DNA of 64,000 bases, from IMG/VR virus record IMGVR_UViG_3300042311_001316, positions 32,046-96,045 of that record; one strand, given 5' to 3'. Positions 1 through 64,000 of this stretch are shown piece by piece (positions within the stretch are counted from its first letter, which is position 1; each line of letters begins with the position of its first letter). The position numbers were made by a program, and so were the translations under genes. A model generated the notes under the pieces. The model was not told where the DNA came from, did no database searches, and was given only the letters and a program-made list of their open reading frames with translations. The DNA comes from a virus.

Positions 1-304
1 TTATATCGTGCAGATAATTAACTTTAAAATCTTTATTAATAGTGTTAATAAATTGTTTTCTATCTTCTTTAGTTAAAAACCAAAAACAAAAAGAAAAACC
101 GCCGCCTAGATATGGCGTATTATTAAATGCCATTTGTTTAACGCTTTCATATGCGGAATTTACTTGTATTTTTATATCAGTATTTTCTATAAAATTGCAA
201 ATATTTTGCCACCATAAAAAATGTTCTTTTTCATAAAATGAGGGTCTTCCAATATCTATTGTAAACATATTTTCTTTTTGTTCGGTTGTAAATTCGTATT
301 TCAT
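1..304 (-). CDS. Hypothetical protein, 3' end off the window
   Basis: An open frame starts at the ATG at 304 (MKYEFTTEQKENMFTIDIG) and is still open at base 1, so about 101 residues are visible. It has aromatic-rich segments (HFLWWQN, then GGGFSFCFWFL) and no motif I recognise. It lies 13 bp downstream of the GNAT-like gene on the same strand and is probably the next gene of that leftward operon. No function is proposed. Confidence 0.6.
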   Translation of the reverse strand, partial: MKYEFTTEQKENMFTIDIGRPSFYEKEHFLWWQNICNFIENTDIKIQVNSAYESVKQMAFNNTPYLGGGFSFCFWFLTKEDRKQFINTINKDFKVNYLHDI

Positions 305-317
305 TTTTTATTTCTTT

Positions 318-872
318 CTAAGGTAATTTTTTTCCTACAACATAAAACCATCTTTGGATTTTATCGTGACTAATATCTTTTTCAGGCAATGTTATTATAG
401 AACCATCTAATCCTTTAGTGCCTATTTGATTAAAATCATAAACTGCCATAGTTTTCTTGTCAAAAATTTTCGCAGGATATTTAGTAATTAATTTTTTCCA
501 TATACGTTCTGATTCAATTGTTAAACTGTAATCATTATACAACATCCAATTTTTACTGATTAAATAATCGTAAAAGAAACTACCAATTCCATTTTTTCGA
601 TAATTTGGATCGACGTGGACGTTTCTTACTTGAGCTAATCCCGGCGTGGTATAATCAAATTCAAAACCAGCAATCATATCGTCACCATCAAATAAAATAT
701 ATGTATGATTCAATGATGGGTCGGTGAATTCATAAAGTTCATAATTTTTGTTATTAATTTTTACTTTTTGAATAAAATTGAGATTTTGTTTTACATATTC
801 ATTTGGTAAGCCACCGTCAAAAATAAACATATAATATTCTTTTAAAAAAACCCATTGTTTTATTTCTCTCAT
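318..872 (-). CDS. GNAT-family N-acetyltransferase
   Basis: This 184-residue protein carries the GNAT acetyl-CoA-binding motif A: a strand ending VRNVHVDP followed by the pyrophosphate loop RKNGIG and a helix (SFFYDYLI). The preceding DGDDMIAGFEFDY segment fits the strand pair before that loop. The family transfers an acetyl group from acetyl-CoA to an amine; the substrate cannot be inferred. Its start overlaps the stop of the upstream gene (869..1303) by 4 bp, so the two are translationally coupled. Confidence 0.75.
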   Translation of the reverse strand: MREIKQWVFLKEYYMFIFDGGLPNEYVKQNLNFIQKVKINNKNYELYEFTDPSLNHTYILFDGDDMIAGFEFDYTTPGLAQVRNVHVDPNYRKNGIGSFFYDYLISKNWMLYNDYSLTIESERIWKKLITKYPAKIFDKKTMAVYDFNQIGTKGLDGSIITLPEKDISHDKIQRWFYVVGKKLP

Positions 873-1303
873 TTATTTCGCTCCATAAATCTAAAAATAT
901 TTGTATCCGGTCTTATAAAACTACTATAATATAAATTATATTTTGGTTTTAATATAATGTTTTCTTTATTAATGAAAAAAGTTAAATTATTATTAATTTT
1001 ATAATATGGAAATATTCTCATTATTTCATTTTTATTTAAAATTGCCTTTTTAAATTGATAAAATAATCGAAAATATATAATATACGCTTGATAGAAACAA
1101 CTATTAAAACTTAAATCATTTTCATAAATAATTAATTTATTATACTTAAATTTCATTTTTAATATTAGTTTATCTTTTTTATAAAAACAGTATTCTTCAT
1201 TTTCATAATATAAAGTTAACTTTTTATAAGGTACATCAAATTTTTTCTTATTTAAAAAAGAATTTTTATTTTCTGGAATTTTAAAATTTTTTAGATTACT
1301 CAA
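869..1303 (-). CDS. Hypothetical protein, tandem paralog A
   Basis: 144 residues, very rich in Lys, Asn, Phe and Tyr. It is clearly homologous to the next gene upstream (1321..1743): both begin MSNL, share FLNKKKF, then a near-identical block (NEEYCFYKK, KLILKMKFKYNKLI, YENDLSFN, CFYQAY), and differ only toward the C-terminus. It is therefore one half of a recent tandem duplication. No known domain is recognised. Confidence 0.7.
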   Translation of the reverse strand: MSNLKNFKIPENKNSFLNKKKFDVPYKKLTLYYENEEYCFYKKDKLILKMKFKYNKLIIYENDLSFNSCFYQAYIIYFRLFYQFKKAILNKNEIMRIFPYYKINNNLTFFINKENIILKPKYNLYYSSFIRPDTNIFRFMERNK

Positions 1304-1320
1304 TTTAATACCCTCAATAA

Positions 1321-1743
1321 CTAATTAATAATAAGAAAAATATGCATATTTGGTCCGAAAAATTTAGAATATTCTCTTGTAAATTTCGCTTTTATATTAA
1401 TCTTATTATTTTTGATAATATAATTGGTATTTATTTTATAATGGGGATAAATTCTCATTATTTCGTTTTTATTTAAAATTGTTTTTTTAAATTGGTAAAA
1501 TAATCTAACATAAATTACATATGCTTGATAAAAACAAAGATTAAAACTTAAATCATTTTCGTAAACAATTAATTTATTATACTTAAATTTCATTTTTAAT
1601 ATTAATTTATTTTTCTTATAAAAACAATATTCTTCATTATTATAATGTAAAATTAAACCACGATAATCAATAGTAAATTTTTTCTTATTTAAAAAAGGGT
1701 GATTGGGTGGATGAGGTAAACCAAAATGCCGTAAATTACTCAT
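1321..1743 (-). CDS. Hypothetical protein, tandem paralog B
   Basis: 140-residue paralog of 869..1303, with an N-terminal variation (RHFGLPHPPNHPFLNKKKF) and a diverged C-terminus. Its ATG overlaps the stop of the gp15-like gene in an ATGA arrangement, so it is co-transcribed with tail genes. The shared central block is conserved at the nucleotide level too, which suggests recent duplication. Function unknown. Confidence 0.7.
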   Translation of the reverse strand: MSNLRHFGLPHPPNHPFLNKKKFTIDYRGLILHYNNEEYCFYKKNKLILKMKFKYNKLIVYENDLSFNLCFYQAYVIYVRLFYQFKKTILNKNEIMRIYPHYKINTNYIIKNNKINIKAKFTREYSKFFGPNMHIFLIIN

Positions 1744-3113
1744 ATTCTAATTCTCCAAAAACCAACATCATAAATTCCATCTATTGCATACACCCATTCT
1801 TTACCAGTAAATTTTAATTGTTTATTGTCATAAAGATTTGTAACATATTGAATTCTATATTCATTTTTACTATCAAAACTAACAATCCAATTGGTGCCAT
1901 TAAATTCTATAATATCATTTGTATTGGCTTTAAATCCCCAAATTGCATTTTCTGAAATATCTTCTAATATCATAAATCGATCACCAGAAGAAAAATTAAA
2001 TTTTCCATCGCCTGGAAATGTTTTTAATGGATCAATAATTGCAGTAATATTTTGTAATGTGTTATCTGGCAAAGTAGCTAATCTTGGAACCCATAATAAT
2101 TTATTTTTTTCATTTGGATGATAATCAATTATACCAATTATATCACTATCCCAAATATTAACATCAGAAGTTGTTTTAATTCTAATATTACTATATGGTG
2201 GCTGAATATTTCCATAAAAAGCAATTAATTTTTCCCATTCATAAATATTACCATTTTCATCTTTATCTAAACCAGTTGGCCCTAATAGTTTTAATTCATT
2301 TCCTTCAACAGAAATTCTGTGCATACCAGGACTTACAAACTGTTGATACATTTCTTGTGAACCAATAATTTCATCCATGTCAAAATTCATATCAGGATCA
2401 CTTGGATTATGATTTATTTCACTTGCTTGATTTATATTATTATTAACTTGATGAACAATTTGTTGATTGAGTTTTTTAACTGGTGGCTGAATCCACATTG
2501 GTAATAAAAAGGTTAACGTTAAAATATCAATTTCATCGGCTGTTCCTAAAGGAAAAGTTCTTGAACTCCAATTTATATCTTGCAAAGTTGCTAAAGTTAA
2601 AGCAGTCCAATCTAAAGGATTATCGGAATTTTGTATATCAAATCCAACATTAAACAAAGAATAAATTTGTTCAAAAATTTGATGTTTTTGTAATTCATTG
2701 CTTGTCCAAATATTAATTGTAAAAGTAAGATTTAATGGATGCGCCATTGGTTTTAAAACACTATAACTTAATCCTTGTTCAGTTGAATACGTTCCAGTTG
2801 TTTTATCAATCAAACGTTCACTAACATCATCTTGTTTAATTAAAGAAGGAACTTGAGTATTGGCACGAATTGGCTTTACATCTTGAACTTCAACGGTAAT
2901 TTGAGGAATTGTTAATACAACATTTTCACTATTTTTTCTTAAAATATGTGCAACTTGACGATCTTTAGTAGCCAAATAACAAGGAATTAAAGGTTGTTCT
3001 TTAATTCCTTCTCGATATCCAGTTTCATAAACTAATCCAGAAAATCCTTTACAAATTTGATTTAAAAAACGGCGAATTTGGCCTGAATAAAAGTAATCGT
3101 ATTTTTTTTCCAT
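1740..3113 (-). CDS. 15: T4 gp15-like proximal tail terminator / sheath stabiliser
   Basis: The N-terminus YDYFYSGQIRRFLNQICKGFSG matches the T4 gp15 signature, in which an aromatic-rich YFY segment is followed by RR and an F-S motif. It is followed by the expected alternation of strands (PLIPCYLATKDR, LTIPQITVEVQDV) and the NLTFTINIWTSNELQKHQIFEQIYSLFNVGFD and FLLPMWIQPPVKK segments typical of this family. T4 gp15 caps the tail tube and sheath and forms the interface to the neck. At 457 residues it is much longer than T4 gp15 (272); the extra C-terminal part from about residue 240 (FYGNIQPPY and two GFK/GKEW segments) may be an added decoration domain. It lies near the gp14-like gene. Confidence 0.75.
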   Translation of the reverse strand: MEKKYDYFYSGQIRRFLNQICKGFSGLVYETGYREGIKEQPLIPCYLATKDRQVAHILRKNSENVVLTIPQITVEVQDVKPIRANTQVPSLIKQDDVSERLIDKTTGTYSTEQGLSYSVLKPMAHPLNLTFTINIWTSNELQKHQIFEQIYSLFNVGFDIQNSDNPLDWTALTLATLQDINWSSRTFPLGTADEIDILTLTFLLPMWIQPPVKKLNQQIVHQVNNNINQASEINHNPSDPDMNFDMDEIIGSQEMYQQFVSPGMHRISVEGNELKLLGPTGLDKDENGNIYEWEKLIAFYGNIQPPYSNIRIKTTSDVNIWDSDIIGIIDYHPNEKNKLLWVPRLATLPDNTLQNITAIIDPLKTFPGDGKFNFSSGDRFMILEDISENAIWGFKANTNDIIEFNGTNWIVSFDSKNEYRIQYVTNLYDNKQLKFTGKEWVYAIDGIYDVGFWRIRI

Positions 3114-3128
3114 TATATTATTTCCATA

Positions 3129-3860
3129 TTAAACTTCATTTAGAACTTTGCCTTTTAAAGAATTAAATTTTTTAAATAATAAATCATTCATTTCTTTTAC
3201 GTTTTTTAAAATTATCTCATTATCTGTATTTGCTTTAATTTCACCTTTAATTAAATAAAGCGCAATTAATTCTATGCCTAATTCACCTGTATTTCTTAAT
3301 GAGAATTTATCTTTTTTCCAAGAACGAAAAGAAAATAAATCATCAAAACTATTATCTTTATAAAATATCGTGTTTTTACTTTTTAAAATCGTATTAATAC
3401 ATGACATAACTTTATCAGTAAAAGAATTAATATCATATACATCGTCAACAATAGAATGACCAATTTTATGCGCTAATATCCAAGGAGTCATTGGTAATCG
3501 GTCATTGGGTGATAAATTTCCCAATGAAACAAACGTAATAACTCCCGGTTTACCGTTTATTTTATTTTTATTAAAGTTAACACTTTTAGTGAATTTTTTA
3601 TCTGGAATAAAATCTCCTATATCCGCATTATCTTTTTTAGAACTAGCATCAAAATTATCATGATAAAGAAAAACTATGTCAAAAACAAAAGGTGTATTTT
3701 TAAATGCATCTTTTATTCGTTTTTGATATTTTTCTGTTTGCAACATTTTAATTTCACCAGGAGTAAAATTAGTTGCTGTTGAAACATTTCCGACATGCGA
3801 AATATCTTCAATTGGGGCTTCTTTTATAAAATCTAAATATTCTTTTAATAATTTATTCAT
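3129..3860 (-). CDS. Hypothetical protein with HKIGH (HxxxH) motif
   Basis: 243 residues. The centre reads MTPWILAHKIGHSIVDDVYD, which resembles a zinc-peptidase HExxH helix but with Lys in place of the catalytic Glu. Some metal-binding phage proteins share such an HxxxH helix, so it may bind metal without being a protease. The N-terminus (MNKLLKEYLDFIKEAP) looks like a short amphipathic tag. It sits between the gp15-like and lysozyme genes; its ATG overlaps the lysozyme stop. A structural or head-tail role is possible but unproven. Confidence 0.65.
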   Translation of the reverse strand: MNKLLKEYLDFIKEAPIEDISHVGNVSTATNFTPGEIKMLQTEKYQKRIKDAFKNTPFVFDIVFLYHDNFDASSKKDNADIGDFIPDKKFTKSVNFNKNKINGKPGVITFVSLGNLSPNDRLPMTPWILAHKIGHSIVDDVYDINSFTDKVMSCINTILKSKNTIFYKDNSFDDLFSFRSWKKDKFSLRNTGELGIELIALYLIKGEIKANTDNEIILKNVKEMNDLLFKKFNSLKGKVLNEV

Positions 3861-4300
3861 TATGAAACCTTTAAAAATAATTCGCGTTCATCTAAACGAC
3901 GATTTGTTAACCCTTGTAAAATTTTTCCACCAGCACGATTCCATTTAGGAAATTCTTCTGCTGCCCCACGATAATTTCCTTGATTTAATAAACGCAATAA
4001 AGTACAAGAATTTTCATTAAATTTTCCAGTACCAATATTATATAAAAATGAACAAAGTGCATCAAACTGATTTTGAGTAATAGTAACTTTTACTCTTGAA
4101 CGAATTGCAGTTTCTACACCTTGAATATGAATTTTTAACATATCAATAGCTTCACTTTCTGTTATTTTAGAATTAGGTCCAATATTTGCGCCTGTTGAAC
4201 CATAACCAACCGTCCAAATTCCAACAGAATCTTGATAAGCTTTGCTTTTAAAGCCTTCCCATTTTTTAATTAAATTAATACCATTTTCGCTTATGTTCAT
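3860..4300 (-). CDS. Phage lysozyme (glycoside hydrolase family 24)
   Basis: 146-residue endolysin that cleaves the MurNAc-GlcNAc bond of peptidoglycan. The GH24 catalytic triad is visible with T4-lysozyme spacing: Glu15 in KKWEGF, Asp24 in AYQDSVG, Thr30 in IWTVGYGS. The later FDALCSFLYNIG and LTNRRLDERELF segments are also typical. There is no signal peptide, so release needs a holin or it acts as a virion-associated enzyme; its place among neck and tail genes keeps the second option open. A GAGG ribosome-binding site precedes the ATG. Confidence 0.9.
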   Translation of the reverse strand: MNISENGINLIKKWEGFKSKAYQDSVGIWTVGYGSTGANIGPNSKITESEAIDMLKIHIQGVETAIRSRVKVTITQNQFDALCSFLYNIGTGKFNENSCTLLRLLNQGNYRGAAEEFPKWNRAGGKILQGLTNRRLDERELFLKVS

Positions 4301-4315
4301 GTTTTGTTCCTCAAT

Positions 4316-5407
4316 TTAAAAATTAGCTCGCGGTTTAATTGCATTGTTTAAAGCAACTTTTTGTTCAAATTTTGTACCATCAGGTGCGGTTTCAATTTCA
4401 TCGTTATTTATAAAACTATCTCTTATTTGATTAGCAATTTTCCATTCTTTGCCACGATGATCAACTTCTTGTGGTCGCCAAACACCGTCTTTGAATTGAA
4501 ATAAAACTCCTTTTGGTGGCTGATAATCAGTTCTAAAAAAATAATCACCATTTGTAGGATTAAAAGGCCAACTTGTACCACTTCCTAATAATGTTGCACC
4601 ATTTGGTGGAATACCATCGCCACAAAATATCCAAGGATAAGATTCATCTGCCCCTGGAACAAACCAAAATTGACGGGTATCAAAATATCTACCATTTACA
4701 TCTTCATTTGCTTGTTTTGTTAAATCAGTATTAATTTTATCAATGGCTTTTCCATTTCCTAAAATTTCTTCTAATGTAAAACCAGTTGGGTTAAAATCTG
4801 CATCTACAATTTCTCTTTGTAAAATATCTTTAAATTCTTGTGAAACTGTCATAGGTTCAACTTTTACACGTATTACATAAGAACGCCAAGTGCTTCCAAA
4901 TCCACCAGCAGCTCGATTAACATCTTTTACAACATACCATTTATTAATAGCAGGATCATTTTTATCTAATAATAAATCATCACGTAAATGTGGTAATTCT
5001 AATACATCTCCTGGCATAATTTTTCTACCAATACTATCAACCACGCTGTCAGTATGAAATTCTAAAAACAAACTATCATTTGTTAAAAATAATCCTTGAG
5101 CGCGTAAATCAAATTCATTGTCTTGAACATTATAACATGCGCGTAATTCATATGTTTCTTGTGAATACTTTCTATCTCTATTTTCTAAAAATAAAATATC
5201 TTGAATTGTTGTTTCATCGGGATTTGGATTATCAGTAATAGTTGCATCTTTTTCATCGCCCAACATTCCGCCTTGTGCATGTGGACCCAAATATTTTGCT
5301 AAGTAAACACAAGTTCCGCTAATAAAGAAATATTCTCGATTATGTTTATTAATAAAATTATGGTCATTGGCTTTGCGACCACTATTCCAAAGAGAAAGTT
5401 TAGGCAT
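4316..5407 (-). CDS. 14: T4 gp14-like neck protein
   Basis: 363 residues with features of the T4-superfamily gp14 neck protein: ILFLENRDRKYSQETYELRACYNV near residue 70, a FDLRAQGLFLTND strand, the GDVLELPHLRDD turn and a following KWYVVKDVNRA. gp14 joins the head portal ring to the tail. The C-terminal half (about 210-363; WFVPGADESYPWIFCGDG, FRTDYQPPKGVLFQF) is longer than in T4 and may be an extra domain. It is the first gene of the neck/tail block and starts directly after a TAAATATTT element with no clear ribosome-binding site. Confidence 0.6.
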   Translation of the reverse strand: MPKLSLWNSGRKANDHNFINKHNREYFFISGTCVYLAKYLGPHAQGGMLGDEKDATITDNPNPDETTIQDILFLENRDRKYSQETYELRACYNVQDNEFDLRAQGLFLTNDSLFLEFHTDSVVDSIGRKIMPGDVLELPHLRDDLLLDKNDPAINKWYVVKDVNRAAGGFGSTWRSYVIRVKVEPMTVSQEFKDILQREIVDADFNPTGFTLEEILGNGKAIDKINTDLTKQANEDVNGRYFDTRQFWFVPGADESYPWIFCGDGIPPNGATLLGSGTSWPFNPTNGDYFFRTDYQPPKGVLFQFKDGVWRPQEVDHRGKEWKIANQIRDSFINNDEIETAPDGTKFEQKVALNNAIKPRANF

Positions 5408-5409
5408 AT

Positions 5410-5418
5410 AAATATTTA
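5410..5418 (-). promoter_or_regulatory. Late-promoter-like element abutting the gp14 start
   Basis: On the minus strand the sequence CTTAAATATTTATATG runs straight into the gp14-like start codon. The TAAATATTT core resembles the T4 late promoter TATAAATA. Transcription starting about 6-7 bases downstream would begin at or next to the ATG. The same arrangement recurs at several genes in this window. Confidence 0.5.
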
Positions 5419-5443
5419 AGGGGGAAAGTTAACTTTCCCCCTT
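5418..5443 (-). terminator. Rho-independent terminator
   Basis: Two perfectly complementary 13-base arms (AAGGGGGAAAGTT and AACTTTCCCCCTT) lie between the stop of the 5474..5824 gene and the start of the gp14-like gene. It would end leftward transcription just before the gp14 late element. Confidence 0.75.
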
Positions 5444-5473
5444 ATTATTTTAAGTATAAATTATATTTTTAAT

Positions 5474-5824
5474 TTATGATGTTGCCCAAACTACAAAAAT
5501 TTCTGGTTCAATAGTTTGTAATTTTTTTTTAAATTCTTCGTCAATATCATTATTATTTAAAATTTCATTTAATTTATTTTCAAATTCTATTTTATGATTA
5601 TCAGTAGGAGTAATATTTAATGGTGAAATGGGTTCAATATCGCCTTCAATTAATTCAAACAATATAACACCAATAAAAAATTGATCTTCAATTTCAGCAT
5701 TTTCACAATAATAGTTTTCTATCAAACCTTCATAATTATCATAATAATTATTTTCAATATTAAATTTATTAAAGTTTGGAGTATTTAAATTAATACCATA
5801 AACAATTGTTGCTTGAGAATACAG
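5474..5824 (-). CDS. Hypothetical protein, apparent CTG start; paralog of 5846..6169
   Basis: From 5824 the frame reads (CTG)YSQATIVYGINLN and continues to a 116-residue product ending PEIFVVWATS. This aligns along its length with the neighbouring 107-residue protein, which begins MSDTLATIVYGINLN and ends PDIFIVWSS. The CTG sits exactly where the paralog has ATG and has AAAGGA about eight bases upstream, so a CTG start (or a recently mutated ATG) is the best reading. A shorter TTG-started form (83 aa, from 5725) would lose the conserved N-terminus. Function unknown. Confidence 0.55.
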   Translation of the reverse strand: MYSQATIVYGINLNTPNFNKFNIENNYYDNYEGLIENYYCENAEIEDQFFIGVILFELIEGDIEPISPLNITPTDNHKIEFENKLNEILNNNDIDEEFKKKLQTIEPEIFVVWATS

Positions 5825-5845
5825 TTTAAATATCCTTTATTTTTA

Positions 5846-6169
5846 TCAAGACGACCAAACAATAAAAATATCTGGTTTTTCTTTTCCAATTAGTTTTTTA
5901 AATTCTTTATCTACTTCAACATAATTTGAAATTTGTTCAAGTTGTTTATCTAATTTTAATTTATCTTCTTCTGAAGGCGTTAATTTCAATTTAAATAAAG
6001 AAACAATTTTACCTGCATGTAAATTAGTTAATTCAACACCAATCCAAAATTGATCTAAATCATTACAAGTATAACTCTTTAGTAAATAGTCATATTTTTG
6101 TGTAAATTCGGAAAATTTTTCATGGTTTAAATTAATACCATAAACAATAGTTGCTAATGTATCTGACAT
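5846..6169 (-). CDS. Hypothetical protein, paralog of 5474..5824
   Basis: 107 residues from the ATG at 6169 (MSDTLATIVYGINLNHEKF). A longer frame to 6229 exists, but its extra part crosses the terminator hairpin at 6194-6220, so the internal ATG with an AAGGAAATT site upstream is preferred. The C-terminal block (LTPSEEDKLKLDKQLEQI, EFKKLI, PDIFIVWSS) is shared with the downstream paralog. No recognised domain. Confidence 0.65.
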   Translation of the reverse strand: MSDTLATIVYGINLNHEKFSEFTQKYDYLLKSYTCNDLDQFWIGVELTNLHAGKIVSLFKLKLTPSEEDKLKLDKQLEQISNYVEVDKEFKKLIGKEKPDIFIVWSS

Positions 6170-6193
6170 TTTAATTTCCTTTATTAAAAAAAC

Positions 6194-6220
6194 AAGAGGG
6201 ATAGACGATCCATCCCTCTT
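6194..6220 (-). terminator. Rho-independent terminator
   Basis: Nine-base arms AAGAGGGAT and ATCCCTCTT surround a nine-base loop. On the minus strand the hairpin is followed by TTGTTTTTTT, so it would terminate transcription of the 6230..6508 gene. Confidence 0.75.
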
Positions 6221-6229
6221 ATAATTCAA

Positions 6230-6508
6230 TTATTGACGATACCGTGAATAAACAATACCTTCACGCGCATCCCATTCAACAATAACATTATTACGCTTAA
6301 TATTCTTACCAAGAATTTCTTGTGTTGCTTCGCGCACAAATTCAAGAATTTTATTGAATTCGTTATCGCTAAGACCAACCATCATAAAAGGTTGATAAAA
6401 ATCAACTGTCATAATTGCGTTTAGATGATTTACGCCATTTACATGAATTTTACTTGGAATATTATGCTTTTTAAGGTTGTTAAGATAAGTGTTAAGACGT
6501 TTTGACAT
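6230..6508 (-). CDS. Hypothetical small protein
   Basis: 92 residues with a basic N-terminal helix (MSKRLNTYLNNLKKHNIP), a VNGVNHLNAIMTVDFYQPFMMVGL strand region and a C-terminus reading EWDAREGIVYSRYRQ. A good AAAAGGAAAAT ribosome-binding region precedes the ATG. It is followed by a strong terminator, so it ends its transcript. No known domain is recognised. Confidence 0.65.
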   Translation of the reverse strand: MSKRLNTYLNNLKKHNIPSKIHVNGVNHLNAIMTVDFYQPFMMVGLSDNEFNKILEFVREATQEILGKNIKRNNVIVEWDAREGIVYSRYRQ

Positions 6509-6605
6509 TTATTTTCCTTTTTAGGAAAAGGAGCATTTAAAATAGGTTGCCCCTCGAAACCTCTAATCTCATTTATTAAGTTCTAAAAATTATAATCTAA
6601 TTTTT

Positions 6606-6689
6606 TTACATTGGAACCTCCATGAGTAATCCATAAATTAAAATCATAAAGGCAAAAGTTACAACGATCAATTCAAAAAGTTTAATCAT
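6606..6689 (-). CDS. 27-residue single-pass membrane microprotein
   Basis: An ATG at 6689 opens a 27-codon frame, MIKLFELIVVTFAFMILIYG then LLMEVPM, almost entirely one transmembrane segment. It has a leader with AAGG about ten bases upstream and a TTGAC-type promoter at 6725-6752, with no other ORF in the transcript. The uninterrupted hydrophobic composition behind a dedicated promoter argues that it is real. A small holin-like or host-membrane effector role is possible, but nothing specific supports it. Confidence 0.5.
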   Translation of the reverse strand: MIKLFELIVVTFAFMILIYGLLMEVPM

Positions 6690-6724
6690 TTGTTTTTTAC
6701 CTTGTTTATCGTTTCAACAAAATC

Positions 6725-6752
6725 ACTTTAGCATAATTTTGGTTAAGGTCAA
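6725..6752 (-). promoter_or_regulatory. Sigma70-type promoter
   Basis: On the minus strand TTGACC is followed after 16 bases by TAAAGT. It points to the 27-residue membrane ORF at 6606..6689 and belongs to the class of TTGAC promoters found before other small leftward genes here. Confidence 0.5.
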
Positions 6753-6791
6753 GATGTTTTTTGTTAGGAGTTTTATCAATTTATTTTAAGA

Positions 6792-6885
6792 TTTTTGTTA
6801 AGTTGCAGTTATAGGAACTCATTTAAAATCTCTATATTTTCTGCGGCTCTCCATGAATAGAAAATTTATTAGATAGATCAAATTA
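6792..6885 (-). repeat. Intergenic element R1, copy 1
   Basis: About 94 bp, sharing two conserved blocks with 33892..33985 and 46941..47036. On the minus strand these are a TTTTCT...AGAAAA arm pair around ATTCAyGrAGAGCCGC, and an AGTT-N5-AACT hairpin followed by GCAACTTAACAAAAAT. The loop of the second hairpin varies while its stem is kept, which suggests a structured RNA. It lies just 3' of the family gene at 6883..7188. Confidence 0.65.
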
Positions 6886-7188
6886 TGTGTATTTTAACAA
6901 CATTTCTACCTGAAAGGTATTTGTTTGATTTGGGTGATCTTTCAACCAATCATGAATGTTTTTATATTTTTTCCAGTTTAACCAATATTCCAGATAACCA
7001 TCAGGCCAAATAATTGCTGGACCCGTTAAACGATGGCGAAAATAGCGTTTTTTACACCAAACTTTATAACCAGTTAATATATATTCAACTGCCGGTTTAT
7101 TTTCATTTGGTGAAGAAACTTTATGCCAAGGAATATCTTCTTCGTCATCAGTTGTATATTTTTTTCTATTAACATAATAAATGAACAT
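6883..7188 (-). CDS. HRLTGPA-family protein, copy 1 (short tail)
   Basis: 101 residues, one of 20 copies of a family with the layout YYIDGxKxTT, ISSPxExxPA, KxWCxK, HRLTGPAxI, DGxxxYxLNxKxY, WLKDHPN and a variable tail. This copy has YYVNRKKYTT, the full FRHRLTGPAIIWPDG core and the short QVEMLLKYT tail. The HRLTGPA-strand-DG-strand pattern resembles a single unit of the MORN/YwqK-like repeats seen in other phage proteins (inference). It lies between R1 and copy 2. Confidence 0.8.
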   Translation of the reverse strand: MFIYYVNRKKYTTDDEEDIPWHKVSSPNENKPAVEYILTGYKVWCKKRYFRHRLTGPAIIWPDGYLEYWLNWKKYKNIHDWLKDHPNQTNTFQVEMLLKYT

Positions 7189-7253
7189 TTATATTGCTTT
7201 CTAATAATACAGGAGTTTTAATTTGTTAGTAATTTTTCAAGTGACAAATAACT

Positions 7254-7565
7254 TTATATGTATTTTAGTAACATTTCAACTTGAAAGGCATTGTCTTGTT
7301 TTGGATGATCTTTTAACCAATCATGAATATTATTAAAATAATTTTTATCATTTAACCAAAAAGAATAACTTCTATCAGAATAAATTCTTGCAGGTCCAGT
7401 TAATCGATGTAAAATTCTTCCTTTTTCGCACCAAACTTTATGTTCAGAATTTAAATCTTGTAAAGCGGGTGTATTTTCATCGGGTGATGAAACATGATAC
7501 CGAGGAATATCAAAATAGTTATCAGTGGTAAATTTTTCATTATCAATATAATAAATATAAGTCAT
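7254..7565 (-). CDS. HRLTGPA-family protein, copy 2 (short tail)
   Basis: 103 residues (MTYIYYIDNEKFTTDNY). It retains VWCEKGRILHRLTGPARI, WLKDHPKQDNAFQVEMLLKYI and has one extra residue before IHDWLK compared with other copies. The gene follows R2 copy 1 and has a GAAAGA ribosome-binding site contributed by the end of that element. Confidence 0.8.
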   Translation of the reverse strand: MTYIYYIDNEKFTTDNYFDIPRYHVSSPDENTPALQDLNSEHKVWCEKGRILHRLTGPARIYSDRSYSFWLNDKNYFNNIHDWLKDHPKQDNAFQVEMLLKYI

Positions 7566-7683
7566 TTATCTTTCTTTCAAATAGCGGTTTAAAGGCGATT
7601 AGAGGCACATTACAGAGGTTTTAGATTGATTTAGGTATTTGGGTTAGTTAATTAAATTTAATCGGCTTTAAATCGCTTTAAAA
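7566..7683 (-). repeat. Intergenic element R2, copy 1
   Basis: 118 bp exactly filling the space between a long-tail family gene (7684..8037) and a short-tail one (7254..7565). On the transcribed strand it begins TTTTAAAGCGATTTAAAGCC, contains CTCTGTAATGTGCCTCTAA and ends CCGCTATTTGAAAGAAA, which supplies the next gene's ribosome-binding site. Very similar copies lie at 34290, 47725 and 58811, always in the same context. Confidence 0.75.
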
Positions 7684-8037
7684 CTAATTTTGTAAAAACC
7701 ATAAGACTTTATCGGTTTCTGTAAAAACGCCAATATTATGAAAATAAAGATCGGGGTTTGGATGATCATTAATCCATTCTTTTATGGTTTTATAATATTT
7801 TCCATTTAACCAAAATTCTTCTCTTCCATCAGAAAGAATTCTTGCTGGTCCAGTTAATCGATGCCATATGTGTGATTTTTTACACCAAAGTTTTTTTAAA
7901 AATAATTTATTATTTTTATTTGATAAATTTTCAAATGCTGGAATTTCTTCATTTGGTGAAGATATAAAAGCATACGGAACATAAAATTTTTCATTAGTTG
8001 TAAATTTTTTTCCATCGATATAATAAATAATAGTCAT
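7684..8037 (-). CDS. HRLTGPA-family protein, copy 3 (long tail)
   Basis: 117 residues. It has the family core (HIWHRLTGPARILSDGREEFWLNGKYY) with a roughly ten-residue Asn/Lys-rich insertion before KLWCKK. The tail is the long type: HPNPDLYFHNIGVFTETDKVLWFLQN, in which a short strand-turn-helix replaces QVEMLLKY. The first gene of cassette 1 (long gene, R2, short genes, R1). Confidence 0.8.
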   Translation of the reverse strand: MTIIYYIDGKKFTTNEKFYVPYAFISSPNEEIPAFENLSNKNNKLFLKKLWCKKSHIWHRLTGPARILSDGREEFWLNGKYYKTIKEWINDHPNPDLYFHNIGVFTETDKVLWFLQN

Positions 8038-8083
8038 TTTTCTTTATTACATCATTTTATTGGATTGATCAACAAGAAAATTT

Positions 8084-8614
8084 TTAAATTAAATTTTGAT
8101 TTTTAGATAATTTTACAAGTAGATTTAATTTTCGATCATAATTTAATCCCCAAGTTTTTAAACTTTTAATCCATAAGAATAATTGTTTAATCCAATTTGG
8201 AATTATAGATTCTTCGATAGGTTTAACTTTTAAACTTGGCGATACAATTGTCGTACTGGTGTATTTTTCTTTTATTTCAGTTAATTTTGTTAATAATTCA
8301 GGAGTTAAATGTTCAGTTAATTCATCTAATACTTTAGCATAAGCTACGGTATTTCTTGGTGCTGGATTTTTACTTAATGTAAAAGTAAAAGAAACTGTTT
8401 TAACTATTCTAGTTTTTGTTATATCTTCTGCTTCATCGAAAAGATCGGCTACAAGTTCTTTTGTTTCTTGTTTTGTAATTTCTTTTAGCTCATCCAACTC
8501 TTTGGATAATTCAGAAATTTTTAATAAATTTTTAGCTAATTTAGTATATTTTGCGCTATCATAGCTTTTCAATTCAGCAACGCACTTATCAATTAATCTG
8601 GTAATGCTAATCAT
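8084..8614 (-). CDS. Hypothetical protein with coiled-coil N-terminus
   Basis: 176 residues. Residues 1-70 are helical and charge-patterned (KNLLKISELSKELDELKEITKQETKEL), suggesting a coiled coil. The middle FTFTLSKNPAPRNTVAYAKVLDELTEHL and C-terminal WIKQLFLWIKSLKTWGLNYDRK are not recognised. It is divergent from the HUH-like gene at 8646, whose upstream region overlaps its start. Confidence 0.6.
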   Translation of the reverse strand: MISITRLIDKCVAELKSYDSAKYTKLAKNLLKISELSKELDELKEITKQETKELVADLFDEAEDITKTRIVKTVSFTFTLSKNPAPRNTVAYAKVLDELTEHLTPELLTKLTEIKEKYTSTTIVSPSLKVKPIEESIIPNWIKQLFLWIKSLKTWGLNYDRKLNLLVKLSKNQNLI

Positions 8615-8645
8615 TTTGTTATCCTTAAAGGTATTTTTAATATTT

Positions 8646-9188
8646 ATGAAAAAGAAAATTTTTAATAGAAATTACACAATAAATCCAAGCGTAAGATTAT
8701 TACGTTGTTTAGAAAGTCGTAGGCATAGTTTATGTAACAATGAGTTTTGTGAGTATTGTGGTAAAGAAAAACGAAGTTCAATGAGCAATCAAATAGTAAA
8801 TCGATTTTCAATGAGTAATCAGAGATTATGGGCAGTAACTTTATTAGACCCAAACAATAGTGAATTAGAAAATATAAAAAAATATCATGCTGATAATTTA
8901 TTAACTGGTATTTGGGTTCCTGAGATTGTTTTTAAAAGAAAAAATGTTTCAAATTGGTTTGAAAATAATATTGTATTTCATTATCATGCTGTGGTAGTTA
9001 GTAATGATAATCCTGCTGAAACAATGAGAACAATATGGAATAAGTATCGTCAATTACACGTTCAAGAGATTTACAATTTATCTGGATGGGCAAATTATAT
9101 GTGCAAAATGTTCGTTGATCCAAAAGATAAAAAGCAAACTAAATTTTTAGACAATCGATTAATAGAAAAAAAGTTAATAATATTTTAA
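8646..9188 (+). CDS. Possible HUH-type (Rep-like) endonuclease
   Basis: 180 residues from the ATG at 8646; an earlier in-frame start at 8604 would only add a hydrophobic stretch from the intergenic region. After a Cys-rich segment (Cys30, Cys35, Cys38) the order of motifs matches rolling-circle Rep proteins: a motif-I-like strand LWAVTLLD (61-68), an HUH motif FHYHAVV (His112, His114) and a YxxK motif WANYMCKMF (Tyr151, Lys154). HUH enzymes nick single-stranded DNA through the Tyr. Spacing is about right, but overall similarity was not tested, and the motifs could be coincidental. Confidence 0.4.
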   Translation: MKKKIFNRNYTINPSVRLLRCLESRRHSLCNNEFCEYCGKEKRSSMSNQIVNRFSMSNQRLWAVTLLDPNNSELENIKKYHADNLLTGIWVPEIVFKRKNVSNWFENNIVFHYHAVVVSNDNPAETMRTIWNKYRQLHVQEIYNLSGWANYMCKMFVDPKDKKQTKFLDNRLIEKKLIIF

Positions 9189-9197
9189 AGGAATAAA

Positions 9198-9788
9198 ATG
9201 AATACTATTAGTATAAAAGGTAAATTTGTTATTTTTGATAATTTTTATTTTTATGGCTGCCCACATGATACAGTTGAATTTATAGATGAAAATAATAAAA
9301 TCCATTTAGTTCGATTAAATTTAACCACAAGAGTTTCAAAGAATTCCAGTAAAGTTTTTGGTAATTATTTCCAAGTTAGACAACTTGATGTAAAAAACAA
9401 TTGGAAAAATGTTGATACACTTTTGGATTTTATTGAAAGTAGAAAAATCATTGGCTACAATCCAACACATTTAATGTTAAATTATCATATTAGAAAAACA
9501 GCTAGTAGACAAAAAACAGTTAAAAAAGAAAAAAAGCAATTAGATTATTATCAAGATTACATGGGTAACAAGGTTGAAATTGGCAATTATGTTTTATTTT
9601 CAGTTTATAATGAAAAATTTTTATTAGGAAAAATTATTAATTTTGATGCAAAAAGATTGGTTGTGTTACGAGAAGACAATCAAAAAGAATATCGTTTAAA
9701 TCAAACATCGGTTTTATTAATGTTTGATGAAGGAAAAAATATCGAAAAATTAAAAACTTCGGTTGTTTTACATTTATTAAAGAAATAA
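9198..9788 (+). CDS. Hypothetical protein
   Basis: 196 residues, preceded by AAGGAATAAA. The N-terminal half is strand-rich (ISIKGKFVIFDNFYFYG, DTVEFIDENNKIHLVRLNL). The C-terminal part (GNKVEIGNYVLFSVYNEKFLLGKIINFDAKRLVVLRED) looks like a small SH3/KOW-type barrel, joined by a Lys-rich linker (QKTVKKEKKQ). It is co-directional with the HUH-like gene, nine bases downstream. Nucleic-acid binding is plausible only by analogy. Confidence 0.6.
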   Translation: MNTISIKGKFVIFDNFYFYGCPHDTVEFIDENNKIHLVRLNLTTRVSKNSSKVFGNYFQVRQLDVKNNWKNVDTLLDFIESRKIIGYNPTHLMLNYHIRKTASRQKTVKKEKKQLDYYQDYMGNKVEIGNYVLFSVYNEKFLLGKIINFDAKRLVVLREDNQKEYRLNQTSVLLMFDEGKNIEKLKTSVVLHLLKK

Positions 9789-9815
9789 AAAAGGGAGAAT
9801 TAATTCTCCCTTTTT
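9788..9815. terminator. Bidirectional rho-independent terminator
   Basis: Perfect 14-base arms (AAAAAGGGAGAATT-type) with T-runs on both strands. It ends the rightward 9198..9788 gene and also the short leftward unit starting near 9885. Confidence 0.75.
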
Positions 9816-9885
9816 CCGTATTTTCATTTGGTGGATGATCTTTTTAACTAAGTAATAACTATTCTGACATTTTATTTCTCCGTAT
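9816..9885 (-). ncRNA. Candidate short transcript with a family-gene remnant
   Basis: Between a leftward promoter (9891-9919) and the terminator at 9788-9815 there is no ORF beyond a three-codon ATG TCA GAA TAG preceded by GGAGAAATAAA. The plus-strand stretch at about 9829-9855 (TTTGGTGGATGATCTTTTTA) looks like a decayed piece of the WLKDHPN region of the HRLTGPA family. It is either a degraded family copy that kept its promoter and terminator, or a small RNA of about 95 nt. Confidence 0.3.
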
Positions 9886-9890
9886 CGTTG

Positions 9891-9919
9891 ATAAAACCAA
9901 TATAAAAAATTTTTGTCAA
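9891..9919 (-). promoter_or_regulatory. Sigma70-type promoter, leftward
   Basis: Minus strand TTGACA, 17-base spacer, TTTTAT. The -10 is weaker than in other members of the class. The only thing downstream before a terminator is the remnant/short transcript at 9816..9885. Confidence 0.45.
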
Positions 9920-9945
9920 GTATTTATTTATTAAAAAATATATTC

Positions 9946-9973
9946 TTGCAAAAATTATAATGTATGATAGTAT
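9946..9973 (+). promoter_or_regulatory. Possible promoter for the RNA ligase gene
   Basis: TTGCAA followed after 16 bases by TAGTAT, about 25 bases before the RNA ligase start codon and its AAGGAG ribosome-binding site. The match is only moderate. Confidence 0.35.
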
Positions 9974-9997
9974 CAATATACAAATAAGGAGATTATT

Positions 9998-11101
9998 ATG
10001 ATCACACGCGCTGAAGCCAAATCAATCGTTGAAAATAACGCTTGTTTCTTTTGTATTGAAGAAACTGTTGATGGTTATCCAGTTGAAATTTACAATTATG
10101 GATTGGCTGGATTGATGGATTTTGAAAACCCTTTAAAGCAAGATGTTGTTAATATCAACGCTTGGGATATGCGTAGCCTTTGTTTTGTTAAAATTGAAGA
10201 TAATTGGCAACGTTGGTTTAGCTTGCCTAAATTTTTCTCATTAAATCAAACTCGTGGATATATGTTAAATGATTTGAAAAATATTCCAGTTGTTGGAGTT
10301 TATGAAAAATTCGATGGTTCGTTGATTACTGCAATTGTAATCGATAATAAAGTTTATTGTCGTAGTAAAAATTCTTTTTATTCGTCGCAAGCTGTTAAAG
10401 CTAATCAATTAATTGAACAAAATATTGAATTGAAAGATTATATCATTGCTCAATCTAAGTTGGATAACGTTTGTATTTTTGAATTGATTGGTGTTGATCG
10501 AGTTGTTGTTGAATATGATAAAATTGAATTGCGTGGATTATTTTTACGCAATAATTCAACTGGTGTTTTAACTGCATGGGAAAACGATGGTCCTGAAAAT
10601 TTTATTTCTCAATACCCAACTATTGAAAGTTTGGTTAATATTGATAAAAAGAATTTTGAAGGTGTTGTTGCGTTATTGGCCGATGGGCGATTAGTTAAGT
10701 CAAAAACCAATTGGTATGAAACCATGCACGATGTTACTGTTGAAAAAACTGATAATTTAAATCGCATTATTGCTTTAGTTTTGGCTGGACATTCGGATGA
10801 TGCTATTGCATCTTTACAAAACGAAGAACGTAAAGAAATTATTCGTGAAGTTGAAACTGTTGTATTTTCGGCATATAAAGAAATTATGAAAAACGTAAAA
10901 GAAGTTTTTTCTCGTTTACAAACGGAAGATCGTAAAACTTTAGCTCAAGAAATTTCTGATAAGGGAATTTTTGGTATGGCTTGTCGGCTATTAAAACAAG
11001 AAAATATTGATTGGGATAAAGAAATTCGTCAATATATTAGTGGTTCAACTAATAGCCGTATTAAAGCTGAAGAATGGTTTAAAAAATGGAAAAATATGTA
11101 A
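9998..11101 (+). CDS. rnlA: T4 RnlA-like RNA ligase 1
   Basis: 367 residues, close to T4 RNA ligase 1 (374). The nucleotidyltransferase motif I is YEKFDGSLI with Lys104 as the adenylated lysine; the downstream CRSKNSF, FELIGVDRVVV and later KSKTNWYE segments correspond to motifs III, IV and V. The enzyme seals 5'-phosphate and 3'-OH RNA ends with ATP; in T4 it repairs tRNA cut by host anticodon nucleases. Base composition is less AT-extreme than its neighbours. A cREC-like receiver-domain gene lies two genes downstream, suggesting an RNA-repair set. A strong AAGGAG precedes the ATG. Confidence 0.9.
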   Translation: MITRAEAKSIVENNACFFCIEETVDGYPVEIYNYGLAGLMDFENPLKQDVVNINAWDMRSLCFVKIEDNWQRWFSLPKFFSLNQTRGYMLNDLKNIPVVGVYEKFDGSLITAIVIDNKVYCRSKNSFYSSQAVKANQLIEQNIELKDYIIAQSKLDNVCIFELIGVDRVVVEYDKIELRGLFLRNNSTGVLTAWENDGPENFISQYPTIESLVNIDKKNFEGVVALLADGRLVKSKTNWYETMHDVTVEKTDNLNRIIALVLAGHSDDAIASLQNEERKEIIREVETVVFSAYKEIMKNVKEVFSRLQTEDRKTLAQEISDKGIFGMACRLLKQENIDWDKEIRQYISGSTNSRIKAEEWFKKWKNM

Positions 11102-11400
11102 TTGATCAAAGTTTTAATTTAGTTAAAATGCAAGAGTTCAATCTTGCATTTGCAACAGCATCTATTCATTCAAGTAATTTAAATTTATATTTAGAAAAGA
11201 AAATTTCAGATATAGATTTTATAAATTCATTAATAGAACATTTAGACCCAATTAAAAAAGAAAAATTATATAATATTTTAAAATATACTAATGTTGAAAT
11301 AAAATTAAGTCGATTTGAATTAAGTTTATATGAAAATATTTTATTAATTTTAACATTTAAATCTTATGCTGATGAAATTTTATATTTTTTAGGATCATAA
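11086..11400 (+). CDS. Hypothetical protein
   Basis: 104 residues, starting inside the last codons of the RNA ligase gene (16-bp overlap), so translation is probably coupled. Helical middle (LNLYLEKKISDIDFINSLIEHLDPIKKEKLYNIL) and a C-terminus ADEILYFLGS that matches the strand-helix tail found on many small proteins here. No recognised domain. Confidence 0.6.
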   Translation: MEKYVIDQSFNLVKMQEFNLAFATASIHSSNLNLYLEKKISDIDFINSLIEHLDPIKKEKLYNILKYTNVEIKLSRFELSLYENILLILTFKSYADEILYFLGS

Positions 11401-11402
11401 TT

Positions 11403-11735
11403 TTGAGATTTATTTATTACATTGATGGTGAAAAATTCACAACTGAAGATAAATTCAGTAATAGTCTTTGGAAAAAAATATCATCACCTGATGATAATAC
11501 GCCTGCATTCGAAACTTCTAATGGTTATAAATTTTATTGCCATTTAGATGAACAAATATATCGATTAAATGGGCCTGCCGAAATTACTTCTGATGGAAGA
11601 GAAGATTTTTATTTAAATGGAAAAAGATATGAAACCATAAAAGAATGGATTAATGATCATCCAAATCCTGATCTTTATTTTGATGCAATTGGTTTAAATG
11701 AAACCGAACGAGTTTTATGGTTTTTAAAAAAATAA
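11403..11735 (+). CDS. HRLTGPA-family protein, copy 4 (long tail, TTG start)
   Basis: 110 residues. It begins at TTG (TTG AGA TTT ATT TAT TAC), immediately before the conserved IYYIDGEKFTT block; no ATG lies nearby, so TTG initiation is inferred. The core is diverged: YRLNGPAEI instead of HRLTGPA and YCHLD instead of WCxK. The tail is HPNPDLYFDAIGLNETERVLWFLKK. Confidence 0.7.
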   Translation: MRFIYYIDGEKFTTEDKFSNSLWKKISSPDDNTPAFETSNGYKFYCHLDEQIYRLNGPAEITSDGREDFYLNGKRYETIKEWINDHPNPDLYFDAIGLNETERVLWFLKK

Positions 11736-11745
11736 AGGAATTAAA

Positions 11746-12132
11746 ATGTATAATTTGATTATTGATGATGAATTGGTTCATAATAACTCTTATCGTCATC
11801 CAAATAAAATCCCCAATCTTTGTAATATTTCAGATCAATTTTTGATTAACAAGTATTTTAATGAAGAATGGATTTTTGCGGCTACTTTTCAAGAAGCTAT
11901 TGCTATTATTGAACAAAAAGGTTGTCCAAAATTTATCAGTTTTGACAATGATTTGGGCAATAGCAGCAATGGTGATGGTATTGATGTTGCTAAATGGCTG
12001 GTAGTAAAAGATTTGGATAACAATGGCAAATTTATTCTACCTGAATTTGGTTATTTTGTTCATAGCCAAAACCCAATTGCTGCTGAACAAATTAGCGGAT
12101 TATTGTATAATTATCTTTGTACTAAATGCTAA
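11746..12132 (+). CDS. cREC-like receiver-domain protein (possible RNA-end processing)
   Basis: 128 residues with the pattern of the cyclic-phosphate-processing receiver domain (cREC): ISFDNDLG (acidic pocket), DGIDVAKWLV, then a FGYFVHSQNPIAAEQISGLL segment where receiver proteins have the conserved strand and helix. Comparative genomics links this domain to RNA repair, proposing that it handles cyclic-phosphate ends. Position two genes after RNA ligase fits that. Family assignment rests on reading the motif by eye. Confidence 0.65.
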   Translation: MYNLIIDDELVHNNSYRHPNKIPNLCNISDQFLINKYFNEEWIFAATFQEAIAIIEQKGCPKFISFDNDLGNSSNGDGIDVAKWLVVKDLDNNGKFILPEFGYFVHSQNPIAAEQISGLLYNYLCTKC

Positions 12133-12151
12133 AAAAGTAATTCTTCTTCTT

Positions 12152-12160
12152 TAAATATTT
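12152..12160 (+). promoter_or_regulatory. Late-promoter-like element abutting start of 12163
   Basis: CTTTAAATATTTTTATG runs directly into the ATG at 12163; no purine-rich ribosome-binding site is present. Same element type as at 5410, 13538, 16933, 23888 and 26290. Confidence 0.45.
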
Positions 12161-12162
12161 TT

Positions 12163-12600
12163 ATGTTTAATCATATTAAATTTTTAGAAATATTAGAACA
12201 ACAAATTGACATTAAAAAACCATCTTTAAAATTTATGCTAGTTGGGGATTTAAGCACCAAATTAAATACGTTATTTTGTAATTTACGTGGAACAGAAAAT
12301 TACAAAGGTAAAAGATTAACTGAACAAGGAAGAATTTTATGTTCAAGTATTTTTGAAAGTTATCAAGTAAATTATTCAAAAGATCATCGCATAACAAACA
12401 GTGATTTAATTTGGCTTGATAATAATACTAAAATGCCTTATTGGTTAAGTCCTGATGAATTGGTTTTATACGAAAAAAAATTAGGCGTGCTTATGTGCTT
12501 AAATGATGGCGATATAACACAAATGATAAATCAACAAGTAAATTCTGATAAACAAAATAATATTTCAAATTGGCGAGAAAGCGTAGGAAAATATAAATGA
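12163..12600 (+). CDS. Hypothetical protein
   Basis: 145 residues: NHIKFLEILEQQ, a KFMLVGDLSTKLNTLFCNLRG strand region, a basic segment (YKGKRLTEQGRILCSSIFESYQ) and an aromatic ITNSDLIWLDNNTKMPYWLSPDELVLYEKKLGVLM. No family recognised. Starts behind a TAAATATTT element and overlaps the next gene by ATGA. Confidence 0.6.
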   Translation: MFNHIKFLEILEQQIDIKKPSLKFMLVGDLSTKLNTLFCNLRGTENYKGKRLTEQGRILCSSIFESYQVNYSKDHRITNSDLIWLDNNTKMPYWLSPDELVLYEKKLGVLMCLNDGDITQMINQQVNSDKQNNISNWRESVGKYK

Positions 12601-12905
12601 GATACGTTTATTACGTTGATGGTGAGAAATATACAACTGATAATTATTATGAAATTAATTTTTATGGTATTTCATCATTTGATGAAAATACCCCCGCGTT
12701 TGAAGATTTATCAACCGGTGAAAAAGGATGGTGTAAAAAAGGATATATTATTCATCGTTTAACTGGACCAGCCCGAATTCTTTCTGACGATATCGAATAT
12801 TTTTATTTAAACAATAAACGTTACAAAAAAGTAAACGAATGGTTAAACCATCATCCAAATCAAGATAATTCTTTTCAAGTTGAAATGCTTTTAAAATACA
12901 GTTAA
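12597..12905 (+). CDS. HRLTGPA-family protein, copy 5 (short tail)
   Basis: 102 residues (MRYVYYVDGEKYTTDNYY). Full core IIHRLTGPARILSDD and tail WLNHHPNQDNSFQVEMLLKYS; GWCKKGY replaces the usual VWCEK. It overlaps the upstream gene by ATGA and its stop overlaps the convergent methyltransferase gene by 4 bp. Confidence 0.8.
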   Translation: MRYVYYVDGEKYTTDNYYEINFYGISSFDENTPAFEDLSTGEKGWCKKGYIIHRLTGPARILSDDIEYFYLNNKRYKKVNEWLNHHPNQDNSFQVEMLLKYS

Positions 12906-13534
12906 CGATAACCAATTTTCATAAATCTAATATAATTTTCTGTTTTCATTTCATTTAAAAATAAAGTTTTTTCGCAAGAATACATTCGATCAAATTCTTC
13001 TAAATCTTTATTACAATTTACGTGTTCAGGATATTGAAATGCATCATTTGATTGGATTATAAATGCAGTATTTTTTTCTAAATTGTTCCACCATTTTTTT
13101 CCATCAAGGTGTTCACAAATTGTATTAATAATTAAGGTTGGTTTTTCAGTTAATTCAACTTCAGTATTATCGTTTCTTAAAACCTTAAAATTAATATAAG
13201 CACCTGTAATATTCATTATATCAATTTTAGAACTTTGAAATTTCCAATTGTTGGAAAGAAATCTTCGATTTAAATCTTTTGCTATTTCATTTGATTGATT
13301 GTCTAAATCAAAACTTCTAATTTTTTTCACTAAATTTTCATTTAATAACAACCAAGATAAAATTCCTACCCATCCACCTAAAACAAAAACTGTTTCAGTA
13401 TTAAATTCTTTTGGGAAGTTATCTATAATCCATTGTTTACTCTGTAATTGGCCTCTTGATAAAGCATCTTCCCAAGAAAAATTAGGATGTTTTTCTTGTG
13501 TTTTTATTAAGTCGGCTAAAAATTCATAATTCAT
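12902..13534 (-). CDS. Class I SAM-dependent methyltransferase-like protein
   Basis: 210 residues. ETVFVLGGWVGILSWLLL looks like the SAM-binding glycine-rich loop after strand 1; IRSFDLDNQSNEIA gives the acidic ribose-binding residue after strand 2; TLIINTICEHLDGKKWW is the strand 4 region. The C-terminal IQSNDAFQYPEHVNCNKDLEEF and NEMKTENYIRFMKIGYR segments are distinctive and look like a conserved phage/bacterial subfamily. Substrate unknown. It starts behind a TAAATATTT element and runs convergent to copy 5. Confidence 0.65.
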   Translation of the reverse strand: MNYEFLADLIKTQEKHPNFSWEDALSRGQLQSKQWIIDNFPKEFNTETVFVLGGWVGILSWLLLNENLVKKIRSFDLDNQSNEIAKDLNRRFLSNNWKFQSSKIDIMNITGAYINFKVLRNDNTEVELTEKPTLIINTICEHLDGKKWWNNLEKNTAFIIQSNDAFQYPEHVNCNKDLEEFDRMYSCEKTLFLNEMKTENYIRFMKIGYR

Positions 13535-13537
13535 TTT

Positions 13538-13546
13538 AAATATTTA
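13538..13546 (-). promoter_or_regulatory. Late-promoter-like element before the methyltransferase
   Basis: On the minus strand TTTTAAATATTTAAAATG leads into the ATG at 13534 with no ribosome-binding site. Confidence 0.45.
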
Positions 13547-13566
13547 AAACAATCAAGGAAACAATT

Positions 13567-13914
13567 ATGAAATTAAAAGAATATTTAATTGACAAACAAG
13601 AAGAATTGGCGCAAACTATTGATGATGGAATAAGATCAATTGTTGAAATTAAACAAACATGTGATGATGTACCATTTTCACAAATGGAAGTTCAAGATAT
13701 TTTAAGAACAATTGCTGGGATGGCAAGAAATCAAAAAATTTTTGGAAAAGATGCAAATGGTAGATATATTTTTAATCCAAAAGAAACAGTAGAAAAAATT
13801 TACATTTCTTGGCTTGATAATAATGTTGAAACTTGTGAACAATTTCAAAAATTAACAGATCGTTTAATTTTAATATTAGAAAAAATAAACAATAAATTAA
13901 GAGGAAAAGAATGA
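13567..13914 (+). CDS. Hypothetical protein
   Basis: 115 residues (MKLKEYLIDKQEELAQTIDDG). Mostly helical; a segment VEIKQTCDDVPFSQMEVQDILRTIAGMARNQKIFGKDANGRYIFNP has the look of a winged-helix fold, with the wing at GKDANGRYIF. AAGGAAACA precedes the ATG. It starts a rightward operon of tightly overlapping small genes. Confidence 0.6.
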   Translation: MKLKEYLIDKQEELAQTIDDGIRSIVEIKQTCDDVPFSQMEVQDILRTIAGMARNQKIFGKDANGRYIFNPKETVEKIYISWLDNNVETCEQFQKLTDRLILILEKINNKLRGKE

Positions 13915-14198
13915 TTGCTGAATTAGAAATTTTTAATGGAACAAAATTATATAAAACATATGATTTAAAAGAACTCGATGTTGTCATTGATAATTTTGAT
14001 TTACTAAAATTGTTAAAATGTGATTTTATTTGTCAATTACAACGCATTTATTTTCCTTGTACTTTTAGTGAAGAACATGGCGCTTATTTAGAAGTGGCTA
14101 AATTGGCTGGTAAGCAATTTATTATTCAATGTAAAAACAAAGAAGAAGTTGAAAAAATTAACACTCAAATAGTTTTATATTCTTTACAGAAAGATTAA
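13911..14198 (+). CDS. Small tandem paralog 1
   Basis: 95 residues, ATGA overlap with the gene before. First of four consecutive small proteins with the same plan: N-terminal strands, a middle helix, then a strand plus CKNKEE-helix and a C-terminal hydrophobic strand (here FIIQCKNKEEVEKINTQIVLYSLQKD). Confidence 0.65.
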   Translation: MIAELEIFNGTKLYKTYDLKELDVVIDNFDLLKLLKCDFICQLQRIYFPCTFSEEHGAYLEVAKLAGKQFIIQCKNKEEVEKINTQIVLYSLQKD

Positions 14199-14199
14199 T

Positions 14200-14430
14200 A
14201 TGAGATTTTATTTTGATTATCCAGATTTTATTGATTGTGACAAAAATAAAGTTTATTACGAAGAAAATAAACAAATATTAGAATTTAATAAAGTAATTGA
14301 AACTATAGATATTTGGCGACTAATGATGGGTATTGATATAGAAAAAAAGTATTTTGTTGAATGTAAAAATCAAGAAGAATACGATAAAATATATTTAGAT
14401 TATACTTTGTTTTTATTAGGAAAAAATTAA
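14200..14430 (+). CDS. Small tandem paralog 2
   Basis: 76 residues: MRFYFDYPDFIDC start shared with paralog 4; FVECKNQEEYDKIYLDYTLFLLGKN tail. One base separates it from the previous stop. Confidence 0.65.
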   Translation: MRFYFDYPDFIDCDKNKVYYEENKQILEFNKVIETIDIWRLMMGIDIEKKYFVECKNQEEYDKIYLDYTLFLLGKN

Positions 14431-14681
14431 TGTTTAAAGATAAACAACCTGAATATATATTTAAATTTGATAATAAACAATTTATTTTTGAATTTTCTGA
14501 TAAACAAATTTTTTATTATTTGTTTAAAGAAAAATGGCATAAATTTGTAAAAACTGATTGTACTTTATTGGACAAAGCAAAAATATCAATTTGTCCCATA
14601 GTTGCTATCTATTGTAAAAACAAAGAAGAATTTGAACAATATCAAACCGATTATACTTTATTTTTATTAAAGGGCGAATAA
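14430..14681 (+). CDS. Small tandem paralog 3
   Basis: 83 residues; TAATG overlap with the previous gene. Tail IYCKNKEEFEQYQTDYTLFLLKGE matches paralogs 2 and 4. The N-terminus is more diverged (MFKDKQPEYIFKFDNKQFIFEF). Confidence 0.65.
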   Translation: MFKDKQPEYIFKFDNKQFIFEFSDKQIFYYLFKEKWHKFVKTDCTLLDKAKISICPIVAIYCKNKEEFEQYQTDYTLFLLKGE

Positions 14682-14932
14682 TGAGATTTTATTTTGAAGA
14701 TATTGAATTTATAGATTATACTCTAAAAGTTTGTTACTTAGATTTCGGAGATAGTTTTGAAATTTTTGATGAACAACTTTTGATAAGGAAATTAGCAGAG
14801 AATATTTATAATATTTTTACTAATATAAATGCTAAATGGACAGATACTCGAATGTTTATTTTTTGTGATAATCAAAAAGAATATGATCAATTAAATTCAG
14901 AATATACTTTATTCTTATTACAGAAAAATTAA
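14681..14932 (+). CDS. Small tandem paralog 4
   Basis: 83 residues; TAATG overlap. Begins MRFYFEDIEFIDY like paralog 2 and ends FIFCDNQKEYDQLNSEYTLFLLQKN. Strong evidence for serial tandem duplication of this unit. No function is known. Confidence 0.65.
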   Translation: MRFYFEDIEFIDYTLKVCYLDFGDSFEIFDEQLLIRKLAENIYNIFTNINAKWTDTRMFIFCDNQKEYDQLNSEYTLFLLQKN

Positions 14933-14968
14933 ATTTGTATTCTTCTTTAAAATTAAATATAATTAATA

Positions 14969-15679
14969 ATGATCGATTATCCTCTCTTAGAACGCCATAC
15001 CGACGAAATCGGTAACAGAAAATACATTATACCAAATGGTAAAAGATTACCATCGGTAACAACAATCCTTTCAAATTCTGGTGATAAAACATTTTTAGAA
15101 AATTGGAAAAATTGGGTTGGACATGATAAAGCCGAAGATATTAGAAATGAAGCTGGAAAAATCGGTACGTTAATGCATGAGCATTTAGAAGCGTATATTG
15201 AACAAAGAGAACGACCAACAGCGAATACCTATGCTCGTAAATTAGTAAAAAATATGAGTGAACAAATTATTGCAAATGGGTTAAGCAAAGTTGATGAAGT
15301 TTGGGGTATTGAAAAAGCATTATATTCATCATTAGGATGGGCAGGAACAGCCGATTTAATTGGTACTTATCAAGGCATCCCAAGTATAATGGATTATAAA
15401 AATACTAGAAAATTAAAAACTAAATCAGATGAATTAATAACACCAGAAAATAAATTAGGTGAATATTATTGTCAATTAACTGCTTATATAATTTCACATA
15501 ATGAAATGTTTCCTGATAAAAAAATTCGTCAAGGCGTTATTTTCATGGTTGATCGTGAATTAAATTTTGAAACTTATGTATTAAGAGAAGATTTATTAGA
15601 ATTTTGGAATGATGTTTGGTTAACACGAGTGGCAGAATATTATTCAAAAAATCCAGAATTAATTGAATTGTTAGATTGA
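14969..15679 (+). CDS. PD-(D/E)XK nuclease (RecB/MGME1-like exonuclease)
   Basis: 236 residues. The fold elements appear in order: GTLMHEHLEAYIEQ helix near residue 65, then WGIEKALYSSLGWAGTADLIG with the first catalytic Asp, and SIMDYKNTRK holding the D-x-K pair, followed by a YYCQLTAYIISHN helix with the Q-x3-Y motif of RecB-type nucleases. These enzymes degrade or trim DNA ends with metal ions. After its TGA the same frame stays open for 22 further codons (LTDQNYSISANDMNAYEKVENN, stop at 15746), so a readthrough or recently shortened form is possible. Confidence 0.75.
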   Translation: MIDYPLLERHTDEIGNRKYIIPNGKRLPSVTTILSNSGDKTFLENWKNWVGHDKAEDIRNEAGKIGTLMHEHLEAYIEQRERPTANTYARKLVKNMSEQIIANGLSKVDEVWGIEKALYSSLGWAGTADLIGTYQGIPSIMDYKNTRKLKTKSDELITPENKLGEYYCQLTAYIISHNEMFPDKKIRQGVIFMVDRELNFETYVLREDLLEFWNDVWLTRVAEYYSKNPELIELLD

Positions 15680-15730
15680 CTAACTGATCAAAATTATTCT
15701 ATTTCTGCAAATGATATGAATGCTTATGAA

Positions 15731-15762
15731 AAAGTAGAAAACAATTAATTGTTTTCTACTTT
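15731..15762. terminator. Bidirectional terminator between convergent genes
   Basis: Perfect 16-base arms (AAAGTAGAAAACAATT and its complement) with no loop spacer; the left arm follows the nuclease gene and the right arm contains the stop codon of the leftward radical SAM gene. Confidence 0.7.
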
Positions 15763-16928
15763 GATTTAGGAATTTTAGAATCAGCACTTGAAACACAACT
15801 TTTACTTATGCATTTTGTTGGTTGATCAAATATTTTAAATCCATTTACTAAATCTCCTAATGGTTGATCAGCACAACTATAGCCGCGTTTAACAATTCCA
15901 TTTGGTTCACGAATAATAATACTTTGATAACCAGAATTACAATTCCAATTTTCAAAATTATTAAAATTAAAACTGTTCATACGTTCAGCTTGATCAAGAT
16001 ACCATTTTTTGTTTTCTTCATCGGTTAATTCTACTTGCATTATTTGTGGAATTTTTTCTTGATTTTCTAAAACATCTTGTAATTTTTTATATTTTGGACG
16101 GGTTGGAATTTTATTATTTTTATCTAATGCTTGTTGTGTAAAGTCTCGTTGTGGCATACCATTATAAAGACGATTTAACATGTCTTGTGAATATCCATCA
16201 ACAATCTTTGTAGCATTATAATTGCTTTGTGGTTTTAATGTTGTATTAATCCCCAATTCATGAAAATAAAGTGCATTTTCCCAATCGAATTCAAATAAAT
16301 CAGGACGCATAACCATATTAATTGTTACTTGTATATCATTTTCTTGACAATATAATAATTTTTCAATAAATTTTTCTTTTTTAGCAAATTCAGAATGAAA
16401 ACTAGCTGTAATACTTACACGATGTAAATTTTTAGTTACTTCAACATATTCTTTTAACCATTTTAAATTTTTACTCATATTAGTTGTCATATGCACACTT
16501 TGATAATTTGTTTTTTCCAAATGAGTTGTATAATGATTTAAAATTTTTAAATAATCTGGATGTGCAGTAGGTTCACCACCAGAAAAACTAAAATGAAATG
16601 AATTAAAATTGTTTTCATTAGCTTGATAGATAATTTCATCAATTGTTTTTGTAATTACATCTAATGGTCGAAAATCTTTAATGTGTGTACTGGCGTAGCC
16701 CCAGCAGTAGGAGCAATGGGCATTTTCATATTTTTTCCCATTTACTTCAATAATTTTTTTAGATTTTTCATCAGGTTTTTTTAAAAAATTAAAATTGCAA
16801 TATCTTTGCAAAATCCAACTGACATTGAATAGATCACGCTCTAACATAGTGCGTTGACCAAATGATTTTATCTTATCAAAGGGAATTTTAGTAAAGTCAT
16901 ATTGTGACCATTTTAAATTATCGTTCAT
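15756..16928 (-). CDS. Radical SAM enzyme with split cluster motif
   Basis: 390 residues. The [4Fe-4S] ligands appear to be Cys44 in WILQRYCNF and Cys72/Cys75 in HCSYCWGYA. They would read CNFxCSYC but for an insertion of about 25 residues (Lys-rich, then a VNGKKY hairpin) between the first and second Cys. FSFSGGEPTAHPDYL is the SAM-binding GGEP motif. The C-terminal part has further Cys (NWNCNSG, YSCAD, CISKSC) that could bind an auxiliary cluster. It is not of the N-twitch type of its three neighbours. It starts after its own TAAATATT element, 15 bp from the next gene. Confidence 0.8.
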   Translation of the reverse strand: MNDNLKWSQYDFTKIPFDKIKSFGQRTMLERDLFNVSWILQRYCNFNFLKKPDEKSKKIIEVNGKKYENAHCSYCWGYASTHIKDFRPLDVITKTIDEIIYQANENNFNSFHFSFSGGEPTAHPDYLKILNHYTTHLEKTNYQSVHMTTNMSKNLKWLKEYVEVTKNLHRVSITASFHSEFAKKEKFIEKLLYCQENDIQVTINMVMRPDLFEFDWENALYFHELGINTTLKPQSNYNATKIVDGYSQDMLNRLYNGMPQRDFTQQALDKNNKIPTRPKYKKLQDVLENQEKIPQIMQVELTDEENKKWYLDQAERMNSFNFNNFENWNCNSGYQSIIIREPNGIVKRGYSCADQPLGDLVNGFKIFDQPTKCISKSCVSSADSKIPKSK

Positions 16929-16932
16929 AAAT

Positions 16933-16940
16933 AATATTTA
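16933..16940 (-). promoter_or_regulatory. Late-promoter-like element before 15756..16928
   Basis: Minus strand ACTAAATATTATTTATG precedes the radical SAM start, without a ribosome-binding site; it lies between two co-directional radical SAM genes and would give the last one its own late transcript. Confidence 0.45.
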
Positions 16941-16942
16941 GT

Positions 16943-18004
16943 TTAACTTTTAAATAATTTTGTCAATTTAAAAAAGTCTTGTTTTCTCAATTGATCTAAT
17001 TTATTGTTGTTTTCTAAAAAATTATTCCAATTTCCTTCTTTGATATTCAACAAATATTTTTTTATTTTATCAAATTGATTTTCAGAATAATAATCAATTA
17101 AATATTGTTTTTTATCAAATGAAATATGTTTTAAGTTTAAATAATCAGGATGTTCTAAAATATTCCAATAAATTTCACGATCACACCAATTATCTAATTC
17201 TTTTAAAAATTCGATATTGGTTATTTGAACTGTGCAGTGAATTTTTATTTCAGCTTTAAGTTGTTTTATAGTTTCATAATTTTTTAAAAATTGATTCCAT
17301 TTTGCAGGATAACGAATATACTCATAAACATTTTCAATTCCATCAACCGACAAATGTAATTTTAAATTAGAAAATTTTTCCCATAATTTTAAAACTTTAT
17401 CAGGTAATACAGTTAAATTTGTATTGTACTTTAATTCTATATTAGTTTTGTTATTATCGATCAACCATTGTAATATATCAATATGATGAGGGTTCAATAA
17501 AGGTTCTCCACCTGTAAAATAAATTGCTTCAATAAATTGTAAATTATTTTTTAATTGAACAAAAAATTCTTGGTTTTTATCCCAATTGTAAAGTTTAGTT
17601 TGTTCATTCCACATTTTTTGATGATCTTCTTGCCAAGCAGAACTAGAATAGCCATTACACATTCTACAACGTAAATTACAACTATTACCTAATCTTAAAT
17701 CTAAATAAACAATTTCTGTTTTTTCATTGTTTTTTATTTTTTTTAAATGAACAGAAAATTTTTCATTATAAGCTAATCTTGCACTTTTTAAACCAAAACT
17801 TTCTTCATTAAAACATCGTTTACAAACTGTTGGTTTTTTATTTTCCAACATTTCATTTTTAATTGATTTAAGGTAATTTTCTTTGTATTCTTCTATTTGA
17901 TCAAAGCGATAATTTGAAGATGATTGTGCATTACAGCAAACACGTAATTTTCCTGTTGGAGTAGTTGCTAAATGAATCCAAGGTAAAACACATAAATTAT
18001 TCAT
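16943..18004 (-). CDS. N-terminal-twitch radical SAM protein 1
   Basis: 353 residues. The N-terminus (CVLPWIHLATTPTGKLRVCC, then CKRC at 61-64) is a cysteine-rich region like the N-terminal twitch seen in a subfamily of radical SAM proteins. It is followed by the radical SAM core with CNLRCRMC (Cys109, Cys113, Cys116), FTGGEPLL (165-168) and LHLSVDGIENVYEYIRYPAKW. It shares this whole layout with the proteins at 17997 and 20664. Substrate unknown. Its start overlaps the upstream gene by 8 bp. Confidence 0.8.
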   Translation of the reverse strand: MNNLCVLPWIHLATTPTGKLRVCCNAQSSSNYRFDQIEEYKENYLKSIKNEMLENKKPTVCKRCFNEESFGLKSARLAYNEKFSVHLKKIKNNEKTEIVYLDLRLGNSCNLRCRMCNGYSSSAWQEDHQKMWNEQTKLYNWDKNQEFFVQLKNNLQFIEAIYFTGGEPLLNPHHIDILQWLIDNNKTNIELKYNTNLTVLPDKVLKLWEKFSNLKLHLSVDGIENVYEYIRYPAKWNQFLKNYETIKQLKAEIKIHCTVQITNIEFLKELDNWCDREIYWNILEHPDYLNLKHISFDKKQYLIDYYSENQFDKIKKYLLNIKEGNWNNFLENNNKLDQLRKQDFFKLTKLFKS

Positions 18005-19067
18005 CGATCCAACCTACTATTTCTTTGTCGATAACATCTTTATAATTTAAATTTCTAGTTGTATTAAAATAGTTTAAAGCAAATTTTAATTGTTCTTTAT
18101 CAAATTTATTTTCTTGTTGAATAAAATTAACTAATTCATCGTATTGATTGTGATTTTTTAATAATTGTAATTTGTTTAAAATGTATTCTTTTTTATCAGT
18201 TATATTGGCTTGGAAATATTCAGGCTTTCTTAATATCTCAAAATTTATTGGGATATTAAAATATTCATTTATTTTACCTAATTCACAAATATTAAAAAGC
18301 TGTACTGTACAATTAATCAATTGTTTTATATGTTGAAATTGTTGTAATTTAATTAAATTTTCTTCTATAATAGAAAATTTCAAAGGATAACGAATATATT
18401 TAAAAACATTATCTAAACCATCAATTGAGATTTTTATTTTGGCTTTGAGTTTATCAGTTAAATCAAAAAATTCTTCATCCCAAACAGATAAATTTGTTAC
18501 AATATTTAATTGTGGGCTTAAATTATTTTCAACTAAATGTTGTAATACTTTTTTATTATTAATATCTAATAAAGGTTCGCCACCTCGCAAATTAATTCTT
18601 TTTGCATTTTTTAAAAAAGGTTTAACTATATCAAAATTTAATTCTGATTTTAAATTTTTGCCTTTATAATGAATTGGTACATTTTTATTTTTAACCTCTG
18701 ATGCTATTGCCGAAGAACAACGTGGCGTACACATAATACATTTACTGTTACAAATATTAGAAAAATTTAAATCTAAAATTTCTGCTTGATCAAAAAATTC
18801 AGTTAATTTGTTTGGTAAAATAAATTGTTCATTTACAGTTAATCTTAAAGATTTTTTTCCTAATTCTTCATCTTTTTCACAACGCAAACAATTTTTTGGA
18901 AATTTATTATTAATAAAATCATTTCTAATTTGTTTCATAATTTCAGAATTATGGCGATTTTCAATGGGAATATTTTCAAAAGGCATATTTATTACAAAAC
19001 CACACGGTACAAACGTGCCATCTGAATGAAAACCATAACTTTTCCAAGGCATTACACATTTAACCAT
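17997..19067 (-). CDS. N-terminal-twitch radical SAM protein 2
   Basis: 356 residues from the ATG at 19067 (MVKCVMPWKSYGF). N-terminal Cys pattern (CVMPW, PCGF, CLRC), cluster motif CNSKCIMC (Cys106, Cys110, Cys113), LRGGEPLLD, and IKISIDGLDNVFKYIRYPLKF, parallel to the other two paralogs. The start lies inside the end of the sulfotransferase gene. The three paralogs are diverged from each other, so each may act on a different substrate or step. Confidence 0.8.
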   Translation of the reverse strand: MVKCVMPWKSYGFHSDGTFVPCGFVINMPFENIPIENRHNSEIMKQIRNDFINNKFPKNCLRCEKDEELGKKSLRLTVNEQFILPNKLTEFFDQAEILDLNFSNICNSKCIMCTPRCSSAIASEVKNKNVPIHYKGKNLKSELNFDIVKPFLKNAKRINLRGGEPLLDINNKKVLQHLVENNLSPQLNIVTNLSVWDEEFFDLTDKLKAKIKISIDGLDNVFKYIRYPLKFSIIEENLIKLQQFQHIKQLINCTVQLFNICELGKINEYFNIPINFEILRKPEYFQANITDKKEYILNKLQLLKNHNQYDELVNFIQQENKFDKEQLKFALNYFNTTRNLNYKDVIDKEIVGWIDE

Positions 19068-19845
19068 TATCAATCCAATCTAAAACTTCATTCCAATTTA
19101 AAATTATTTTATTTACATTATCAAAAGAGTAAGGATTTTTTCTTACAAAACCTTCATGATTAAAAGAACTTTTTTCAAAAATTGTTTCACCAATTTCATG
19201 TGGTAATTTATTTACAATTGAATTATATTCAATATTTTTATAAATTGAAAATTTATCTTTTGTTTGAATAAAAATTTCATATCGTTTTTTTATTTTATCA
19301 ACTGTATTTTTATCTAAATTAAATGGTTCGGGTAATTGATACTCTAATCCATTTAACAAATGAGTTGGATTATTTGAAAACCAAGAAATTGCATAACTTG
19401 CTATAATTTCTTTTAAATCACGATGTAAAACAATTGCTTGATAATTTTCTTTCAAATACTCAAAATCATCATCGGGAATTAAATGATGACTTAAAATTTT
19501 TAAAAAATAATGTTGATGTTTGTATTTTTCTAAAATTGTTTTAACTTTATAATCGTTTTTTAATAAAATATGATTTTTATTTATTAAATCTTCTTGGCAA
19601 GTAATATAAACTTCATTGGGAATTTTTCTTGTTCCTGGCGAATGTCTTACTTGAACTAAATTTTCATTTGTATCAACTAACCAGGGACATTCATTTTTAT
19701 TTTGATTGAATAACTCAGTTGGAGTTACACCAAAACTACAACTTGTTTTTGTTGCTAAATTATTATAAAATAAATAAAGTTGTAAACTACGATGTAATAA
19801 AAAACTTCCACTTCTACCACAAGAATAAACAAAATACTTTTTCAT
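19060..19845 (-). CDS. Sulfotransferase-like protein
   Basis: 261 residues. The N-terminus KKYFVYSCGRSGSFLLHRSL holds the PAPS 5'-phosphosulfate loop (G-R-S-G-S, residues 10-14). VLHRDLKEIIASYAISWF is the 3'-phosphate-binding arginine/serine motif. The family moves sulfate from PAPS to a hydroxyl or amine on sugars, peptides or small molecules. It is embedded in the radical SAM/amidinotransferase operon, so its acceptor may be that pathway's product. Confidence 0.75.
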   Translation of the reverse strand: MKKYFVYSCGRSGSFLLHRSLQLYLFYNNLATKTSCSFGVTPTELFNQNKNECPWLVDTNENLVQVRHSPGTRKIPNEVYITCQEDLINKNHILLKNDYKVKTILEKYKHQHYFLKILSHHLIPDDDFEYLKENYQAIVLHRDLKEIIASYAISWFSNNPTHLLNGLEYQLPEPFNLDKNTVDKIKKRYEIFIQTKDKFSIYKNIEYNSIVNKLPHEIGETIFEKSSFNHEGFVRKNPYSFDNVNKIILNWNEVLDWIDNG

Positions 19846-19852
19846 TATCTAT

Positions 19853-20686
19853 TTACTTTTTCAAATAAGTCAATAAAGCTCTAGTACCAATTAGTTTATT
19901 TTCAAAAATTGCACTATGAATACAATTTGTTTTTGTTAAATTAAAATCAAAACAAAGTTTTTCATATTCTTCTCGATAATAGTTCCATAAAAAATTATCA
20001 CCTAATGTTTCTATATAATGTAATGCCATAGCAGAATTAGTTTTATCAATCATATCATAAGCGTTCATTATACCAATACTTGTATTAGTTAAATCATTTT
20101 TAGATAAAATAACTCCAATTCTATTATTCATCATATCAAAAGATTTACTTAAACTAAAACCAATTTGTTTTATTTGACAATGACTTAAATCTAAAGTTAA
20201 TTGTTCGCTACAACCCAACCAACAAGCATCAATATAAATATCAATATTTCTTTCCGAACATATTTGTGAAATATCATTCCAATTATTGGGTAAAGATGAT
20301 GTGCATGTATTTGGTATGCTAATTATTAAAGGTATATTATTTTTTAGTTCTAATAATCCAACAGAATTATTGCCTAATTTTTGATGATATGAATATTCAC
20401 CATGTAAAACTTGTATTTTATTTGATTGATAACAATTATTAATAAAACCAGTACAGCCATTGGTTAAGTAATTATAATTAAAATTTTCTAATCCATATAT
20501 ATTATTATTTTTTGTAACATATTCGATAATTTTACTTTTTATTATTGATTGAAATTTTTTATCAGTTATTATTGATCGATATTTTTTTATGTCAAAAGAA
20601 AAATACGTATCATAAAAAATCTTATTCCAAATTGGTTTTGGGGTTGGTAATAAAAATTCTTTATTATAATATGGTGCAGTTTTCAT
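19853..20686 (-). CDS. Small PLP-dependent aminotransferase-like enzyme A
   Basis: 277 residues from the ATG at 20686, which has AAGGA at proper spacing; an ATG two codons upstream is also possible. Fold-type I features: YLTNGCTGFINNCYQ (cofactor phosphate loop), IDIYIDACWLG with the Asp that pairs with the PLP ring nitrogen, and GFSLSKSFDMMNNRIGVIL with Lys181 as the Schiff-base lysine and the conserved Arg. It is about 120 residues shorter than usual aminotransferases, lacking most of the C-terminal domain. Paralog of 23919..24689. Confidence 0.65.
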   Translation of the reverse strand: MKTAPYYNKEFLLPTPKPIWNKIFYDTYFSFDIKKYRSIITDKKFQSIIKSKIIEYVTKNNNIYGLENFNYNYLTNGCTGFINNCYQSNKIQVLHGEYSYHQKLGNNSVGLLELKNNIPLIISIPNTCTSSLPNNWNDISQICSERNIDIYIDACWLGCSEQLTLDLSHCQIKQIGFSLSKSFDMMNNRIGVILSKNDLTNTSIGIMNAYDMIDKTNSAMALHYIETLGDNFLWNYYREEYEKLCFDFNLTKTNCIHSAIFENKLIGTRALLTYLKK

Positions 20687-21710
20687 TAGCATTCCTTAAA
20701 ATATTATCAATTGCAATTGGACTTATATCTTTAAATTTTTTTCCTGTTTTAGTAAACCATAAATTTTCATAAACTATTAATTGTTTTTTATCAATATCAG
20801 AGATATTGATGTTATCAATTAATAAATTGTCGATTATTATTTTTGTTTTTTCTGGTAAATCAATTTCATTTAAAATATCTTTTGTTAATAAATTACAATT
20901 TAAAAAATTAGGATTTCTTAATATATGAAAGTACCAAGGTATATTTAAATTTAAAAAATAATCTTCAATTGATTTTAAATGCTCTAAATTTAACCATTGA
21001 ACAGTTGTTTGAGTTCTTACGTCTGATATTTTTTTAAATTCTTGTAAGTTTTTTTCTAAGGTTTTCCAATCAGTTCCTAATCGAATATATTCTGCAATAT
21101 GTCCTATTCCATCCACACTAACATTTATTTTTATATTTGAAAATTTTGATAATATTTGCCATATTTTTTTATTAAAAACACTTCCATTGGTTAAAAATTC
21201 TATTTCACAGGATAAATTATCGATTGATATTAATTTTTCTAAAATATCAATAACTTTATTTTCTAAAAATGGTTCACCTCCTGCAAAACTAATAAATTTA
21301 GCATCGTGTAAATTATTCAAATAATCATAATTTTTAATAACTTTATTATGTTTTTGTTTTAATTCCTTTTCCCATTTATTACTTGCGCTTGGCCCACACA
21401 TAATGCATTGAAAATTACAATGATTAGATAATTTAAAATCAAACGTTTGATAAATTTTATGATCTTTTTTAGCATCTTCAAATGAATATAAATTTCTGTT
21501 TAATTCTAAAATTCTTCTTGATTTTTTTCCTATTTTTTCATCATTATAACATCTTTTACATTCTGCGCTTTGCAAGTCATTTAACATATTATTTTTTATT
21601 TTTTTTAAAACATCATCATTGACGATTGCATCAGAATGGGCGCATAATCTTTGAGTATTATCAGTTTGGATATAAAAATGATTCCAAGGAACAGGACAAA
21701 AAGTTTTCAT
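20664..21710 (-). CDS. N-terminal-twitch radical SAM protein 3
   Basis: 348 residues. CPVPWNHFYIQTDNTQRLC and CKRC form the N-terminal Cys-rich region; cluster motif CNFQCIMC (Cys98, Cys102, Cys105); FAGGEPFLE; IKINVSVDGIGHIAEYIRLG. Starts with an ATGA overlap from 21707 and overlaps the next gene by 23 bp. With 16943 and 17997 it forms a divergent trio in one operon. Confidence 0.8.
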   Translation of the reverse strand: MKTFCPVPWNHFYIQTDNTQRLCAHSDAIVNDDVLKKIKNNMLNDLQSAECKRCYNDEKIGKKSRRILELNRNLYSFEDAKKDHKIYQTFDFKLSNHCNFQCIMCGPSASNKWEKELKQKHNKVIKNYDYLNNLHDAKFISFAGGEPFLENKVIDILEKLISIDNLSCEIEFLTNGSVFNKKIWQILSKFSNIKINVSVDGIGHIAEYIRLGTDWKTLEKNLQEFKKISDVRTQTTVQWLNLEHLKSIEDYFLNLNIPWYFHILRNPNFLNCNLLTKDILNEIDLPEKTKIIIDNLLIDNINISDIDKKQLIVYENLWFTKTGKKFKDISPIAIDNILRNANENCTIL

Positions 21711-22108
21711 TTTTTCATTATTTCATTAAAGTAATTTTCGGGCCAATTGTTATAATAAACTGTTTTTTTTAATATATTTCTTTTAATTTCCATATCTTTT
21801 CTGTTTTGTATAAAAATACAATTGGTAAAATTTTTAACAAAAAGTCCAGATGTTGGTGTTGATTTTAAAACGATCCAATCATCATTAAATTTTAAAGTTA
21901 AAAATGTTAATAAAATATTATCAATTTTATTATCACACCAAACGACATAAATTTTATCATTATCTGTAAAATTAAAATTATCAGTTGGTAATAAAAAATC
22001 AATTTTATTATTTATTCTAGCTGATTGGGCATAAGGACAAATATTTTTCTTTTCGATATTTGCTATTGACCATTCAATAAATTGTTTTTTAAATTCATCA
22101 AATTTCAT
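21707..22108 (-). CDS. Hypothetical protein of the biosynthetic island
   Basis: 133 residues, coupled by ATGA on both sides. FIEWSIANIEKKNICPYAQSAR near the start has a conserved-looking Cys-Pro-aromatic-Ala pattern faintly like a small bacterial family of unknown function (DUF1415-type); the rest (DKIYVVWCDNKIDNILLTFL, FIQNRKDMEIKRN) is not recognised. Because it is fully overlapped with its neighbours, it is probably a partner of the amidinotransferase or radical SAM enzyme. Confidence 0.55.
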   Translation of the reverse strand: MKFDEFKKQFIEWSIANIEKKNICPYAQSARINNKIDFLLPTDNFNFTDNDKIYVVWCDNKIDNILLTFLTLKFNDDWIVLKSTPTSGLFVKNFTNCIFIQNRKDMEIKRNILKKTVYYNNWPENYFNEIMKK

Positions 22109-23118
22109 AAATAATTTTCCATTTCACCAACTCTAGCAATATCTTGAGTACAACAATGAATGCCGCCATCCCAAAAATATTGATGTTTAAAATTCCATAT
22201 TATAGGATTTACTTTAAATTTTTCTAATTGATCAAATACTTTTTTATTAAAATGCGTAAAAATAATATTATTTTCATCAATACTTAAAGCATTAACATCA
22301 AAAACAGTTTCATCCACATAACCAACCCAATCTTTTAACCATTTTTGAATAAAATCACCATAAAAATGTTGTTTTCTTAATGATAAAAATTCATTTGGTA
22401 ATGGATTAAATTCTTCAATTAAAATAACATCCCAATTTTTTAATTGTTCAGGAATCCAATCTTTATTCCAAGTAATCAATAATCCTGGTTTAACTAAACA
22501 AATTTTTCCATCAATATGTCCGCCAATAGGAAAATCAACAAATTCACAATCGTAAAATTTGGGTAATATGTTTTTAATCCATTCTTTTCCTTTTAAATTT
22601 CCTTTGCCATTTTTTTCATCTTCTTCTATTGATTGGGATATTAAAATATGTTTACCTAGTTTAATCATATTAGCAGCATCAAAATATAATTCTACATTTT
22701 TATTTTTTTCTATTTTAGGTTGTGGCATAGATAAATTAACAAAATCATCGATCCAATTTTTTTTATAACTTAAATGTTCAAATTGACGATTATCATGTTT
22801 AGTAAACATATCAATTGCTAAATTACCATAAACAAATAAAACATCTCTTGGCATCAAAGGTGGACTCATAAACTTATAATCATTCCAAGGTAAAGAAATA
22901 TTTTCTTCAAAATTATCTACTAAAATATCAGGGCGAATAACTTCAATATCAAATGTTTTTAGTAATTTTTCTAATTCATTTAATTGTTCATTTGTTTCAT
23001 GTAATATAATTTGTATGCTATTTTTAAATTCTTGATTTTTATGATAATCAAAAATCTTTTGGTCATATGTTTTACCTACAATAATTTTTTTTAATTTTTG
23101 AAACTCAGTAAAAGTCAT
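22105..23118 (-). CDS. Amidinotransferase-like enzyme A
   Basis: 337 residues with the order of motifs seen in arginine:glycine and arginine:inosamine amidinotransferases: MPRDVLFVYGN, YFDAANMIKLGKHILIS, DFPIGGHIDGKICLVKPGLLITW with the catalytic His-x-Asp, and WDGGIHCCTQDIAR near the C-terminus with the nucleophile Cys322. The family moves the amidino group of arginine to an amine to give a guanidino product. Starts by ATGA overlap from a 2OG oxygenase. Paralog of 24686..25699. Confidence 0.8.
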   Translation of the reverse strand: MTFTEFQKLKKIIVGKTYDQKIFDYHKNQEFKNSIQIILHETNEQLNELEKLLKTFDIEVIRPDILVDNFEENISLPWNDYKFMSPPLMPRDVLFVYGNLAIDMFTKHDNRQFEHLSYKKNWIDDFVNLSMPQPKIEKNKNVELYFDAANMIKLGKHILISQSIEEDEKNGKGNLKGKEWIKNILPKFYDCEFVDFPIGGHIDGKICLVKPGLLITWNKDWIPEQLKNWDVILIEEFNPLPNEFLSLRKQHFYGDFIQKWLKDWVGYVDETVFDVNALSIDENNIIFTHFNKKVFDQLEKFKVNPIIWNFKHQYFWDGGIHCCTQDIARVGEMENYL

Positions 23119-23885
23119 TCGATTTCCTCATAAAGAGTAAACGCCAATCCACATTTTGTTTTAGTATTATTTTTTCTATGATCAGCACTACAATGAATTT
23201 GTGTTGGATCAATAACCATAATTGAACCAATTTTCCAAGGCAATATTTTTTCTATATGTAAATCAGTTAAATTTTCTTTTGGAAGAAATGAAAGATATTC
23301 ATCGTATATTTTTTGATCTTGCCAATTATTTTCTTTATTATATTTTCTTGATCCTTTTTCTAAATCATAAAATTCTATATCATCATGAGAATAAACATCT
23401 TTCCAATAACCTTTTACGCTATCTTTTTTAAATCCTTGACAAAAAATAGTACCATAATTTAAAACTCGTTCACGAAAGCAAATTAATCCAGAATGTAAGT
23501 CTTCATTTTTACTTGGGGTTACAAATAAAGGTATGACAAAATGTTTTAAAGGTATTAATTTATGATCAAATATTGATGATTCTTCTTCGCTCATACTGTC
23601 TGCGTGTAAAGCATAAGGATGTAAAGTTAAATAAAAATTTCCACCATAATGTTTTTTTGAGAAATCTTTATTTATTAATCTTTTAAACCTATCAGAAAAT
23701 TTATCAGCAATAATAGTATGTTTATTTTTAATTTTAAACAACATTGTGCCACTTTCTTTTATTGTTGTTGATGAATGCTCTCGCCACATAAAATCAATCA
23801 TCCAAGAAATTTCTTCTTTAGAGAAAAAATCATCAACTTGAAAACATTCACTTAAATTTGTTTTCCATTTATCAAAATTAGTCAT
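23115..23885 (-). CDS. 2OG-Fe(II) oxygenase-like protein A
   Basis: 256 residues. The iron ligands are probably His94-x-Asp96 in YALHADSM and His231 in PTQIHCSADHRKNNTKTKCGLAFT, with a basic residue nearby for 2-oxoglutarate. PLKHFVIPLFVT and WKIGSIMVIDP are typical jelly-roll strands. It is the first gene of the main leftward island operon and starts after a TAAATATTT element. Confidence 0.65.
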   Translation of the reverse strand: MTNFDKWKTNLSECFQVDDFFSKEEISWMIDFMWREHSSTTIKESGTMLFKIKNKHTIIADKFSDRFKRLINKDFSKKHYGGNFYLTLHPYALHADSMSEEESSIFDHKLIPLKHFVIPLFVTPSKNEDLHSGLICFRERVLNYGTIFCQGFKKDSVKGYWKDVYSHDDIEFYDLEKGSRKYNKENNWQDQKIYDEYLSFLPKENLTDLHIEKILPWKIGSIMVIDPTQIHCSADHRKNNTKTKCGLAFTLYEEIE

Positions 23886-23887
23886 GT

Positions 23888-23896
23888 AAATATTTA
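23888..23896 (-). promoter_or_regulatory. Late-promoter-like element heading the main island operon
   Basis: Minus strand ATTTAAATATTTACATG precedes the oxygenase start codon at 23885. It would drive at least 23885 to 16943, whose genes overlap or nearly abut. Confidence 0.5.
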
Positions 23897-23918
23897 AATG
23901 AAAACCGATTTAATGATT

Positions 23919-24689
23919 TTAGTATAAACTAGATAAACAAATTCTTGAATATTCGTTTCCACGATTAAATTGTTTAAACTTACCAAAGCTGTATCCTAAA
24001 ATAACACTATCACTTGGTATTATTTTTAATTTATCACAAATAGAAATTTGTTTAATTCTATATTTTTCATATAACGTATCTATATTATTATGTATAATAT
24101 AATTATAAGCTATATTCATTCCTAGAAACGGTAAATGATTATTTTGATTTAATAATTCAATAGGATCATCATCATATTTTTTAGTAAATCTAATACCACA
24201 TCTATATTGAAAAACCGGAATTATTTTATGCATAGAATGCGCTATAACATCAATACAATTGTTATTTGGTATTTTTATCTTTTTTGTTGTGCCATAATAA
24301 GCCAAATCTAAAAAAACTTTAATATCGTTTACATCACAATAATTTAATATTTCATCAATATTTTGAAAGCATCCGTTATCACAAAACGGAAAACTAATAG
24401 CTAAAATTCCTTCTTTTATTTCTTTAAAATTTTTTATAAAATTAATATTCATATTTAAAAATTTTGCCACATTTTGATAATATGAATATTCACCAACAAA
24501 TAAATTCAAGGTTTTTGTTTTATTTTTCATTAACCAAACATCAATTGATTGTGTTATTCCTGTTGTTATATTAATTTGATCAAAATCATTTATACCTAAA
24601 AATTTTTGATATTTTAATTTATAATCATTTGATAATATAAATGAATTAGTTATTTTATTAAAAATTGGTTTTATTTGTTTTAAACTCAT
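23919..24689 (-). CDS. Small PLP-dependent aminotransferase-like enzyme B
   Basis: 256 residues from the ATG at 24689, which overlaps the amidinotransferase stop as ATGA (a longer start at 24716 is less likely). INITTGITQSIDVWL, VGEYSYYQ, IKVFLDLAYYGTT (Asp128) and IDVIAHSMHKIIPVFQYRCGIRF (Lys155, then Arg) align with the protein at 19853. It too lacks the usual C-terminal domain. Together with the two genes before it, it forms a second copy of the oxygenase-amidinotransferase-PLP module. Confidence 0.65.
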   Translation of the reverse strand: MSLKQIKPIFNKITNSFILSNDYKLKYQKFLGINDFDQINITTGITQSIDVWLMKNKTKTLNLFVGEYSYYQNVAKFLNMNINFIKNFKEIKEGILAISFPFCDNGCFQNIDEILNYCDVNDIKVFLDLAYYGTTKKIKIPNNNCIDVIAHSMHKIIPVFQYRCGIRFTKKYDDDPIELLNQNNHLPFLGMNIAYNYIIHNNIDTLYEKYRIKQISICDKLKIIPSDSVILGYSFGKFKQFNRGNEYSRICLSSLY

Positions 24690-25699
24690 TTTCTTTTTAA
24701 ATCCAAAGTAATACAATGTGGACCACCACCCAATGTCCTACAATGTGTTAGTTTAATTGGTATGCAATCAAAATTGTGGTTTTTTAATAATTTCATTAAA
24801 GGTTTTTGTGTTTCTTCTACTATAATAGTTCGTTCATCAATACTTAATATATTCATAGCCATCCAAATACTACTATTACCAAAGTCTTGATGTATTTGAG
24901 TAGGGATCGGTTCATCGAAATAAATACAATTCCAATTTTTGAAAAATTCCGGCAGGTTATGTTTATTAACTCTTGAAGAATTTAATAAAATTGTATTATC
25001 ATTTAATGGAACAAAAGTTGTATCAACATGCATGTAAGAATAAAAATTTTCTAAAATATGTAGTTTATAATTTTTTGGTATATTTCTTTTTAACCATTCT
25101 GCGCCTTTTAAATTTCCAGTATTGCTTACTAAATAAAATATATTATTATCTACTTTAAAAATATTTGCGGCATCAAATAAAATTTCTTCATTTGTTAATG
25201 TTGGTATTTTTAAATCATTTAATTGATAATTTTTATCTAATAATTTTTGCTTTGGGGCGCTGATCCAGTTAAACCCTTCTTGAAATTTTTCTTCAAAAAT
25301 TTCAAATAAAGAGAAATTCTCAAAATATCTTGATCGTAACACATTTGGTGATTCAATTATAGTATTTTCTATTACTAATGCTGTGTCTCTTGGGCAATAA
25401 GAAAAATATTGTTCAGTTTTCCAAAAGCTATTACTAATTTTATTTTTATTAATTGGTTTACTTCTATATGTTTTTATATTATGCGACCTTAATAATTCTT
25501 CAAATTTTTCTAAATCATCGAATGTTTCATCAATAATATTTTTAGGATATTGACCTAATTTCAATTTTTTAAATTCATTATTTGATAAATTAGCATATTC
25601 GATACTATGCATAGATTTATCTTTTGTATTAGGTTTAATAGCATTTATAATATTACCTATTATAACTTCTTGTAATGTTGAATATTCGTTTTTAATCAT
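24686..25699 (-). CDS. Amidinotransferase-like enzyme B
   Basis: 337 residues, the same length as paralog A. YCPRDTALVIENTIIES, ILFDAANIFKVDNNIFYLVS, YSYMHVDTTFVPLNDNTILL (catalytic His-x-Asp) and TLGGGPHCITLDLKRK with nucleophile Cys329. The GGGPHC end is closer to the glycine amidinotransferase pattern than paralog A is. ATGA overlaps join it to the genes on both sides. Confidence 0.8.
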   Translation of the reverse strand: MIKNEYSTLQEVIIGNIINAIKPNTKDKSMHSIEYANLSNNEFKKLKLGQYPKNIIDETFDDLEKFEELLRSHNIKTYRSKPINKNKISNSFWKTEQYFSYCPRDTALVIENTIIESPNVLRSRYFENFSLFEIFEEKFQEGFNWISAPKQKLLDKNYQLNDLKIPTLTNEEILFDAANIFKVDNNIFYLVSNTGNLKGAEWLKRNIPKNYKLHILENFYSYMHVDTTFVPLNDNTILLNSSRVNKHNLPEFFKNWNCIYFDEPIPTQIHQDFGNSSIWMAMNILSIDERTIIVEETQKPLMKLLKNHNFDCIPIKLTHCRTLGGGPHCITLDLKRK

Positions 25700-26289
25700 T
25701 TATAGATGCTCTTTCTTGGTATTACATTTTCAGTATCAGACGTATAATATATAAATCTCAATGCTTCTGCATTATTAGAATTTTTACTAACTGAATGCCA
25801 AGAATTTTCAGTATTTTCAAATATAACAAAATTATTTTTAATCCAATCGTATGTAACTTTATTATTATCATTTTCTAAAATTAATTGACAATCGCTATTA
25901 TTTAAAAAATAAATTCCAGTTAAAAATCTTTTTAAACCTAGATAGCTATTAATTGTATAATCTATATGTGCTTCAACCATATGATTTTCAGGTATTCGCA
26001 TAAAACCCCCGCCCCAAAAATTCATATCAACAATTATTCCTTTTTTATTAAAATAATTTTCTAATTTTTTTATAAATTTATGATTATAAAAATAATTTAC
26101 GGGTATATTAGTAATATTTTCATCTAAATCATAAATCCAAGTATACTCGTGTAATAATGTGTTTTTATTTTGATAAATTTTGCATTCTTTTTCTGTTAAT
26201 TTATTAAAATAAATTTCTAATGTATTTGTAATTTCATTAGAAAAAACATTTGTTAATAATAAATGATTATAAGGTTTATTTTTAAACAT
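25696..26289 (-). CDS. 2OG-Fe(II) oxygenase-like protein B
   Basis: 197 residues. VEAHIDYT gives His108-x-Asp110; ENSWHSVSKNSNNAEALRFIYYTS gives His165 and Arg178, the full facial triad and 2OG-binding Arg. LKRFLTGIYFLNN is a core strand. Smaller than paralog A and not closely similar. First gene of a short leftward operon from the bidirectional element at 26290. Confidence 0.75.
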   Translation of the reverse strand: MFKNKPYNHLLLTNVFSNEITNTLEIYFNKLTEKECKIYQNKNTLLHEYTWIYDLDENITNIPVNYFYNHKFIKKLENYFNKKGIIVDMNFWGGGFMRIPENHMVEAHIDYTINSYLGLKRFLTGIYFLNNSDCQLILENDNNKVTYDWIKNNFVIFENTENSWHSVSKNSNNAEALRFIYYTSDTENVIPRKSIYK

Positions 26290-26301
26290 ATAAATATTTA
26301 T
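26290..26301. promoter_or_regulatory. Palindromic bidirectional late-promoter-like element
   Basis: ATAAATATTTAT is a perfect 12-base palindrome and fills the entire gap between divergent start codons at 26289 (leftward oxygenase) and 26302 (rightward sulfotransferase). Neither gene has room for a ribosome-binding site, so transcripts from this element would be nearly leaderless. Confidence 0.5.
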
Positions 26302-26943
26302 ATGAAAATATTATTATTATCTTCTGAAAGAAGTGGAAGTACCGCATTTCAAGAATTTTTAGCTAATAAAAATAATATTAAAAATTATTTAGAACCTTTT
26401 GAAAATACTCAAAATAAAAGATTTACAAAAAGTAATGAATATTCAATAATTAATGCTATAAATATATTATGTAACGATAATAATTATATTATAAAAATAC
26501 AAATGAATCAAATGAATGATAATAAAATAAAATTTATAATTAATGAGTTACAAATTGATAATATAATAGTATTATTGAGAAAAAATTTTATTGAACAATG
26601 TTTAAGTAATCAATTATCAAATTATACGGATAAATGGCACAATTCAGATTTAAAACCAAAAGATAACATAATACATCATGAAATGATAAAAAATAAAACA
26701 TTTAAGGCAAATGAAAAATATTTTATAAATCAAGAAACTTACAATAAAAGATTATTAAATTGGGGGTTAAAAAATCCTATTTATTTTCATGAAGATAATA
26801 TTGTTAATTTTAATTGTACACGTTATAAAAAATTAAATAACAATATTATCACTAATTTTACTAATCAAAATGAAATATTTCATTTTAATACTAATTATAA
26901 TGTTAGTTTGAGAAAATATTTAAATGAAAATTTATATTATTAA
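26302..26943 (+). CDS. Sulfotransferase-like protein, diverged
   Basis: 213 residues from the ATG at 26302; a frame extending upstream to 26263 would overlap the divergent gene and is rejected. MKILLLSSERSGSTAFQEFL carries the PAPS loop; IIVLLRKNFIEQCLSNQLS corresponds to the 3'-phosphate motif. It is shorter than the sulfotransferase-like protein at 19060. Overlaps the next gene by 20 bp. Confidence 0.65.
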   Translation: MKILLLSSERSGSTAFQEFLANKNNIKNYLEPFENTQNKRFTKSNEYSIINAINILCNDNNYIIKIQMNQMNDNKIKFIINELQIDNIIVLLRKNFIEQCLSNQLSNYTDKWHNSDLKPKDNIIHHEMIKNKTFKANEKYFINQETYNKRLLNWGLKNPIYFHEDNIVNFNCTRYKKLNNNIITNFTNQNEIFHFNTNYNVSLRKYLNENLYY

Positions 26944-27091
26944 AGAACCAACAGAAAATGATTTTTTTTATATAGAAGATTTAATTTCTTATTTTAATTT
27001 AGAAATAGTCGAAGATATTAAACAAGCAGATATTTTGTTTTTTCAACCTTATTATGATTATGGTAATTATAATAATGCACATACGATTTAA
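26924..27091 (+). CDS. 5' part of an interrupted glycosyltransferase-like gene
   Basis: 55 codons (MKIYIIKEPTENDFFYIEDL, then DIKQADILFFQPYYDYG) ending in a TAA inside the loop of a perfect 21-bp inverted repeat. The same frame continues past the stop into 27098..27964. The region corresponds to the N-terminus of the paralog at 27951 (MKIFDPN..., IEQADFVWIENSP), so the two parts together make one normal gene. Confidence 0.5.
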   Translation: MKIYIIKEPTENDFFYIEDLISYFNLEIVEDIKQADILFFQPYYDYGNYNNAHTI

Positions 27092-27111
27092 TCGTATGTG
27101 CATTATTATAA
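27067..27111. repeat. Perfect 21-bp palindrome inside a coding region
   Basis: Arms 27067-27087 and 27091-27111 are exact reverse complements, separated by TTA. The in-frame TAA at 27089-27091 is in the loop. It is neither a terminator (no T-run) nor intergenic. Possible origins are a templated insertion, a recoding/bypass structure or an assembly artefact. Confidence 0.85.
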
Positions 27112-27964
27112 ACCTATTGTTTATTTTGATATTTGTGATTATAGCCCATTATATGAAAATAAAGAACTATTTAATTTTTTAAAAGAAAACAATATAAAAT
27201 TAGTAACCTTTGATAAAGAAAATATTAAAATTATAAATGATGAATTTATAATGAATTATTGGGAATTAAAAAGTTATCTAACAACATTAACAATAAAAAA
27301 TGAAATTAATAAAAGATTTTTATGTTTAAATCGCAGGATTCATGAATTTAGAAATACATTAATTGGTGAATTATATAATCAAAATTTATTAGATAATTTT
27401 TTATTAGGTTTTGGGCGCGAACGATCAGGTAAAAAACAACATTTTGATTATAATAATTTAAAATATATAACAAATAACAATTATAAAAATTTTGAAAAAC
27501 AATTACCAATTATATTACAAAACAAAGTTAACAATTTAACTGTTGAAGATATATTTTTATTAAAACAAGATTTGTTCTCTAAAACCCAAATGAGTATAGT
27601 AACAGAAACAAACTTTAATTTTCCCATTTTAACAGAAAAAACATATTTAGAATTAAGTAATAATCGACCTTTTATAATAGCTGGCGGCGCTTATTCATTA
27701 AAAAAATTACACAATAAAGGTTTCAAAACTTTTTCTTTATTATGGGATGAAAATTATGATTTAATAGAAGATCATACAAAAAGGTTAAATGCTATCGTAG
27801 AAGTAATTAGATTTCTAAATAATTTAGATAGTAAAGAGTTTAATAATATTATTGAGAAATCAAAAATAATATCAGAATATAATAAACAAATATGTAATGA
27901 AATTTTACAAAAAACTAAAAATAACTTTAATCAATATATTAGGAATATAAATGAAAATATTTGA
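27098..27964 (+). CDS. 3' part of an interrupted glycosyltransferase-like gene
   Basis: 288 residues in the same frame as 26924 (174 bases apart). KPIVYFDICDYSPLY follows, then RFLCLNRRIHEFRN and a C-terminal block MSIVTETNFNFPILTEKTYLELSNNRPFIIAGG, FSLLWDENYDLIEDHTKR that aligns with the next gene. The E-T...E-K...E-L...G-P-F-I pattern resembles the C-terminal donor-binding half of fucosyltransferase/exostosin-type GT-B enzymes. Without the upstream 55 codons it has no ribosome-binding site, and its ATG-like start would be a CTG/GTG/ATG inside the palindrome arm. Confidence 0.6.
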   Translation: MHYYKPIVYFDICDYSPLYENKELFNFLKENNIKLVTFDKENIKIINDEFIMNYWELKSYLTTLTIKNEINKRFLCLNRRIHEFRNTLIGELYNQNLLDNFLLGFGRERSGKKQHFDYNNLKYITNNNYKNFEKQLPIILQNKVNNLTVEDIFLLKQDLFSKTQMSIVTETNFNFPILTEKTYLELSNNRPFIIAGGAYSLKKLHNKGFKTFSLLWDENYDLIEDHTKRLNAIVEVIRFLNNLDSKEFNNIIEKSKIISEYNKQICNEILQKTKNNFNQYIRNINENI

Positions 27965-28931
27965 TCCAAACTATAAAAATAATATTGAAATAAAAAATAA
28001 TTGGAATTGGTATGGATTACTTGGTTTAAAAAGATTAATTCCTGAAATAGAAATAACTGAAAATATCGAACAAGCAGATTTTGTTTGGATTGAAAACTCA
28101 CCTAATAAAAGAGTTAGTAAAAGAAAAGATTTTCCTGTTTATTCAAATAAAACACATATTTTAAATGCAGGTTTAGAATATGAAAATACTAAATATGATT
28201 TACCAAAAAATTATATTGTGTTTGATTGTAATGAAAAAAACAATCAAATAGATTTTAACTTATGTAAATTAACAAGTTGGTTAGATGGTCAATTAGTCAC
28301 AGGAAATAAAGAAATAAAATTTAATTTTGGATTTCGTCGCCCTGATATTCATAGAAACTCATTGGAAAAATTAATAAATAATTTTTCTGTTTATCATTAT
28401 CGTTGTGAAATTCCCGAAAAAATAAACGATGATATTTTTTTAAATTCAAAATATGCCGATTTATTTCAAGAAAATATATCGGATAATATCTTTACAGATA
28501 TTGCTGGTGTTCACAATCAAGTTCCTGAATCTTTTGTTAACATGTATAAAGAAACAAATATATCAATTGTAATGGAAACAATGTTTTGGCATGATTTATG
28601 CTTTGATAGTGAAAAAGTTCATCGAGAGTTAGCTTGTGGAATGATACCAATTATTTTTGGACCTATTGGTATTGTTGAAAAATTAAAAAATCAAGGATTT
28701 ATTTTTCCTGAACATTTATGGGATCATAGTTATGATAAGATTATTGATCCATTAAAACGATTTGATTTTCTCGTTGACCAATTATTTGAAATAGAAAAAA
28801 CATCTAATAGAGAATTTGATTTATGGAAAAAAGAATTTGAAATAATTGGTTTTAAAAATCATCAAACAGCTAAACGGAATTTAAAAAATGATATTGATAA
28901 TCTTAGAAAAATTTTTCATAATTTTCTGTAA
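27951..28931 (+). CDS. Glycosyltransferase-like protein (fucosyltransferase/exostosin-like C-terminus)
   Basis: 326 residues, intact paralog of the interrupted gene. HRNSLEKLINNFSVYHYRCEIPE precedes ISIVMETMFWHDLCFDSEKVHRELACGMIPIIFGPIG and FPEHLWDHSYDKIIDP. The E-K-x-x-R-E-L-A-x-G-x-x-P-I-x-x-G pattern is typical of GT-B enzymes that recognise nucleotide sugars. It overlaps the previous gene by 14 bp and converges on 28903..29280. Glycosylation of the island's product or of virion proteins is possible. Confidence 0.6.
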   Translation: MKIFDPNYKNNIEIKNNWNWYGLLGLKRLIPEIEITENIEQADFVWIENSPNKRVSKRKDFPVYSNKTHILNAGLEYENTKYDLPKNYIVFDCNEKNNQIDFNLCKLTSWLDGQLVTGNKEIKFNFGFRRPDIHRNSLEKLINNFSVYHYRCEIPEKINDDIFLNSKYADLFQENISDNIFTDIAGVHNQVPESFVNMYKETNISIVMETMFWHDLCFDSEKVHRELACGMIPIIFGPIGIVEKLKNQGFIFPEHLWDHSYDKIIDPLKRFDFLVDQLFEIEKTSNREFDLWKKEFEIIGFKNHQTAKRNLKNDIDNLRKIFHNFL

Positions 28932-29280
28932 TATCGTTTTTTAACAAAAATAAAACTTCATCTGTTTCATTAAAAAAGCTAAATGATAAGTAGAATGTAT
29001 ATATTATTTTACCATCTTCACAATCATCAATTATATTTGTATGTTCTATGTGATAGTTTACGTTCATGTGCCCAATTAACGAATTAATATCAATTAAAAA
29101 TTTATTAATTAATTTATTATTTAATATTGGGAGTTTGTTGTTGAGTTGATAAAAACCGTGATTGGAATTAATAACTATTGAGCATAAACCTGATCCATCT
29201 TTATCTAATTTTCCCATAGCCGAAACGGGATAAATTTTTTCATCACCGATAAAGAATTTTAATCTTGTTTGAGAAACCAC
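28903..29280 (-). CDS. Hypothetical protein with DEVLFLLK tail
   Basis: 125 residues: KFFIGDEKIYPVSAMGKLDKDGSGLCSIVINSNHGFYQL and a C-terminal TFYLSFSFFNETDEVLFLLKND. One of three consecutive small leftward genes sharing this strand-helix ending. Overlaps the convergent GT-like gene by 29 bp. Confidence 0.65.
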   Translation of the reverse strand: MVSQTRLKFFIGDEKIYPVSAMGKLDKDGSGLCSIVINSNHGFYQLNNKLPILNNKLINKFLIDINSLIGHMNVNYHIEHTNIIDDCEDGKIIYTFYLSFSFFNETDEVLFLLKNDITENYEKFF

Positions 29281-29537
29281 AATATTTCATCCAAATTGTT
29301 TTTAAATTCGATTGTTATTCTTATTTTATTAAACCATTCATTATCATAATTTATTGTACCATATTTTTCAATGTTAATATTGATATTTTCCGGCAAAGTA
29401 TCAATATCATCAACAATTATTTGATTTATTTCTTTATCTGTATGATAAATTGGTAACATATAAGCTAATTGGTTTAATTTTTTGTCTGAAGTTAAGATTA
29501 ATTCTGGATAACATTCAATTATGTAATATTTTGTCAT
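29259..29537 (-). CDS. Hypothetical protein with DEILWFLK tail
   Basis: 92 residues from the ATG at 29537 (MTKYYIIECYPELILTSDKK). A start at 29576 would reach deep into the upstream gene. The ending IRITIEFKNNLDEILWFLKQD matches its neighbours. Overlaps both adjacent genes by about 20 bp. Confidence 0.65.
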   Translation of the reverse strand: MTKYYIIECYPELILTSDKKLNQLAYMLPIYHTDKEINQIIVDDIDTLPENININIEKYGTINYDNEWFNKIRITIEFKNNLDEILWFLKQD

Positions 29538-29817
29538 TATAAATTCTTTCATTTTGTAATAGCCATAATATTTCATCTACTTCATTATTAAATTTAAAAG
29601 AAATACTAATAAATTTCAAAGAAATACAGTCATATTCTATTTTTAATAGACTATATATTATATTTTTAGGATAATTAATTTTAAAAATATGGTTAAGTTT
29701 TTTTATATGATCTTGATCACTTGTATTATCATTTAACTCAATGAAATACCCAAAAGCATATTCTTTGTTTTTTGTAAAAGTTACAGGGTTTATAGAATAT
29801 ATAAAATATTCATTCAT
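29515..29817 (-). CDS. Hypothetical protein with DEILWLLQ tail
   Basis: 100 residues; LKFISISFKFNNEVDEILWLLQNE near the C-terminus followed by ten further residues. Shares one base with the stop of the dNMP kinase gene, so it is read from the same mRNA. Confidence 0.65.
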   Translation of the reverse strand: MNEYFIYSINPVTFTKNKEYAFGYFIELNDNTSDQDHIKKLNHIFKINYPKNIIYSLLKIEYDCISLKFISISFKFNNEVDEILWLLQNERIYNDKILHN

Positions 29818-30437
29818 CAGTTATTCCATAATTTCACTAAATTTTCAACTTGGCTTTCTAATTGATCGATTGATCCATTATTATAAATGATATGGTCAAA
29901 CGCGCAGTTCAACCAATTCCATTCTGAAATATGTATTTTAAGCTCGTTTAAGCGTTCTACAGCAATTTTGTCGCCTCTTGCGGCTTTCACCCCATCTAAT
30001 ATCCAAGAGGGTTCTGGATCGCGCCTAATCCAGATTGTAGGGTACTTATTTTTCTTTAACCAATCAAATTCATTTGGGAATCTACAGTCGGTTACAACAA
30101 CATCCTTGCCATCAAATTTTTTAGCTAAACTTAACAACCAAATGTCAGGATGAAAATGTTCACGCATAACATCAGTTCCGATAAATTGCAAAGCAAAACG
30201 TGGAGTAAAATTATTAATACCCAATCGGTTACTCCACCAAACATCAATAGTTTCTCTCCAAACTCTACTTTCAGTTGTTTTGCCTTCTAATAATTCTCTA
30301 TCCCAAGAAAAAATATTAGCACAAGCATCTTTTAACGTGCCAGCAAAACTGGCTTTTTCAAAATGATAATTTTCAATTAAGATACTTCCTAGCGTATCTT
30401 TTCCTGCGCCAGCAAATCCACCTATTCCTACAATCAT
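29817..30437 (-). CDS. 1: Deoxynucleoside monophosphate kinase (T4 gp1-like)
   Basis: 206 residues. P-loop GFAGAGKDT at 7-15, then SFAGTLKDACANIFSW, the substrate-binding TPRFALQFIGTDVMREHFHPDIWLL and a VVVTDCRFPNEFDWL segment, all typical of phage dNMP kinases. The T4 enzyme phosphorylates dTMP, dGMP and hydroxymethyl-dCMP for DNA synthesis. No modified-base gene is seen in this window to refine the substrate. Confidence 0.88.
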   Translation of the reverse strand: MIVGIGGFAGAGKDTLGSILIENYHFEKASFAGTLKDACANIFSWDRELLEGKTTESRVWRETIDVWWSNRLGINNFTPRFALQFIGTDVMREHFHPDIWLLSLAKKFDGKDVVVTDCRFPNEFDWLKKNKYPTIWIRRDPEPSWILDGVKAARGDKIAVERLNELKIHISEWNWLNCAFDHIIYNNGSIDQLESQVENLVKLWNN

Positions 30438-30438
30438 A

Positions 30439-30747
30439 TTAGCTCCATTTTAAAATCATTTCTACTTGAAAAGCGTTATCTTGAATTGGGTGATCTTTTA
30501 ACCAATCATGGACATTATCATATATTTTGTTATTTAAACAAAAAGAATATTTCTCATTGGGCCAAATAACTGCTGGTCCAGTTAATCGATGCCAAATATA
30601 ATCTTTTTCACACCAAACTTTATGACTGCTTTCTAAATCTTCAAAAGCAGGTGTATTTTCATCAGGTGAAGAAATTTCATATAATGGCATATCATTAGGA
30701 TCATCAGTAGTAAATTTTTCACCATTTACATAATAACGGTATGTCAT
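30439..30747 (-). CDS. HRLTGPA-family protein, copy 6 (short tail)
   Basis: 102 residues (MTYRYYVNGEKFTTDDPND). Full core YIWHRLTGPAVIWPNEKYSFCLNNKIY (the usual DG is NE here) and WLKDHPIQDNAFQVEMILKWS tail. ATGA overlap with the Pth2-like gene upstream; stands alone rather than in a cassette. Confidence 0.8.
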   Translation of the reverse strand: MTYRYYVNGEKFTTDDPNDMPLYEISSPDENTPAFEDLESSHKVWCEKDYIWHRLTGPAVIWPNEKYSFCLNNKIYDNVHDWLKDHPIQDNAFQVEMILKWS

Positions 30748-31211
30748 CTCATTAAATCAAATTGAGAAAATAATGGTCCGATTTCATCTTTATTACCAAA
30801 ATAATAAAATACAGTCATTTCTTCACGCAAACAAAGACGAACGATTTTTCCACTTTCAATTTTAAAATTTTCTGTAACTGTAATATCATTATCTAAACAT
30901 TTTACAATTTCTTCATCAGCCCAAAATGGATAAGTTGGATCGATAACAACATCTTTAAAAAATGTATAATTTTTATTAAAATCTTCAATTTGTTTATAAG
31001 ATGCAGTTAAAGCAATTGTTGTACCAAATCCATTGCCTGAACGAATCCAAAGATCAAATAATTCATTATTGATTAAACTTGATGGATTGGTAAGATAATC
31101 ATAAACAAATTTTGTCCCAGCATGATTTGCTTGAGCACAGGCTTTACCAGGATTCATACTATATAAATCACTTGGGATTAAAAGATAAAGAATAGGGGTT
31201 GTTGTAGTCAT
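30744..31211 (-). CDS. Peptidyl-tRNA hydrolase Pth2-like protein
   Basis: 155 residues. YLLIPSDLYSMNPGKACAQANHAGTKFVYDYL matches the Pth2 signature, where strand 1 with an Asp is followed by GKxxAQxxHA. TTIALTASYKQIEDF, KDVVIDPTYPFW and a C-terminal LCLREEMTVFYYFGNKDEI follow. Pth2 releases peptides from peptidyl-tRNA. Its own TTGACT/TATAAT promoter lies immediately upstream. It may protect translation late in infection, and adds to a tRNA-related set with TilS. Confidence 0.7.
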   Translation of the reverse strand: MTTTTPILYLLIPSDLYSMNPGKACAQANHAGTKFVYDYLTNPSSLINNELFDLWIRSGNGFGTTIALTASYKQIEDFNKNYTFFKDVVIDPTYPFWADEEIVKCLDNDITVTENFKIESGKIVRLCLREEMTVFYYFGNKDEIGPLFSQFDLMR

Positions 31212-31235
31212 TAATTTTTCCTCTTAAATTTTTAT

Positions 31236-31264
31236 CATTATAAATTAATATCAATTATTAGTCA
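31236..31264 (-). promoter_or_regulatory. Sigma70-type promoter
   Basis: Minus strand TTGACT, 17-base spacer, TATAAT (consensus -10). It drives the Pth2-like gene and copy 6, starting directly after a terminator. Confidence 0.75.
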
Positions 31265-31268
31265 AGAA

Positions 31269-31294
31269 AAAAGGGGAAATTTAAATTTCCCCTT
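31269..31294 (-). terminator. Rho-independent terminator
   Basis: Arms AAAGGGGAAATTT and its complement (13 bp) followed on the minus strand by a T-run; ends the 31313..31768 transcript just before the next promoter. Confidence 0.75.
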
Positions 31295-31312
31295 TACACA
31301 TTTATATGTAAT

Positions 31313-31768
31313 TTAAAATAATTGTTTTAGTAACTTAATTTGTTCTAATGTAATATTTTCCCAATCAACAACATTATTATCAATTGTAATTTTAAGAATT
31401 TCTTTTTTAGAAAATGGTTCGTTAAAATTAATAGTTACTTTATGGGGAATTTGTTCAGTTTTTCGTTTAGTTGGTATAAGAATTTCCCAAGGGTCTTTTC
31501 CCCTATTATCATTTGGTACTTCAATATTTTTATATGTATAAACAGTTCCAGAAATATTTTTATGCGTAACATCTTCAACATCCAAATAGTTTACATTTGG
31601 ATATTTATCAGCATTACCATTGATTTGATTTAAAACCATTAGTGCTTGTTTATATTCATATAATTTATGATATTTATAAAATAGATGTTTGTTTGAATTA
31701 TAAAGAATTTTTTCTTCTTTATTATTTTCTATAAAATCATTTATTGCCATATGTAATGTTGTTTTCAT
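31313..31768 (-). CDS. Hypothetical protein
   Basis: 151 residues. Helical N-terminal half (MAINDFIENNKEEKILYNSNKHLFYKYHKLYEYKQAL), then VNYLDVEDVTHKN and a strand-rich end (HKVTINFNEPFSKKEILKITIDN). A TTTTTCCT-flanked AAGGAAAAAT ribosome-binding site precedes the ATG. No family recognised. Confidence 0.6.
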   Translation of the reverse strand: MKTTLHMAINDFIENNKEEKILYNSNKHLFYKYHKLYEYKQALMVLNQINGNADKYPNVNYLDVEDVTHKNISGTVYTYKNIEVPNDNRGKDPWEILIPTKRKTEQIPHKVTINFNEPFSKKEILKITIDNNVVDWENITLEQIKLLKQLF

Positions 31769-31778
31769 AATTTTTCCT

Positions 31779-32084
31779 TTATGAATATTTTAATAACATT
31801 TCTACTTGAAATGCATTAACTTGATTTGGGTGTTCTTTCAACCAATTATGAATATTTTCATAAAATTTACCAATTAACCAAAAATATTCTTTTCCATCAT
31901 TGTCAATAAACGCAGGGCCAGTTAATCGATGCCAACAATTTTTTTCTTTACACCAAAGTTTTTCGCCTGTTATCAAATCTTCCCAAGCTGGTGTTTCTTC
32001 ATTTAATGAACAAATTTTATCATGTGGAATTTTATAATAATCTTTAGTTGTAAATTTCTTACCATCAATATAATAAACAATCAT
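31779..32084 (-). CDS. HRLTGPA-family protein, copy 7 (short tail)
   Basis: 101 residues (MIVYYIDGKKFTTKDYYKIP). Variant ICSLNEETPAWEDL in place of ISSPDENTPA; CWHRLTGPAFIDNDG core; WLKEHPNQVNAFQVEMLLKYS tail. Confidence 0.8.
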   Translation of the reverse strand: MIVYYIDGKKFTTKDYYKIPHDKICSLNEETPAWEDLITGEKLWCKEKNCWHRLTGPAFIDNDGKEYFWLIGKFYENIHNWLKEHPNQVNAFQVEMLLKYS

Positions 32085-32086
32085 TT

Positions 32087-32389
32087 TTATTCTCGTAATT
32101 TAAAAATAGTCAAATTTGCACTATTAAGTTCTTGTTCAAAATGATCAAAAACATCTTCATAATGAACAAATAGATGAACTTCTTTTTCAGCAGCAAATTT
32201 CATAATTACAGGAAGATTATCTTCTTTTCCAATAGTTAATTGATAAGCAGTAATTTTTTCTTGAAAATCTTTTGGATATTGAGGAAAAGCTAACGTATCC
32301 AAGGCGCGCATAACAGCATCTTCAATTTTAAAAATAATAACATAACCTTGCCCACCAACCCATTTATCTGTAAAAGCATATTTATTCAT
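32087..32389 (-). CDS. Hypothetical protein
   Basis: 100 residues from the ATG at 32389, which has GGAG at correct spacing; the longer start at 32464 would lie inside TilS. KYAFTDKWVGGQGYVIIFKIEDAVMRALDTL, then VIMKFAAEKEVHLFVHYEDVFDHFEQELNSANLTIF. Coupled to TilS by an 8-bp overlap. No recognised domain. Confidence 0.6.
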   Translation of the reverse strand: MNKYAFTDKWVGGQGYVIIFKIEDAVMRALDTLAFPQYPKDFQEKITAYQLTIGKEDNLPVIMKFAAEKEVHLFVHYEDVFDHFEQELNSANLTIFKLRE

Positions 32390-33245
32390 AACTAATCTCC
32401 AATTTTGTTTTGTTTTGTTTAAAAGAATATTTTCCAAACTTAAATGAAATTTTTGTATTTTCATTTTTTAAGTTTAGTTGTTTTAAGTATGTTTCAACTG
32501 AACGATATTTGACATTTTGAATATTATTTCTATTAAGAAATCCCATCCAAGCATTTTTTTGTCGAACGAAGGATAATTGAAACATTGCAGTTAAGTCAAT
32601 AACATTATTTTGAAAAAATTTATTCCAATCTTCTAACGCCAATTCATCAATTAATTGTTCTTGTTCACTTAAAACATTAACTGTTTGTGAAACAATTTGT
32701 TTCACATCTTTATAATGTGTTTCAATGTTTGGAATTAAAGTATTTCTAATAAAAACACGATTTCTATTATTGTCAAAATTAGTTGGATCATTGATCCAAT
32801 CAAGAAAATTTTCTCGGCAATAATTTAAAATATCTTTTTTAAAAAGATTTAGCAATGGTCGATAAATTGTAAAATTTTCAAATTCAACAATTTCTTTAAT
32901 TCCAGTTAATCCACGCAAGCCTGATCCACGAAACAATCTTAGAAAAAATGTTTCGATATTATCATCTTTATGATGCCCAACTAAAATTTTATCACCATGT
33001 TTTGCTAAAGCAGAATATCGTTGATTTCTTGCTGTGTTTTCAAAATTACCCTTTTTACAAAAAACATTTTCTACAATTAAATGAAAATTGTGTTTTTTAG
33101 CAAAATTTTTACAAAATTCTTCTTCAAGTTTATCTTGATTGGATTGGTTATGATTTACATAAACAATTTTAGGATTTAAATGTTGTGTTTTATGCCAAAG
33201 ACAAACCGAATCTGCCCCGCCCGAAAATCCTAAAACCCAATTCAT
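32382..33245 (-). CDS. tilS: tRNA(Ile)-lysidine synthase TilS
   Basis: 287 residues. SGGADS at 9-14 is the PP-loop that binds ATP; IVYVNHNQ, then KILVGHHKDDNIETFFLRLFRGSGLRGLTGI is the highly characteristic TilS segment; DILNYCRENFLDWINDPTNFDNNRNRVFIRNTLIP follows. TilS converts the wobble C34 of the CAU-anticodon tRNA-Ile to lysidine, allowing AUA decoding. AUA codons are frequent in this genome, so a phage copy could support its own translation. It lacks much of the usual C-terminal domain. The substrate tRNA is not found in this window. Confidence 0.9.
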   Translation of the reverse strand: MNWVLGFSGGADSVCLWHKTQHLNPKIVYVNHNQSNQDKLEEEFCKNFAKKHNFHLIVENVFCKKGNFENTARNQRYSALAKHGDKILVGHHKDDNIETFFLRLFRGSGLRGLTGIKEIVEFENFTIYRPLLNLFKKDILNYCRENFLDWINDPTNFDNNRNRVFIRNTLIPNIETHYKDVKQIVSQTVNVLSEQEQLIDELALEDWNKFFQNNVIDLTAMFQLSFVRQKNAWMGFLNRNNIQNVKYRSVETYLKQLNLKNENTKISFKFGKYSFKQNKTKLEISYE

Positions 33246-33257
33246 AATAATCTCCTT

Positions 33258-33476
33258 TTATTTTAATTTACATTGAATTAATTCATTATCTTTTTCTTTT
33301 CTTTCTGTACGTCTATCAAAGTCTCTAGTTTGTCCATAATAAACATAACGGTTTTCAATAATAAATTGTCTTGCCGCCATACATGTATCGTATGAAGAAA
33401 ATTCTTGCATACTAACATTATTAGCTGGTCCTGATAAATTACCAATAACAATTAAAACATATGCAATATTATTCAT
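33258..33476 (-). CDS. Small exported or membrane-anchored protein
   Basis: 72 residues. The hydrophobic N-terminus (MNNIAYVLIVIGNLSGPANN) could be a signal peptide or anchor; EFSSYDTCMAARQFIIENRYVY and a charged RDFDRRTERKEKDNE end contain two Cys. It follows a TTGACA/TAATAT promoter. Confidence 0.6.
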   Translation of the reverse strand: MNNIAYVLIVIGNLSGPANNVSMQEFSSYDTCMAARQFIIENRYVYYGQTRDFDRRTERKEKDNELIQCKLK

Positions 33477-33509
33477 AATTTCTTCCTTATCTTATAAAAA
33501 TCGATTAAT

Positions 33510-33538
33510 ATATTAGAAAATTTTTTATTATTTGTCAA
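33510..33538 (-). promoter_or_regulatory. Sigma70-type promoter
   Basis: Minus strand TTGACA, 17-base spacer ending TTTTC, TAATAT. It drives the 33258..33476 gene and probably TilS. The -35 overlaps the stop region of the small gene upstream. Confidence 0.75.
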
Positions 33539-33686
33539 GATAATTTACTTCAAGATTTATTAAATCCCAATAACATCCAACAATAAAACCTATTGCAAAT
33601 AAATGATGTACATAAAAAGTTAAAAAAGCGCTTGCACATAATACAAGTATAATTAAATTTTCTAAATTAAAAATCGTCTTAATCAT
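33528..33686 (-). CDS. 52-residue two-helix membrane protein
   Basis: ATG at 33686 gives MIKTIFNLENLIILVLCASA, then FLTFYVHHLFAIGFIVGCYWDLINLEVNYLDK. Two hydrophobic helices are separated by a His pair. The start overlaps the end of 33679..33873, implying coupling. Function unknown. Confidence 0.55.
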   Translation of the reverse strand: MIKTIFNLENLIILVLCASAFLTFYVHHLFAIGFIVGCYWDLINLEVNYLDK

Positions 33687-33873
33687 CATTTTTGTAAAAT
33701 CCTATAATAGAAATTGCATTTTCCATAAATTCCATACCTTGTTCAATTAAAGAATCATTTTGATAACAATCTTCTTCACATGAAATTTTATTTTCATCTC
33801 TAAACTCTTTAACCATTTCGTAAAGTTTAATCATTTTTTCTTGTTCGTCAATAGAATATTTTTTAAATTTCAT
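33679..33873 (-). CDS. Hypothetical small acidic/helical protein
   Basis: 64 residues, predicted helical (EEQKMIKLYEMVKEFRDENK-like, then CEEDCYQNDSLIEQGMEFMENA). AAAGGAGTAAATT precedes the ATG. No domain recognised. Confidence 0.6.
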   Translation of the reverse strand: MKFKKYSIDEQEKMIKLYEMVKEFRDENKISCEEDCYQNDSLIEQGMEFMENAISIIGFYKNDD

Positions 33874-33891
33874 AATTTACTCCTTTTGTAA

Positions 33892-33985
33892 TTTTTGTTA
33901 AGTTGCAGTTGTATGAACTAGTCGGAAATAGTGAGGTTTTCTGCGGCTCTTCATGAATAGAAAATTTATTAGAAATGATAAAATT
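33892..33985 (-). repeat. Intergenic element R1, copy 2
   Basis: Shares with copies 1 and 3 the GTTAAGTTGCAGTT segment and TTTTCTGCGGCTCTTCATGA followed by ATAGAAAATTTATT (plus strand). Lies directly downstream of family copy 8. The AGTT-N5-AACT stem is preserved with a different loop. Confidence 0.65.
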
Positions 33986-34289
33986 ATGTGTATTTTAACA
34001 ACATTTCCACTTGAAAGGCATTGTCTTTATTAGGATGATGTTTTAACCAATCATTTACATTTTCATATTTTTTTCCATTTAACCAATATTCCAAATATCC
34101 ATCAGGCCAAATTGATGATGGTCCAGTTAATCGATGATTAATATCTCCTTTTTTACACCAAAATTTATATCCTGATTCTAAATTTTCATAAGCAGGCGTA
34201 TTTTCATTGGGTGAAGAAATTTTATATATAGGAATATTTTCATATTTTTTAGCTATATATTTTTCACCATCGATATAATAAATAATCAT
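33984..34289 (-). CDS. HRLTGPA-family protein, copy 8 (short tail)
   Basis: 101 residues from the ATG at 34289 (MIIYYIDGEKYIAKKYENIP), where GAAAGAAAT gives a ribosome-binding site; a start at 34304 would add five residues. Core HRLTGPSSIWPDG; tail WLKHHPNKDNAFQVEMLLKYT. Second gene of cassette 2. Confidence 0.8.
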   Translation of the reverse strand: MIIYYIDGEKYIAKKYENIPIYKISSPNENTPAYENLESGYKFWCKKGDINHRLTGPSSIWPDGYLEYWLNGKKYENVNDWLKHHPNKDNAFQVEMLLKYT

Positions 34290-34405
34290 TTTAATTTCTT
34301 TCAAATAACGGTTTAATCGCGTTTAGAAGCATGTTACAGGGGTTTTGAATTGATTTGTGTAATTGAGTAAGTAATTAGCTTAAACGGCTTTAAATCGCTT
34401 TAAAA
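34290..34405 (-). repeat. Intergenic element R2, copy 2
   Basis: 116 bp between long-tail copy 9 and short-tail copy 8. Begins TTTTAAAGCGATTTAAAGCC on the transcribed strand and ends AAACCGTTATTTGAAAGAAA. The centre is more diverged than the ends. Confidence 0.75.
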
Positions 34406-34738
34406 TTAATTTTGCAAATACCAAAGAATTTTATCTGTTTCAGTAAAAATACCAATGGCATCAAAATACAGATCGGGATTTGGATGATCTTTAAGCCAAT
34501 CATGAATATTTTCATAATATTTTCCATTAAGATAAAATTCTTTTGTTCCATCTGACCAAATTCTAGCTGGTCCCGTTAATCTATGATAATTTATTTCTTT
34601 TTCACACCAAAATTTAAAACCATCAGCTAAACCTTCAATTGCTGGCGTTTGTTCATTTAAAGATGATACATTAATAAATAGAATTTTTGAATAATATTTC
34701 GTTTTAAACTTTTCACCATCAATATAATAAACATACAT
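34406..34738 (-). CDS. HRLTGPA-family protein, copy 9 (long tail)
   Basis: 110 residues from the ATG at 34738 (MYVYYIDGEKFKTKYYSKIL), with AAGGAATAAA upstream; a longer frame to 34822 runs back through a terminator and the AAA+ gene. Core YHRLTGPARIWSDGTKEFYLNG; tail HPNPDLYFDAIGIFTETDKILWYLQN. Confidence 0.8.
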   Translation of the reverse strand: MYVYYIDGEKFKTKYYSKILFINVSSLNEQTPAIEGLADGFKFWCEKEINYHRLTGPARIWSDGTKEFYLNGKYYENIHDWLKDHPNPDLYFDAIGIFTETDKILWYLQN

Positions 34739-34757
34739 TATTTTATTCCTTATAAAA

Positions 34758-34783
34758 GATTTGCAGCTAATTAGCTGCAAATC
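34758..34783 (-). terminator. Rho-independent terminator of the AAA+ gene
   Basis: 13-base perfect arms (GATTTGCAGCTAA and complement) containing the AAA+ stop codon, followed on the minus strand by TTTTATAAGG. Confidence 0.65.
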
Positions 34784-36878
34784 CAAATTGTTTAGTAAAT
34801 TCTTTTTTATTTTCCGATTCAATTTTCAAAAGAATTTCTGGTGTTTCTGTTGCACCAAAATCAATAAATTCTTTTACTGTTTCAAAATCGCCAGGAGCTA
34901 AAACATATTGATCATTAAGAATAAATTCATCGGGTTCTCGATCCCAATACATTTTAAACATTTTTAATTTTTGATCTTTGTTCATATAATTAAATTTAAT
35001 CTTAATTTGAAACCGTCTTAAAAATGCTTGTTCTAAAGATTTTTCATAATTGGTTGTAATTGCAAAATCGCATTTACGCAATTGTGTTTGAACTAAAAAT
35101 TCATTTGCAATACTTTTCATATATTCGGCGCTTTTACCTTCTTTATTTGTTAAGAAAGTTTCAGCTTCATCAATTAATAAAATTGAATCTTCTTGATAAG
35201 CTTGTTCAAAACTTTCGGCAATATTTTGTTCAGTTTCTCCATAATAAGCAGAAATTAAGTCACTTGGTTTTTTAACCAAAACATTTTTGTTAAATTTTTC
35301 ACCTAAATAATGAACTAATTGACTTTTACCTGTTCCACTTGGGCCTGATAAAAGCATATTCCATTTTTTATCAACTGATTTTAATTGATCAACAATTGAA
35401 TTAACATTAACGTTTGTATTCAATAAACTAAGATCATAAACTTTTGAAGCTTCGGTTAATTTAAATTCTCGTTTACGCCCCCAACGATTCATACGGTCGA
35501 TTTGTTGAACAACATCAATTACGTTTTCTTTTGGGTTTAAAGCGATAATTTCACAAACTCGTTGAATATCCCAAGGAGTAATGTCGAATGTTTTTGCAAA
35601 TTGTTTCTTTTGTGTTTCATTAAAGATTTTTTCACCGTATTTATTCCAAGTTTTAATGCGTGTTTTTGCACTATGAACTTTAAATTCGGCTGTATATTTC
35701 ATTCTTCTTAAAAATGAAGTTTCCATATAAACATGATTGGCAGTAAAGATTGTTGGGATTGTTGCTTTTTCTAATAAATTATTAACAAACAATTTACTAA
35801 ATTCTTTATCTTCTCTTGTTAAATCTTCTAATTCATCAAAAAGCAAAATAGTATTTTTTTTATTTTTAAAGAATTTTTGAGCTAACACAAAATCACCCAA
35901 GCGCTGATCTCTTTTCTTTTCACCCAATGAACTTTCGCCAACTCGAATTAATTTATATCCAAGAGAGTTTGCTAATGCGCCTGCATATTCGGTTTTACCT
36001 GTTCCTGGTTTTCCCCATAATAAAAAGTTTGTTCCGCGATCATTTTTCTTAATTAAATTTTTAAAAATATTATGAGGAATTGTATCATCATAATCATCTA
36101 AACTTAATACTGATTTTTGATCAGTTGGGAAGAAAATATTTTCAATATCTTTTTTATTGATTTCAGGTGTATCTAAAATTTGTTTTAAACGGTCATCAAA
36201 TTCAAATGATAAACAACTAAACATCATATCAGATTGTTGATAAGTTTTTTTGAAAAACCCAAAACGAAACAAATCAGTATTGCCTAAAAGAATATTTTTT
36301 ATTTTTTGTTGATCAACTTCAAGAACAATTGATAATGCGCGATAATCGCTACCAATTTTCTTAATAAAATAATCAAGATATTCTTTTACGTACCAAAGAG
36401 TTGTTTGTTCATTTTCATACATTAAATAAAGTATTTTCATTTCTAATTGGTCAAGTGAAATACTTTTACCAAATTTTTTAATATTTTTTGGTAATTTAAA
36501 GTTTTCAACAAGCCAATTGTCTTTAATTGTATTAACATAAAATTCTAAATCGAAATTTTGAATAAATTGTTCATTTCTACTTTTAATAAAAATATTTTTT
36601 TGTTTACCTTCGCGCTCGCCAACTGGATTTTCTTTTTCATGTTTCATTAATTCATCTTGAAAATTTTGAAACGCTGTTTGTCCTAAAAGTTTTTCATCTC
36701 CATGTTCGAATATAAATTCTCTAATAGCAAATGGTTGTTGAACATAAAGATGATCGAATAATTTATAAAAAATATTTTTTAATAATGTGGATACAATATT
36801 CACGTCTGGTTGTCCTTTACCTAAAATTAATTGTCTTATCCTGTGACCATGTAATTCTTCTATTCGCATTACTTGCAT
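34767..36878 (-). CDS. Tandem AAA+ ATPase (two ATPase domains)
   Basis: Up to 703 residues (a start at 36869 is equally possible). The first ATPase domain has Walker A WGKPGTGKTEY, Walker B ILLFDELEDL and TIFTANHVYMETSFLRR; the second has SGPSGTGKSQL, ILLIDEAETFL and ITTNYEKSLEQAFLRRFQ. Both carry candidate sensor and arginine-finger residues, as in Cdc48/ClpA-type unfoldases and remodellers. The N-terminal 270 residues are unlike known domains and may bind substrate. No peptidase-docking loop is visible, so pairing with the phage ClpP is speculative. Its start overlaps the next gene by up to 62 bp. Confidence 0.75.
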   Translation of the reverse strand: MQVMRIEELHGHRIRQLILGKGQPDVNIVSTLLKNIFYKLFDHLYVQQPFAIREFIFEHGDEKLLGQTAFQNFQDELMKHEKENPVGEREGKQKNIFIKSRNEQFIQNFDLEFYVNTIKDNWLVENFKLPKNIKKFGKSISLDQLEMKILYLMYENEQTTLWYVKEYLDYFIKKIGSDYRALSIVLEVDQQKIKNILLGNTDLFRFGFFKKTYQQSDMMFSCLSFEFDDRLKQILDTPEINKKDIENIFFPTDQKSVLSLDDYDDTIPHNIFKNLIKKNDRGTNFLLWGKPGTGKTEYAGALANSLGYKLIRVGESSLGEKKRDQRLGDFVLAQKFFKNKKNTILLFDELEDLTREDKEFSKLFVNNLLEKATIPTIFTANHVYMETSFLRRMKYTAEFKVHSAKTRIKTWNKYGEKIFNETQKKQFAKTFDITPWDIQRVCEIIALNPKENVIDVVQQIDRMNRWGRKREFKLTEASKVYDLSLLNTNVNVNSIVDQLKSVDKKWNMLLSGPSGTGKSQLVHYLGEKFNKNVLVKKPSDLISAYYGETEQNIAESFEQAYQEDSILLIDEAETFLTNKEGKSAEYMKSIANEFLVQTQLRKCDFAITTNYEKSLEQAFLRRFQIKIKFNYMNKDQKLKMFKMYWDREPDEFILNDQYVLAPGDFETVKEFIDFGATETPEILLKIESENKKEFTKQFGFAAN

Positions 36879-37224
36879 CTAAATTTTTAAACCTTTCATA
36901 ATCTTCACCACTATCAATTAAAATATAACACCATGCTTTATTAGCATGTTTATTATCTAAAATGTTGATTTCTTCTCTTTGGTAAAATTTACCATTACTT
37001 TCCAAATAATCTAAATCTTCTAAAGTTAATATATCAACTTGATAAATTTCTCCTTCAACTGAATTATTTCCTTTAATCATACCAGGAAAACTTCCTAAGT
37101 TAATTAAATCAAAATTAAATTCAGTTCTTGCATTTCCTAAAAATTTATTATTTGGATTATTAATAATTAAATCATTATTATGAAAATTTTTCTTTAAACT
37201 TCCATAAACAAAAACATTATACAT
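36817..37224 (-). CDS. Gamma-glutamylcyclotransferase-like protein
   Basis: 135 residues from the ATG at 37224 (MYNVFVYGSLKKNFHNNDLI); the frame extends upstream through the promoter, so the internal ATG is chosen. VYGSLKK and VEGEIYQVDILTLEDLDYLE are the hallmark GGCT/YtfP strand-turn and catalytic-Glu region. Such proteins cut gamma-glutamyl amine bonds; phage members have unknown substrates. Cotranscribed with the AAA+ ATPase. Confidence 0.75.
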   Translation of the reverse strand: MYNVFVYGSLKKNFHNNDLIINNPNNKFLGNARTEFNFDLINLGSFPGMIKGNNSVEGEIYQVDILTLEDLDYLESNGKFYQREEINILDNKHANKAWCYILIDSGEDYERFKNLDASNANRRITWSQDKTINFR

Positions 37225-37244
37225 ATTTTTACTCCTTTTAACAA

Positions 37245-37272
37245 AGATTAACTTATTTTTTGGTTTTGTCAA
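37245..37272 (-). promoter_or_regulatory. Sigma70-type promoter
   Basis: Minus strand TTGACA, 16-base spacer, TAATCT. Precedes the GGCT-like and AAA+ genes; this is the strongest reason to choose the start at 37224. Confidence 0.55.
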
Positions 37273-37360
37273 GCTAAACATTTTAAAGAATTTTATATTC
37301 TAAAAAATTAACAATTTCTTTTAAATAATTAAAATATCTATGTTTTCTGAGGATTTTTAA

Positions 37361-40168
37361 ATGCCAGTTGTATCAAATGCAAGAATTACGCCATTAACCG
37401 GAGAAGTAACATTTTTACCTGATGATCCAAATCAAGCAGCAAGTGGTAATTCAAATGCTGATGCTGGTGCAACCGCGCCTATTTATGTAAAAACCGTTCA
37501 AGGAGAAAATCTTGGTAGTGGTGAAGAATTATTTAAATCTTCATTAGGTAGTCAAGATATTGTTTTTACTTTTAAAACATTAAAAGCCGGTACTGGTGTT
37601 GTTTTACAATCTGATGGTGAAGAAATTACAATTAATAATACTGGAACCAGTAGTTTTATTGGATTATCAGATGGTCCTGGTTCTATTGTTTCAAATGGTA
37701 TTTTAGTTGGTAATCAAAGTGCTGATCAATTAGTTTATATTACTCCACCTGCACAATCAAATTTATTTTTATCATTTAATGGAACAGATTTTGTTTGGGA
37801 TACAATACCTGTTAATGTTGGTGAAATTAATACAGGTAATAATTTAGGTTCAATTGGTGAAGGTGTTTATGCTAGTAAAACTGGAACAGTATTAAACTTT
37901 AAAAAAATTCGTGCTGGTTCTGGAATTACAGTAACTTCATCATTAAATGATATAACAATTACTGGTTCTGGTGAAGCAAATAGTGGAAGTAATTTAGGAA
38001 GTGGATTAAGCGTTTATGCTGGAAAATCAGGAACAACTTTAAATTTTAAAACCTTAAAGGTAACAGGTGATTTAACTTCAAATTTTACAGCAAATGATAT
38101 AACAATTAATTCCAATTTACAAGCAGAAAATATTGGTTTAACTGGAACTGGTTTGTTTGCACAAAAAAATAATAATTTTTTGCAATTTAAAAAATTATTA
38201 AGTGGTGGCAATATTACAATTTCAGAAACAGCAGAAAATGTAACATTAACTGTTCCTGCCGGTGAAATTGCAGAAATGACAAATTTAGGTGTAGGTGGTG
38301 CAGGAACAGGACAAATTTTCCGTGATAAAACTGCATCAACATTTAATATGCGTCGTTTAGTTGCTGGTTCAAACGTTTCTATTGTTCAAACAGGCAATGA
38401 TATTACTATAAATTCAACTACAGGTGGTGGAACAGTAACAAGTGTTACAGCAGTTGGAGCAAATGGAATTGTTGTTACAGGTGGACCAATTACAACATCT
38501 GGTTCATTAACTGTTGGTTTAAATCCAAGTGGTGCTTCGGCTGGTTCTTATGTAAATCCAACATTAACAGTAAATGATCGTGGATTAATTACATCAATTA
38601 CAAGCAATCCTAGTGGTGGTGAAGCTAATACCGCAAGTAATTTGGGTGTAGTTGGACCAGGAACCGCACAAATTTTTTCTAATAAAACAGGTGTTGATTT
38701 ACAATTTAGACGTTTGGTTGCTGGTGCTGGTATTAATTTATCTCAAAACTCAACTGACATACAAATTTCAAATAGTACATTAGGAACCGTAACATCAGTT
38801 GGTTTAACCGGCTCAAGTAGTATTTCAATAACTGGCGCATCACCTATTACTTCTTCTGGAACATTTGCTTTAGATTTAACTAATACAGGTGTTGCTGCTG
38901 GAACTTATTCTTATCCAACAATGCAAATTGATGCAAAAGGAAGAATTTTAGCAATTAGTAACAATATAGTTTCAGGTGGAACTGTAACAAGTGTTACTTT
39001 AAATCCATTAAGTAATAAAATTTCAATTTCAGGAAGTCCAATTACAACATCTGGAACTATCAATTTAGATGTAAATGAAAATAATTTAAACATTGCTAAT
39101 ATGACTGGTACTTTAAGTTATACTCGTGGTGGTACTGGATTAACAACAACAACATTAGGAAGTTTATTAGTTCAAACTGCAACTGGTTATAATTCATTAC
39201 CAATAGGTACACAAGATCAAGTATTAACCGTTGATAGTGGAAACATTATTTGGTCAACTATTTCTGCAATGACCGATCCAACAACTACGGCAGGTGATTT
39301 AATTTATCGCAATACAAGTAATGCGATTGATCGTTTACCCGTTGGTTCAAACAATCAAGTATTAACAGTAGTTTCAGGAACATTACAATGGGCGAATAGT
39401 CCAAGTGGTTTTGCTGATCCAATGACAACAAGTGGTGATATTATCATTCGTAATAATTCAAATATTACAAGCAGATTACCAGTTGGAACAAATAATCAAA
39501 TTTTAACTGTTATTGGTGGGAATGTTGTTTGGAGCAATCCTGCTTTTACAAATCCATTAACAACTGCTGGCGATTTAATGTATCAAAATTCTTCAGCAAC
39601 GAGATTACCAATTGGTACCAATGGTCAAGTATTAACTGTTGATGCTGGATTACCTAAATGGATGAACAATGCAAGTGGTTTTTCTGATCCAATGACCAAT
39701 GCAGGCGATATTATTATTAGAAATGGTTCAAATACAACTACAAGATTACCAATTGGTACAACTAATCAAGTATTATCTGTAGGTGTATCAGGTGTTCCAG
39801 AATGGGCAACTACCACAGCCGCACAAACCACTTATACGTTTAAAGTAAATTTTGATGGTTCAGGAAACATTGATATAACAACACCATTTTCTGATGTTCC
39901 TGTTGGTTGGTCAATTAGTCGAGATAATACCAATCAATTTACAGTAACACACAATTTAGGTAATGGTGCAACACCAAAAACAGCGTTGATTGGTTATGCT
40001 TTACATACAACTTATGGTTTTATTCAAAAAATTGTAACAGGTAATCCACCTACTCAATATTCTTGCACATTTAGTCCTACTAATAAAACATTTACTGTTT
40101 ATAGTGCAAGTTTATCAAATGCACAAGTAAGTATTAATTCATACATTTTATATAAAATAACTTTCTGA
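37361..40168 (+). CDS. Repetitive tail-fibre/structural protein 1
   Basis: 935 residues, rich in Gly, Ser, Thr, Asn. Residues about 150-480 contain repeats of the form NLGxxGxG..K.G..L.F..L.AGSGI....DI.I; residues about 600-830 contain at least five repeats of LPIGTxxQVLTVxxGxxxW, each preceded by DPxTTAGDLIxRNxSN. Such beta-strand repeats form trimeric fibre shafts. The C-terminal about 110 residues (TYTFKVNFDGSGNIDIT onward) are a distinct, probably receptor-binding or capping domain. GAGGA precedes the ATG. First of three rightward fibre genes. Confidence 0.7.
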   Translation: MPVVSNARITPLTGEVTFLPDDPNQAASGNSNADAGATAPIYVKTVQGENLGSGEELFKSSLGSQDIVFTFKTLKAGTGVVLQSDGEEITINNTGTSSFIGLSDGPGSIVSNGILVGNQSADQLVYITPPAQSNLFLSFNGTDFVWDTIPVNVGEINTGNNLGSIGEGVYASKTGTVLNFKKIRAGSGITVTSSLNDITITGSGEANSGSNLGSGLSVYAGKSGTTLNFKTLKVTGDLTSNFTANDITINSNLQAENIGLTGTGLFAQKNNNFLQFKKLLSGGNITISETAENVTLTVPAGEIAEMTNLGVGGAGTGQIFRDKTASTFNMRRLVAGSNVSIVQTGNDITINSTTGGGTVTSVTAVGANGIVVTGGPITTSGSLTVGLNPSGASAGSYVNPTLTVNDRGLITSITSNPSGGEANTASNLGVVGPGTAQIFSNKTGVDLQFRRLVAGAGINLSQNSTDIQISNSTLGTVTSVGLTGSSSISITGASPITSSGTFALDLTNTGVAAGTYSYPTMQIDAKGRILAISNNIVSGGTVTSVTLNPLSNKISISGSPITTSGTINLDVNENNLNIANMTGTLSYTRGGTGLTTTTLGSLLVQTATGYNSLPIGTQDQVLTVDSGNIIWSTISAMTDPTTTAGDLIYRNTSNAIDRLPVGSNNQVLTVVSGTLQWANSPSGFADPMTTSGDIIIRNNSNITSRLPVGTNNQILTVIGGNVVWSNPAFTNPLTTAGDLMYQNSSATRLPIGTNGQVLTVDAGLPKWMNNASGFSDPMTNAGDIIIRNGSNTTTRLPIGTTNQVLSVGVSGVPEWATTTAAQTTYTFKVNFDGSGNIDITTPFSDVPVGWSISRDNTNQFTVTHNLGNGATPKTALIGYALHTTYGFIQKIVTGNPPTQYSCTFSPTNKTFTVYSASLSNAQVSINSYILYKITF

Positions 40169-40177
40169 GGTAATTAA

Positions 40178-41542
40178 ATGCCAATTTTTCCTTCTAAACT
40201 ATTACCTTTGGATATTTTAACAATTGTGCCACAAGCCAATTGGATAGAAAATGATGGAACTGGTGATCCTTGGATTGGTAATCCTTATCGTTGGACTTTA
40301 ACGGCCAATGTTTCTGCACAAACCCATTCTTGTCATTTAACTCCAACTCCTTTTTTATATGACGGAAATGATATTTTTGTAGGTATGTGGTTAGCTGATA
40401 TATTAAGTGGGTTATCAGTAAAAATTGTTACTATAAATTCACAAAATGCAAATCAAATAAATTGTATTGTTGAAGATGTTGATCGTTTTAATACATTTTC
40501 TGATCCTTCACAAAACGGAATTGGAATTGGAAATACCGGAACTGGTTTTTGTTTTCAATTAGGGGAAGATGGTTTACCAGTTTTAGGAAATATGACTTCA
40601 AGTGGCCCAATTTTAAAACAAAATCCAGCTTGGCAAGAAGATTTAGTTGGTAGATTTCGTTCAAGAAACTTTACAAAAGATTATATTAATGTTTTACAAC
40701 CTTCACACGGTTTACAACCCGACGATTTAATTAGATTAAATGGTTCTGGTAATTTTGTTAAAGCGCAAGCAACAAGTTTATTGGCTGCAAACGTAATTGG
40801 TAAAGTAGTTGATGTTGGAATTCCCGGTATTAATTATTTTAGTTATAAACCATTTGGTGATATTCGTTCAACTTCTACTGTATTACCTGGAACACCTGGA
40901 AATTTATTATATTTAAATCCAACTACTCCTGGAACATTTACTTTATCTAAGCCTTCTATTTGGAGTAAATCAGTTGCAATTAAAATGTCAGATACAAAAG
41001 CAATGTTTTTTGCTAGTAATTTTGATGCTATTACAAGTGCAGGATATACAAATAATGCTTATCAAGTTAACACTATTGCAGAACGTGATGCTTTAATTGG
41101 GGTTAATATTGGTGATCAAGTACGAGTTAATAATGTTGGAAATAATCGTTGGGGATTATACAGTTATTCAACTGGTAATGTTTGGAGTTTAATATCAACA
41201 CAAGAAGCAGTTGCAACTGATGCACAAACAATTAATTTAATTGTTAATTTTGATTCAATTTCGCCAACTCAAATAGCACAAGTATTAAGTGGAACTAAAA
41301 TTATTGAGGCAACTATTAGAGTAATTACGCCATTTAATGGAACTACACCAACAATAACAATTGGTGGTCCTTCAAGTAATGATTCAATAATGAAAATAAA
41401 TCATAGTGATTTAAAAGCAATTGGTTTTTATGAAAAATCTTCAGAATTTGTATATCCGGTTGATTCAATTGTTAATTATTATTTAAATACTTCAGGTTCT
41501 ACCGCAGGTTCACTTGAATTAACATTAACTTATGTTCGATGA
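40178..41542 (+). CDS. Structural protein 2 of the fibre block
   Basis: 454 residues, GAGG ribosome-binding site. N-terminal PRLILT-type strands are absent; instead SKLLPLDILTIVPQANWIENDGTGDPW opens the protein, and RDALIGVNIGDQVRVNNVGNNRWGLYSYSTGNVWSLI is a short domain often seen in phage fibre and baseplate proteins. The C-terminus FIVYPVDSIVNYYLNTSG-like region suggests a globular tip. Probable virion protein. Confidence 0.6.
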   Translation: MPIFPSKLLPLDILTIVPQANWIENDGTGDPWIGNPYRWTLTANVSAQTHSCHLTPTPFLYDGNDIFVGMWLADILSGLSVKIVTINSQNANQINCIVEDVDRFNTFSDPSQNGIGIGNTGTGFCFQLGEDGLPVLGNMTSSGPILKQNPAWQEDLVGRFRSRNFTKDYINVLQPSHGLQPDDLIRLNGSGNFVKAQATSLLAANVIGKVVDVGIPGINYFSYKPFGDIRSTSTVLPGTPGNLLYLNPTTPGTFTLSKPSIWSKSVAIKMSDTKAMFFASNFDAITSAGYTNNAYQVNTIAERDALIGVNIGDQVRVNNVGNNRWGLYSYSTGNVWSLISTQEAVATDAQTINLIVNFDSISPTQIAQVLSGTKIIEATIRVITPFNGTTPTITIGGPSSNDSIMKINHSDLKAIGFYEKSSEFVYPVDSIVNYYLNTSGSTAGSLELTLTYVR

Positions 41543-41552
41543 GGAAAAATAA

Positions 41553-43190
41553 ATGACTACTAAAAATTTTGGTTTAATTGGTGTAGGTTCTACACTTCAA
41601 CTTGGGAAAAATGGCGGTGTTTTTGATTTTAACACTGGCAAATTACGTGCTAGAAATGCTGCCAATTCAGCATTTATTAATTTTCAAGCAGCAAGTCCAG
41701 TAGCAAATGATGATGTAGCAACTAAACAATATGTTGATGGCTTAGTTGCAGGTGGCGTAAGATATCGTGGTACAGTTGATGCAAGTGCAGCCAACCCTGC
41801 TGCTGCTGGTGTTATTGGTATTCCCGCAAATGGCGATCAATATAAAGCAACAACAGCCGGTAATACTGCATTTGGTTTTCAATTAAATGTTGGTGATTTT
41901 GTCATTTATAATGGTACAATTTGGGATAAAATCGATGCAACTGATCCAAGTATAACTGGTACGTCAAATCGTATTACTGTAACTGCAACTGGTGATACAT
42001 CTTATCAAGTTGATATTGCTTCAACTTATGTTGGTCAAACTTCTATTACTACATTGGGTACAATTACAACTGGTACTTGGAATGGTACAGTAATTGGAAC
42101 AACTTATGGTGGTACTGGATTAGGGTCATTAGGTACAGCCAATCAACAATTACGTGTTAATGCTGGCGGAACTGCTTTAGAATATTTTACACCTACTGCA
42201 ATTGATTCAACAAGAATTACAAACTTAGGTGGCACAACTTTTGTTGATACAGATGAGGTTGCTAATACTGTTGTAGCAAACGTAAATGGTGATCGTGTAT
42301 TTGAAATTAAAAATACTGGCGGAACTGCTGATAGCATTTTTGAAATTGAAGCTGGAACCGCTGGTGAAATTTCTATTAATGTTACTTCTGGTACTGCAAC
42401 TGATAGTGATCTTCGTTTAAATCCGCTTGGTAATGGTCGTGTTATTGTTGGTGGAACAGGCGCAGCAGTAGTTCAAGCTAATACAGATGAAGATTTGCAA
42501 TTATTTGCTGGTGATGGCGTAAATGGTGGCGATTTAGTTCTTAAAGCTGGTAATGGTTCTACAACTTCAGGCACAATTCGTTTCTTAGATAATTCAGCTT
42601 CAGAAAATCTTATTTTTGAAGTTGGTGCTGGTAATGCTGCAACCAATCTTGAATTAACTTCAAGTGCAACTGGTGTAACATTGTCTGCAAAAGGTTCAGC
42701 AACTAATATCGATTTAATTCTTGGTTCAAAAACCCCAGGTAATAACGTTGGTTTAGTAAAAGCTGTTGCTGGTTATGATGCTGCTTTAACAACCAATTAT
42801 GCAACTGATTCTAATGAAACTTTTGTAACATTAGGTACAGTAAAAGCTAAATTAGCTGAAGTTGCTGCTGGTGTTGATCCAGAAGTTCGTCGTGGTTCAT
42901 TTACAACAACTGCTTCAACCAATATTGGTACAGTATTACCAACTGTTGCATATATCGGTCGTGCAATTGTAAGAGTTACAAGTGCTTATACAAGTGGTGG
43001 CACATTTACATTAAAAGCTGGTGCGACTACAATTGCCGGTGATTCTGATGTTGATTTACAAGCAACTGGTACTTATTTGATTGACATTTATGATGGTGCA
43101 AATTATGGGGCAACACAACTTGCAGTTGAAATTGGTGGTTCACCTGCTGCTGGTGCTGCAATAATTTCGGTTGAATATAAAATTGCTTAA
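41553..43190 (+). CDS. Repetitive tail-fibre protein 3
   Basis: 545 residues. DDVATKQYVDGLVAGGVRYRG near residue 55 is the common fibre-shaft start; YGGTGLGSLGTANQQLRVNAGGTALEYF resembles one unit of the QVLTV repeats in the first fibre gene. FEIKNTGGTADSIFEIEAGTAGEISINV and GLVKAVAGYDAALT follow, and the last 110 residues (RRGSFTTTASTNIGTVLPTVAYIGRAIV) look globular. Followed by a strong terminator. Confidence 0.7.
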   Translation: MTTKNFGLIGVGSTLQLGKNGGVFDFNTGKLRARNAANSAFINFQAASPVANDDVATKQYVDGLVAGGVRYRGTVDASAANPAAAGVIGIPANGDQYKATTAGNTAFGFQLNVGDFVIYNGTIWDKIDATDPSITGTSNRITVTATGDTSYQVDIASTYVGQTSITTLGTITTGTWNGTVIGTTYGGTGLGSLGTANQQLRVNAGGTALEYFTPTAIDSTRITNLGGTTFVDTDEVANTVVANVNGDRVFEIKNTGGTADSIFEIEAGTAGEISINVTSGTATDSDLRLNPLGNGRVIVGGTGAAVVQANTDEDLQLFAGDGVNGGDLVLKAGNGSTTSGTIRFLDNSASENLIFEVGAGNAATNLELTSSATGVTLSAKGSATNIDLILGSKTPGNNVGLVKAVAGYDAALTTNYATDSNETFVTLGTVKAKLAEVAAGVDPEVRRGSFTTTASTNIGTVLPTVAYIGRAIVRVTSAYTSGGTFTLKAGATTIAGDSDVDLQATGTYLIDIYDGANYGATQLAVEIGGSPAAGAAIISVEYKIA

Positions 43191-43208
43191 TAATTAAAAT
43201 ATTAAAAT

Positions 43209-43240
43209 AAAAAGGGGGAGAAATAATTCTCCCCCTTTTT
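43209..43240. terminator. Bidirectional rho-independent terminator
   Basis: AAAAAGGGGGAGAA and complementary arm with T-runs on both strands; ends the fibre operon and the leftward short transcript from 43329. Confidence 0.8.
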
Positions 43241-43322
43241 TGTTCTGATAAAAGAAACTAAACTCAGAACTAACTTGCTTTTTTTAATCTACTGTACAAT
43301 CAGGAGTGATAGGTTTCTTTAT
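43241..43322 (-). ncRNA. Candidate small structured RNA 1
   Basis: A strong leftward promoter (43329-43357) is followed by about 80 bases with no ATG, containing a perfect seven-base hairpin (GTTCTGA...TCAGAAC, plus-strand positions about 43244-43273), and then the terminator at 43209-43240. Expected transcript about 110-120 nt. The unit is complete and lacks any ORF. Confidence 0.5.
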
Positions 43323-43328
43323 ATTCTA

Positions 43329-43357
43329 AATATATCTTTTATTGATCGAATTGTCAA
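43329..43357 (-). promoter_or_regulatory. Sigma70-type promoter for the small RNA candidate
   Basis: Minus strand TTGACA, 17-base spacer, TATATT. It sits just inside the stop end of the membrane-protein gene 43367..43705. Confidence 0.65.
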
Positions 43358-43366
43358 TCTTTATTT

Positions 43367-43705
43367 TTATTCTTTTGAAATATTTTCTACATTATATTCC
43401 ATAAAATCGCTTAGAACAAAAAACAGATATACTAAAGCAGGAGCGCCGTTAAACAATAAAATCGCAAATAAAACAATAATATTTAGTTTACCACCAGAAG
43501 TATTAAGAAAGTAATCAGCAAGTGATTTGGAATTAAAAACTTTTTGTCCATACGTATTATACATTTTTTTCATATTATGCAATGAGTAAAATAGATAAGC
43601 AAAAATAAGAAAAACAATTGCAAAATAAATAATCGAACCTGTTGTAATAGCCAAAGTTGAATTTACAATTACATCTTGTGATGGGAAAAAAGTAGTAGTA
43701 GGCAT
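43367..43705 (-). CDS. Small membrane protein
   Basis: 112 residues from the ATG at 43705 with GGAGAAATCAAT upstream; a frame extending to 43780 passes through the promoter. Two transmembrane helices (SIIYFAIVFLIFAYLFYSL and IIVLFAILLFNGAPALVYLFFVL) flank a charged loop (KKMYNTYGQKVFNSKSLADYFLN). Possible holin or host-membrane effector, no specific support. Confidence 0.65.
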   Translation of the reverse strand: MPTTTFFPSQDVIVNSTLAITTGSIIYFAIVFLIFAYLFYSLHNMKKMYNTYGQKVFNSKSLADYFLNTSGGKLNIIVLFAILLFNGAPALVYLFFVLSDFMEYNVENISKE

Positions 43706-43751
43706 ATTGATTTCTCCTTGTGTTTGGCGATATTGCCGTGTTGATAAAATG

Positions 43752-43780
43752 ATATTAGTATATTTGTTATTAGTTGTCAA
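43752..43780 (-). promoter_or_regulatory. Sigma70-type promoter
   Basis: Minus strand TTGACA, 17-base spacer, TAATAT, then a leader containing GGCAATATCGCC (small hairpin) and AAGGAG before the 43705 start. Confidence 0.75.
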
Positions 43781-43798
43781 TACCTTTTTTATTATTGT

Positions 43799-44092
43799 TT
43801 AAGAAAAAATAATAAAAACCATACCGACACCAATCATAAAAATAGGTCGAAAATAGGCCATAAATTTGAAAAATTTTTTATTTATTTGTCCTTCTTTTCC
43901 GGTAAGTTTTAAAATTAAAGCATCATTTGCTTTAATCCAAGCATCCCAATTAACTTGTGTCGTTTTTAGGTCAATGTCCGCAAACCCAAGAGGAATAGTA
44001 ATTGTTTTACCATTTAAAACATAGATAAACAATCGGCGTCCATAAACAAGCATTAAAAATACACCAAAAATTTGCAATGCATACGTAATCAT
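43799..44092 (-). CDS. Small membrane protein
   Basis: 97 residues: N-terminal helix YALQIFGVFLMLVYGRRLFIYVL, a soluble middle (DLKTTQVNWDAWIKANDALILKLTGKEGQINKK) and C-terminal helix FRPIFMIGVGMVFIIFS. AAGGAGAAATCAA precedes the ATG. Own promoter at 44140-44168. Confidence 0.65.
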   Translation of the reverse strand: MITYALQIFGVFLMLVYGRRLFIYVLNGKTITIPLGFADIDLKTTQVNWDAWIKANDALILKLTGKEGQINKKFFKFMAYFRPIFMIGVGMVFIIFS

Positions 44093-44139
44093 TTGATTTC
44101 TCCTTGGTTGTGTTTTGACGTTTCCGTCTTGATGTACCG

Positions 44140-44168
44140 ATAATAGAAAATTTTCTGGTTTGTGTCAA
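44140..44168 (-). promoter_or_regulatory. Sigma70-type promoter with leader hairpin
   Basis: Minus strand TTGACA, 17-base spacer, TATTAT. The leader carries GACGGAAACGTC (GACG stem, GAAA tetraloop) followed by AAGGAG. The promoter at 46894 has the same leader hairpin. Confidence 0.8.
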
Positions 44169-44198
44169 GCATATTTTTTGAAAATGTTTTGAAAAATT

Positions 44199-44224
44199 AA
44201 AAGGCGGGAAATTTCCCGCCTTTT
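44199..44224 (-). terminator. Rho-independent terminator
   Basis: AAAAGGCGGGAAA and complementary arm, unusually GC-rich for this genome. Ends the transcript from the promoter at 44352-44380. Nearly the same hairpin is used at 46158. Confidence 0.8.
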
Positions 44225-44345
44225 ATGATAATGTTTTGTTTTCCTCACCATGAAACGCATTAACTTAACAAAGGAACAAAACTTGGTATGCTTGGTTTTA
44301 TCACGAAACCCCTGGAGGTAGTTAAGTTTTTACTACGTGCGCCAT
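44225..44345 (-). ncRNA. Candidate small RNA 2
   Basis: Between a TTGACA-17-TAATAT promoter and the terminator there is about 120 bp with no ORF longer than seven codons (an ATG GCG CAC opening a heptapeptide). On the transcribed strand it contains CTACCTCCAGGGGTTTCGTG, a locally GC-rich stretch unlike the surrounding AT-rich sequence. Expected size about 150 nt including the terminator. Confidence 0.5.
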
Positions 44346-44351
44346 AATTGA

Positions 44352-44380
44352 ATATTATTATTTTTAATGGTAGTTGTCAA
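44352..44380 (-). promoter_or_regulatory. Sigma70-type promoter for small RNA 2
   Basis: Minus strand TTGACA, 17-base spacer, TAATAT: one of the best matches in the window, with no coding gene downstream. Confidence 0.75.
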
Positions 44381-44391
44381 GAAGTTTTATT

Positions 44392-44562
44392 TTAAAGTTT
44401 AAAATATTCTGATTTAAATTCATAAGAATTAATTTGTTTCATACGAGCAAAAATTCTTGCTAAACTTTTTATAGAATATTCTTTTTGACAAACACCAGCA
44501 AACATCCAAGAAGAATTTTCTGGTTTTATGTAAACTTCATAACAATAAGAATTTTTATTCAT
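44392..44562 (-). CDS. 56-residue hypothetical protein
   Basis: ATG at 44562 gives MNKNSYCYEVYIKPENSSWM, then FAGVCQKEYSIKSLARIFARMKQINSYEFKSEYFKL. A clean frame between ClpP's terminator and the next promoter; strand-helix pattern. No family recognised, and no strong ribosome-binding site. Confidence 0.5.
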   Translation of the reverse strand: MNKNSYCYEVYIKPENSSWMFAGVCQKEYSIKSLARIFARMKQINSYEFKSEYFKL

Positions 44563-44584
44563 AGTTTATTTATTTTGAATTTTA

Positions 44585-44608
44585 TAAGAAGAGAATTAAT
44601 TCTCTTCT
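44585..44608 (-). terminator. Rho-independent terminator after clpP
   Basis: Perfect 12-base arms AAGAAGAGAATT and complement, 15 bp after the clpP stop on the minus strand. Confidence 0.7.
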
Positions 44609-44623
44609 TATTAAAAATTGCTA

Positions 44624-45232
44624 TTATCGAAGAGCGGGTGTAATTTGGTCAATTAAACCAATTTCAAGTGCCTGTTCTGGCGTCATCCAATAATCATGGC
44701 GCATTGTTTCTTTAAAATAATTATAATCTTTGCCTTTAAATCCACAATGTTTAACATATTTTTGTGTAAGAAGATCGTTTAAACGTCGCATTTCTTCAAG
44801 ATTAATTTCCATATCATTTAATTTGCCGCCGCCCCCGCCATGTTGTGCAATTTGATGAATCATTATAGTTGAATTGGGAAGTGCGTATCTGTGATTTGGC
44901 TCCCCGGACATAAGCAGGAACGATCCCATGCTGGCACACAAAGATACGCCATAGGTATAAATTGGGCTTTTGCTGGCTAAAATACAGTCGTATAATCCCA
45001 GGCCCGCCAGAACTGAGCCGCCTTGAGAATTAATATAAAAATGAATAGGTTTTGTATCATTTTCATAGTTTAAATAAAAAATTTGTGCAATCAAAGATGA
45101 TACAGCCTGATCTGTTACTTGTCCATTTAAAAAAATAGTGCGATTACGTAATAACATTGAAAAAATATCCATAGCTCGCTCTCCGCGAGAATCGCTTTCA
45201 ATTACCATAGGTACTAAACTATTCACATTCAT
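44624..45232 (-). CDS. clpP: ClpP-like serine protease
   Basis: 202 residues, normal ClpP length. Catalytic triad visible: Ser101 in LCASMGSFLL, His126 in IMIHQ, Asp180 in MRHDYWMTPEQALEIGLID. IHFYINSQGGSVLAGLGLYD is the substrate-binding glycine-rich region. A His-Gly-rich insert (QHGGGGGKLNDMEINLEE) lies at the handle. ClpP needs an unfoldase partner; no clear ClpX/ClpA is in this window, so it may borrow the host's, or process virion proteins as a prohead protease substitute (inference). Confidence 0.9.
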   Translation of the reverse strand: MNVNSLVPMVIESDSRGERAMDIFSMLLRNRTIFLNGQVTDQAVSSLIAQIFYLNYENDTKPIHFYINSQGGSVLAGLGLYDCILASKSPIYTYGVSLCASMGSFLLMSGEPNHRYALPNSTIMIHQIAQHGGGGGKLNDMEINLEEMRRLNDLLTQKYVKHCGFKGKDYNYFKETMRHDYWMTPEQALEIGLIDQITPALR

Positions 45233-45246
45233 TTATTTTGTTTCTC

Positions 45247-45540
45247 CTAAATATAAATTTTACTTTGTAATAATAACATAACTTCATCGGTTGAATCTTC
45301 CAACCAGATATAAACTTTTTCATTCCATCGTTGACAATGAAACTTTCCTTTACATTTATTGTCTAAATGTTTTTTAATTAAATTATCTAAAATATATTCT
45401 GATTGATAATCTCCTTGATAATCTATACTAATAAAATAATAATTATTTTTTACATTATCATTAAATGCTTGAAATTTGGTTTCTTCAAATGCTTGAATAG
45501 GTAATTCAATTTTTCTCAATCTATTTGCAGATTTAATCAT
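45247..45540 (-). CDS. Hypothetical protein
   Basis: 97 residues: LRKIELPIQAFEETKFQAFNDN, YYFISIDYQGDYQSEYILDNLIKKHLDNKCKGKFHCQRWNEKVYIWLEDSTDEVMLLLQSK. The ending again has the strand plus DEVMLLL helix seen elsewhere. It overlaps the Nudix gene by 8 bp and sits 14 bp before clpP. Confidence 0.6.
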   Translation of the reverse strand: MIKSANRLRKIELPIQAFEETKFQAFNDNVKNNYYFISIDYQGDYQSEYILDNLIKKHLDNKCKGKFHCQRWNEKVYIWLEDSTDEVMLLLQSKIYI

Positions 45541-46102
45541 CTAAACTCCCATTAAAAATTTTCATAATTCCAATGCTTGCAGTTGGCGCATTAAAAGTTT
45601 TACCAATCATACCAATTACATCATTTACATTGAAAATGCAAATTTCAATATCTTCATTTTCTTCAACCAAACCTTTGAATTTTGCGGTAGGCAATTGATT
45701 AATTTCAGCAACCAACAAATGTACCTTTTCAGAACATGCTCCTGCGCTTGGATAATAATAACCCAAGTTATGCATTTTTACAACATGTTCTTTTTTAATG
45801 TCAACTTCTTCGTCAAGTTCATTATATGCAGTTTGTAAAACATCATCGTTTTCAACAACGCCAGCAGGTGCATCAAGAACAAGCCCGTTGCCATGCGAAA
45901 ATTCAATTGGCACACGCATTTGTTTAACCAAAACGATTTGATTTGTTTCTTTATGCCAAGGCACAATAACAACTGCATCTTTACGCACGATAACTTCTCG
46001 TGTATATTGTAAAGTTGTTTTATTATCCAATGATTGATGCTTTACATCGACTTTGAAAATTTTAAGAAAACCATTGTAAATTTTTTCTGCATTGATTTCC
46101 AT
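45533..46102 (-). CDS. Nudix hydrolase (ADP-ribose pyrophosphatase-like)
   Basis: 189 residues. APAGVVENDDVLQTAYNELDEEVD is a Nudix box with one loop residue fewer and the Arg replaced by Asn, but with the catalytic ExxEE retained. VVIVPWHKETNQIVLVKQMRVPIE and YYYPSAGACSEKVHLLVAEI are typical of the NudF/ADP-ribose subgroup. Likely hydrolyses ADP-ribose or a related nucleotide; it may connect with the NAD synthetase gene in NAD turnover. Confidence 0.75.
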   Translation of the reverse strand: MEINAEKIYNGFLKIFKVDVKHQSLDNKTTLQYTREVIVRKDAVVIVPWHKETNQIVLVKQMRVPIEFSHGNGLVLDAPAGVVENDDVLQTAYNELDEEVDIKKEHVVKMHNLGYYYPSAGACSEKVHLLVAEINQLPTAKFKGLVEENEDIEICIFNVNDVIGMIGKTFNAPTASIGIMKIFNGSLDD

Positions 46103-46125
46103 GATTTTCTCCTTGTTAGATTTTG

Positions 46126-46154
46126 AGAATATCTTATGAATGATTTTTTGTCAA
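46126..46154 (-). promoter_or_regulatory. Sigma70-type promoter
   Basis: Minus strand TTGACA, 17-base spacer, TATTCT, then AAGGAG before the Nudix start. It follows directly after the terminator at 46158. Confidence 0.7.
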
Positions 46155-46157
46155 TAG

Positions 46158-46184
46158 AAAAAGGCGGGAAATTTCCCGCCTTTT
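46158..46184 (-). terminator. Rho-independent terminator
   Basis: AAAAAGGCGGGAAA and complement with flanking T-runs; ends family copy 10. Half of the same hairpin (TCCCGCCTTTT) remains at 46503-46520 downstream of copy 11, a trace of tandem duplication. Confidence 0.8.
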
Positions 46185-46493
46185 TTATCCCCAACGTTCA
46201 ATCATTTCTTTCTTAAAAGTTTCATCTTGATTAGGATGGTCTTTTAACCAATCTTGAATATTTTCATAAAGTTTATCATTTAACCTAAAAGAATAACTTC
46301 CATCAGGCCAAATTCTTGCAGGTCCAGTTAATCGATGAAATTGCCAACCTTTTTTGCACCAAAGCTTTTCGCCTGTTTCTAAATTTTCATAAGCAGGAAT
46401 TTCTTCATCTGGTGAAGAAATATCCAGCCAAGGAATGTCATCTTCATTATCAGTTGTGTATTTTTTACCATCAACGTAATAAATATAATTCAT
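46185..46493 (-). CDS. HRLTGPA-family protein, copy 10 (KKEMIERWG tail)
   Basis: 102 residues. Core FHRLTGPARIWPDGSYSFRLND and a third tail type, HPNQDETFKKEMIERWG. The last 70 bases and the upstream leader are nearly identical to copy 11, so the pair is a recent tandem duplicate. Confidence 0.8.
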   Translation of the reverse strand: MNYIYYVDGKKYTTDNEDDIPWLDISSPDEEIPAYENLETGEKLWCKKGWQFHRLTGPARIWPDGSYSFRLNDKLYENIQDWLKDHPNQDETFKKEMIERWG

Positions 46494-46536
46494 AATTCAT
46501 TCTCCTTTGTTCGGTTGCGTCATTCCCGCCTTTTGT

Positions 46537-46845
46537 TTATCCCCAACGTTCAATCATTTCTTTCTTAAAAGTTTCATCTTGATTAGGATGGTCTTTTAAC
46601 CAATCATGGATGTTTTGGTATTTTTTATCATTTAAATAAAAATCATAACTTCCATCGGGCCAAATAATAGCTGGTCCAGTTAATCGATGCCAAATTCTAC
46701 CTTTTTCAGTCCAAATTTTTTCACCTGATTCTAAATCTTCATAAGCAGGTGTATTTTCGTCTGGTGATGAAATTTTATCAAACGGAATTTTATAACCTTC
46801 TTTTGTTTTGTATTTTTTACCATCAACGTAATAAATATAATTCAT
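46537..46845 (-). CDS. HRLTGPA-family protein, copy 11 (KKEMIERWG tail)
   Basis: 102 residues, first of the tandem pair and directly behind the promoter at 46894. Differs from copy 10 in the N-terminal half (TKEGYKIPFDKISSPDENTPAYEDLESGEKIWTEKGRIWHRLTG, with WT in place of WC) but has the same tail. Confidence 0.8.
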   Translation of the reverse strand: MNYIYYVDGKKYKTKEGYKIPFDKISSPDENTPAYEDLESGEKIWTEKGRIWHRLTGPAIIWPDGSYDFYLNDKKYQNIHDWLKDHPNQDETFKKEMIERWG

Positions 46846-46893
46846 AATTCATTCTCCTTTGTTCGGTTGCGACGTTTCCGTCTTGATAAATTG

Positions 46894-46922
46894 ATAATAG
46901 AAAATTTTTCGTTTTCTGTCAA
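46894..46922 (-). promoter_or_regulatory. Sigma70-type promoter with leader hairpin
   Basis: Minus strand TTGACA, 17-base spacer, TATTAT, leader hairpin GACGGAAACGTC and AAGGAG. From the spacer's end to the hairpin it is almost the same sequence as the promoter at 44140. Confidence 0.8.
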
Positions 46923-46940
46923 GTGATTTTTTAAATTTAA

Positions 46941-47036
46941 TTTTTGTTAAGTTGTAGTTGTAGAAACTCATTCAAAAAACCTATATTTTCTGCGGCTCTT
47001 CGTGAATAGAAAATTTATTGATATAATCAAATTATA
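46941..47036 (-). repeat. Intergenic element R1, copy 3
   Basis: Matches copies 1 and 2 in the TTTTCTGCGGCTCTTCGTGA and ATAGAAAATTTATTGA blocks (plus strand) and in AGTT-N5-AACT, here with GTTGTAG in place of GTTGCAG. Downstream end of cassette 3. Confidence 0.65.
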
Positions 47037-47053
47037 GGTATTGGATACGTATT

Positions 47054-47425
47054 TTAGTTATTAATTTCTGATATTTCAAAATAGTTTTTATTTTTTAAAT
47101 TAAAATAATCTTTATAAACTCCCTTAACTATTTCATAAATTAATTTTGTTAATCGATAGGTTTCTTTATTAGAGATAAATTTATCATTTACAATTAATAA
47201 ATGTTCGTTCTTTTGAAAAACATGTTCGATTGCAATAGTTAATTTTAAATTTTTATCGATAAATTTATTATTAGATAAATCAACTAAGTAAACAGTAAAA
47301 TCTTTAATATAAATTGATGATATTATTTTTTTATTATTTTGCATACAATTTTGATTTATTTCAGCAATTAATTTTTTAATTTTAGAAAAATAATATTTTA
47401 TTAATAATCGATAAATTATGACCAT
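47054..47425 (-). CDS. Hypothetical protein
   Basis: 123 residues; MVIIYRLLIKYYFSKIKKLIAEINQN then SSIYIKDFTVYLVDLSNNKFIDKNLKLTIAIEHVFQ and a Lys/Tyr-rich helix. Its start overlaps the end of family copy 12 by 10 bp. It is the only non-family gene inside an R1/R2 cassette. No domain recognised. Confidence 0.55.
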   Translation of the reverse strand: MVIIYRLLIKYYFSKIKKLIAEINQNCMQNNKKIISSIYIKDFTVYLVDLSNNKFIDKNLKLTIAIEHVFQKNEHLLIVNDKFISNKETYRLTKLIYEIVKGVYKDYFNLKNKNYFEISEINN

Positions 47426-47724
47426 TTTAGTAACATTTCAATTTGAAAGGTATTATCTTGATTTGGATGAAATGATAACCAATATTTAATATCATTATAA
47501 TAACAAACGGAGTTTAAATAAAAATATTTTTTACCATCAGGAAAAATTTCTGCGGGTCCAGTTAATCGATGATAAGCTCTTAATTTTTTACACCAAATTT
47601 TTTCACCTGTTAAAGTATCTTCATACGCAGGTATTTGTTCATTTGGTGAAGAAATATAATCCCAAGGTACTTTTTTCTTTTTTGATTTTATAATTTTTTT
47701 ACCATCAATATAATAAATTTCCAT
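47416..47724 (-). CDS. HRLTGPA-family protein, copy 12 (short tail)
   Basis: 102 residues (MEIYYIDGKKIIKSKKKKVPWDYISSP). Core YHRLTGPAEIFPDGKKYFYLN; the usual WLKDHPN is WLSFHPN; tail QIEMLLKWS. Preceded by R2 copy 3. Confidence 0.8.
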   Translation of the reverse strand: MEIYYIDGKKIIKSKKKKVPWDYISSPNEQIPAYEDTLTGEKIWCKKLRAYHRLTGPAEIFPDGKKYFYLNSVCYYNDIKYWLSFHPNQDNTFQIEMLLKWS

Positions 47725-47841
47725 TTATCATTCTTTCAAATAGCGGTTTAATCGCGTTTAGAGGCACATTGCAGAGGTTTTAGATTGATTTAGGTAATTT
47801 GGATAACCAATTAAGACAATAGGCTTTAAATCGCTTTAAAA
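47725..47841 (-). repeat. Intergenic element R2, copy 3
   Basis: 117 bp between long copy 13 and short copy 12; transcribed strand begins TTTTAAAGCGATTTAAAGCC and ends AAACCGCTATTTGAAAGAA. Contains CTCTGCAATGTGCCTCTAA, one base different from copy 1. Confidence 0.75.
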
Positions 47842-48174
47842 CTAATTTTGTAAAAACCATAAAATTCTATCGGCTTCATTCATACCTAATGTATCAAAAT
47901 AAAGATCGGGATTTGGATGATCTTTAAGCCAATCATTTACATTTTCATATTTTTTTCCATTTAAATAAAATTCTTTAAATACATCAGAACAAATCCTGGC
48001 AGGACCAGTTAAACGATGTAAAACTTTATCTATTTGATACCAAAGTTTATATCCAGTTTCTAAGTTTTGACAAGCAGGCGTATTTTCATCTGGTGACGAA
48101 ATATAATACTGAGGTATTTCTTTATAATTATAAGTTTTAAATTTTTCACCATCTATATAATAAATATATTTCAT
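47842..48174 (-). CDS. HRLTGPA-family protein, copy 13 (long tail)
   Basis: 110 residues. KLWYQIDKVLHRLTGPARICSDVFKEFYLNG (WY in place of WC); tail HPNPDLYFDTLGMNEADRILWFLQN. First gene of cassette 3; 4-bp overlap with the gene before. Confidence 0.8.
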   Translation of the reverse strand: MKYIYYIDGEKFKTYNYKEIPQYYISSPDENTPACQNLETGYKLWYQIDKVLHRLTGPARICSDVFKEFYLNGKKYENVNDWLKDHPNPDLYFDTLGMNEADRILWFLQN

Positions 48175-48377
48175 TTTATTTTTCCATTATAAATTAAATT
48201 TACCATTTCAATTAATGAATACTTAGTAACTTTAGTATCAGTTAAAAATATACCAATATCGTTAATAGTTATACTAGATGTTTTTAATAAAATATAATTT
48301 TCATTATTACTGTATAACATACGGCAAGTTCCAATTAATTCTATTAGTAATTTTGTTTGTAATTTTATTTTATTCAT
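48171..48377 (-). CDS. Hypothetical small protein
   Basis: 68 residues from the ATG at 48377 (MNKIKLQTKLLIELIGTCRM). LLKTSSITINDIGIFLTDTKVTKYSLIEMVNLIYNGKIK follows. Start overlaps the previous stop within GATGAATAA. No domain recognised. Confidence 0.5.
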   Translation of the reverse strand: MNKIKLQTKLLIELIGTCRMLYSNNENYILLKTSSITINDIGIFLTDTKVTKYSLIEMVNLIYNGKIK

Positions 48378-48555
48378 CAATTAAATCATTTATTGTTTTT
48401 ACAAAAGATTCGTATTTTTGTTTTGAAACAATCAAGCCAAAAAAATTATTATATTTTTTTCTTATTTCTATTTGTAATTCAAATCTTAATTGATCACCAA
48501 TTGTATCATAAAAATTATCATATAATATTTTATTGGGTAAAAATTTTTCATACAT
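48370..48555 (-). CDS. Hypothetical small protein
   Basis: 61 residues, MYEKFLPNKILYDNFYDTIGDQLRFELQIEIRKKYNNFFGLIV then SKQKYESFVKTINDLIDE. Preceded by AAGGAAAATTT. Divergent from gp32. Function unknown. Confidence 0.55.
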   Translation of the reverse strand: MYEKFLPNKILYDNFYDTIGDQLRFELQIEIRKKYNNFFGLIVSKQKYESFVKTINDLIDE

Positions 48556-48613
48556 TTTTATAAAATTTTCCTTTATTTTTAATTTTAATTTTGAAAAAAG
48601 AGAACAAAAGCGG

Positions 48614-48729
48614 TATAAATATATTTGTAAGCGCGAAAGTTCTTACAATGTACAAATTAGCAAAGTTTAATAGAACAAATTTTACAAGCAAAGTACAAAT
48701 AACTTACAAATTATAGGACAAATAAAAAA
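48614..48729 (+). promoter_or_regulatory. gp32 leader with TATAAATA and A-rich repeats
   Basis: An exact T4 late-promoter core, TATAAATA, lies at 48614-48621, followed by a GTAAG...CTTAC hairpin and a G-poor, A-rich leader holding four or more TACAAAT/ACAAAT repeats up to the ATG. T4 gp32 represses its own mRNA by binding a leader pseudoknot next to unstructured AU-rich sequence, so this leader is a likely autogenous operator (inference). No ribosome-binding site stronger than AGGACAAAT is seen. Confidence 0.55.
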
Positions 48730-49707
48730 ATGACATTCGATCTAAACAAAATCCGTGAAGCTTTAAATCAATCAAAACCCGCTTACGAAAATCAATCAAC
48801 AGGCGATAATGCATCTTATCCTTTTTGGAATGCAAAAGAAAAAGAAACTGTATTTCTTCGTTTCTTACCTGATGGGGATACAAATAATCCTTTTTTCTGG
48901 CGTCATCGTCAAGTAATTAAATTACCTTTTGCTGGCGTAGTTGGTGAAAGTGATCAACCAGTAGAAGTACAAGTTCCTTGTATTAAAATGTGGGATGATA
49001 AAGCAGTTTGCCCAATCACACAAAAAATGAACGTTCTTTGGAAAGGTTCAGAAAGTGACCAAGCAATTGCTAGAATTTACAAACGTCATCACACTTACAT
49101 TTATCAAGGTTTCGTGATTCAATCACCAATTGAAGAAGAAACTGTTCCTGAAAATCCAATTCGTCGTTTTGTAATTAATAAAACAATTCATGATATTATT
49201 GAAAAATCACTTCATGATACTGATCTGGAATATGTTCCAATTGATTATGAAAATGGTCTTGAATTTAAAATTTCAAAAGAAAAATCTCCTGGTCAACAAT
49301 TTGCAAAATACATTTGTTCTTGGCGTCAAAAAACAACTCCATTAACTGATGAACAATTAGTTGCAATTGAAACTTTTGGATTATTCAATCTTGGAGAATT
49401 TCTTGGTCGTCGTCCAGATGCAGATGAATTAGCTGTTCAAGAAGCAATGTTAATGGATTCTCGTGCTGGTAAACAATTCGACAAAGCAAGTTATGGTCAT
49501 CTTTATCGTGCTTATCCAACTCGTTCTGGTGGTTTTGTTCCACAAACACAAGCCACAACTAATACTCCTGTTTTTAATGGTTATACACCAAATCAAGCAG
49601 CAAGTCAAGTGCCAGTTCAAGAAGCACAAGAAACTGCATCACAAAGTTCAGCAAGTGCATTGCTTCAACGTTTGAAAGCAAATCAAGCTGCACAAGCTGG
49701 CGGCTAA
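48730..49707 (+). CDS. 32: gp32-like single-stranded DNA-binding protein
   Basis: 325 residues (T4 gp32 is 301). TFDLNKIREALNQ is the basic N-terminal self-assembly region; NASYPFWNAKEKETVFLRFLPDGDTNNPFFWRHRQVIKLPF and CIKMWDDKAVCPITQKMN are the core OB-fold and zinc-region signature. RIYKRHHTYIYQGFVIQ and LEFKISKEKSPGQQFAKYICSW follow. The C-terminal tail is Gln/Ala-rich rather than strongly acidic, a difference from T4. Coats ssDNA in replication and recombination, upstream of UvsX. Confidence 0.92.
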   Translation: MTFDLNKIREALNQSKPAYENQSTGDNASYPFWNAKEKETVFLRFLPDGDTNNPFFWRHRQVIKLPFAGVVGESDQPVEVQVPCIKMWDDKAVCPITQKMNVLWKGSESDQAIARIYKRHHTYIYQGFVIQSPIEEETVPENPIRRFVINKTIHDIIEKSLHDTDLEYVPIDYENGLEFKISKEKSPGQQFAKYICSWRQKTTPLTDEQLVAIETFGLFNLGEFLGRRPDADELAVQEAMLMDSRAGKQFDKASYGHLYRAYPTRSGGFVPQTQATTNTPVFNGYTPNQAASQVPVQEAQETASQSSASALLQRLKANQAAQAGG

Positions 49708-49735
49708 AAATTGGGGAATTTAATTCCCCAATTTT
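49707..49735 (+). terminator. Rho-independent terminator after gp32
   Basis: AAAATTGGGGAATT and complementary arm followed by TTTTATC, between gp32 and uvsX; probably partial, giving more gp32 than UvsX. Confidence 0.7.
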
Positions 49736-49764
49736 ATCTTTTAATTTTAATTAAGGAAAATGTG

Positions 49765-51279
49765 ATGAAACCTTTTGATCCAAGTAAGCTTATAAAAGCT
49801 GTTAATAAATCTGTACCCAATGTTAGCATTGGTTTTAATGATCCTCAAATTTGGCTTAGTACAGGCTGTTATCTTTTAAATTATCTGATATCAGGTGATT
49901 ATAAAAAAGGTATTCCTTTAGAGGGCAAAATTACCTGTGTAGGTGGTGAAAGTGGTTGTTTACCTTCAACTGCCGAAGTTATTTTAAGATCGAATTTTAC
50001 CAATAATGAAAATTTAGATTATAAAACAATAACAGTTGGTGAATTAAAAAATATTTATTTTGAAAATAAAAGTAAACAATTGCCTACATTTATTGAAACT
50101 CCTGATGGTTCACAAACAATTGTCAATTGGTTTAACAAAGGTCAATTACCTTGTGTTAAAGTAATTACTGAAAGTGGTAAAATAACAATTTGTGCAACCA
50201 ATCATATGTTAGAAACTGCAAAGGGTTGGGTATTAGCTGAAAATTCTTTAAATGAAAATGTTATTATTCTTAATAACAATCAATCATTTGAAGATAAAGT
50301 TGTAGAAGTAATTCCTTACGATACAATTGAATGTTTTGATTTTGAAATCAATCATCAAAATCATCGTTATTGGGGTGATGGATTTAGTTCACATAATAGT
50401 GGCAAATCTTATATTGTTTCGGGCAACTTAGTAAAAGACGCACAAGAAAAAGGTATTTTCGTAGTTATGTTTGATACTGAAAATGCTTTAGATGAAGAAT
50501 GGTTGCATAATTTGGGCGTTGATACTGATCCTAGTAAATTAATGCGAATTAATGTTGCTATGATTGATGATGTTGCCAAAACTACTACTAAAATTTTAGA
50601 TGAATATAAAGAAACATTTGATGGTGTTCCTTATAATGAACAAGCTCCTATTCTTTTTATTATTGACAGTTTAGGAATGCTTATTACACCAAACAATGAA
50701 CGGCAATTCGAAGAAGGTGACATGAAAGGCGATATGGGCATTAAAGCAAAACAATTAACTGCTTTAATGCGTGGTATAAGTGCAAAAATTGCAAATAAAA
50801 GAATTGGTATGATTTGTACCAATCACGTTTACGCTGCACATGATCAATATTCACCTGATACATTAGCTGGCGGTAAAATGGTTGAGTATGCTACTAGCAT
50901 TATTATCCAAATGAATAAACTTTTATTAAAAGAAGATGAATTTGGTAATAAATTAACTGATGGCGCGGTAGCTGGTATTCGTAGTAGTGTTGTAGTTAGA
51001 AAAACACGTTATAACAAACCATTTGAAAAAATGAAAATTGAAATTCCATATGAACAAGGCATGAATCCTTATTCTGGATTATTTGATTTCTTATTTAGTA
51101 GAAATATTTTAGTTAAAGAAGGTAATCGATATTCTTATACTTCACCAGTAACAGGTGAAATTTTAAAAGATTTTCGTAAGAATTTCAAATATGAATGGTT
51201 AGATCAAATTATGGAAGAATGGTCTCATTGGACAAAACATGTTGAACAAGTAGCACCAGTTGAAATAGTAGAAGATTAA
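49765..51279 (+). CDS. uvsX: UvsX recombinase interrupted by an in-frame mini-intein
   Basis: 504-residue precursor starting at the ATG at 49765 with AAGGAAAAT upstream. An earlier frame start at 49711 lies in the gp32 terminator and is rejected. Exteins join to a 357-residue UvsX/RecA-type ATPase. The Walker A loop, GGESG...SGKSYIVSG, is restored only after removal of residues 65-211. VVMFDTENALDEEW, ILFIIDSLGMLITPNN, RGISAKIANKRIGMICTNHVYA and AGGKMVEYATSIII are the Walker B, L1/L2 and later RecA motifs. UvsX pairs homologous strands with gp32 and UvsY. Confidence 0.9.
   Translation: MKPFDPSKLIKAVNKSVPNVSIGFNDPQIWLSTGCYLLNYLISGDYKKGIPLEGKITCVGGESGCLPSTAEVILRSNFTNNENLDYKTITVGELKNIYFENKSKQLPTFIETPDGSQTIVNWFNKGQLPCVKVITESGKITICATNHMLETAKGWVLAENSLNENVIILNNNQSFEDKVVEVIPYDTIECFDFEINHQNHRYWGDGFSSHNSGKSYIVSGNLVKDAQEKGIFVVMFDTENALDEEWLHNLGVDTDPSKLMRINVAMIDDVAKTTTKILDEYKETFDGVPYNEQAPILFIIDSLGMLITPNNERQFEEGDMKGDMGIKAKQLTALMRGISAKIANKRIGMICTNHVYAAHDQYSPDTLAGGKMVEYATSIIIQMNKLLLKEDEFGNKLTDGAVAGIRSSVVVRKTRYNKPFEKMKIEIPYEQGMNPYSGLFDFLFSRNILVKEGNRYSYTSPVTGEILKDFRKNFKYEWLDQIMEEWSHWTKHVEQVAPVEIVED
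49957..50397 (+). other. Mini-intein (147 residues) in the UvsX Walker A loop
   Basis: Begins with Cys (CLPSTAEVILR, block A), has a block B-like GQLPCVKVITESGKITICATNHML with the conserved His, and ends with a block F/G FDFEINHQNHRYWGDGFSSHN and Asn, followed by Ser as +1 extein nucleophile. The usual TxxH of block B reads AxxH here. No LAGLIDADG or HNH segment is present, so it cannot home by itself. Splicing joins GGESG to SGKS, making ATP binding depend on intein removal. Confidence 0.9.
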
Positions 51280-51290
51280 TCTTCTACTAT
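51265..51290 (+). terminator. Rho-independent terminator after uvsX
   Basis: 13-base perfect arms (ATAGTAGAAGATT and complement) containing the uvsX stop codon, followed by TTTTTC. Confidence 0.7.
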
Positions 51291-51317
51291 TTTTCTTATA
51301 AAGAACTAAGGAAAAAT

Positions 51318-51611
51318 ATGTTTGATAAAAATTTAGAATTTTTAATAAAATTTATACCTAATAAATCATTTAGAGAATTTATTAATGATGAAATTATTAT
51401 TGTTAGAATACAAAACCATTCAATACAAATTTTTAATTATCCAAACGGAGAAGAAAATATAATTTTTAAATCATATATTAAAGATGATAATTTAATAAAA
51501 GAAATTAATACAAATATTGATATTGAAAAATTAATTAATGATATTACGGGTTTGCTTATAGCATCGGATTTGTCATGGTGGAAAATCTATAGCGCTTATA
51601 TAAGATTATGA
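51318..51611 (+). CDS. Hypothetical protein
   Basis: 97 residues, preceded by AAGGAAAAAT. FLIKFIPNKSFREFINDEIIIVRIQNHSIQIFNYPNGEENIIF then an amphipathic helix region and a hydrophobic GLLIASDLSWWKIYSAYIRL end. Its stop overlaps the convergent family copy 14 by 6 bp. No family recognised. Confidence 0.6.
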   Translation: MFDKNLEFLIKFIPNKSFREFINDEIIIVRIQNHSIQIFNYPNGEENIIFKSYIKDDNLIKEINTNIDIEKLINDITGLLIASDLSWWKIYSAYIRL

Positions 51612-51914
51612 ATATTTTAAAAGCATTTCAATTTGAAAGGAATTGTCTTGATTTGGATGTATTGATAACCATTTATGAATATTATCATAAAAATAATCAT
51701 CTATCCAAAATTGAATTTTTCCGTTAAAACAAATTCTTGCTGGTCCTGTTAATCGATGCCATCGCCATCCTTTTTCACACCAAAGTTTTTCACCTGTTTC
51801 TAAAACTTCATAAGCAGGTGTATTTTCATCAGGAGAGGAAATTTCATCAAAAGGAATTGTATTGTAATTATCGGTTGTAAATTTTTTATTATCAATATAA
51901 TAAATATATCTCAT
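51606..51914 (-). CDS. HRLTGPA-family protein, copy 14 (short tail)
   Basis: 102 residues (MRYIYYIDNKKFTTDNYNTIPFDEISSP). Core RWHRLTGPARICFNGKIQFWIDD (FNG in place of DG); WLSIHPNQDNSFQIEMLLKYS tail. Confidence 0.8.
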   Translation of the reverse strand: MRYIYYIDNKKFTTDNYNTIPFDEISSPDENTPAYEVLETGEKLWCEKGWRWHRLTGPARICFNGKIQFWIDDYFYDNIHKWLSIHPNQDNSFQIEMLLKYS

Positions 51915-51986
51915 AACATTTTATCCTTTTTTATTGTAATTGTTTGTTAAATAGATTAAATTTAATTTTTAAAGAGGAAAGAAAAA

Positions 51987-52220
51987 ATGACACCAGAAAG
52001 TATTTTAATTGAAGAATTGTGGGAAACCATTAAAGGTTTTACGCCTGCAAAACAAAAAACAGAAGTTCTTTATCAATTATTTCGTTTATTACAAGAATAT
52101 GGAATTGAACAAGAAGATTTTGAAGATTTATTAGACCATGATGACCTTGCATTAAAAAAAGCATTTATTCATGTTTATGAATTAGATTTAGATGAAAAGG
52201 ATGATGAAGAGGAAGATTAA
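51987..52220 (+). CDS. Hypothetical small acidic protein
   Basis: 77 residues with GAGGAAAGAAAA upstream. Helical TPAKQKTEVLYQLFRLLQEYGIEQEDFEDLLDHDDLALKKAFIHVYEL and a strongly acidic end (DLDEKDDEEED). The stop lies in a terminator. Acidic tails can mimic DNA or bind basic partners, but there is no specific evidence. Confidence 0.6.
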   Translation: MTPESILIEELWETIKGFTPAKQKTEVLYQLFRLLQEYGIEQEDFEDLLDHDDLALKKAFIHVYELDLDEKDDEEED

Positions 52221-52228
52221 TCTTCCTC
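52205..52228 (+). terminator. Rho-independent terminator
   Basis: 12-base perfect arms (AAGAGGAAGATT and complement) plus T-run; the left arm encodes the last residues of the acidic protein. Confidence 0.75.
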
Positions 52229-52233
52229 TTTTT

Positions 52234-52542
52234 TTATGTGTATTTTAACAGCATTTCCACTTGAAAGGCGTTATCTTGATTTGGGTGATCTTTTAACCAA
52301 TCATGTACGTTTTTATAAGCGTTATCATTTAGCCAAAAGTGTTCTTGTCCATCAGAATTAATTACTGCGGGTCCAGTTAAGCGATGCAAAATTAATCCTT
52401 TATTACACCAATATTTTTTACCTGTTGATAAATTTTCCCAAGCAGGTGTATTTTCATCGGGTGATGAAATTTTTGACAAAGGGATTTCATGAGTTTTATC
52501 AGTTGTAAATTTTTCACCATCAACATAGTAAACATATGTCAT
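52234..52542 (-). CDS. HRLTGPA-family protein, copy 15 (short tail)
   Basis: 102 residues (MTYVYYVDGEKFTTDKTHEIP). KYWCNKGLILHRLTGPAVINSDGQEHFWLNDNAY; tail QDNAFQVEMLLKYT. Followed by the terminator at 52205, and 19 bp downstream of copy 16. Confidence 0.8.
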   Translation of the reverse strand: MTYVYYVDGEKFTTDKTHEIPLSKISSPDENTPAWENLSTGKKYWCNKGLILHRLTGPAVINSDGQEHFWLNDNAYKNVHDWLKDHPNQDNAFQVEMLLKYT

Positions 52543-52561
52543 ATTATTTTTCTTTCATATT

Positions 52562-52867
52562 TTATGTGTATTTTAATATCATTTCTACCTGAAAGGCATT
52601 GTCTTGATTTGGGTGTACTTTTAACCAATCATTTACATTGTCATATCTTTTATCATTTAAATAAAATCGTACTCTTCCATCATCCCAAATAAAAGCAGGT
52701 CCGGTTAATCGATGATGAATACCGCCATTTAAACACCAAAATTTAAATCCTGATTCTAAATTTTCAAAAGCGGGTGTTCGTTCATTAGGTGAAGAAATTT
52801 CTAACAAAGGAATTACACTATTATCTTCAGTTAGAAATTTTTCACCATCAATATAATAAATAATCAT
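52562..52867 (-). CDS. HRLTGPA-family protein, copy 16 (short tail)
   Basis: 101 residues (MIIYYIDGEKFLTEDNSVIP). FWCLNGGIHHRLTGPAFIWDDGRVRFYLND; WLKVHPNQDNAFQVEMILKYT. Lies directly after the NAD synthetase gene, so copies 15 and 16 are read from its transcript. Confidence 0.8.
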   Translation of the reverse strand: MIIYYIDGEKFLTEDNSVIPLLEISSPNERTPAFENLESGFKFWCLNGGIHHRLTGPAFIWDDGRVRFYLNDKRYDNVNDWLKVHPNQDNAFQVEMILKYT

Positions 52868-52869
52868 TT

Positions 52870-54534
52870 TTATTCCTTGAATTTGTTAGTTACTGGAAAA
52901 CGTCTATCTAAGCCAAATTGCAAACCAGTAATTTTTGGTCCAACTGATTTACAAAATTGTCGTTTGTATTCATTATTCATTACTTTTTTTGCAATATCAC
53001 GATACAATTCAACCGTACATTTTTCAGCAATTTCAACAGGAACATTTTTTAAACACTCTTTTTGATTTAATTCAAAAAAACTAGCAGAAATGTTTTGATT
53101 GATAATTAAATCAAGTAACTGATCTAATACTGGATATTCAGGAAGTGATTGGTTGTCTTGTTGATCTTCACGTAATTCAGCACTAGGCGGTTTAACAATG
53201 ATATTTGTTGGTATTGCATTATTTTTATGTTGATTAATCCAATGGCATAATTCAAAAACTTTTGTTTTAGGAATGTTAGATAAAACATTAATACCATTCG
53301 CACTATCACCAAAAATTGTACAGTACCCAACTGATAATTCACTTTTATTGCCGGTTCCTAAAACCACATGACCAAATTGATTGCTTAATGCCATAAGCAC
53401 AATCATTCTTGCACGACTTTGAACATTTTCATCTGCTACACCAGTTAAAGAAACAATTGGAGAAATTTGACCACGAATTGCATTAACAATAGGTTCAATT
53501 TCAACAGTTGATAAATTAATTTTTAAATTTTTTGCTAATTGTTCGGCATCGCTTAAACTATGACTGCTGCTAAATTTACTTGGTAATCGAACAGCAAAAA
53601 CATTTTCTGTTCCTAAAGCTTCGGCTGCAATAACTGCAACCAATGCACTATCAACGCCGCCACTTAATCCTAAAACAGCAGTTTTGAAATTTTGTTTTTT
53701 AAAATAATCACGCAAGTTTACAACCATTGCATTATACATTTGCCAATTTTCATTGTATTCAGGTAAAATAAAACCTGTAAATTTTTTAATCATATCAAAA
53801 TTAACATAACGAATTGGATTTGGGTTACAATCAAAAATTTCAAATGGGCGTTCATGCATCGTGTCAAAACTTCCACCATCAAAAACAAGATCATCTTGTG
53901 CAGATGTTCCAATATTAACATAAAATGCATGTTTAATATTTTTTGCAAATTTCAAATGAGTTTCAACGATTTGCATACGAATTTGTTGTTTATTAATTTC
54001 AAAAGGACTGCCATTAATTGCAATTAACAATTCGGCACCTAAATTATCAAGATGAGTTACAACATTGTCTTTCCAAATATCTTCACAAATTGCAAAACCA
54101 ATTTTTACATTATCAATTAAAATTGGGTGAATTTTTTTAATATTTCCTGGAACAAAATTGCGTTTTTCATCAAACACGCCATAATTGGGTAGATGAATTT
54201 TATTTTGTTCATAAACGACTTTGCCGTTTTTAACAACTTTTAACGTGTTGTAAATGTTACGTTTTTCAAAATTTTCAACTGTAACTGTGCCATAAACGAT
54301 AAAAGCAGAAATTGTTTTAGAAAATTCTAAAATACGATTTTCTTCTAAGGTTGCTTTTTCAATAAAACCTTTACGTTCAATTAAATCTCCTAAAGGATAG
54401 CCAACTGTTGAACATTCAGGAAACACAATAATTTGTGTATTACTATCTACGTCTTTCATTCGTTCAATCATTTTTGAAATATTATTTTCAATATCTCCAA
54501 CAGTAGGGTTGAATTCAATTCCAGCTACTAACAT
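52870..54534 (-). CDS. nadE: Glutamine-dependent NAD+ synthetase
   Basis: 554 residues, the full two-domain enzyme. The N-terminal nitrilase-like glutaminase domain shows FPECSTVGYPLGD (catalytic Glu), YEQNKIHLPNYGVFDEKR with Lys, and KIGFAICEDIWKD with the nucleophile Cys. The C-terminal synthetase has VLGLSGGVDSALVAVIAAEALG (PP-loop), VVLGTGNKSELSVGYCTIFGDSANGINVL and PSAELREDQQDNQSLPEYP. It amidates nicotinate adenine dinucleotide to NAD+. With the Nudix hydrolase it suggests phage control of NAD, possibly against NAD-depleting defences. Confidence 0.93.
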   Translation of the reverse strand: MLVAGIEFNPTVGDIENNISKMIERMKDVDSNTQIIVFPECSTVGYPLGDLIERKGFIEKATLEENRILEFSKTISAFIVYGTVTVENFEKRNIYNTLKVVKNGKVVYEQNKIHLPNYGVFDEKRNFVPGNIKKIHPILIDNVKIGFAICEDIWKDNVVTHLDNLGAELLIAINGSPFEINKQQIRMQIVETHLKFAKNIKHAFYVNIGTSAQDDLVFDGGSFDTMHERPFEIFDCNPNPIRYVNFDMIKKFTGFILPEYNENWQMYNAMVVNLRDYFKKQNFKTAVLGLSGGVDSALVAVIAAEALGTENVFAVRLPSKFSSSHSLSDAEQLAKNLKINLSTVEIEPIVNAIRGQISPIVSLTGVADENVQSRARMIVLMALSNQFGHVVLGTGNKSELSVGYCTIFGDSANGINVLSNIPKTKVFELCHWINQHKNNAIPTNIIVKPPSAELREDQQDNQSLPEYPVLDQLLDLIINQNISASFFELNQKECLKNVPVEIAEKCTVELYRDIAKKVMNNEYKRQFCKSVGPKITGLQFGLDRRFPVTNKFKE

Positions 54535-54558
54535 TTTATTCTCCTAAAAATTTATTAA

Positions 54559-54587
54559 TTGACATTTTGAATATATTTGCATAAATA
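54559..54587 (+). promoter_or_regulatory. Sigma70-type promoter for the SleB-like gene
   Basis: TTGACA, 17-base spacer, TAAATA, with the start codon 25 bp beyond the -10 and GAGG ribosome-binding site. It overlaps the leftward promoter at 54573. Confidence 0.6.
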
Positions 54588-54601
54588 CCTTCTTTTGTCA
54601 A
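54573..54601 (-). promoter_or_regulatory. Sigma70-type promoter for NAD synthetase
   Basis: Minus strand TTGACA, 17-base spacer, AAATAT, then TAGGAG before the nadE start. It is interleaved with the opposing promoter at 54559, so the two may exclude each other. Confidence 0.55.
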
Positions 54602-54611
54602 AGAGGAAATT

Positions 54612-55142
54612 ATGAAAAATATTTTATTAATTTTAATGGTTGTGTGTTTTGCATCAACGGCCAATGCTCAAATTTCCCACTGGAAAAACAAAGTTGAATT
54701 TGAAGAAAATTTAATTTCTGCCAGTTCAAACGTAAAAGATTTTAAATGTTTATCGGTTGCATTATATATAGAATGTCGTGCATGTTCAGGAAAAGAAATT
54801 CATACATTAGCTCAAACATTTATCAACCGAAAATCCAATGAAAATTTTCCTGATTCAATTTGTAAAATTTTAGATCAAAAAGATCGTTTTAAAAATAAAT
54901 TGGTTAAACAATTTCCTTGGGTTTATAACAAACGAATTTTAACCAAATTTTCTATTAAAGAGGAAAATAATTGGGAAACTGTTCAAAAATACGCTTATAT
55001 GGTTTTAGAAAGCACAGATTCTATCGACATTTCAAATGGTGGAATTTATTTTACGCTTCCTCATGAAGTTCAAAGTTGGACTAAAAAATTAGAAATGGTT
55101 GTAAAATTGCCTTACCATAATGTTTACAAAAACAGAGAATAG
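54612..55142 (+). CDS. Exported SleB-like cell-wall hydrolase
   Basis: 176 residues. Residues 1-19 are a signal peptide (MKNILLILMVVCFASTANA). CLSVALYIECRACSGKEIHTLAQTFINRKS matches the Hydrolase_2/SleB core, where the Glu after the aromatic position is catalytic, and GGIYFTLPHEVQSW follows. SleB-type enzymes are peptidoglycan lytic transglycosylases. With export to the periplasm it may act as a spanin-independent lysis or superinfection-exclusion enzyme. Confidence 0.7.
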   Translation: MKNILLILMVVCFASTANAQISHWKNKVEFEENLISASSNVKDFKCLSVALYIECRACSGKEIHTLAQTFINRKSNENFPDSICKILDQKDRFKNKLVKQFPWVYNKRILTKFSIKEENNWETVQKYAYMVLESTDSIDISNGGIYFTLPHEVQSWTKKLEMVVKLPYHNVYKNRE

Positions 55143-55257
55143 AAAATTTTCCATATTTATCTTGCCAAAAAGCACTTTTAGGAATAGCTTGTGTTTGTCG
55201 CTGAAAACAAATCGGCAAAATTCAAAAAATCAAGTTAAAAAGGATTGAAATTTAAAA

Positions 55258-55350
55258 ATGCTAAAAACTAATCGTAAACATCAAAAGGATGATAACAATC
55301 AATTAACAGTTTTTAAGTGGGCTAAACCGGGTTTCGGTTTTAAAAGTTAA
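55258..55350 (+). CDS. Possible 30-residue basic peptide
   Basis: ATG at 55258 gives MLKTNRKHQKDDNNQLTVFK, then WAKPGFGFKS; AAGGATTG is upstream. The end codes across a small hairpin (AAACCG...CGGTTT). It fills most of the 55143-55388 gap upstream of the MoxR gene. Could equally be a leader without coding function. Confidence 0.35.
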   Translation: MLKTNRKHQKDDNNQLTVFKWAKPGFGFKS

Positions 55351-55388
55351 TAAAATCTTTACACAATTTACAGGAGAAAGTATTTAAT

Positions 55389-56570
55389 ATGGCTAAAAAA
55401 ACATCAATGAGCGCTACATCACTAACACAAGTTAAACCAAGTCAACTTGTAAAATTTTTACAAAATCAGCGCCGTTCAAAAACTACAGTTATGATTTGGG
55501 GTGCCCCAGGCATTGGTAAAAGTTCACTTGTACGTGATTATGCTGATTCAATTTATGGTATTCGTAACGGCAAACAAGTACAATATCGATTAGTTGATAT
55601 TCGCCTTGCACAAATGGAACCTACCGATCTTCGTGGTATTCCAATTCCAGTTACCATTAGTGATCCTGATCTTGCTAAAATGGCTGGTGTTAAAGAAGGC
55701 ACTACTGTTATGGTTAAATGGGCTTCACCTGAAATGTGGCCTACTGAAAACGACGCACCAACAGTTATTTTCTTGGATGAAATGAATTCTGCACAGCAAA
55801 CAATTCAAGCTGCTGCTTATCAAATTCTTCTTGATCGTGGGATTGGTGAACTTCGTTTCCCTGAAGATACTATCATCGTCGCTGCTGGTAATCGTGAAAC
55901 TGACCGTGGCGTAACATTCTCTCTTCCAACTCCGGTTCGTAATCGTGTTGCTCACGTTGAATTAATTTTTGACTTTGAAGAATGGCGTACAATTGCAACT
56001 AATAAGAATTATCATGCTCTTGTAATTGGTTATCTTTCAAAGTTTACCGATGCAACCGATGAGTTTGACCCTACTTCTTCAGAAAACGCATTTGCTACGC
56101 CCCGTACATGGCAATTCGTTTCTGATTCATTAAATGCAAATCCTGATTTGCTTGATGATCCAATTAGTTTAGGAATTGACGTTGCTTCAAAAGTTGGCAC
56201 TAAACACGCTATTCCTTTCGTTGCACACGTAAAAGATGCAAATCGAATTCCTGCACCAGAAGATATTTTCACTGGTAAAATTAAGAAAATTGGTGAAAAA
56301 CTCGACGTGGGCATTCAATGGACTCTTGTTACCATGCTTATTCAAGCATTGCGTAAAATTCCTGATAATGAAAAAATTGATGCAAAAACAAAAAACAAAT
56401 ACGGGGAAAATTTCCTACAATTTGTTACAGTTAATTTCTCTAAAGAATACAACATTTTAGTTGCACGTACTGCAATGAAAGACAAAATTATTGCAGACGG
56501 CTTTGTTTGGCGTGATATGCAAATCATGACTGATTGGGCGAATGAATACGGTCCTTACATTCGTGGTTAA
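55389..56570 (+). CDS. MoxR-type AAA+ ATPase
   Basis: 393 residues, CAGGAG ribosome-binding site. Walker A WGAPGIGKSSL, then YRLVDIRLAQMEPTDLRGIP, Walker B TVIFLDEMNSAQQTIQAAAYQILLDRGIGEL, sensor 1 IIVAAGNRETDRG and RVAHVEL. MoxR ATPases act as chaperones or activators with a VWA-domain partner, which is encoded two genes downstream. The C-terminal region (DIFTGKIKKI to the end) is duplicated in the next gene. Less AT-rich codon use than the flanking small genes. Confidence 0.85.
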   Translation: MAKKTSMSATSLTQVKPSQLVKFLQNQRRSKTTVMIWGAPGIGKSSLVRDYADSIYGIRNGKQVQYRLVDIRLAQMEPTDLRGIPIPVTISDPDLAKMAGVKEGTTVMVKWASPEMWPTENDAPTVIFLDEMNSAQQTIQAAAYQILLDRGIGELRFPEDTIIVAAGNRETDRGVTFSLPTPVRNRVAHVELIFDFEEWRTIATNKNYHALVIGYLSKFTDATDEFDPTSSENAFATPRTWQFVSDSLNANPDLLDDPISLGIDVASKVGTKHAIPFVAHVKDANRIPAPEDIFTGKIKKIGEKLDVGIQWTLVTMLIQALRKIPDNEKIDAKTKNKYGENFLQFVTVNFSKEYNILVARTAMKDKIIADGFVWRDMQIMTDWANEYGPYIRG

Positions 56571-56601
56571 AAATTAGGAGAGATTTAATCTCTCCTAATT
56601 T
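56571..56601 (+). terminator. Rho-independent terminator after the MoxR gene
   Basis: 15-base arms AAATTAGGAGAGATT and complement around one T, followed by an AT-rich run. Confidence 0.7.
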
Positions 56602-56618
56602 ATTCATAGGAGTTTTTA

Positions 56619-57170
56619 ATGGAAGAAATGTTATTAAAAATTAAAACATCGATTATTTTATTTAAAAATCCAGAATATAGATTTTTTGTTTCTAATTTAA
56701 AAAATGTTGGTAATTCTATGGTTGATAATTTTAAAATTGAAAATAATATTTTGTTTTATAATCAAAATATTAAACAAAAATCATTTTCTGAATTAATCGA
56801 TTTATTATTAGAAGAAATTAAAATTAAATTTGTTGAACCAGATTTAACTTTAAAAGATAGTATCTCAGCAATTGATGTATTTTCTGGTAATATTAAAAAT
56901 TTTAATTCAAAAAATCCTTTAGGATTAATTTCATTTCTTCTTAAAGAATTTGAAACAATTATTCAAAATAATGAAATTGACAAACAAGTGAAACAAGAAT
57001 ATGCTAATAATTATTTAGAATTTATTATGAATAATTTTTCTTATGAACATAATATATTAAATTCGCGTTTAATAATGTCAAATAAAACATTATGTTATGG
57101 CGTTGATTATAGGGATTTAACTTCTATGAAAAAACTTGCAGAAAAAGTTGGAAAATATTTACGTAATTAA
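56619..57170 (+). CDS. Chimeric protein: VWA-partner N-terminus fused to MoxR C-terminus
   Basis: 183 residues. Residues 1-70 (LLKIKTSIILFKNPEYRFFVSNL, NNILFYNQNIKQKSFSELIDLLLEE) align with the N-terminus of the VWA protein (IMKAKSFIMMHNPFMAPLIASL, LRLYYNRDFVLKRPIGELIFICAHE) but lose its HExxH. Residues about 85-183 (DVFSGNIKN, YANNYLEFIMNNFSYEHNILNSRLIM, YRDLTSMKKLAEKVGKYLRN) align with the MoxR C-terminus (DIFTGKIKK, YGENFLQFVTVNFSKEYNILVARTAM, WRDMQIMTDWANEYGPYIRG). No ATPase or MIDAS motif remains. AGGAG is upstream. Confidence 0.75.
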   Translation: MEEMLLKIKTSIILFKNPEYRFFVSNLKNVGNSMVDNFKIENNILFYNQNIKQKSFSELIDLLLEEIKIKFVEPDLTLKDSISAIDVFSGNIKNFNSKNPLGLISFLLKEFETIIQNNEIDKQVKQEYANNYLEFIMNNFSYEHNILNSRLIMSNKTLCYGVDYRDLTSMKKLAEKVGKYLRN

Positions 57171-57197
57171 ATTTAAAAAAGAAAAGAGGTAATTTAT

Positions 57198-58442
57198 ATG
57201 GCAAATGATCCAGTTGAAGTTATGATTATGAAAGCTAAAAGCTTTATCATGATGCATAACCCTTTTATGGCCCCACTTATTGCTAGTTTAATTTCTGTTG
57301 ATGCTTCTACTTGGCTTCAAACGATGGCAACCGATGGTTTAAGATTATATTACAATCGAGACTTTGTTTTAAAACGTCCAATTGGCGAATTGATCTTTAT
57401 TTGTGCTCATGAAGTTTTACATTGTGCATATGATCACATTGGGCGCGGGTATGGTAGTTATGATCGTAATATTATGAATATGGCGATGGATTATCGTATC
57501 AATTACGATATTGTTGCATGGAATGAAAAACTCAGTAAAGACAAAGTATTAGGAGTTTGTCCTAAAGATGCACTTTACGATAAAAAATACGATGAAGATT
57601 GGGTTTCTGAAGCAATTTATCATGACCTTATGAAAAATTCAGTTTCATTTAAAGTTGGTTTTGATGAACACCTTGATTTAGAAGGTGGTGAAGGTGAAGA
57701 TGAAAACGATGGTGATGGTAAAGAAGGCGCAACCGTTACAGTTTTGGGGAAAAATGGTCCACCAAAATTAAGTGCAGAAGAAATTGAAAAAATGCGACAA
57801 GAAGTTCGTAATCGTGTTATTTCTGCTGCTGTTGCCGCTGGTGCAGGCAATGTTCCTGCTGGTATCCAACGAGCATTAGGTGAATTACTTGATCCTAAAT
57901 TAGATTGGCGTAGCTTACTTGAATGCTTTGTAAAATCAATGCTAAAAAGCGACTATACATTTACACGCCCAAATCGCCGTAGTTGGAGTATGCCCGGTGG
58001 TATTATTTTACCAGGACAAAAAAACGATACTACAGTAAAAGTGCATTGTTGCATTGATACATCTGGTTCTATGACTGATGAAATGCTTCGTGAATTTTTA
58101 TCAGAAGTAAAAGGCATTATGACGCAGTTTAAAGATTTTGAACTTTATCTTTGGACTTTCGACACTCGTGTTTATAACTTCCAAAAATTCACTATGGCAA
58201 ATGCTAATGATATTGATTCATATGTTCCTGGTGGCGGCGGTGGTACAAGTTTTGAAGTTAATTTTGATTTTATGAAAGAAAATCAAATTGTTCCTGATCG
58301 ATTTGTAATGTTTACTGATGGTTATCCAAATGATAGCTGGGGTGATCCAAATTATTGCGATAGCTTGTTTATTGTTTATGGACAAGGGGCACCAAAATCA
58401 CCATATGGACAAACTGTTCCTTATGAACGTTTAGGGAAATAA
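57198..58442 (+). CDS. VWA-domain protein with HExxH metallopeptidase-like N-terminus
   Basis: 414 residues. FICAHEVLHCAYDHIGRG (His71, Glu72, His75) is a zinc-peptidase-like helix, and AMDYRINYDIV follows, typical of the DUF2201 N-terminal domain. A Gly/Asp/Glu-rich linker (about 150-180) leads to the VWA domain with MIDAS motif CIDTSGSMTDE and later VMFTDGYPNDSWGD. Such proteins pair with MoxR ATPases; target unknown. GAGG-type ribosome-binding site. Followed by a terminator. Confidence 0.8.
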   Translation: MANDPVEVMIMKAKSFIMMHNPFMAPLIASLISVDASTWLQTMATDGLRLYYNRDFVLKRPIGELIFICAHEVLHCAYDHIGRGYGSYDRNIMNMAMDYRINYDIVAWNEKLSKDKVLGVCPKDALYDKKYDEDWVSEAIYHDLMKNSVSFKVGFDEHLDLEGGEGEDENDGDGKEGATVTVLGKNGPPKLSAEEIEKMRQEVRNRVISAAVAAGAGNVPAGIQRALGELLDPKLDWRSLLECFVKSMLKSDYTFTRPNRRSWSMPGGIILPGQKNDTTVKVHCCIDTSGSMTDEMLREFLSEVKGIMTQFKDFELYLWTFDTRVYNFQKFTMANANDIDSYVPGGGGGTSFEVNFDFMKENQIVPDRFVMFTDGYPNDSWGDPNYCDSLFIVYGQGAPKSPYGQTVPYERLGK

Positions 58443-58464
58443 AATGGGGAGAAATCCCCATTTT
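58441..58464 (+). terminator. Rho-independent terminator after the VWA gene
   Basis: AAAATGGGGA and complement around GAAA, followed by a T-run. Confidence 0.75.
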
Positions 58465-58472
58465 TTATTGAT

Positions 58473-58810
58473 ATGAGTTACGTTTATTACATTGATGGTA
58501 AAAAACATCTAAGTGAAAATAGAAATGAAAAAAATTCCTTGGCTTAGAATTTCTTCACCAGATGACAATACGCCAGCATTAGAAGACTTATCTGATGGAT
58601 ATAAGTTTTGGTGTTTAAAAGGATATGTTTGGCATCGCTTAACTGGTCCTGCTGAAATTTATCCAAACGGAAATTTATTATATGGTTTGAATGGAAGAAT
58701 ATTTAGAAACATAAAAGGGTGGATTAAAAAATCATCCAAATCCAGAACTTTATTTTGATGCAATTGATTTGAATGAAACCGATAGAGTTCTTTGGTATTT
58801 GAAAAATTAG
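58473..58810 (+). pseudogene. Broken HRLTGPA-family gene, copy 17 (long tail)
   Basis: Starts ATG AGT TAC GTT TAT TAC ATT GAT GGT (MSYVYYIDGKK) but shifts frame at an A7 run near 58530 and back at an A6 run near 58730. The middle frame reads KIPWLRISSPDDNTPALEDL, WHRLTGPAEIYPNG; the last frame reads HPNPELYFDAIDLNETDRVLWYLKN. Deleting one A from each run restores the whole 112-residue protein, so either replication slippage or a homopolymer sequencing error is responsible. Confidence 0.75.
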
Positions 58811-58927
58811 TTTTAAAGCGATTTAAAGCCTATTAAGTTAATTAAGCACCCAACTACCTAACTCAATCCAACCCCCTCTGTAATGTGCCTCTAATCGCAT
58901 TTAAACAGCTATTTGAAAGAAAACTAA
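58811..58927 (+). repeat. Intergenic element R2, copy 4
   Basis: 117 bp in the opposite orientation to the other three, still read with its flanking genes: starts TTTTAAAGCGATTTAAAGCC right after the stop of copy 17 and ends CAGCTATTTGAAAGAAAACTA before copy 18's ATG. Contains CTCTGTAATGTGCCTCTAA exactly as in copy 1. Confidence 0.75.
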
Positions 58928-59260
58928 ATGACACATGTTTATTATATTGATGGAAAGAAATTTACAACAAATAATTATGGTGATATTCCTCGGTATGAAA
59001 TTTCATCACCAAATGAAGAAACACCAGCTTATGAAGACACAATTGCTGGTTATAAAGAATGGCACGAAAAAGATTGGATTATTCATAGATTAACCGGACC
59101 TGCGAGAATTTGGCCTGATGGAAAAGAAGATTTTTATTTAAATGATAAAAGATATGAAAATGTAAAAGAATGGTTAAAGGATCATCCAAATCCCGATTTG
59201 TATTTTGATGCCTTGGGTATGAATGAAACTGATAAGGTTCTTTGGTATTTGAAAAATTAA
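58928..59260 (+). CDS. HRLTGPA-family protein, copy 18 (long tail)
   Basis: 110 residues (MTHVYYIDGKKFTTNNYGDIP). KEWHEKDWIIHRLTGPARIWPDGKEDFYLND (WH for WC); tail HPNPDLYFDALGMNETDKVLWYLKN. The only R2-linked copy where the downstream gene has a long tail. Confidence 0.8.
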   Translation: MTHVYYIDGKKFTTNNYGDIPRYEISSPNEETPAYEDTIAGYKEWHEKDWIIHRLTGPARIWPDGKEDFYLNDKRYENVKEWLKDHPNPDLYFDALGMNETDKVLWYLKN

Positions 59261-59289
59261 AAAGAGGGAAAGTTAACTTTCCCTCTTTT
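59260..59289. terminator. Bidirectional terminator between convergent genes
   Basis: Perfect 15-base arms (AAAAGAGGGAAAGTT and complement) separate copy 18 from the leftward 59293..59601 gene. Confidence 0.75.
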
Positions 59290-59292
59290 CTT

Positions 59293-59601
59293 TTAGATAA
59301 TAAATTTATTTGGATTTGTTATAATCCCACTAAATTGTTCCAAGTAAGGTTGTGATAATTCAGCATCAGCTAAAATAGGTCCAAAAAGAATATTGGAATA
59401 CCCAATTGGAACTAATGGTTTTTTTTCTTTAGTAATTATAACAGGCATAAATCCCATTTGAGTTTCAGTAACCGCTAACATTTGTGGATTTTCCATTACT
59501 AATTTTTGATTTTCCACATAGTCGTGACATTTACCAATAATCATTTGCCCATTGCTCATAACTACTTGAATAATTTTATCTTTTAAATTTGATTGTAACA
59601 T
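59293..59601 (-). CDS. Possible Sm-like fold protein
   Basis: 102 residues. IIQVVMSNGQMIIGKCHDYVENQKLVMENPQMLAV follows the Sm1 strand-turn-strand pattern (hydrophobic, NG, G, D, then an L-x-M-x-N strand), as in Hfq/LSm proteins. VIITKEKKPLVPIGYSNILFGPI could be the Sm2 strand. Family assignment is tentative; RNA-binding is not shown. AGGAAAAAAC precedes the ATG. Confidence 0.5.
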   Translation of the reverse strand: MLQSNLKDKIIQVVMSNGQMIIGKCHDYVENQKLVMENPQMLAVTETQMGFMPVIITKEKKPLVPIGYSNILFGPILADAELSQPYLEQFSGIITNPNKFII

Positions 59602-59654
59602 TGTTTTTTCCTCTATTTTTTATAGAATAGATAAAAGTTTAATAAAATTCAATA

Positions 59655-60266
59655 TTAAAAAGATATTTTTTTATTTCTTAAAAAATGATTATAATATTCA
59701 TTTATATCATGATTTTTTTGATTATCATTATAATTTAATAACCATTTGATTATATTAGGTTTTTTTAATTTTTCATTTTGTAAATTAAAAATATCTGTTT
59801 TAAAAAACGGTAATATTGTTTTACAATCATCTTCATGTGAAAAATATTCTACAAAATCTTTTTTAATAATAGGCATACTTCCGTATGCTCTAATTTTCAC
59901 ATTAAAACCAATAGAGTTTAATCTTTCAGCTAATAAGATAGCTAAAATAATACTATTGCCCCAACAAACAATAGTAAATTCTTTATAAGATAATTTTGTT
60001 AACTCATTAAAGATTTTATTTATTTCTTTATCTTTGTTTGTGTTTTTTGGTAATTTTAAAAAATGTTTTTTAACAATTGAAATTATATTATCTTTATTTG
60101 TGAAATTTTCACTTATAGCCAAAACCGAATCAGCTTGGGTAAACATTGATATTTTTAAGTTATCATAAATGTGAAAAGGTATTACACGAATTTCTTGTTC
60201 ATAAAACAAGTTCGTATAATACCCAAATGGTAAACTTAAAGAGTGTAAAAATAATAAATCGTTCAC
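59655..60266 (-). CDS. Hypothetical protein, faint alpha/beta-hydrolase-like pattern
   Basis: 203 residues. FTIVCWGNSIILAILLAERLNSIGFNVKIRAYGSMPII looks like a strand, a G-x-S-type elbow (GNS) and a helix, as in alpha/beta hydrolases, but no clear Asp or His partner can be placed. LEADSVLAISENF-type N-terminal segments are not recognised. AT-rich. Possibly a degraded or non-catalytic member. Confidence 0.5.
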   Translation of the reverse strand: MNDLLFLHSLSLPFGYYTNLFYEQEIRVIPFHIYDNLKISMFTQADSVLAISENFTNKDNIISIVKKHFLKLPKNTNKDKEINKIFNELTKLSYKEFTIVCWGNSIILAILLAERLNSIGFNVKIRAYGSMPIIKKDFVEYFSHEDDCKTILPFFKTDIFNLQNEKLKKPNIIKWLLNYNDNQKNHDINEYYNHFLRNKKISF

Positions 60267-60274
60267 ATGACTAT

Positions 60275-60520
60275 TTAAAAACTATAGGAATAATTCCACT
60301 TTTCCCAAATTTGTTCGTATTTTGGATAAGCATAAACGCAGCGTAAAGTCCAATCTTGATTAAGATTGTCAATTTCTTTTGATTTATTATCCATTTGTTT
60401 CATACAATGATCAGAAGAAATTTCAACTGAAACAATTTCATGTGAAAGATTCTTATTGCTAAGTGCATTGCCAGGAACAGTGGCAAAACTTGCAAGAAGA
60501 AACCAAACGCCAATTTCCAT
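60275..60520 (-). CDS. Small secreted protein with signal peptide
   Basis: 81 residues; MEIGVWFLLASFATVPGNALS is a probable signal peptide with cleavage after Ala-Leu-Ser or nearby. The mature part is short and polar with two Cys (DHCMKQMDNKSKEIDNL, LRCVYAYPKYEQIWEKW), suggesting a periplasmic disulfide protein. AAGGAGAAAAATT upstream. Function unknown. Confidence 0.6.
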   Translation of the reverse strand: MEIGVWFLLASFATVPGNALSNKNLSHEIVSVEISSDHCMKQMDNKSKEIDNLNQDWTLRCVYAYPKYEQIWEKWNYSYSF

Positions 60521-60595
60521 AATTTTTCTCCTTTTGTTAGATTATTAAAATAATAGATTTTGCATTTTTGTCAATGTTTTTGTTAAGATAAATTT

Positions 60596-60928
60596 ATGAG
60601 ATACATTTATTACATTGATGGTGAAAAATTTACAACCGATAGAGAAGATATTCCTTGGGAAGATATATATTCACCTAATGATAATACATCCGCTTTTGAA
60701 AATTTATTAACTGGTCATAAAATTTGGTGTAAAAGAGGATTTATTCGTCATTGTTTAATCGGACCAGCAACAATTTGGCCTGATGGATCAGAATATTTTT
60801 TTATAAATGGTGAACCATATGAAAATATTCATGATTGGTTAAAAGATCACCCAAATCCAACATTATATTTTCATAAAATTGGAGTTTTTACAGAAACCGA
60901 TAAAGTTCTTTGGTACTTACAAAATTAA
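60596..60928 (+). CDS. HRLTGPA-family protein, copy 19 (long tail, altered core)
   Basis: 110 residues (MRYIYYIDGEKFTTDREDIP). The core is HCLIGPATIWPDG, with HRLTGPA changed at two positions; tail HPNPTLYFHKIGVFTETDKVLWYLQN. Lies just upstream of the UvsY-like gene. Confidence 0.8.
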   Translation: MRYIYYIDGEKFTTDREDIPWEDIYSPNDNTSAFENLLTGHKIWCKRGFIRHCLIGPATIWPDGSEYFFINGEPYENIHDWLKDHPNPTLYFHKIGVFTETDKVLWYLQN

Positions 60929-60945
60929 AAAGAGGAAATTAAAAA

Positions 60946-61410
60946 ATGTTTTATTATAAAATTACAACAGAAGAAAATGGTTTAAGTGTTATAGCCGATG
61001 CTATTGAATTTTATGAAAAGGAAATTCAAGACGCTAAAACAACATTAAATTTAAAAAATAAAAATTTAAAAGATGTTTCACGAGATTTAGGAAGTTGGAC
61101 AGAATATTATTATGGACAATTCCAAGATTTAGAAATGATAATTAAATGGTTAGAACTTCAACTTGAACGCGCAAGAAGCAATCATTATAGAAATTATACT
61201 AATTTGAAAAATCGTGCTTATACCGACCGTCAAATTGAAAAATTAATTGATGGTGAACAAGATGTTTATGATTTTAATTTATTAGTTAATCAAGTTGCAT
61301 TGACAAGAAATAAATTGTCTGGTATAATGAAAGCGTTAGAAGCGATGAATTATCAACTTAGTAACATAACAAAACTTATAACCGCTGGTATGGAAGATGC
61401 GAGGCTTTAA
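60946..61410 (+). CDS. uvsY: UvsY-like recombination mediator candidate
   Basis: 154 residues (T4 UvsY 137), AGAGGAAATT upstream. Helical throughout. LELQLERARSNHYRNYTNLKNRAYTDRQIEKLIDGEQDVYDFNLLVNQVALTRNKLSGIMKAL and NYQLSNITKLI resemble the central and C-terminal helices of UvsY, where a short segment with a tyrosine, a K-x-x-D-x-D/E turn and a final IK/NI helix are conserved. In T4 uvsY lies next to uvsW, and the UvsW gene is one gene away here. UvsY loads UvsX on gp32-coated DNA. Assignment depends on weak similarity plus context. Confidence 0.5.
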   Translation: MFYYKITTEENGLSVIADAIEFYEKEIQDAKTTLNLKNKNLKDVSRDLGSWTEYYYGQFQDLEMIIKWLELQLERARSNHYRNYTNLKNRAYTDRQIEKLIDGEQDVYDFNLLVNQVALTRNKLSGIMKALEAMNYQLSNITKLITAGMEDARL

Positions 61411-62489
61411 TGCAAAATTTTAATTCAATGACTGATTTAGCCATTTTAGTTAATTACATTATTACAAATGGTATTTATTGGGATAAAACGAATTTTGATG
61501 AAAACCAAATTTTAAAAAACTTTAATTCTTTAGGAACTTGGGATAGTAATTTTCTTAAAGATCGGTTAAAAAATTTTCATCAATCAACGATGTTAACCGA
61601 TAAACAAATCGCTAATTTAACTAGAATTTTAAATAATCTTTTAAATGATCAATCTTGTTTTCAATCAATTCTTAATAAAAATGAATGGGAAAATCCTGTT
61701 TATGAAAGTAAACCAATTGAATTAAAGGCAAGATTTGAAAATAATTCTATTATTTTTCAATGTAAACCTTATCAAGCAAAAACAATTGCTGAACAAGTTT
61801 TAGTTTATCAATTACAAGATAATCTTTTTATGATGCCTTTAAATTCAAGAAATGTTGAATTAGTTGATAAAATTTTTATGAATAGCTTTGAGTTTGAAGT
61901 TTCTCAAGAATTAATTGATTATGTAGAAAACATTCCTAATCCAAATGAAATAAGATTTTACATTAAAAACGATAATTTATTTGGATATGAAACTGATTTA
62001 AGGTTAAATCATGGATGGTTTGAAAATGCTAATATTTATTTAAGAACTAATTTTTTAAGAAATGAAATTAAAAAATATGATATAGTTACAAACATAAATG
62101 ATTTTTCAGATTATTTTATTGATCCTTTTGAAAAAGCAAAAAATCGTTTTGATAAAATGAAATATATTATCATTAATTATGATGATTCACATTCGAGAAA
62201 ATTGGTTGATTTTATTGAAAATTTAAATGAAAATGAATACATTTGTTATGATGATGAAATTTACAATGCACTAAAACCAAATTTAATTAATATGATTGAA
62301 TGGAATAAGAAAAGTGATCGTTGGAATTTTGCAGATTATCATAAGCGTTCTTTTATAACCAAAGGTTATTATGATAATTCATTTAGAATGCTTCATGGGA
62401 TTATTGGTAAATTAACAACCAGTACAATTGTTTTACGCCCATTTAATAATTTTACTGAAACTCAGCGATTTGCACAATGTTCAATATAA
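61410..62489 (+). CDS. Hypothetical protein between uvsY-like and uvsW
   Basis: 359 residues, sharing one base with the preceding stop. Early TWDSNFLKDRLKNFHQSTMLTDKQIANLTRILNNLL resembles a short motif (LTDKQ followed by a helix) found in some phage DNA-metabolism proteins. Middle FYIKNDNLFGYETDLRLNHGWFENANIYL and later DKMKYIIINYDDSHSRKLVDFIENL are not recognised. No ATPase or nuclease motif. Probably related to recombination or replication by position only. Confidence 0.6.
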   Translation: MQNFNSMTDLAILVNYIITNGIYWDKTNFDENQILKNFNSLGTWDSNFLKDRLKNFHQSTMLTDKQIANLTRILNNLLNDQSCFQSILNKNEWENPVYESKPIELKARFENNSIIFQCKPYQAKTIAEQVLVYQLQDNLFMMPLNSRNVELVDKIFMNSFEFEVSQELIDYVENIPNPNEIRFYIKNDNLFGYETDLRLNHGWFENANIYLRTNFLRNEIKKYDIVTNINDFSDYFIDPFEKAKNRFDKMKYIIINYDDSHSRKLVDFIENLNENEYICYDDEIYNALKPNLINMIEWNKKSDRWNFADYHKRSFITKGYYDNSFRMLHGIIGKLTTSTIVLRPFNNFTETQRFAQCSI

Positions 62490-62515
62490 AAGGGGAAAAT
62501 TAATTTTCCCCTTTT
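62488..62515 (+). terminator. Rho-independent terminator
   Basis: 14-base perfect arms (AAAAGGGGAAAATT and complement) and T-run; ends the rightward 60596-62489 operon and, on the other strand, copy 20. Confidence 0.75.
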
Positions 62516-62518
62516 CTT

Positions 62519-62821
62519 TTAGTTCCAAAGTTTAAGCATTTCTTTCTTGAAAGCTTCGTCTTGATTTGGATGGTATTTTAGCCATTCATCAACATTTTCA
62601 TATGGTTGATCATTTAACCAAAATTCTTTCCCATCTGACCAAATAATGGCAGGTCCAGTTAATCGATGCCAAATATTTCCTTTTTCACACCATCGTTTAT
62701 AACCAGTTTCTAAATTTTCAAATGCTGGCGTATTTTCATCGAGTGATGAAATATCATGTCTAGGAATATTATTAAAATCATCGGTTAAAAATTCTTTTCC
62801 ATCAATATAAAATTTATACAT
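62519..62821 (-). CDS. HRLTGPA-family protein, copy 20 (KKEM tail)
   Basis: 100 residues from the ATG at 62821 with AAGGAGAAATAAC upstream; a start at 62845 would overlap the ribosome-binding site. MYKFYIDGKEFLTDDFNNIP, IWHRLTGPAIIWSDGKEFWLND, tail HPNQDEAFKKEMLKLWN, related to copies 10 and 11. Confidence 0.8.
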   Translation of the reverse strand: MYKFYIDGKEFLTDDFNNIPRHDISSLDENTPAFENLETGYKRWCEKGNIWHRLTGPAIIWSDGKEFWLNDQPYENVDEWLKYHPNQDEAFKKEMLKLWN

Positions 62822-62848
62822 GTTATTTCTCCTTGTTAAAAACAATCA

Positions 62849-62877
62849 AGAATAAAATGAAATAATAAAAAAGTCAA
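62849..62877 (-). promoter_or_regulatory. Sigma70-type promoter
   Basis: Minus strand TTGACT, 17-base spacer, TATTCT, directly before copy 20's AAGGAG and start. Confidence 0.65.
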
Positions 62878-62944
62878 ACAATTAAAATTTAAATTTTGTA
62901 TTTTTATTCATTAACTGTTATTTTTAAAAAATAAGAGGTAACAA

Positions 62945-64000
62945 ATGAATAAAACAACTTTAATAATAAAAGATCAAGTAAACATAAGATTTACCGATTT
63001 AGACCCTGCAACAAGAAGACAATTAAACGCAGCAGTAAAATATTTTATTCCATCAGCTAAACATGCTATGAGTTATAAACTTGGTCATTGGGATGGAGCT
63101 ACTAGCTATTGTGATATTGCAGGCAATAGCTTTCTTAATTTACTTCCTAAATTACTTCCAATTGTAGAACAAAACAAGTACGAAGTTATTTTAGATGATC
63201 GCCGTAGAACAATTCCAGAACTAACAAAAAGAGTGGATGAAAATTATCTTTCTCATTTAACTTGGCCTATTGGTCATCCAGCAGAAAATCAACCTATTAT
63301 TTTACGTTCTCATCAAGTAGAAATTATCAATGGTATGCTTTCAACTCCACAAGGTATTTTTCTTGCTGCAACAGGGGCAGGAAAAACATTATGTTTAGCA
63401 ACTTTATGTTCAATAGTTGAAACTTATGGAAAAACATTAACCATCGTTCCTAACAGAGATTTGGTTACACAAACTGAAGAAGATTTTAAACTTCTTGGTT
63501 TAGATGTTGGCGTTTATTATGGCGGAAGAAAAGAAGTAGGTCATCAACATACTGTTGCAACTTGGCAAAGCTTTAGTAAATTAAGCAAAAAGAAAAAAGA
63601 CATTGATTTTCCAATTGAAACTTATGCTGAAGAATTAGCAGCAGTAATTGTTGATGAAACACATCTTGGTAAGTCAAATGAAATCAAAACTTTATTAACT
63701 GATTATTTAAGTGATGTTCCTTTACGTTGGGGATTAACAGGTACATTACCAAAAGAAGAAATAGATCAAGTTTCTTTATTATGCAGTATTGGTGATGTTA
63801 TCGGGCAAGTAACAGCCAAACAATTACAAGATACAAAAGTATTAAGCACTTGTGAAATAAAAATTATTGAAACAAAAGAAAATAATAAATTTACTGATTA
63901 TCATGAAGAATATAAATTTGCTACAACTGATAAAGCAAGATTAAATAAAGTATCAAAAATTATTAATGATGAAATTATTAATAATGGAAATACATTGATA
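62945..64000 (+). CDS. uvsW: UvsW-like DNA/RNA helicase, 3' end off the window
   Basis: 352 codons are visible and the frame is open to base 64000; T4 UvsW has 503 residues. AAGAGG precedes the ATG. The N-terminal domain shows DPATRRQLNAAVKYFIPSAKHAMSYKLGHWDGATSY. The helicase core has LRSHQVEIINGML (Q-motif-like), GIFLAATGAGKTLCLATLC (Walker A), TLTIVPNRDLVTQTEEDF, AVIVDETHLGKSNEI (DExH box) and RWGLTGTLP (motif III). UvsW unwinds recombination intermediates and R-loops and turns off origin-dependent replication late. Confidence 0.92.
   Translation, partial: MNKTTLIIKDQVNIRFTDLDPATRRQLNAAVKYFIPSAKHAMSYKLGHWDGATSYCDIAGNSFLNLLPKLLPIVEQNKYEVILDDRRRTIPELTKRVDENYLSHLTWPIGHPAENQPIILRSHQVEIINGMLSTPQGIFLAATGAGKTLCLATLCSIVETYGKTLTIVPNRDLVTQTEEDFKLLGLDVGVYYGGRKEVGHQHTVATWQSFSKLSKKKKDIDFPIETYAEELAAVIVDETHLGKSNEIKTLLTDYLSDVPLRWGLTGTLPKEEIDQVSLLCSIGDVIGQVTAKQLQDTKVLSTCEIKIIETKENNKFTDYHEEYKFATTDKARLNKVSKIINDEIINNGNTLI

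Follow-up and report, generated by a model that had tools for sequence, protein, structure and literature searches.

The window analysed here, the whole stretch of 64,000 bases of viral DNA to which positions refer unless a locus is named, contains a GT-like gene in two pieces, parted by a stop codon which lies at the very centre of a perfect palindrome. Is this stop the mark of an unusual way of reading the gene, a functional element, a fault in the assembled sequence, or the result of a mutation? We conclude that the gene, which belongs to a T4-related jumbo phage, was probably split by a template-switch (fold-back) error of replication, a mechanism which we infer. The palindrome at 27067-27111 is most likely one more case of a mutation type already known and not a new mode of gene reading, and its outcome is most likely a split, probably damaged gene.

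The window comes from a tailed bacteriophage with a UvsX-like recombinase, an RnlA/tail-fibre-attachment protein, a tail sheath and a gp32-like protein. UvsX and the tail sheath find their best matches among jumbo myoviruses (PA5oct, Atu_ph07, Phosso and SCTP-2, for example), with identities of about 33-51%.

Two halves of a probable single gene

The features discussed below are collected in Table 1. As the initial annotation had stated, the two halves are in one frame, their starts 174 nt apart, with a single stop between them: the coordinates of the ORFs 26924-27091 and 27098-27964 confirm this, the TAA being the sole in-frame stop ahead of 27964 and the frame past 27091 staying open for 290 codons. 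Start and stop overlap at both neighbours (26943/26924 and 27964/27951). The upstream neighbour, which we take from its N-terminal motif to be sulfotransferase-like, gave no convincing match in family searches. The conserved motif lies at a similar distance from the ATG in the split gene (NRR at residue 136) and in the paralog which follows it (FRRP at residue 128). Because of the shared frame, of this distance and of the overlaps with both neighbours, more than because of the N-terminal match to the paralog, the two halves are best read as one ancestral gene.

Table 1. Positions of the split gene, of its palindrome and neighbours, and of the four other palindromes with a stop at the apex.
Feature	Position	Strand	Remarks
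Upstream gene	26263-26943	+	same strand as the split gene
N-terminal fragment, 55 aa	26924-27091	+	ends with TAA 27089-27091; start lies inside the last bases of the upstream gene
5' arm of palindrome	27067-27088	+	codon usage of native coding sequence
TAA stop, in frame, at hairpin apex	27089-27091	+	first base (27089) at the palindrome's centre
3' arm of palindrome	27090-27111	+	putative reverse-complement copy of the 5' arm
C-terminal fragment, 288 aa	27098-27964	+	GTG start 6 nt past the stop; whole conserved GT-B-like domain
Intact paralog, 326 aa	27951-28931	+	
Apex-stop palindrome	34758-34783		703-aa gene ending at 34767
Apex-stop palindrome	51263-51292		UvsX-like gene ending at 51279
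Apex-stop palindrome	L145, 13876-13899		
Apex-stop palindrome	L147, 7866-7892		

It had also been claimed that the two halves together match the paralog. This holds clearly for the C-terminal half (30% identity over ~126 aa, E 1e-9, a score reached by none of 300 shuffles), and the N-terminal 55 aa match only weakly, their score being reached by 18 of 1000 shuffles against the first 110 aa of the paralog and by 57 of 1000 against the whole of it. The C-terminal part also matches a large phage protein family, with ~30% identity in local alignments. A motif scan found at least 120 stretches with distant family members; compared with 40 of these, the read-through protein has 18-27% identity, the figure of 30% belonging to the paralog or one member. 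The distant members gave no reliable alignment across the N-terminal region around the palindrome, hence the ancestral junction is not seen there.

The predicted structure of the read-through protein has good confidence only beyond about residue 100-130, up to the C-terminus; its residues 1-78 have a pLDDT below 50, and the fold around the palindrome region is of low confidence. Residues ~105-346 of the model superpose on the C domain of glycogen synthase (2bfw; Z 9.6, rmsd 3.6, 173 aligned) and on T4 BGT (1nzd; Z 9.4, rmsd 3.5, 188 aligned). A Foldseek search with the same model gave nothing at E 0.001 or better, the top rows being GT10 fucosyltransferases. According to the model, the C-terminal half has a GT-B nucleotide-binding domain, as a fold; a glycosyltransferase activity is putative.

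Origin of the palindrome

The palindrome is 45 nt long and its arms are 100% complementary. It had been described as a 21-bp perfect inverted repeat with the TAA in its loop; the TAA is at the centre indeed, and the arms are really of 22 nt with a spacer of 1 nt. When the palindrome is folded as RNA, one obtains a stem of 21 bp and a loop of 3 nt, to which the flanks add 3 pairs (-29.3 kcal/mol, z -8.65). No perfect arm in simulated windows (n=30, first-order Markov) was longer than 13, so that the 22 at 27067 is far above chance expectation. The GC content is 22% in the palindrome versus 19% in the local part of the gene.

No second copy of the palindrome was found within the window nor in either of the two phage records considered below, and its 25-nt core has no further copy in viral_contigs or genome_contigs. 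A comparison with phages by blastn returned partial matches at chance level only (best E 0.2). We reject a mobile palindromic element, since none of these searches gave a repeat copy; the composition is also that of the surrounding gene. Rfam gave for the hairpin just two sub-threshold microRNA matches, of a sort that a long hairpin of any origin might give.

We then asked which arm is the copy, with codon scores for which 28 of the window's ORFs served as training set; the comparison bears on 6 codons per arm and on one case. Set against 10,610 coding windows, the 5' arm (+1.96 bits) ranks at the 31st percentile, and the 6 codons wholly inside the 3' arm (-5.42 bits) rank at the 0.075th. Against reverse complements of coding windows without a stop (n=6,992), by contrast, the score of the 3' arm is at the 19th percentile. 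A difference between arms of 7.4 bits or larger occurs in 34% of simulated native-then-copied arms, and in the opposite direction in 0.13%. Measured against windows of seven codons from the same gene, the 3' arm scores below all 318, and the 5' arm ranks at the 40th percentile (of 316). The 5' arm thus looks native and the 3' arm like coding sequence in reverse complement, so that the latter most likely arose by copying back the former, on statistical grounds and not by comparison with an ancestor. Such a test of codon asymmetry may offer simple help in telling palindromes made by fold-back copying from those which are functional or were inserted. The initial annotation had proposed a palindromic insertion inactivating the gene: the codon asymmetry agrees with an inactivating palindrome, which would be a fold-back copy rather than an inserted element.

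The probable course of events would be the following. The polymerase would have reached about 27088-27089, reversed there to copy ~22 nt of the strand just made or of its partner, and regained its proper template near 27112. This would leave a perfect palindrome of 45 nt, with the TAA supplied by ATT-T-AAT, the turning point itself. That the original template was regained past the copied stretch is indicated by the same frame on both sides, next to an N-terminal match to the paralog which is weak. Template switches are an established class of event, by which perfect hairpins form in one step (PMC8794818), and the link between quasipalindromes and template-switch mutations was, according to PMC7202029, first seen in yeast CYC1 and T4 rIIB. 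The palindrome studied here resembles known mutations of this kind (T4 rIIB, E. coli thyA, yeast CYC1) in being a perfect inverted repeat of which one arm is apparently copied, with both sides collinear (PMC7202029). It differs from them by its 22-bp arms, by its presence in both natural phage records, by the stop which it introduced and by the lack of an observed ancestral quasi-palindrome. The coding palindromes described for nematomorph mitochondria are likewise long perfect inverted repeats within protein-coding genes, but both their arms encode conserved protein (PMC6649704), whereas here the codons of the 3' arm are non-coding-like and the centre is a stop.

A fold-back chimera, made for instance during library preparation, would equally give a native arm and its reverse complement in one assembly, and the gene of the phage would then be intact. 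However, a second IMG/VR record (G001, 146,077 bases) has the identical 45-mer at the same place as the window's own record (G000, 96,045 bases). The two records have 4 differences across the 64,000-base window and are thus distinct assemblies of almost one and the same phage, possibly from related samples. In addition, the 45 nt fit within one short read and the gene continues in frame on both flanks. The assembly artefact considered in the initial annotation is thus unlikely as the source of the palindrome, and we give very little credit to an artefact of sequencing or assembly in general. Protein-based scans of viral_contigs for close homologues gave the near-identical record only, and the C-terminal part and the paralog had no match in phages at E up to 10. 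Neither viral_contigs nor phages yielded an orthologue without the palindrome; the 3' arm may have been inserted, or may have taken the place of earlier sequence.

The stop at the apex

The hairpin with its stop calls to mind translational bypassing, which the initial annotation had put forward. In T4 gene 60, as described in PMC5009743, bypassing uses a stop beside the take-off codon, a landing codon which matches the latter, a stem-loop at take-off and a signal in the nascent peptide. The split gene is similar to it (PMC5009743) in that the stop is immediately 3' of a possible take-off codon (ATT 27086), that a stable hairpin is present and that a matched in-frame ATT (27116) lies just beyond the 3' arm. 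We nevertheless find it extremely improbable that a joined product arises, in the manner of T4 gene 60, by bypassing between these codons or by readthrough of the stop. The landing match is uninformative, being expected by chance: there are 7 ATT in the next 60 nt, and ATT makes up 6% of the codons of the gene. KKYK, the nascent-peptide motif of gene 60, is absent from the 55 aa, and the downstream part is already in frame 0. The placement of the stop in T4 gene 60 would also differ from that in the split gene, at the apex of a long stem. Above all, four other genes of the same phage end with a stop at the apex of a perfect hairpin, the same frame being open for 7, 8, 9 and 33 codons beyond it. 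Since these genes end in this way, with the same frame soon closed, the apex of a hairpin is an ordinary place for a gene to end in this phage. Bypassing is therefore not supported, and a stop within a perfect hairpin of a phage gene need not mean recoding.

The four genes have their stop at 0.5 to 4 nt from the centre of the palindrome, and a T-run is not found in all of them. For two of the four, another frame is open over 109 or 119 codons beyond the stop. Our search of the literature found no paper on apex-stop perfect palindromes in jumbo phages; we claim no novelty for the pattern.

Hairpins of the phage and fate of the gene

Perfect palindromes with arms of at least 12 number 40 in 171.7 kb of the phage (L143, which duplicates part of L149, is excluded from the count). 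As many as 27 of the 40 are centred at most 40 nt from the stop of an ORF of at least 90 aa, against 10% of random points; 5 are inside such ORFs and 8, that of 27067 included, are elsewhere. For 4 of the 40, the stop of such an ORF is at most 5 nt from the centre. The longest arm of all is that of 27067, which is inside a gene and has no outer arms made of an A-run and a T-run.

Symmetric perfect palindromes with such A-run and T-run outer arms are found in the window at 5417, 9788, 31270, 43209, 44198, 46158, 49707, 56571, 59260 and 62488, among others. They are mostly at gene ends, look like terminators and are far commoner than in other AT-rich viral loci. Perfect palindromes with arms of at least 12 number 0 in 29 AT-rich viral loci (274.9 kb) and 5 in all 109 loci counted (1,071.6 kb; those of L021-L140 longer than 3 kb), both sets being fragments of mixed phages. 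Per 50-kb stretch, palindromes number 7 in PA5oct, 6 in SCTP-2, 5 in RaK2, 1 in Atu_ph07 and 1 in T4; the window has 18 in 64 kb. Perfect hairpins are thus common to several jumbo relatives, many of these hairpins being terminator-like. The palindrome of the split gene is like the bidirectional terminator-like hairpins of PA5oct, RaK2 and SCTP-2 in being perfect and of similar size; it is unlike them in its position inside a gene and in lacking A-run/T-run outer arms.

This abundance bears on whether the palindrome persists because its hairpin has a function, either between two cistrons coupled by termination-reinitiation (TAA 27089, GTG 27098) or as a 3'-end element. The excess of palindromes near ORF stops, the four with a stop at their centre, the overlaps with both neighbours, and the conserved motifs and frame-specific codon usage retained downstream all speak in its favour, and a loose scan for terminator-like sequences flags the 27067 hairpin (1 found, 0.2 expected). 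However, the site is inside the gene and not at a gene end, the tail ACCTATTG after the 3' arm has no T-run, and no Shine-Dalgarno-like sequence is apparent ahead of the GTG. We regard a functional hairpin as unlikely, and the splitting of the gene by a template switch as the probable reading.

After such a split, the phage probably makes no full-length protein. Translation of the C-terminal domain may persist through a putative termination-reinitiation at GTG 27098. In E. coli, a terminator can act when it lies within the first 100 bp of a coding region, whereas immediately behind a gene it is repressed (PMC4824070). As the 288-aa downstream frame retains the conserved domain, the motifs and the frame-specific codon usage, either the event would be recent or the C-terminal part would still be made.

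A wider conjecture, to which we attach only a small probability, is that fold-back copying is frequent in this group of phages and gives genes their ends, a single switch providing both a stop and a 3' hairpin. If this were true, the palindromes at gene ends, those with an apex stop included, would have arisen long ago and been kept by selection, with 27067-27111 as a fresh case seen in the act of splitting a gene. The excess of hairpins makes this phage a possible natural system for the origin of hairpins and gene ends by template switch.

Two other groups of genes can be mentioned. On the minus strand, 15756-26289 holds four radical-SAM genes, of which the three tested match NCBIfam NF033640 above its cut-off, together with dimethylargininase/arginine-deiminase-like, 2OG-oxygenase-like and possible aminotransferase genes; Atu_ph07 likewise has three annotated radical-SAM genes close together. 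Paralogues of ~100 aa with an HRLTGPA-like motif are apparently repeated, at 30439-30747 and 31779-32084 of the window and at 8638-8958 and 9060-9476 of L001.

Follow-up and report, generated by a model that had tools for sequence, protein, structure and literature searches.

The question raised by this locus is where a short open reading frame (ORF), lying between a gene for a MoxR-type ATPase and a gene for a VWA protein, came from, and what its product may do. The window analyzed here (64 kb; 64,000 nucleotides) comes from a virus record of 96 kb. The ORF spans positions 56619–57170 on the plus strand, encodes 183 amino acids, begins with ATG preceded by AGGAG, and lies 48 bp 3′ of the MoxR stop codon and 27 bp 5′ of the VWA gene; all three genes are on the plus strand. 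Based on alignments of this ORF to both neighbours, we hypothesize that it is an intact hybrid that arose by a single tandem duplication in this phage lineage, with both parents left intact, and that its product now acts as a non-catalytic docking subunit. We give this combined reading somewhat better than an even chance.

The upstream gene (55389–56570, plus strand) encodes a MoxR-type AAA+ ATPase of 393 amino acids (PHROG 1297, E 9e-91), the apparent parent of the C-terminal half of the hybrid. The P-loop, DE and PR residues, which we take to be the Walker A/B and sensor motifs of the AAA+ core, are invariant in the MoxR family alignment. The downstream gene (57198–58442, plus strand) encodes a DUF2201 metallopeptidase-VWA protein of 414 amino acids, the probable parent of the N-terminal half, with matches to PF13203 (E 6e-31), PF09967 (E 7e-13) and PHROG 1314 (E 2e-97). 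In many phage records, and in PHROG 1314, this protein is annotated as “HNH endonuclease”, a name that is probably a propagated mislabel, the Pfam families here being the two given above. The MoxR–VWA pair itself is already known. Group 2.2 jumbo phages carry MoxR together with a vWA protein that has a metallopeptidase as its N-terminal part, and a role of this pair in virion assembly has been proposed (PMC7824862). Both flanking genes of the present locus fit this pair, and the adjacency of MoxR and PF13203/PF09967 genes that serves to recognize the jumbo-phage operon is found here. However, the accessible portion of that report mentions no hybrid third gene between them.

Directly 3′ of the MoxR stop codon lies a perfect inverted repeat with 12-bp arms and a 7-nt loop (56571–56601, plus strand). 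The stretch 56560–56630 around this 31-bp repeat folds at −19.7 kcal/mol (z −3.9), a value matched by none of 200 shuffles. Judged from its sequence, it may be a terminator-like or processing element, without a long T-run, and could end or process the MoxR message, separating the hybrid and the VWA gene from MoxR. The terminator scan does not include this hairpin among its listed sites, and the promoter scan returned 21 sites, with 23.9 expected.

The neighbourhood holds further features. A family of paralogues of about 105 amino acids with an “HRLTGPA” core (e.g. 51606–51914, minus strand; 58928–59260 and 60596–60928, plus strand) comprises 20 ORFs of the window; the 96-kb record has 26 matches to it and a 146-kb sister record 43, a few of these matches being pieces of one broken copy. 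Two members lack matches both in PHROG (at E 0.01) and in Pfam (above cut-off), and one member has no match in 50,697 phage records. The family is a striking lineage-specific expansion. One copy, located just 3′ of the VWA gene (58513–58807, plus strand), is present as two pieces in different frames. At 49711–51279 (plus strand) lies a RecA/UvsX-like gene with an apparent intein, its best RecA match starting at residue 226; the intein site is presumably the P-loop.

The initial annotation described the ORF as a chimera with a VWA N-terminus and a MoxR C-terminus, from alignments of its two ends. For the C-terminal half this is well supported. Residues 85–183 (56871–57167, plus strand) correspond to the C-terminal helical domain of MoxR (about residues 291–393). 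BLASTP aligns residues 86–183 with residues 292–393 of the window's own MoxR at 35% identity over 102 amino acids (72 bits, E 2e-18). The Smith-Waterman score of 172 compares with a maximum of 69 in 2,000 shuffles, and the window MoxR is the closest sequence by this measure, the runner-up reaching 116. The HMM comparison that the initial annotation proposed as a check turned out positive for this half, with a MoxR profile matching at E 3.3e-9, and a C-terminal MoxR profile built without the window member still yields 31.9 bits (best shuffle 12.5). Homology of the hybrid to the C-terminal helical domain of phage MoxR proteins is present by these measures. In a tree of 58 C-terminal domains, built from few columns and with the hybrid on a long branch, the hybrid and the window MoxR group together (98/97), apart from the 56 others. 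AF2 modelling with MoxR rows places residues 81–180 at pLDDT 92–97, and Foldseek ranks RaK2's Gp24-like protein first among the viral matches of this half (probability 1.00, E 5e-3). This protein is probably RaK2's MoxR, because, going by its name, it adjoins the gp25-like VWA protein. In the conserved third of MoxR columns the hybrid is 47% identical to its parent, compared with 29–30% in the other columns. Taken together, the best match, the tree grouping and the fold argue firmly for a C-terminal half copied from this phage lineage's own MoxR.

Pieces of this kind occur elsewhere. A comparison of 4,935 ORFs of at least 60 amino acids with the MoxR/VWA set returned, at E <1e-4, the copies of the hybrid, one ORF each in two other loci (L123 and L137) and a 703-aa AAA protein of the window (34767–36878); all other matches had E 6e-4 or weaker. 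In L137, a 157-aa ORF upstream of MoxR (3077–3550) has a tail that resembles the MoxR C-terminus (score 65, reached by 0 of 3,000 shuffles). The ORF in L123 (7390–7602), about 0.75 kb downstream of an intact VWA gene, has a tail of 25 amino acids that is 88% identical to a VWA C-terminus. In a 561-kb record (G005), a free-standing frame of about 208 amino acids with an uncertain start (locus L185, 2157–2783) matches MoxR residues 194–396 (E 1e-20), representing the lid and the C-terminal domain without the AAA+ core. Both genes of the pair are also present in full in this record, along with a VWA domain in an ORF of its own.

For the N-terminal half, residues 1–72 (56619–56834, plus strand) were probably copied from the zincin subdomain at the N-terminus of the VWA protein, with loss of the zinc ligands. 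Residues 1–67 align with VWA residues 6–74, co-linear from residue 1, with a Smith-Waterman score of 52 (BLOSUM62). This score is reached by 26 of 40,000 shuffles against the whole VWA protein and by 4 of 40,000 against VWA residues 1–90; with other matrices the corresponding numbers out of 3,000 shuffles each are 22 (BLOSUM45), 0 (BLOSUM50) and 34 (PAM250). Among decoys from the same AT-rich window, no ORF N-terminus (0/86) and three 90-aa windows (3/291) reach the BLOSUM62 score; the reverse direction gives 0/86 and 0/291, and BLOSUM45 gives 1/86 and 4/291. The second half-match is of moderate significance by shuffling, and the VWA part of the original description is suggestive, with weak profile scores. 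A deep VWA N-terminal profile gives the hybrid 3.8 bits, a value that 37 of 3,000 shuffled sequences and 15 of 2,273 decoys equal or exceed. Without the window VWA it gives 2.4 bits (at least equalled by 77 of 3,000 shuffles and 42 of 2,273 decoys). A semi-global profile score is not unusual, since 55 of 400 shuffles score at least as high, as do 9 of 86 decoys. In hhalign, the N-terminal half matches VWA at P 0.0065 but with a probability of only 5.8. Identity to VWA is 19%, 15% and 27% in the conserved, middle and variable thirds of columns, without a bias towards conserved columns. For the hybrid as a whole, hmmscan found no PF13203 match at E up to 1, nor at 0.01; the best Pfam hit of any family had E 0.16, and PHROG matches were no better than 0.075. 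A joint alignment (A7) was set aside because MAFFT placed VWA fragments on the C-terminal half of the hybrid.

Structure prediction bears on the same point. With 59 VWA N-terminal rows, AF2 models residues 1–70 at pLDDT 91–96 as helix, helix, three strands and helix, and confidence drops from residue 71, where the similarity to VWA ends. This is consistency and no proof, because the input rows came from the VWA family and may steer the model. Without VWA rows, pLDDT of the N-terminal half falls to 34–69, and a helix at residues 40–51 takes the place of the strands of the other model. Viral metallopeptidase and VWA-like proteins are among the Foldseek matches of the VWA-row model (best E 1.7e-3); for neither model of the hybrid does Foldseek return anything at E 0.001 or better, the best values being 5e-3 and 1.7e-3.

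It may be argued that the ORF is a partial MoxR duplicate joined to an unrelated, AT-rich N-terminus, its likeness to VWA being a chance effect in a protein rich in Lys, Ile and Asn. The weak profile scores and the low hhalign probability are in line with this, as is BLASTP, which yields no N-terminal match between the hybrid and VWA up to E 10; 3 of 257 window ORFs exceed VWA in raw score against the hybrid, and both L137 and G005 have MoxR C-terminal pieces without a recognized VWA part in front. Against it stand the shuffle result (26/40,000), the failure of all 86 ORF N-termini to reach the score, and the co-linearity from residue 1; moreover, the ORF sits directly upstream of the VWA gene, and its model is compatible with a zincin. 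We consider chance likeness unlikely, and on this moderate evidence the N-terminal half probably derives from the N-terminal zincin subdomain of VWA.

The hybrid has a narrow distribution. The gene is present in two further IMG/VR records, with DNA 99.98–99.99% identical over 11–13 kb, and has no match in 50,697 phage records. Pattern scans, which reach close relatives only, confirmed none among 102 matches in genome contigs and gave nothing beyond the two near-identical records in viral contigs. Whole-record searches matched 2 of 6 records, again the near-identical ones, and 20 of 43 in a second set; the latter 20 were rejected as relatives of the hybrid, their open frames of 361–397 amino acids having the full length of MoxR. 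A set of 175 sequences was compared (174 loci and the window, the loci mostly drawn from the best 80 matches of the lists). Among these, the only MoxR-profile matches below 300 amino acids are the copies of the hybrid and a MoxR split in two frames (L041), and every short VWA match runs off the end of its locus. At least 133 loci, counting the window and only distinct VWA sequences, have MoxR and VWA together; among those listed, the two genes are separated by <240 bp in 79 and by ≥240 bp in 54. Fifteen of the loci listed have MoxR only and seven VWA only, some of them truncated.

The ORFs that lie between MoxR and VWA elsewhere were considered as counterparts of the hybrid and rejected. Pfam was run on 65 of the 79 listed (the hybrid included, 14 left out) and gave a mixture; the 25 families listed comprise, e.g., radical SAM (3 members), NUMOD3 and NAD synthase, but neither an AAA nor a VWA family. 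In PA5oct, a gene annotated as putative homing endonuclease lies between MoxR and VWA (L009, 2449–3945), and Vibrio phage 2.275 has a hypothetical protein in this position (L010, 2384–3895) that is 41% identical to that of PA5oct (282 aa). The intergenic spot seems to have been invaded repeatedly.

A single tandem duplication may account for the hybrid, a mechanism that we infer. Its left end would lie inside MoxR near codon 290 and its right end inside VWA near codon 74, so that the duplicated segment would consist of the MoxR C-terminal part, the gap and the VWA N-terminal part, and just an in-frame joint would be needed. The product would have the order MoxR, fusion of VWA N-terminus to MoxR C-terminus, VWA, with both parents whole and the fusion in between, and the fusion would inherit the start and the ribosome site of VWA. 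The observed gene order and the intact flanking parents agree with this prediction, the C-terminal half being firm and the N-terminal half moderate. The gaps on either side of the hybrid (48 and 27 bp) are short and AT-rich and have only an 8-mer in common. No intermediate stage of hybrid formation was found among the relatives.

The initial annotation favoured another course as the simplest, in which a complete MoxR–VWA pair was duplicated and an in-frame deletion then ran from inside VWA copy 1 to inside MoxR copy 2. This would give the identical final order and is possible, and complete tandem duplication of a VWA gene is known from one locus (L033, 1696–2934 and 3566–4864), where two small ORFs lie between two complete metallopeptidase-VWA genes and no MoxR is visible within the truncated locus. 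However, it requires two events where one duplication suffices, and is thus not the simplest. The suggested search for phages with the full duplicated pair was negative, a second complete pair being absent from all 48 records searched, many of them fragmentary, with one full-length VWA match each. We regard the two-event course as quite improbable, and prefer the single tandem duplication.

The expectation that the product keeps a full-length frame was borne out, with 183 codons, no stop and a ribosome site. The GC content of the gene is 18.7%, compared with 38.0% and 36.0% in its neighbours, and amounts to 0.29/0.19/0.08 by codon position; its third-position GC (8%) is the third-lowest of 84 window ORFs. 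At this composition, a stop-free frame of 183 codons has a chance of about 1e-9 (0 of 20,000 shuffles). A full frame at 19% GC next to a frameshifted duplicate of another gene (58513–58807) points to selection. On balance this suggests a maintained protein, as read from copies that are near-identical. A decaying remnant without function, to which the fast evolution (tree branch 2.79 versus 1.12 for the parent), the very low GC and the presence in only three near-identical records might point, is very unlikely given the intact frame and ribosome site, the codon-position periodicity and the preferential retention of conserved MoxR columns, whereas the nearby duplicate is broken.

The loss of both active sites, also claimed at the outset, was confirmed. 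Similarity to MoxR begins near MoxR residue 291, past the ATPase motifs, and Walker A/B and sensor are absent. In the VWA protein, the zinc site (HExxH and a downstream His) comprises H71, H75 and H80, invariant in nine VWA proteins. The aligned columns of the hybrid contain E65, K70 and D75, a gap of one residue separating E65 from K70, and a Glu is kept at 66; no zinc-site position can be kept, because residues 1–84 contain no His. The MIDAS (DxSxS) domain of the VWA gene lies outside the similar part, and the hybrid matches no VWA family. With these motifs absent, neither the ATPase nor the zinc peptidase activity of its parents is to be expected of the hybrid.

Likeness to known MoxR–VWA systems makes a bridging or regulatory role plausible. 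In the RavA–ViaA system of E. coli, which likewise consists of a MoxR ring and a VWA partner, the non-VWA middle domain of ViaA binds the RavA ring, and the triple-helical bundle of RavA is the proposed contact (PMC10585395). However, the accessible text of that study mentions no hybrid subunit, and the N-terminal domain of ViaA is all-helical and contains no zincin. In the rubisco activase CbbQ–CbbO, one CbbO docks on a MoxR-type hexamer via its non-VWA N-terminal region, a resemblance to the pair considered here; the region before the VWA domain has no discernible homology to characterized proteins, and in contrast to the present locus no third subunit is mentioned in the part available (PMC4660213).

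By this analogy, the hybrid would combine pieces of the regions through which the two partners make contact, and a non-catalytic docking role is favoured. As docking surfaces it would retain the C-terminal helical domain of MoxR and, from the co-chaperone, the first subdomain; with these it would tether, cap or compete for MoxR–VWA contacts, tuning the machine without performing chemistry. We propose tentatively, at rather less than an even chance, that the hybrid, itself non-catalytic, tunes MoxR–VWA assembly by docking as a bridge or a competitor. More doubtful still is the wider idea of a hybrid of the docking parts of both partners, without motor, protease or MIDAS, that was born in one step and controls assembly from within, as a competitor or a bridge.

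Chimeric genes in a eukaryote arise when the 5′ end of one gene is fused by a single tandem duplication with the 3′ end of a second gene. Those genes, however, are segregating variants, whereas the present one is an old, diverged phage gene within an operon. Our literature searches found no account of a hybrid gene formed by fusion or tandem duplication in a bacteriophage, and a search for chimeric MoxR/von Willebrand proteins in bacteriophage brought up only hypermutated antigen sensors in bacteria. If our hypothesis is true, one duplication would have created a hybrid with parts of both partners of a complex, placed between its intact parents, and this would show how a phage can obtain a regulatory subunit directly by duplication. 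The hybrid would also mark possible contact surfaces of the little-studied phage MoxR–metallopeptidase–VWA machine, an idea to which the MoxR C-terminal half standing alone in another phage (G005) also points.
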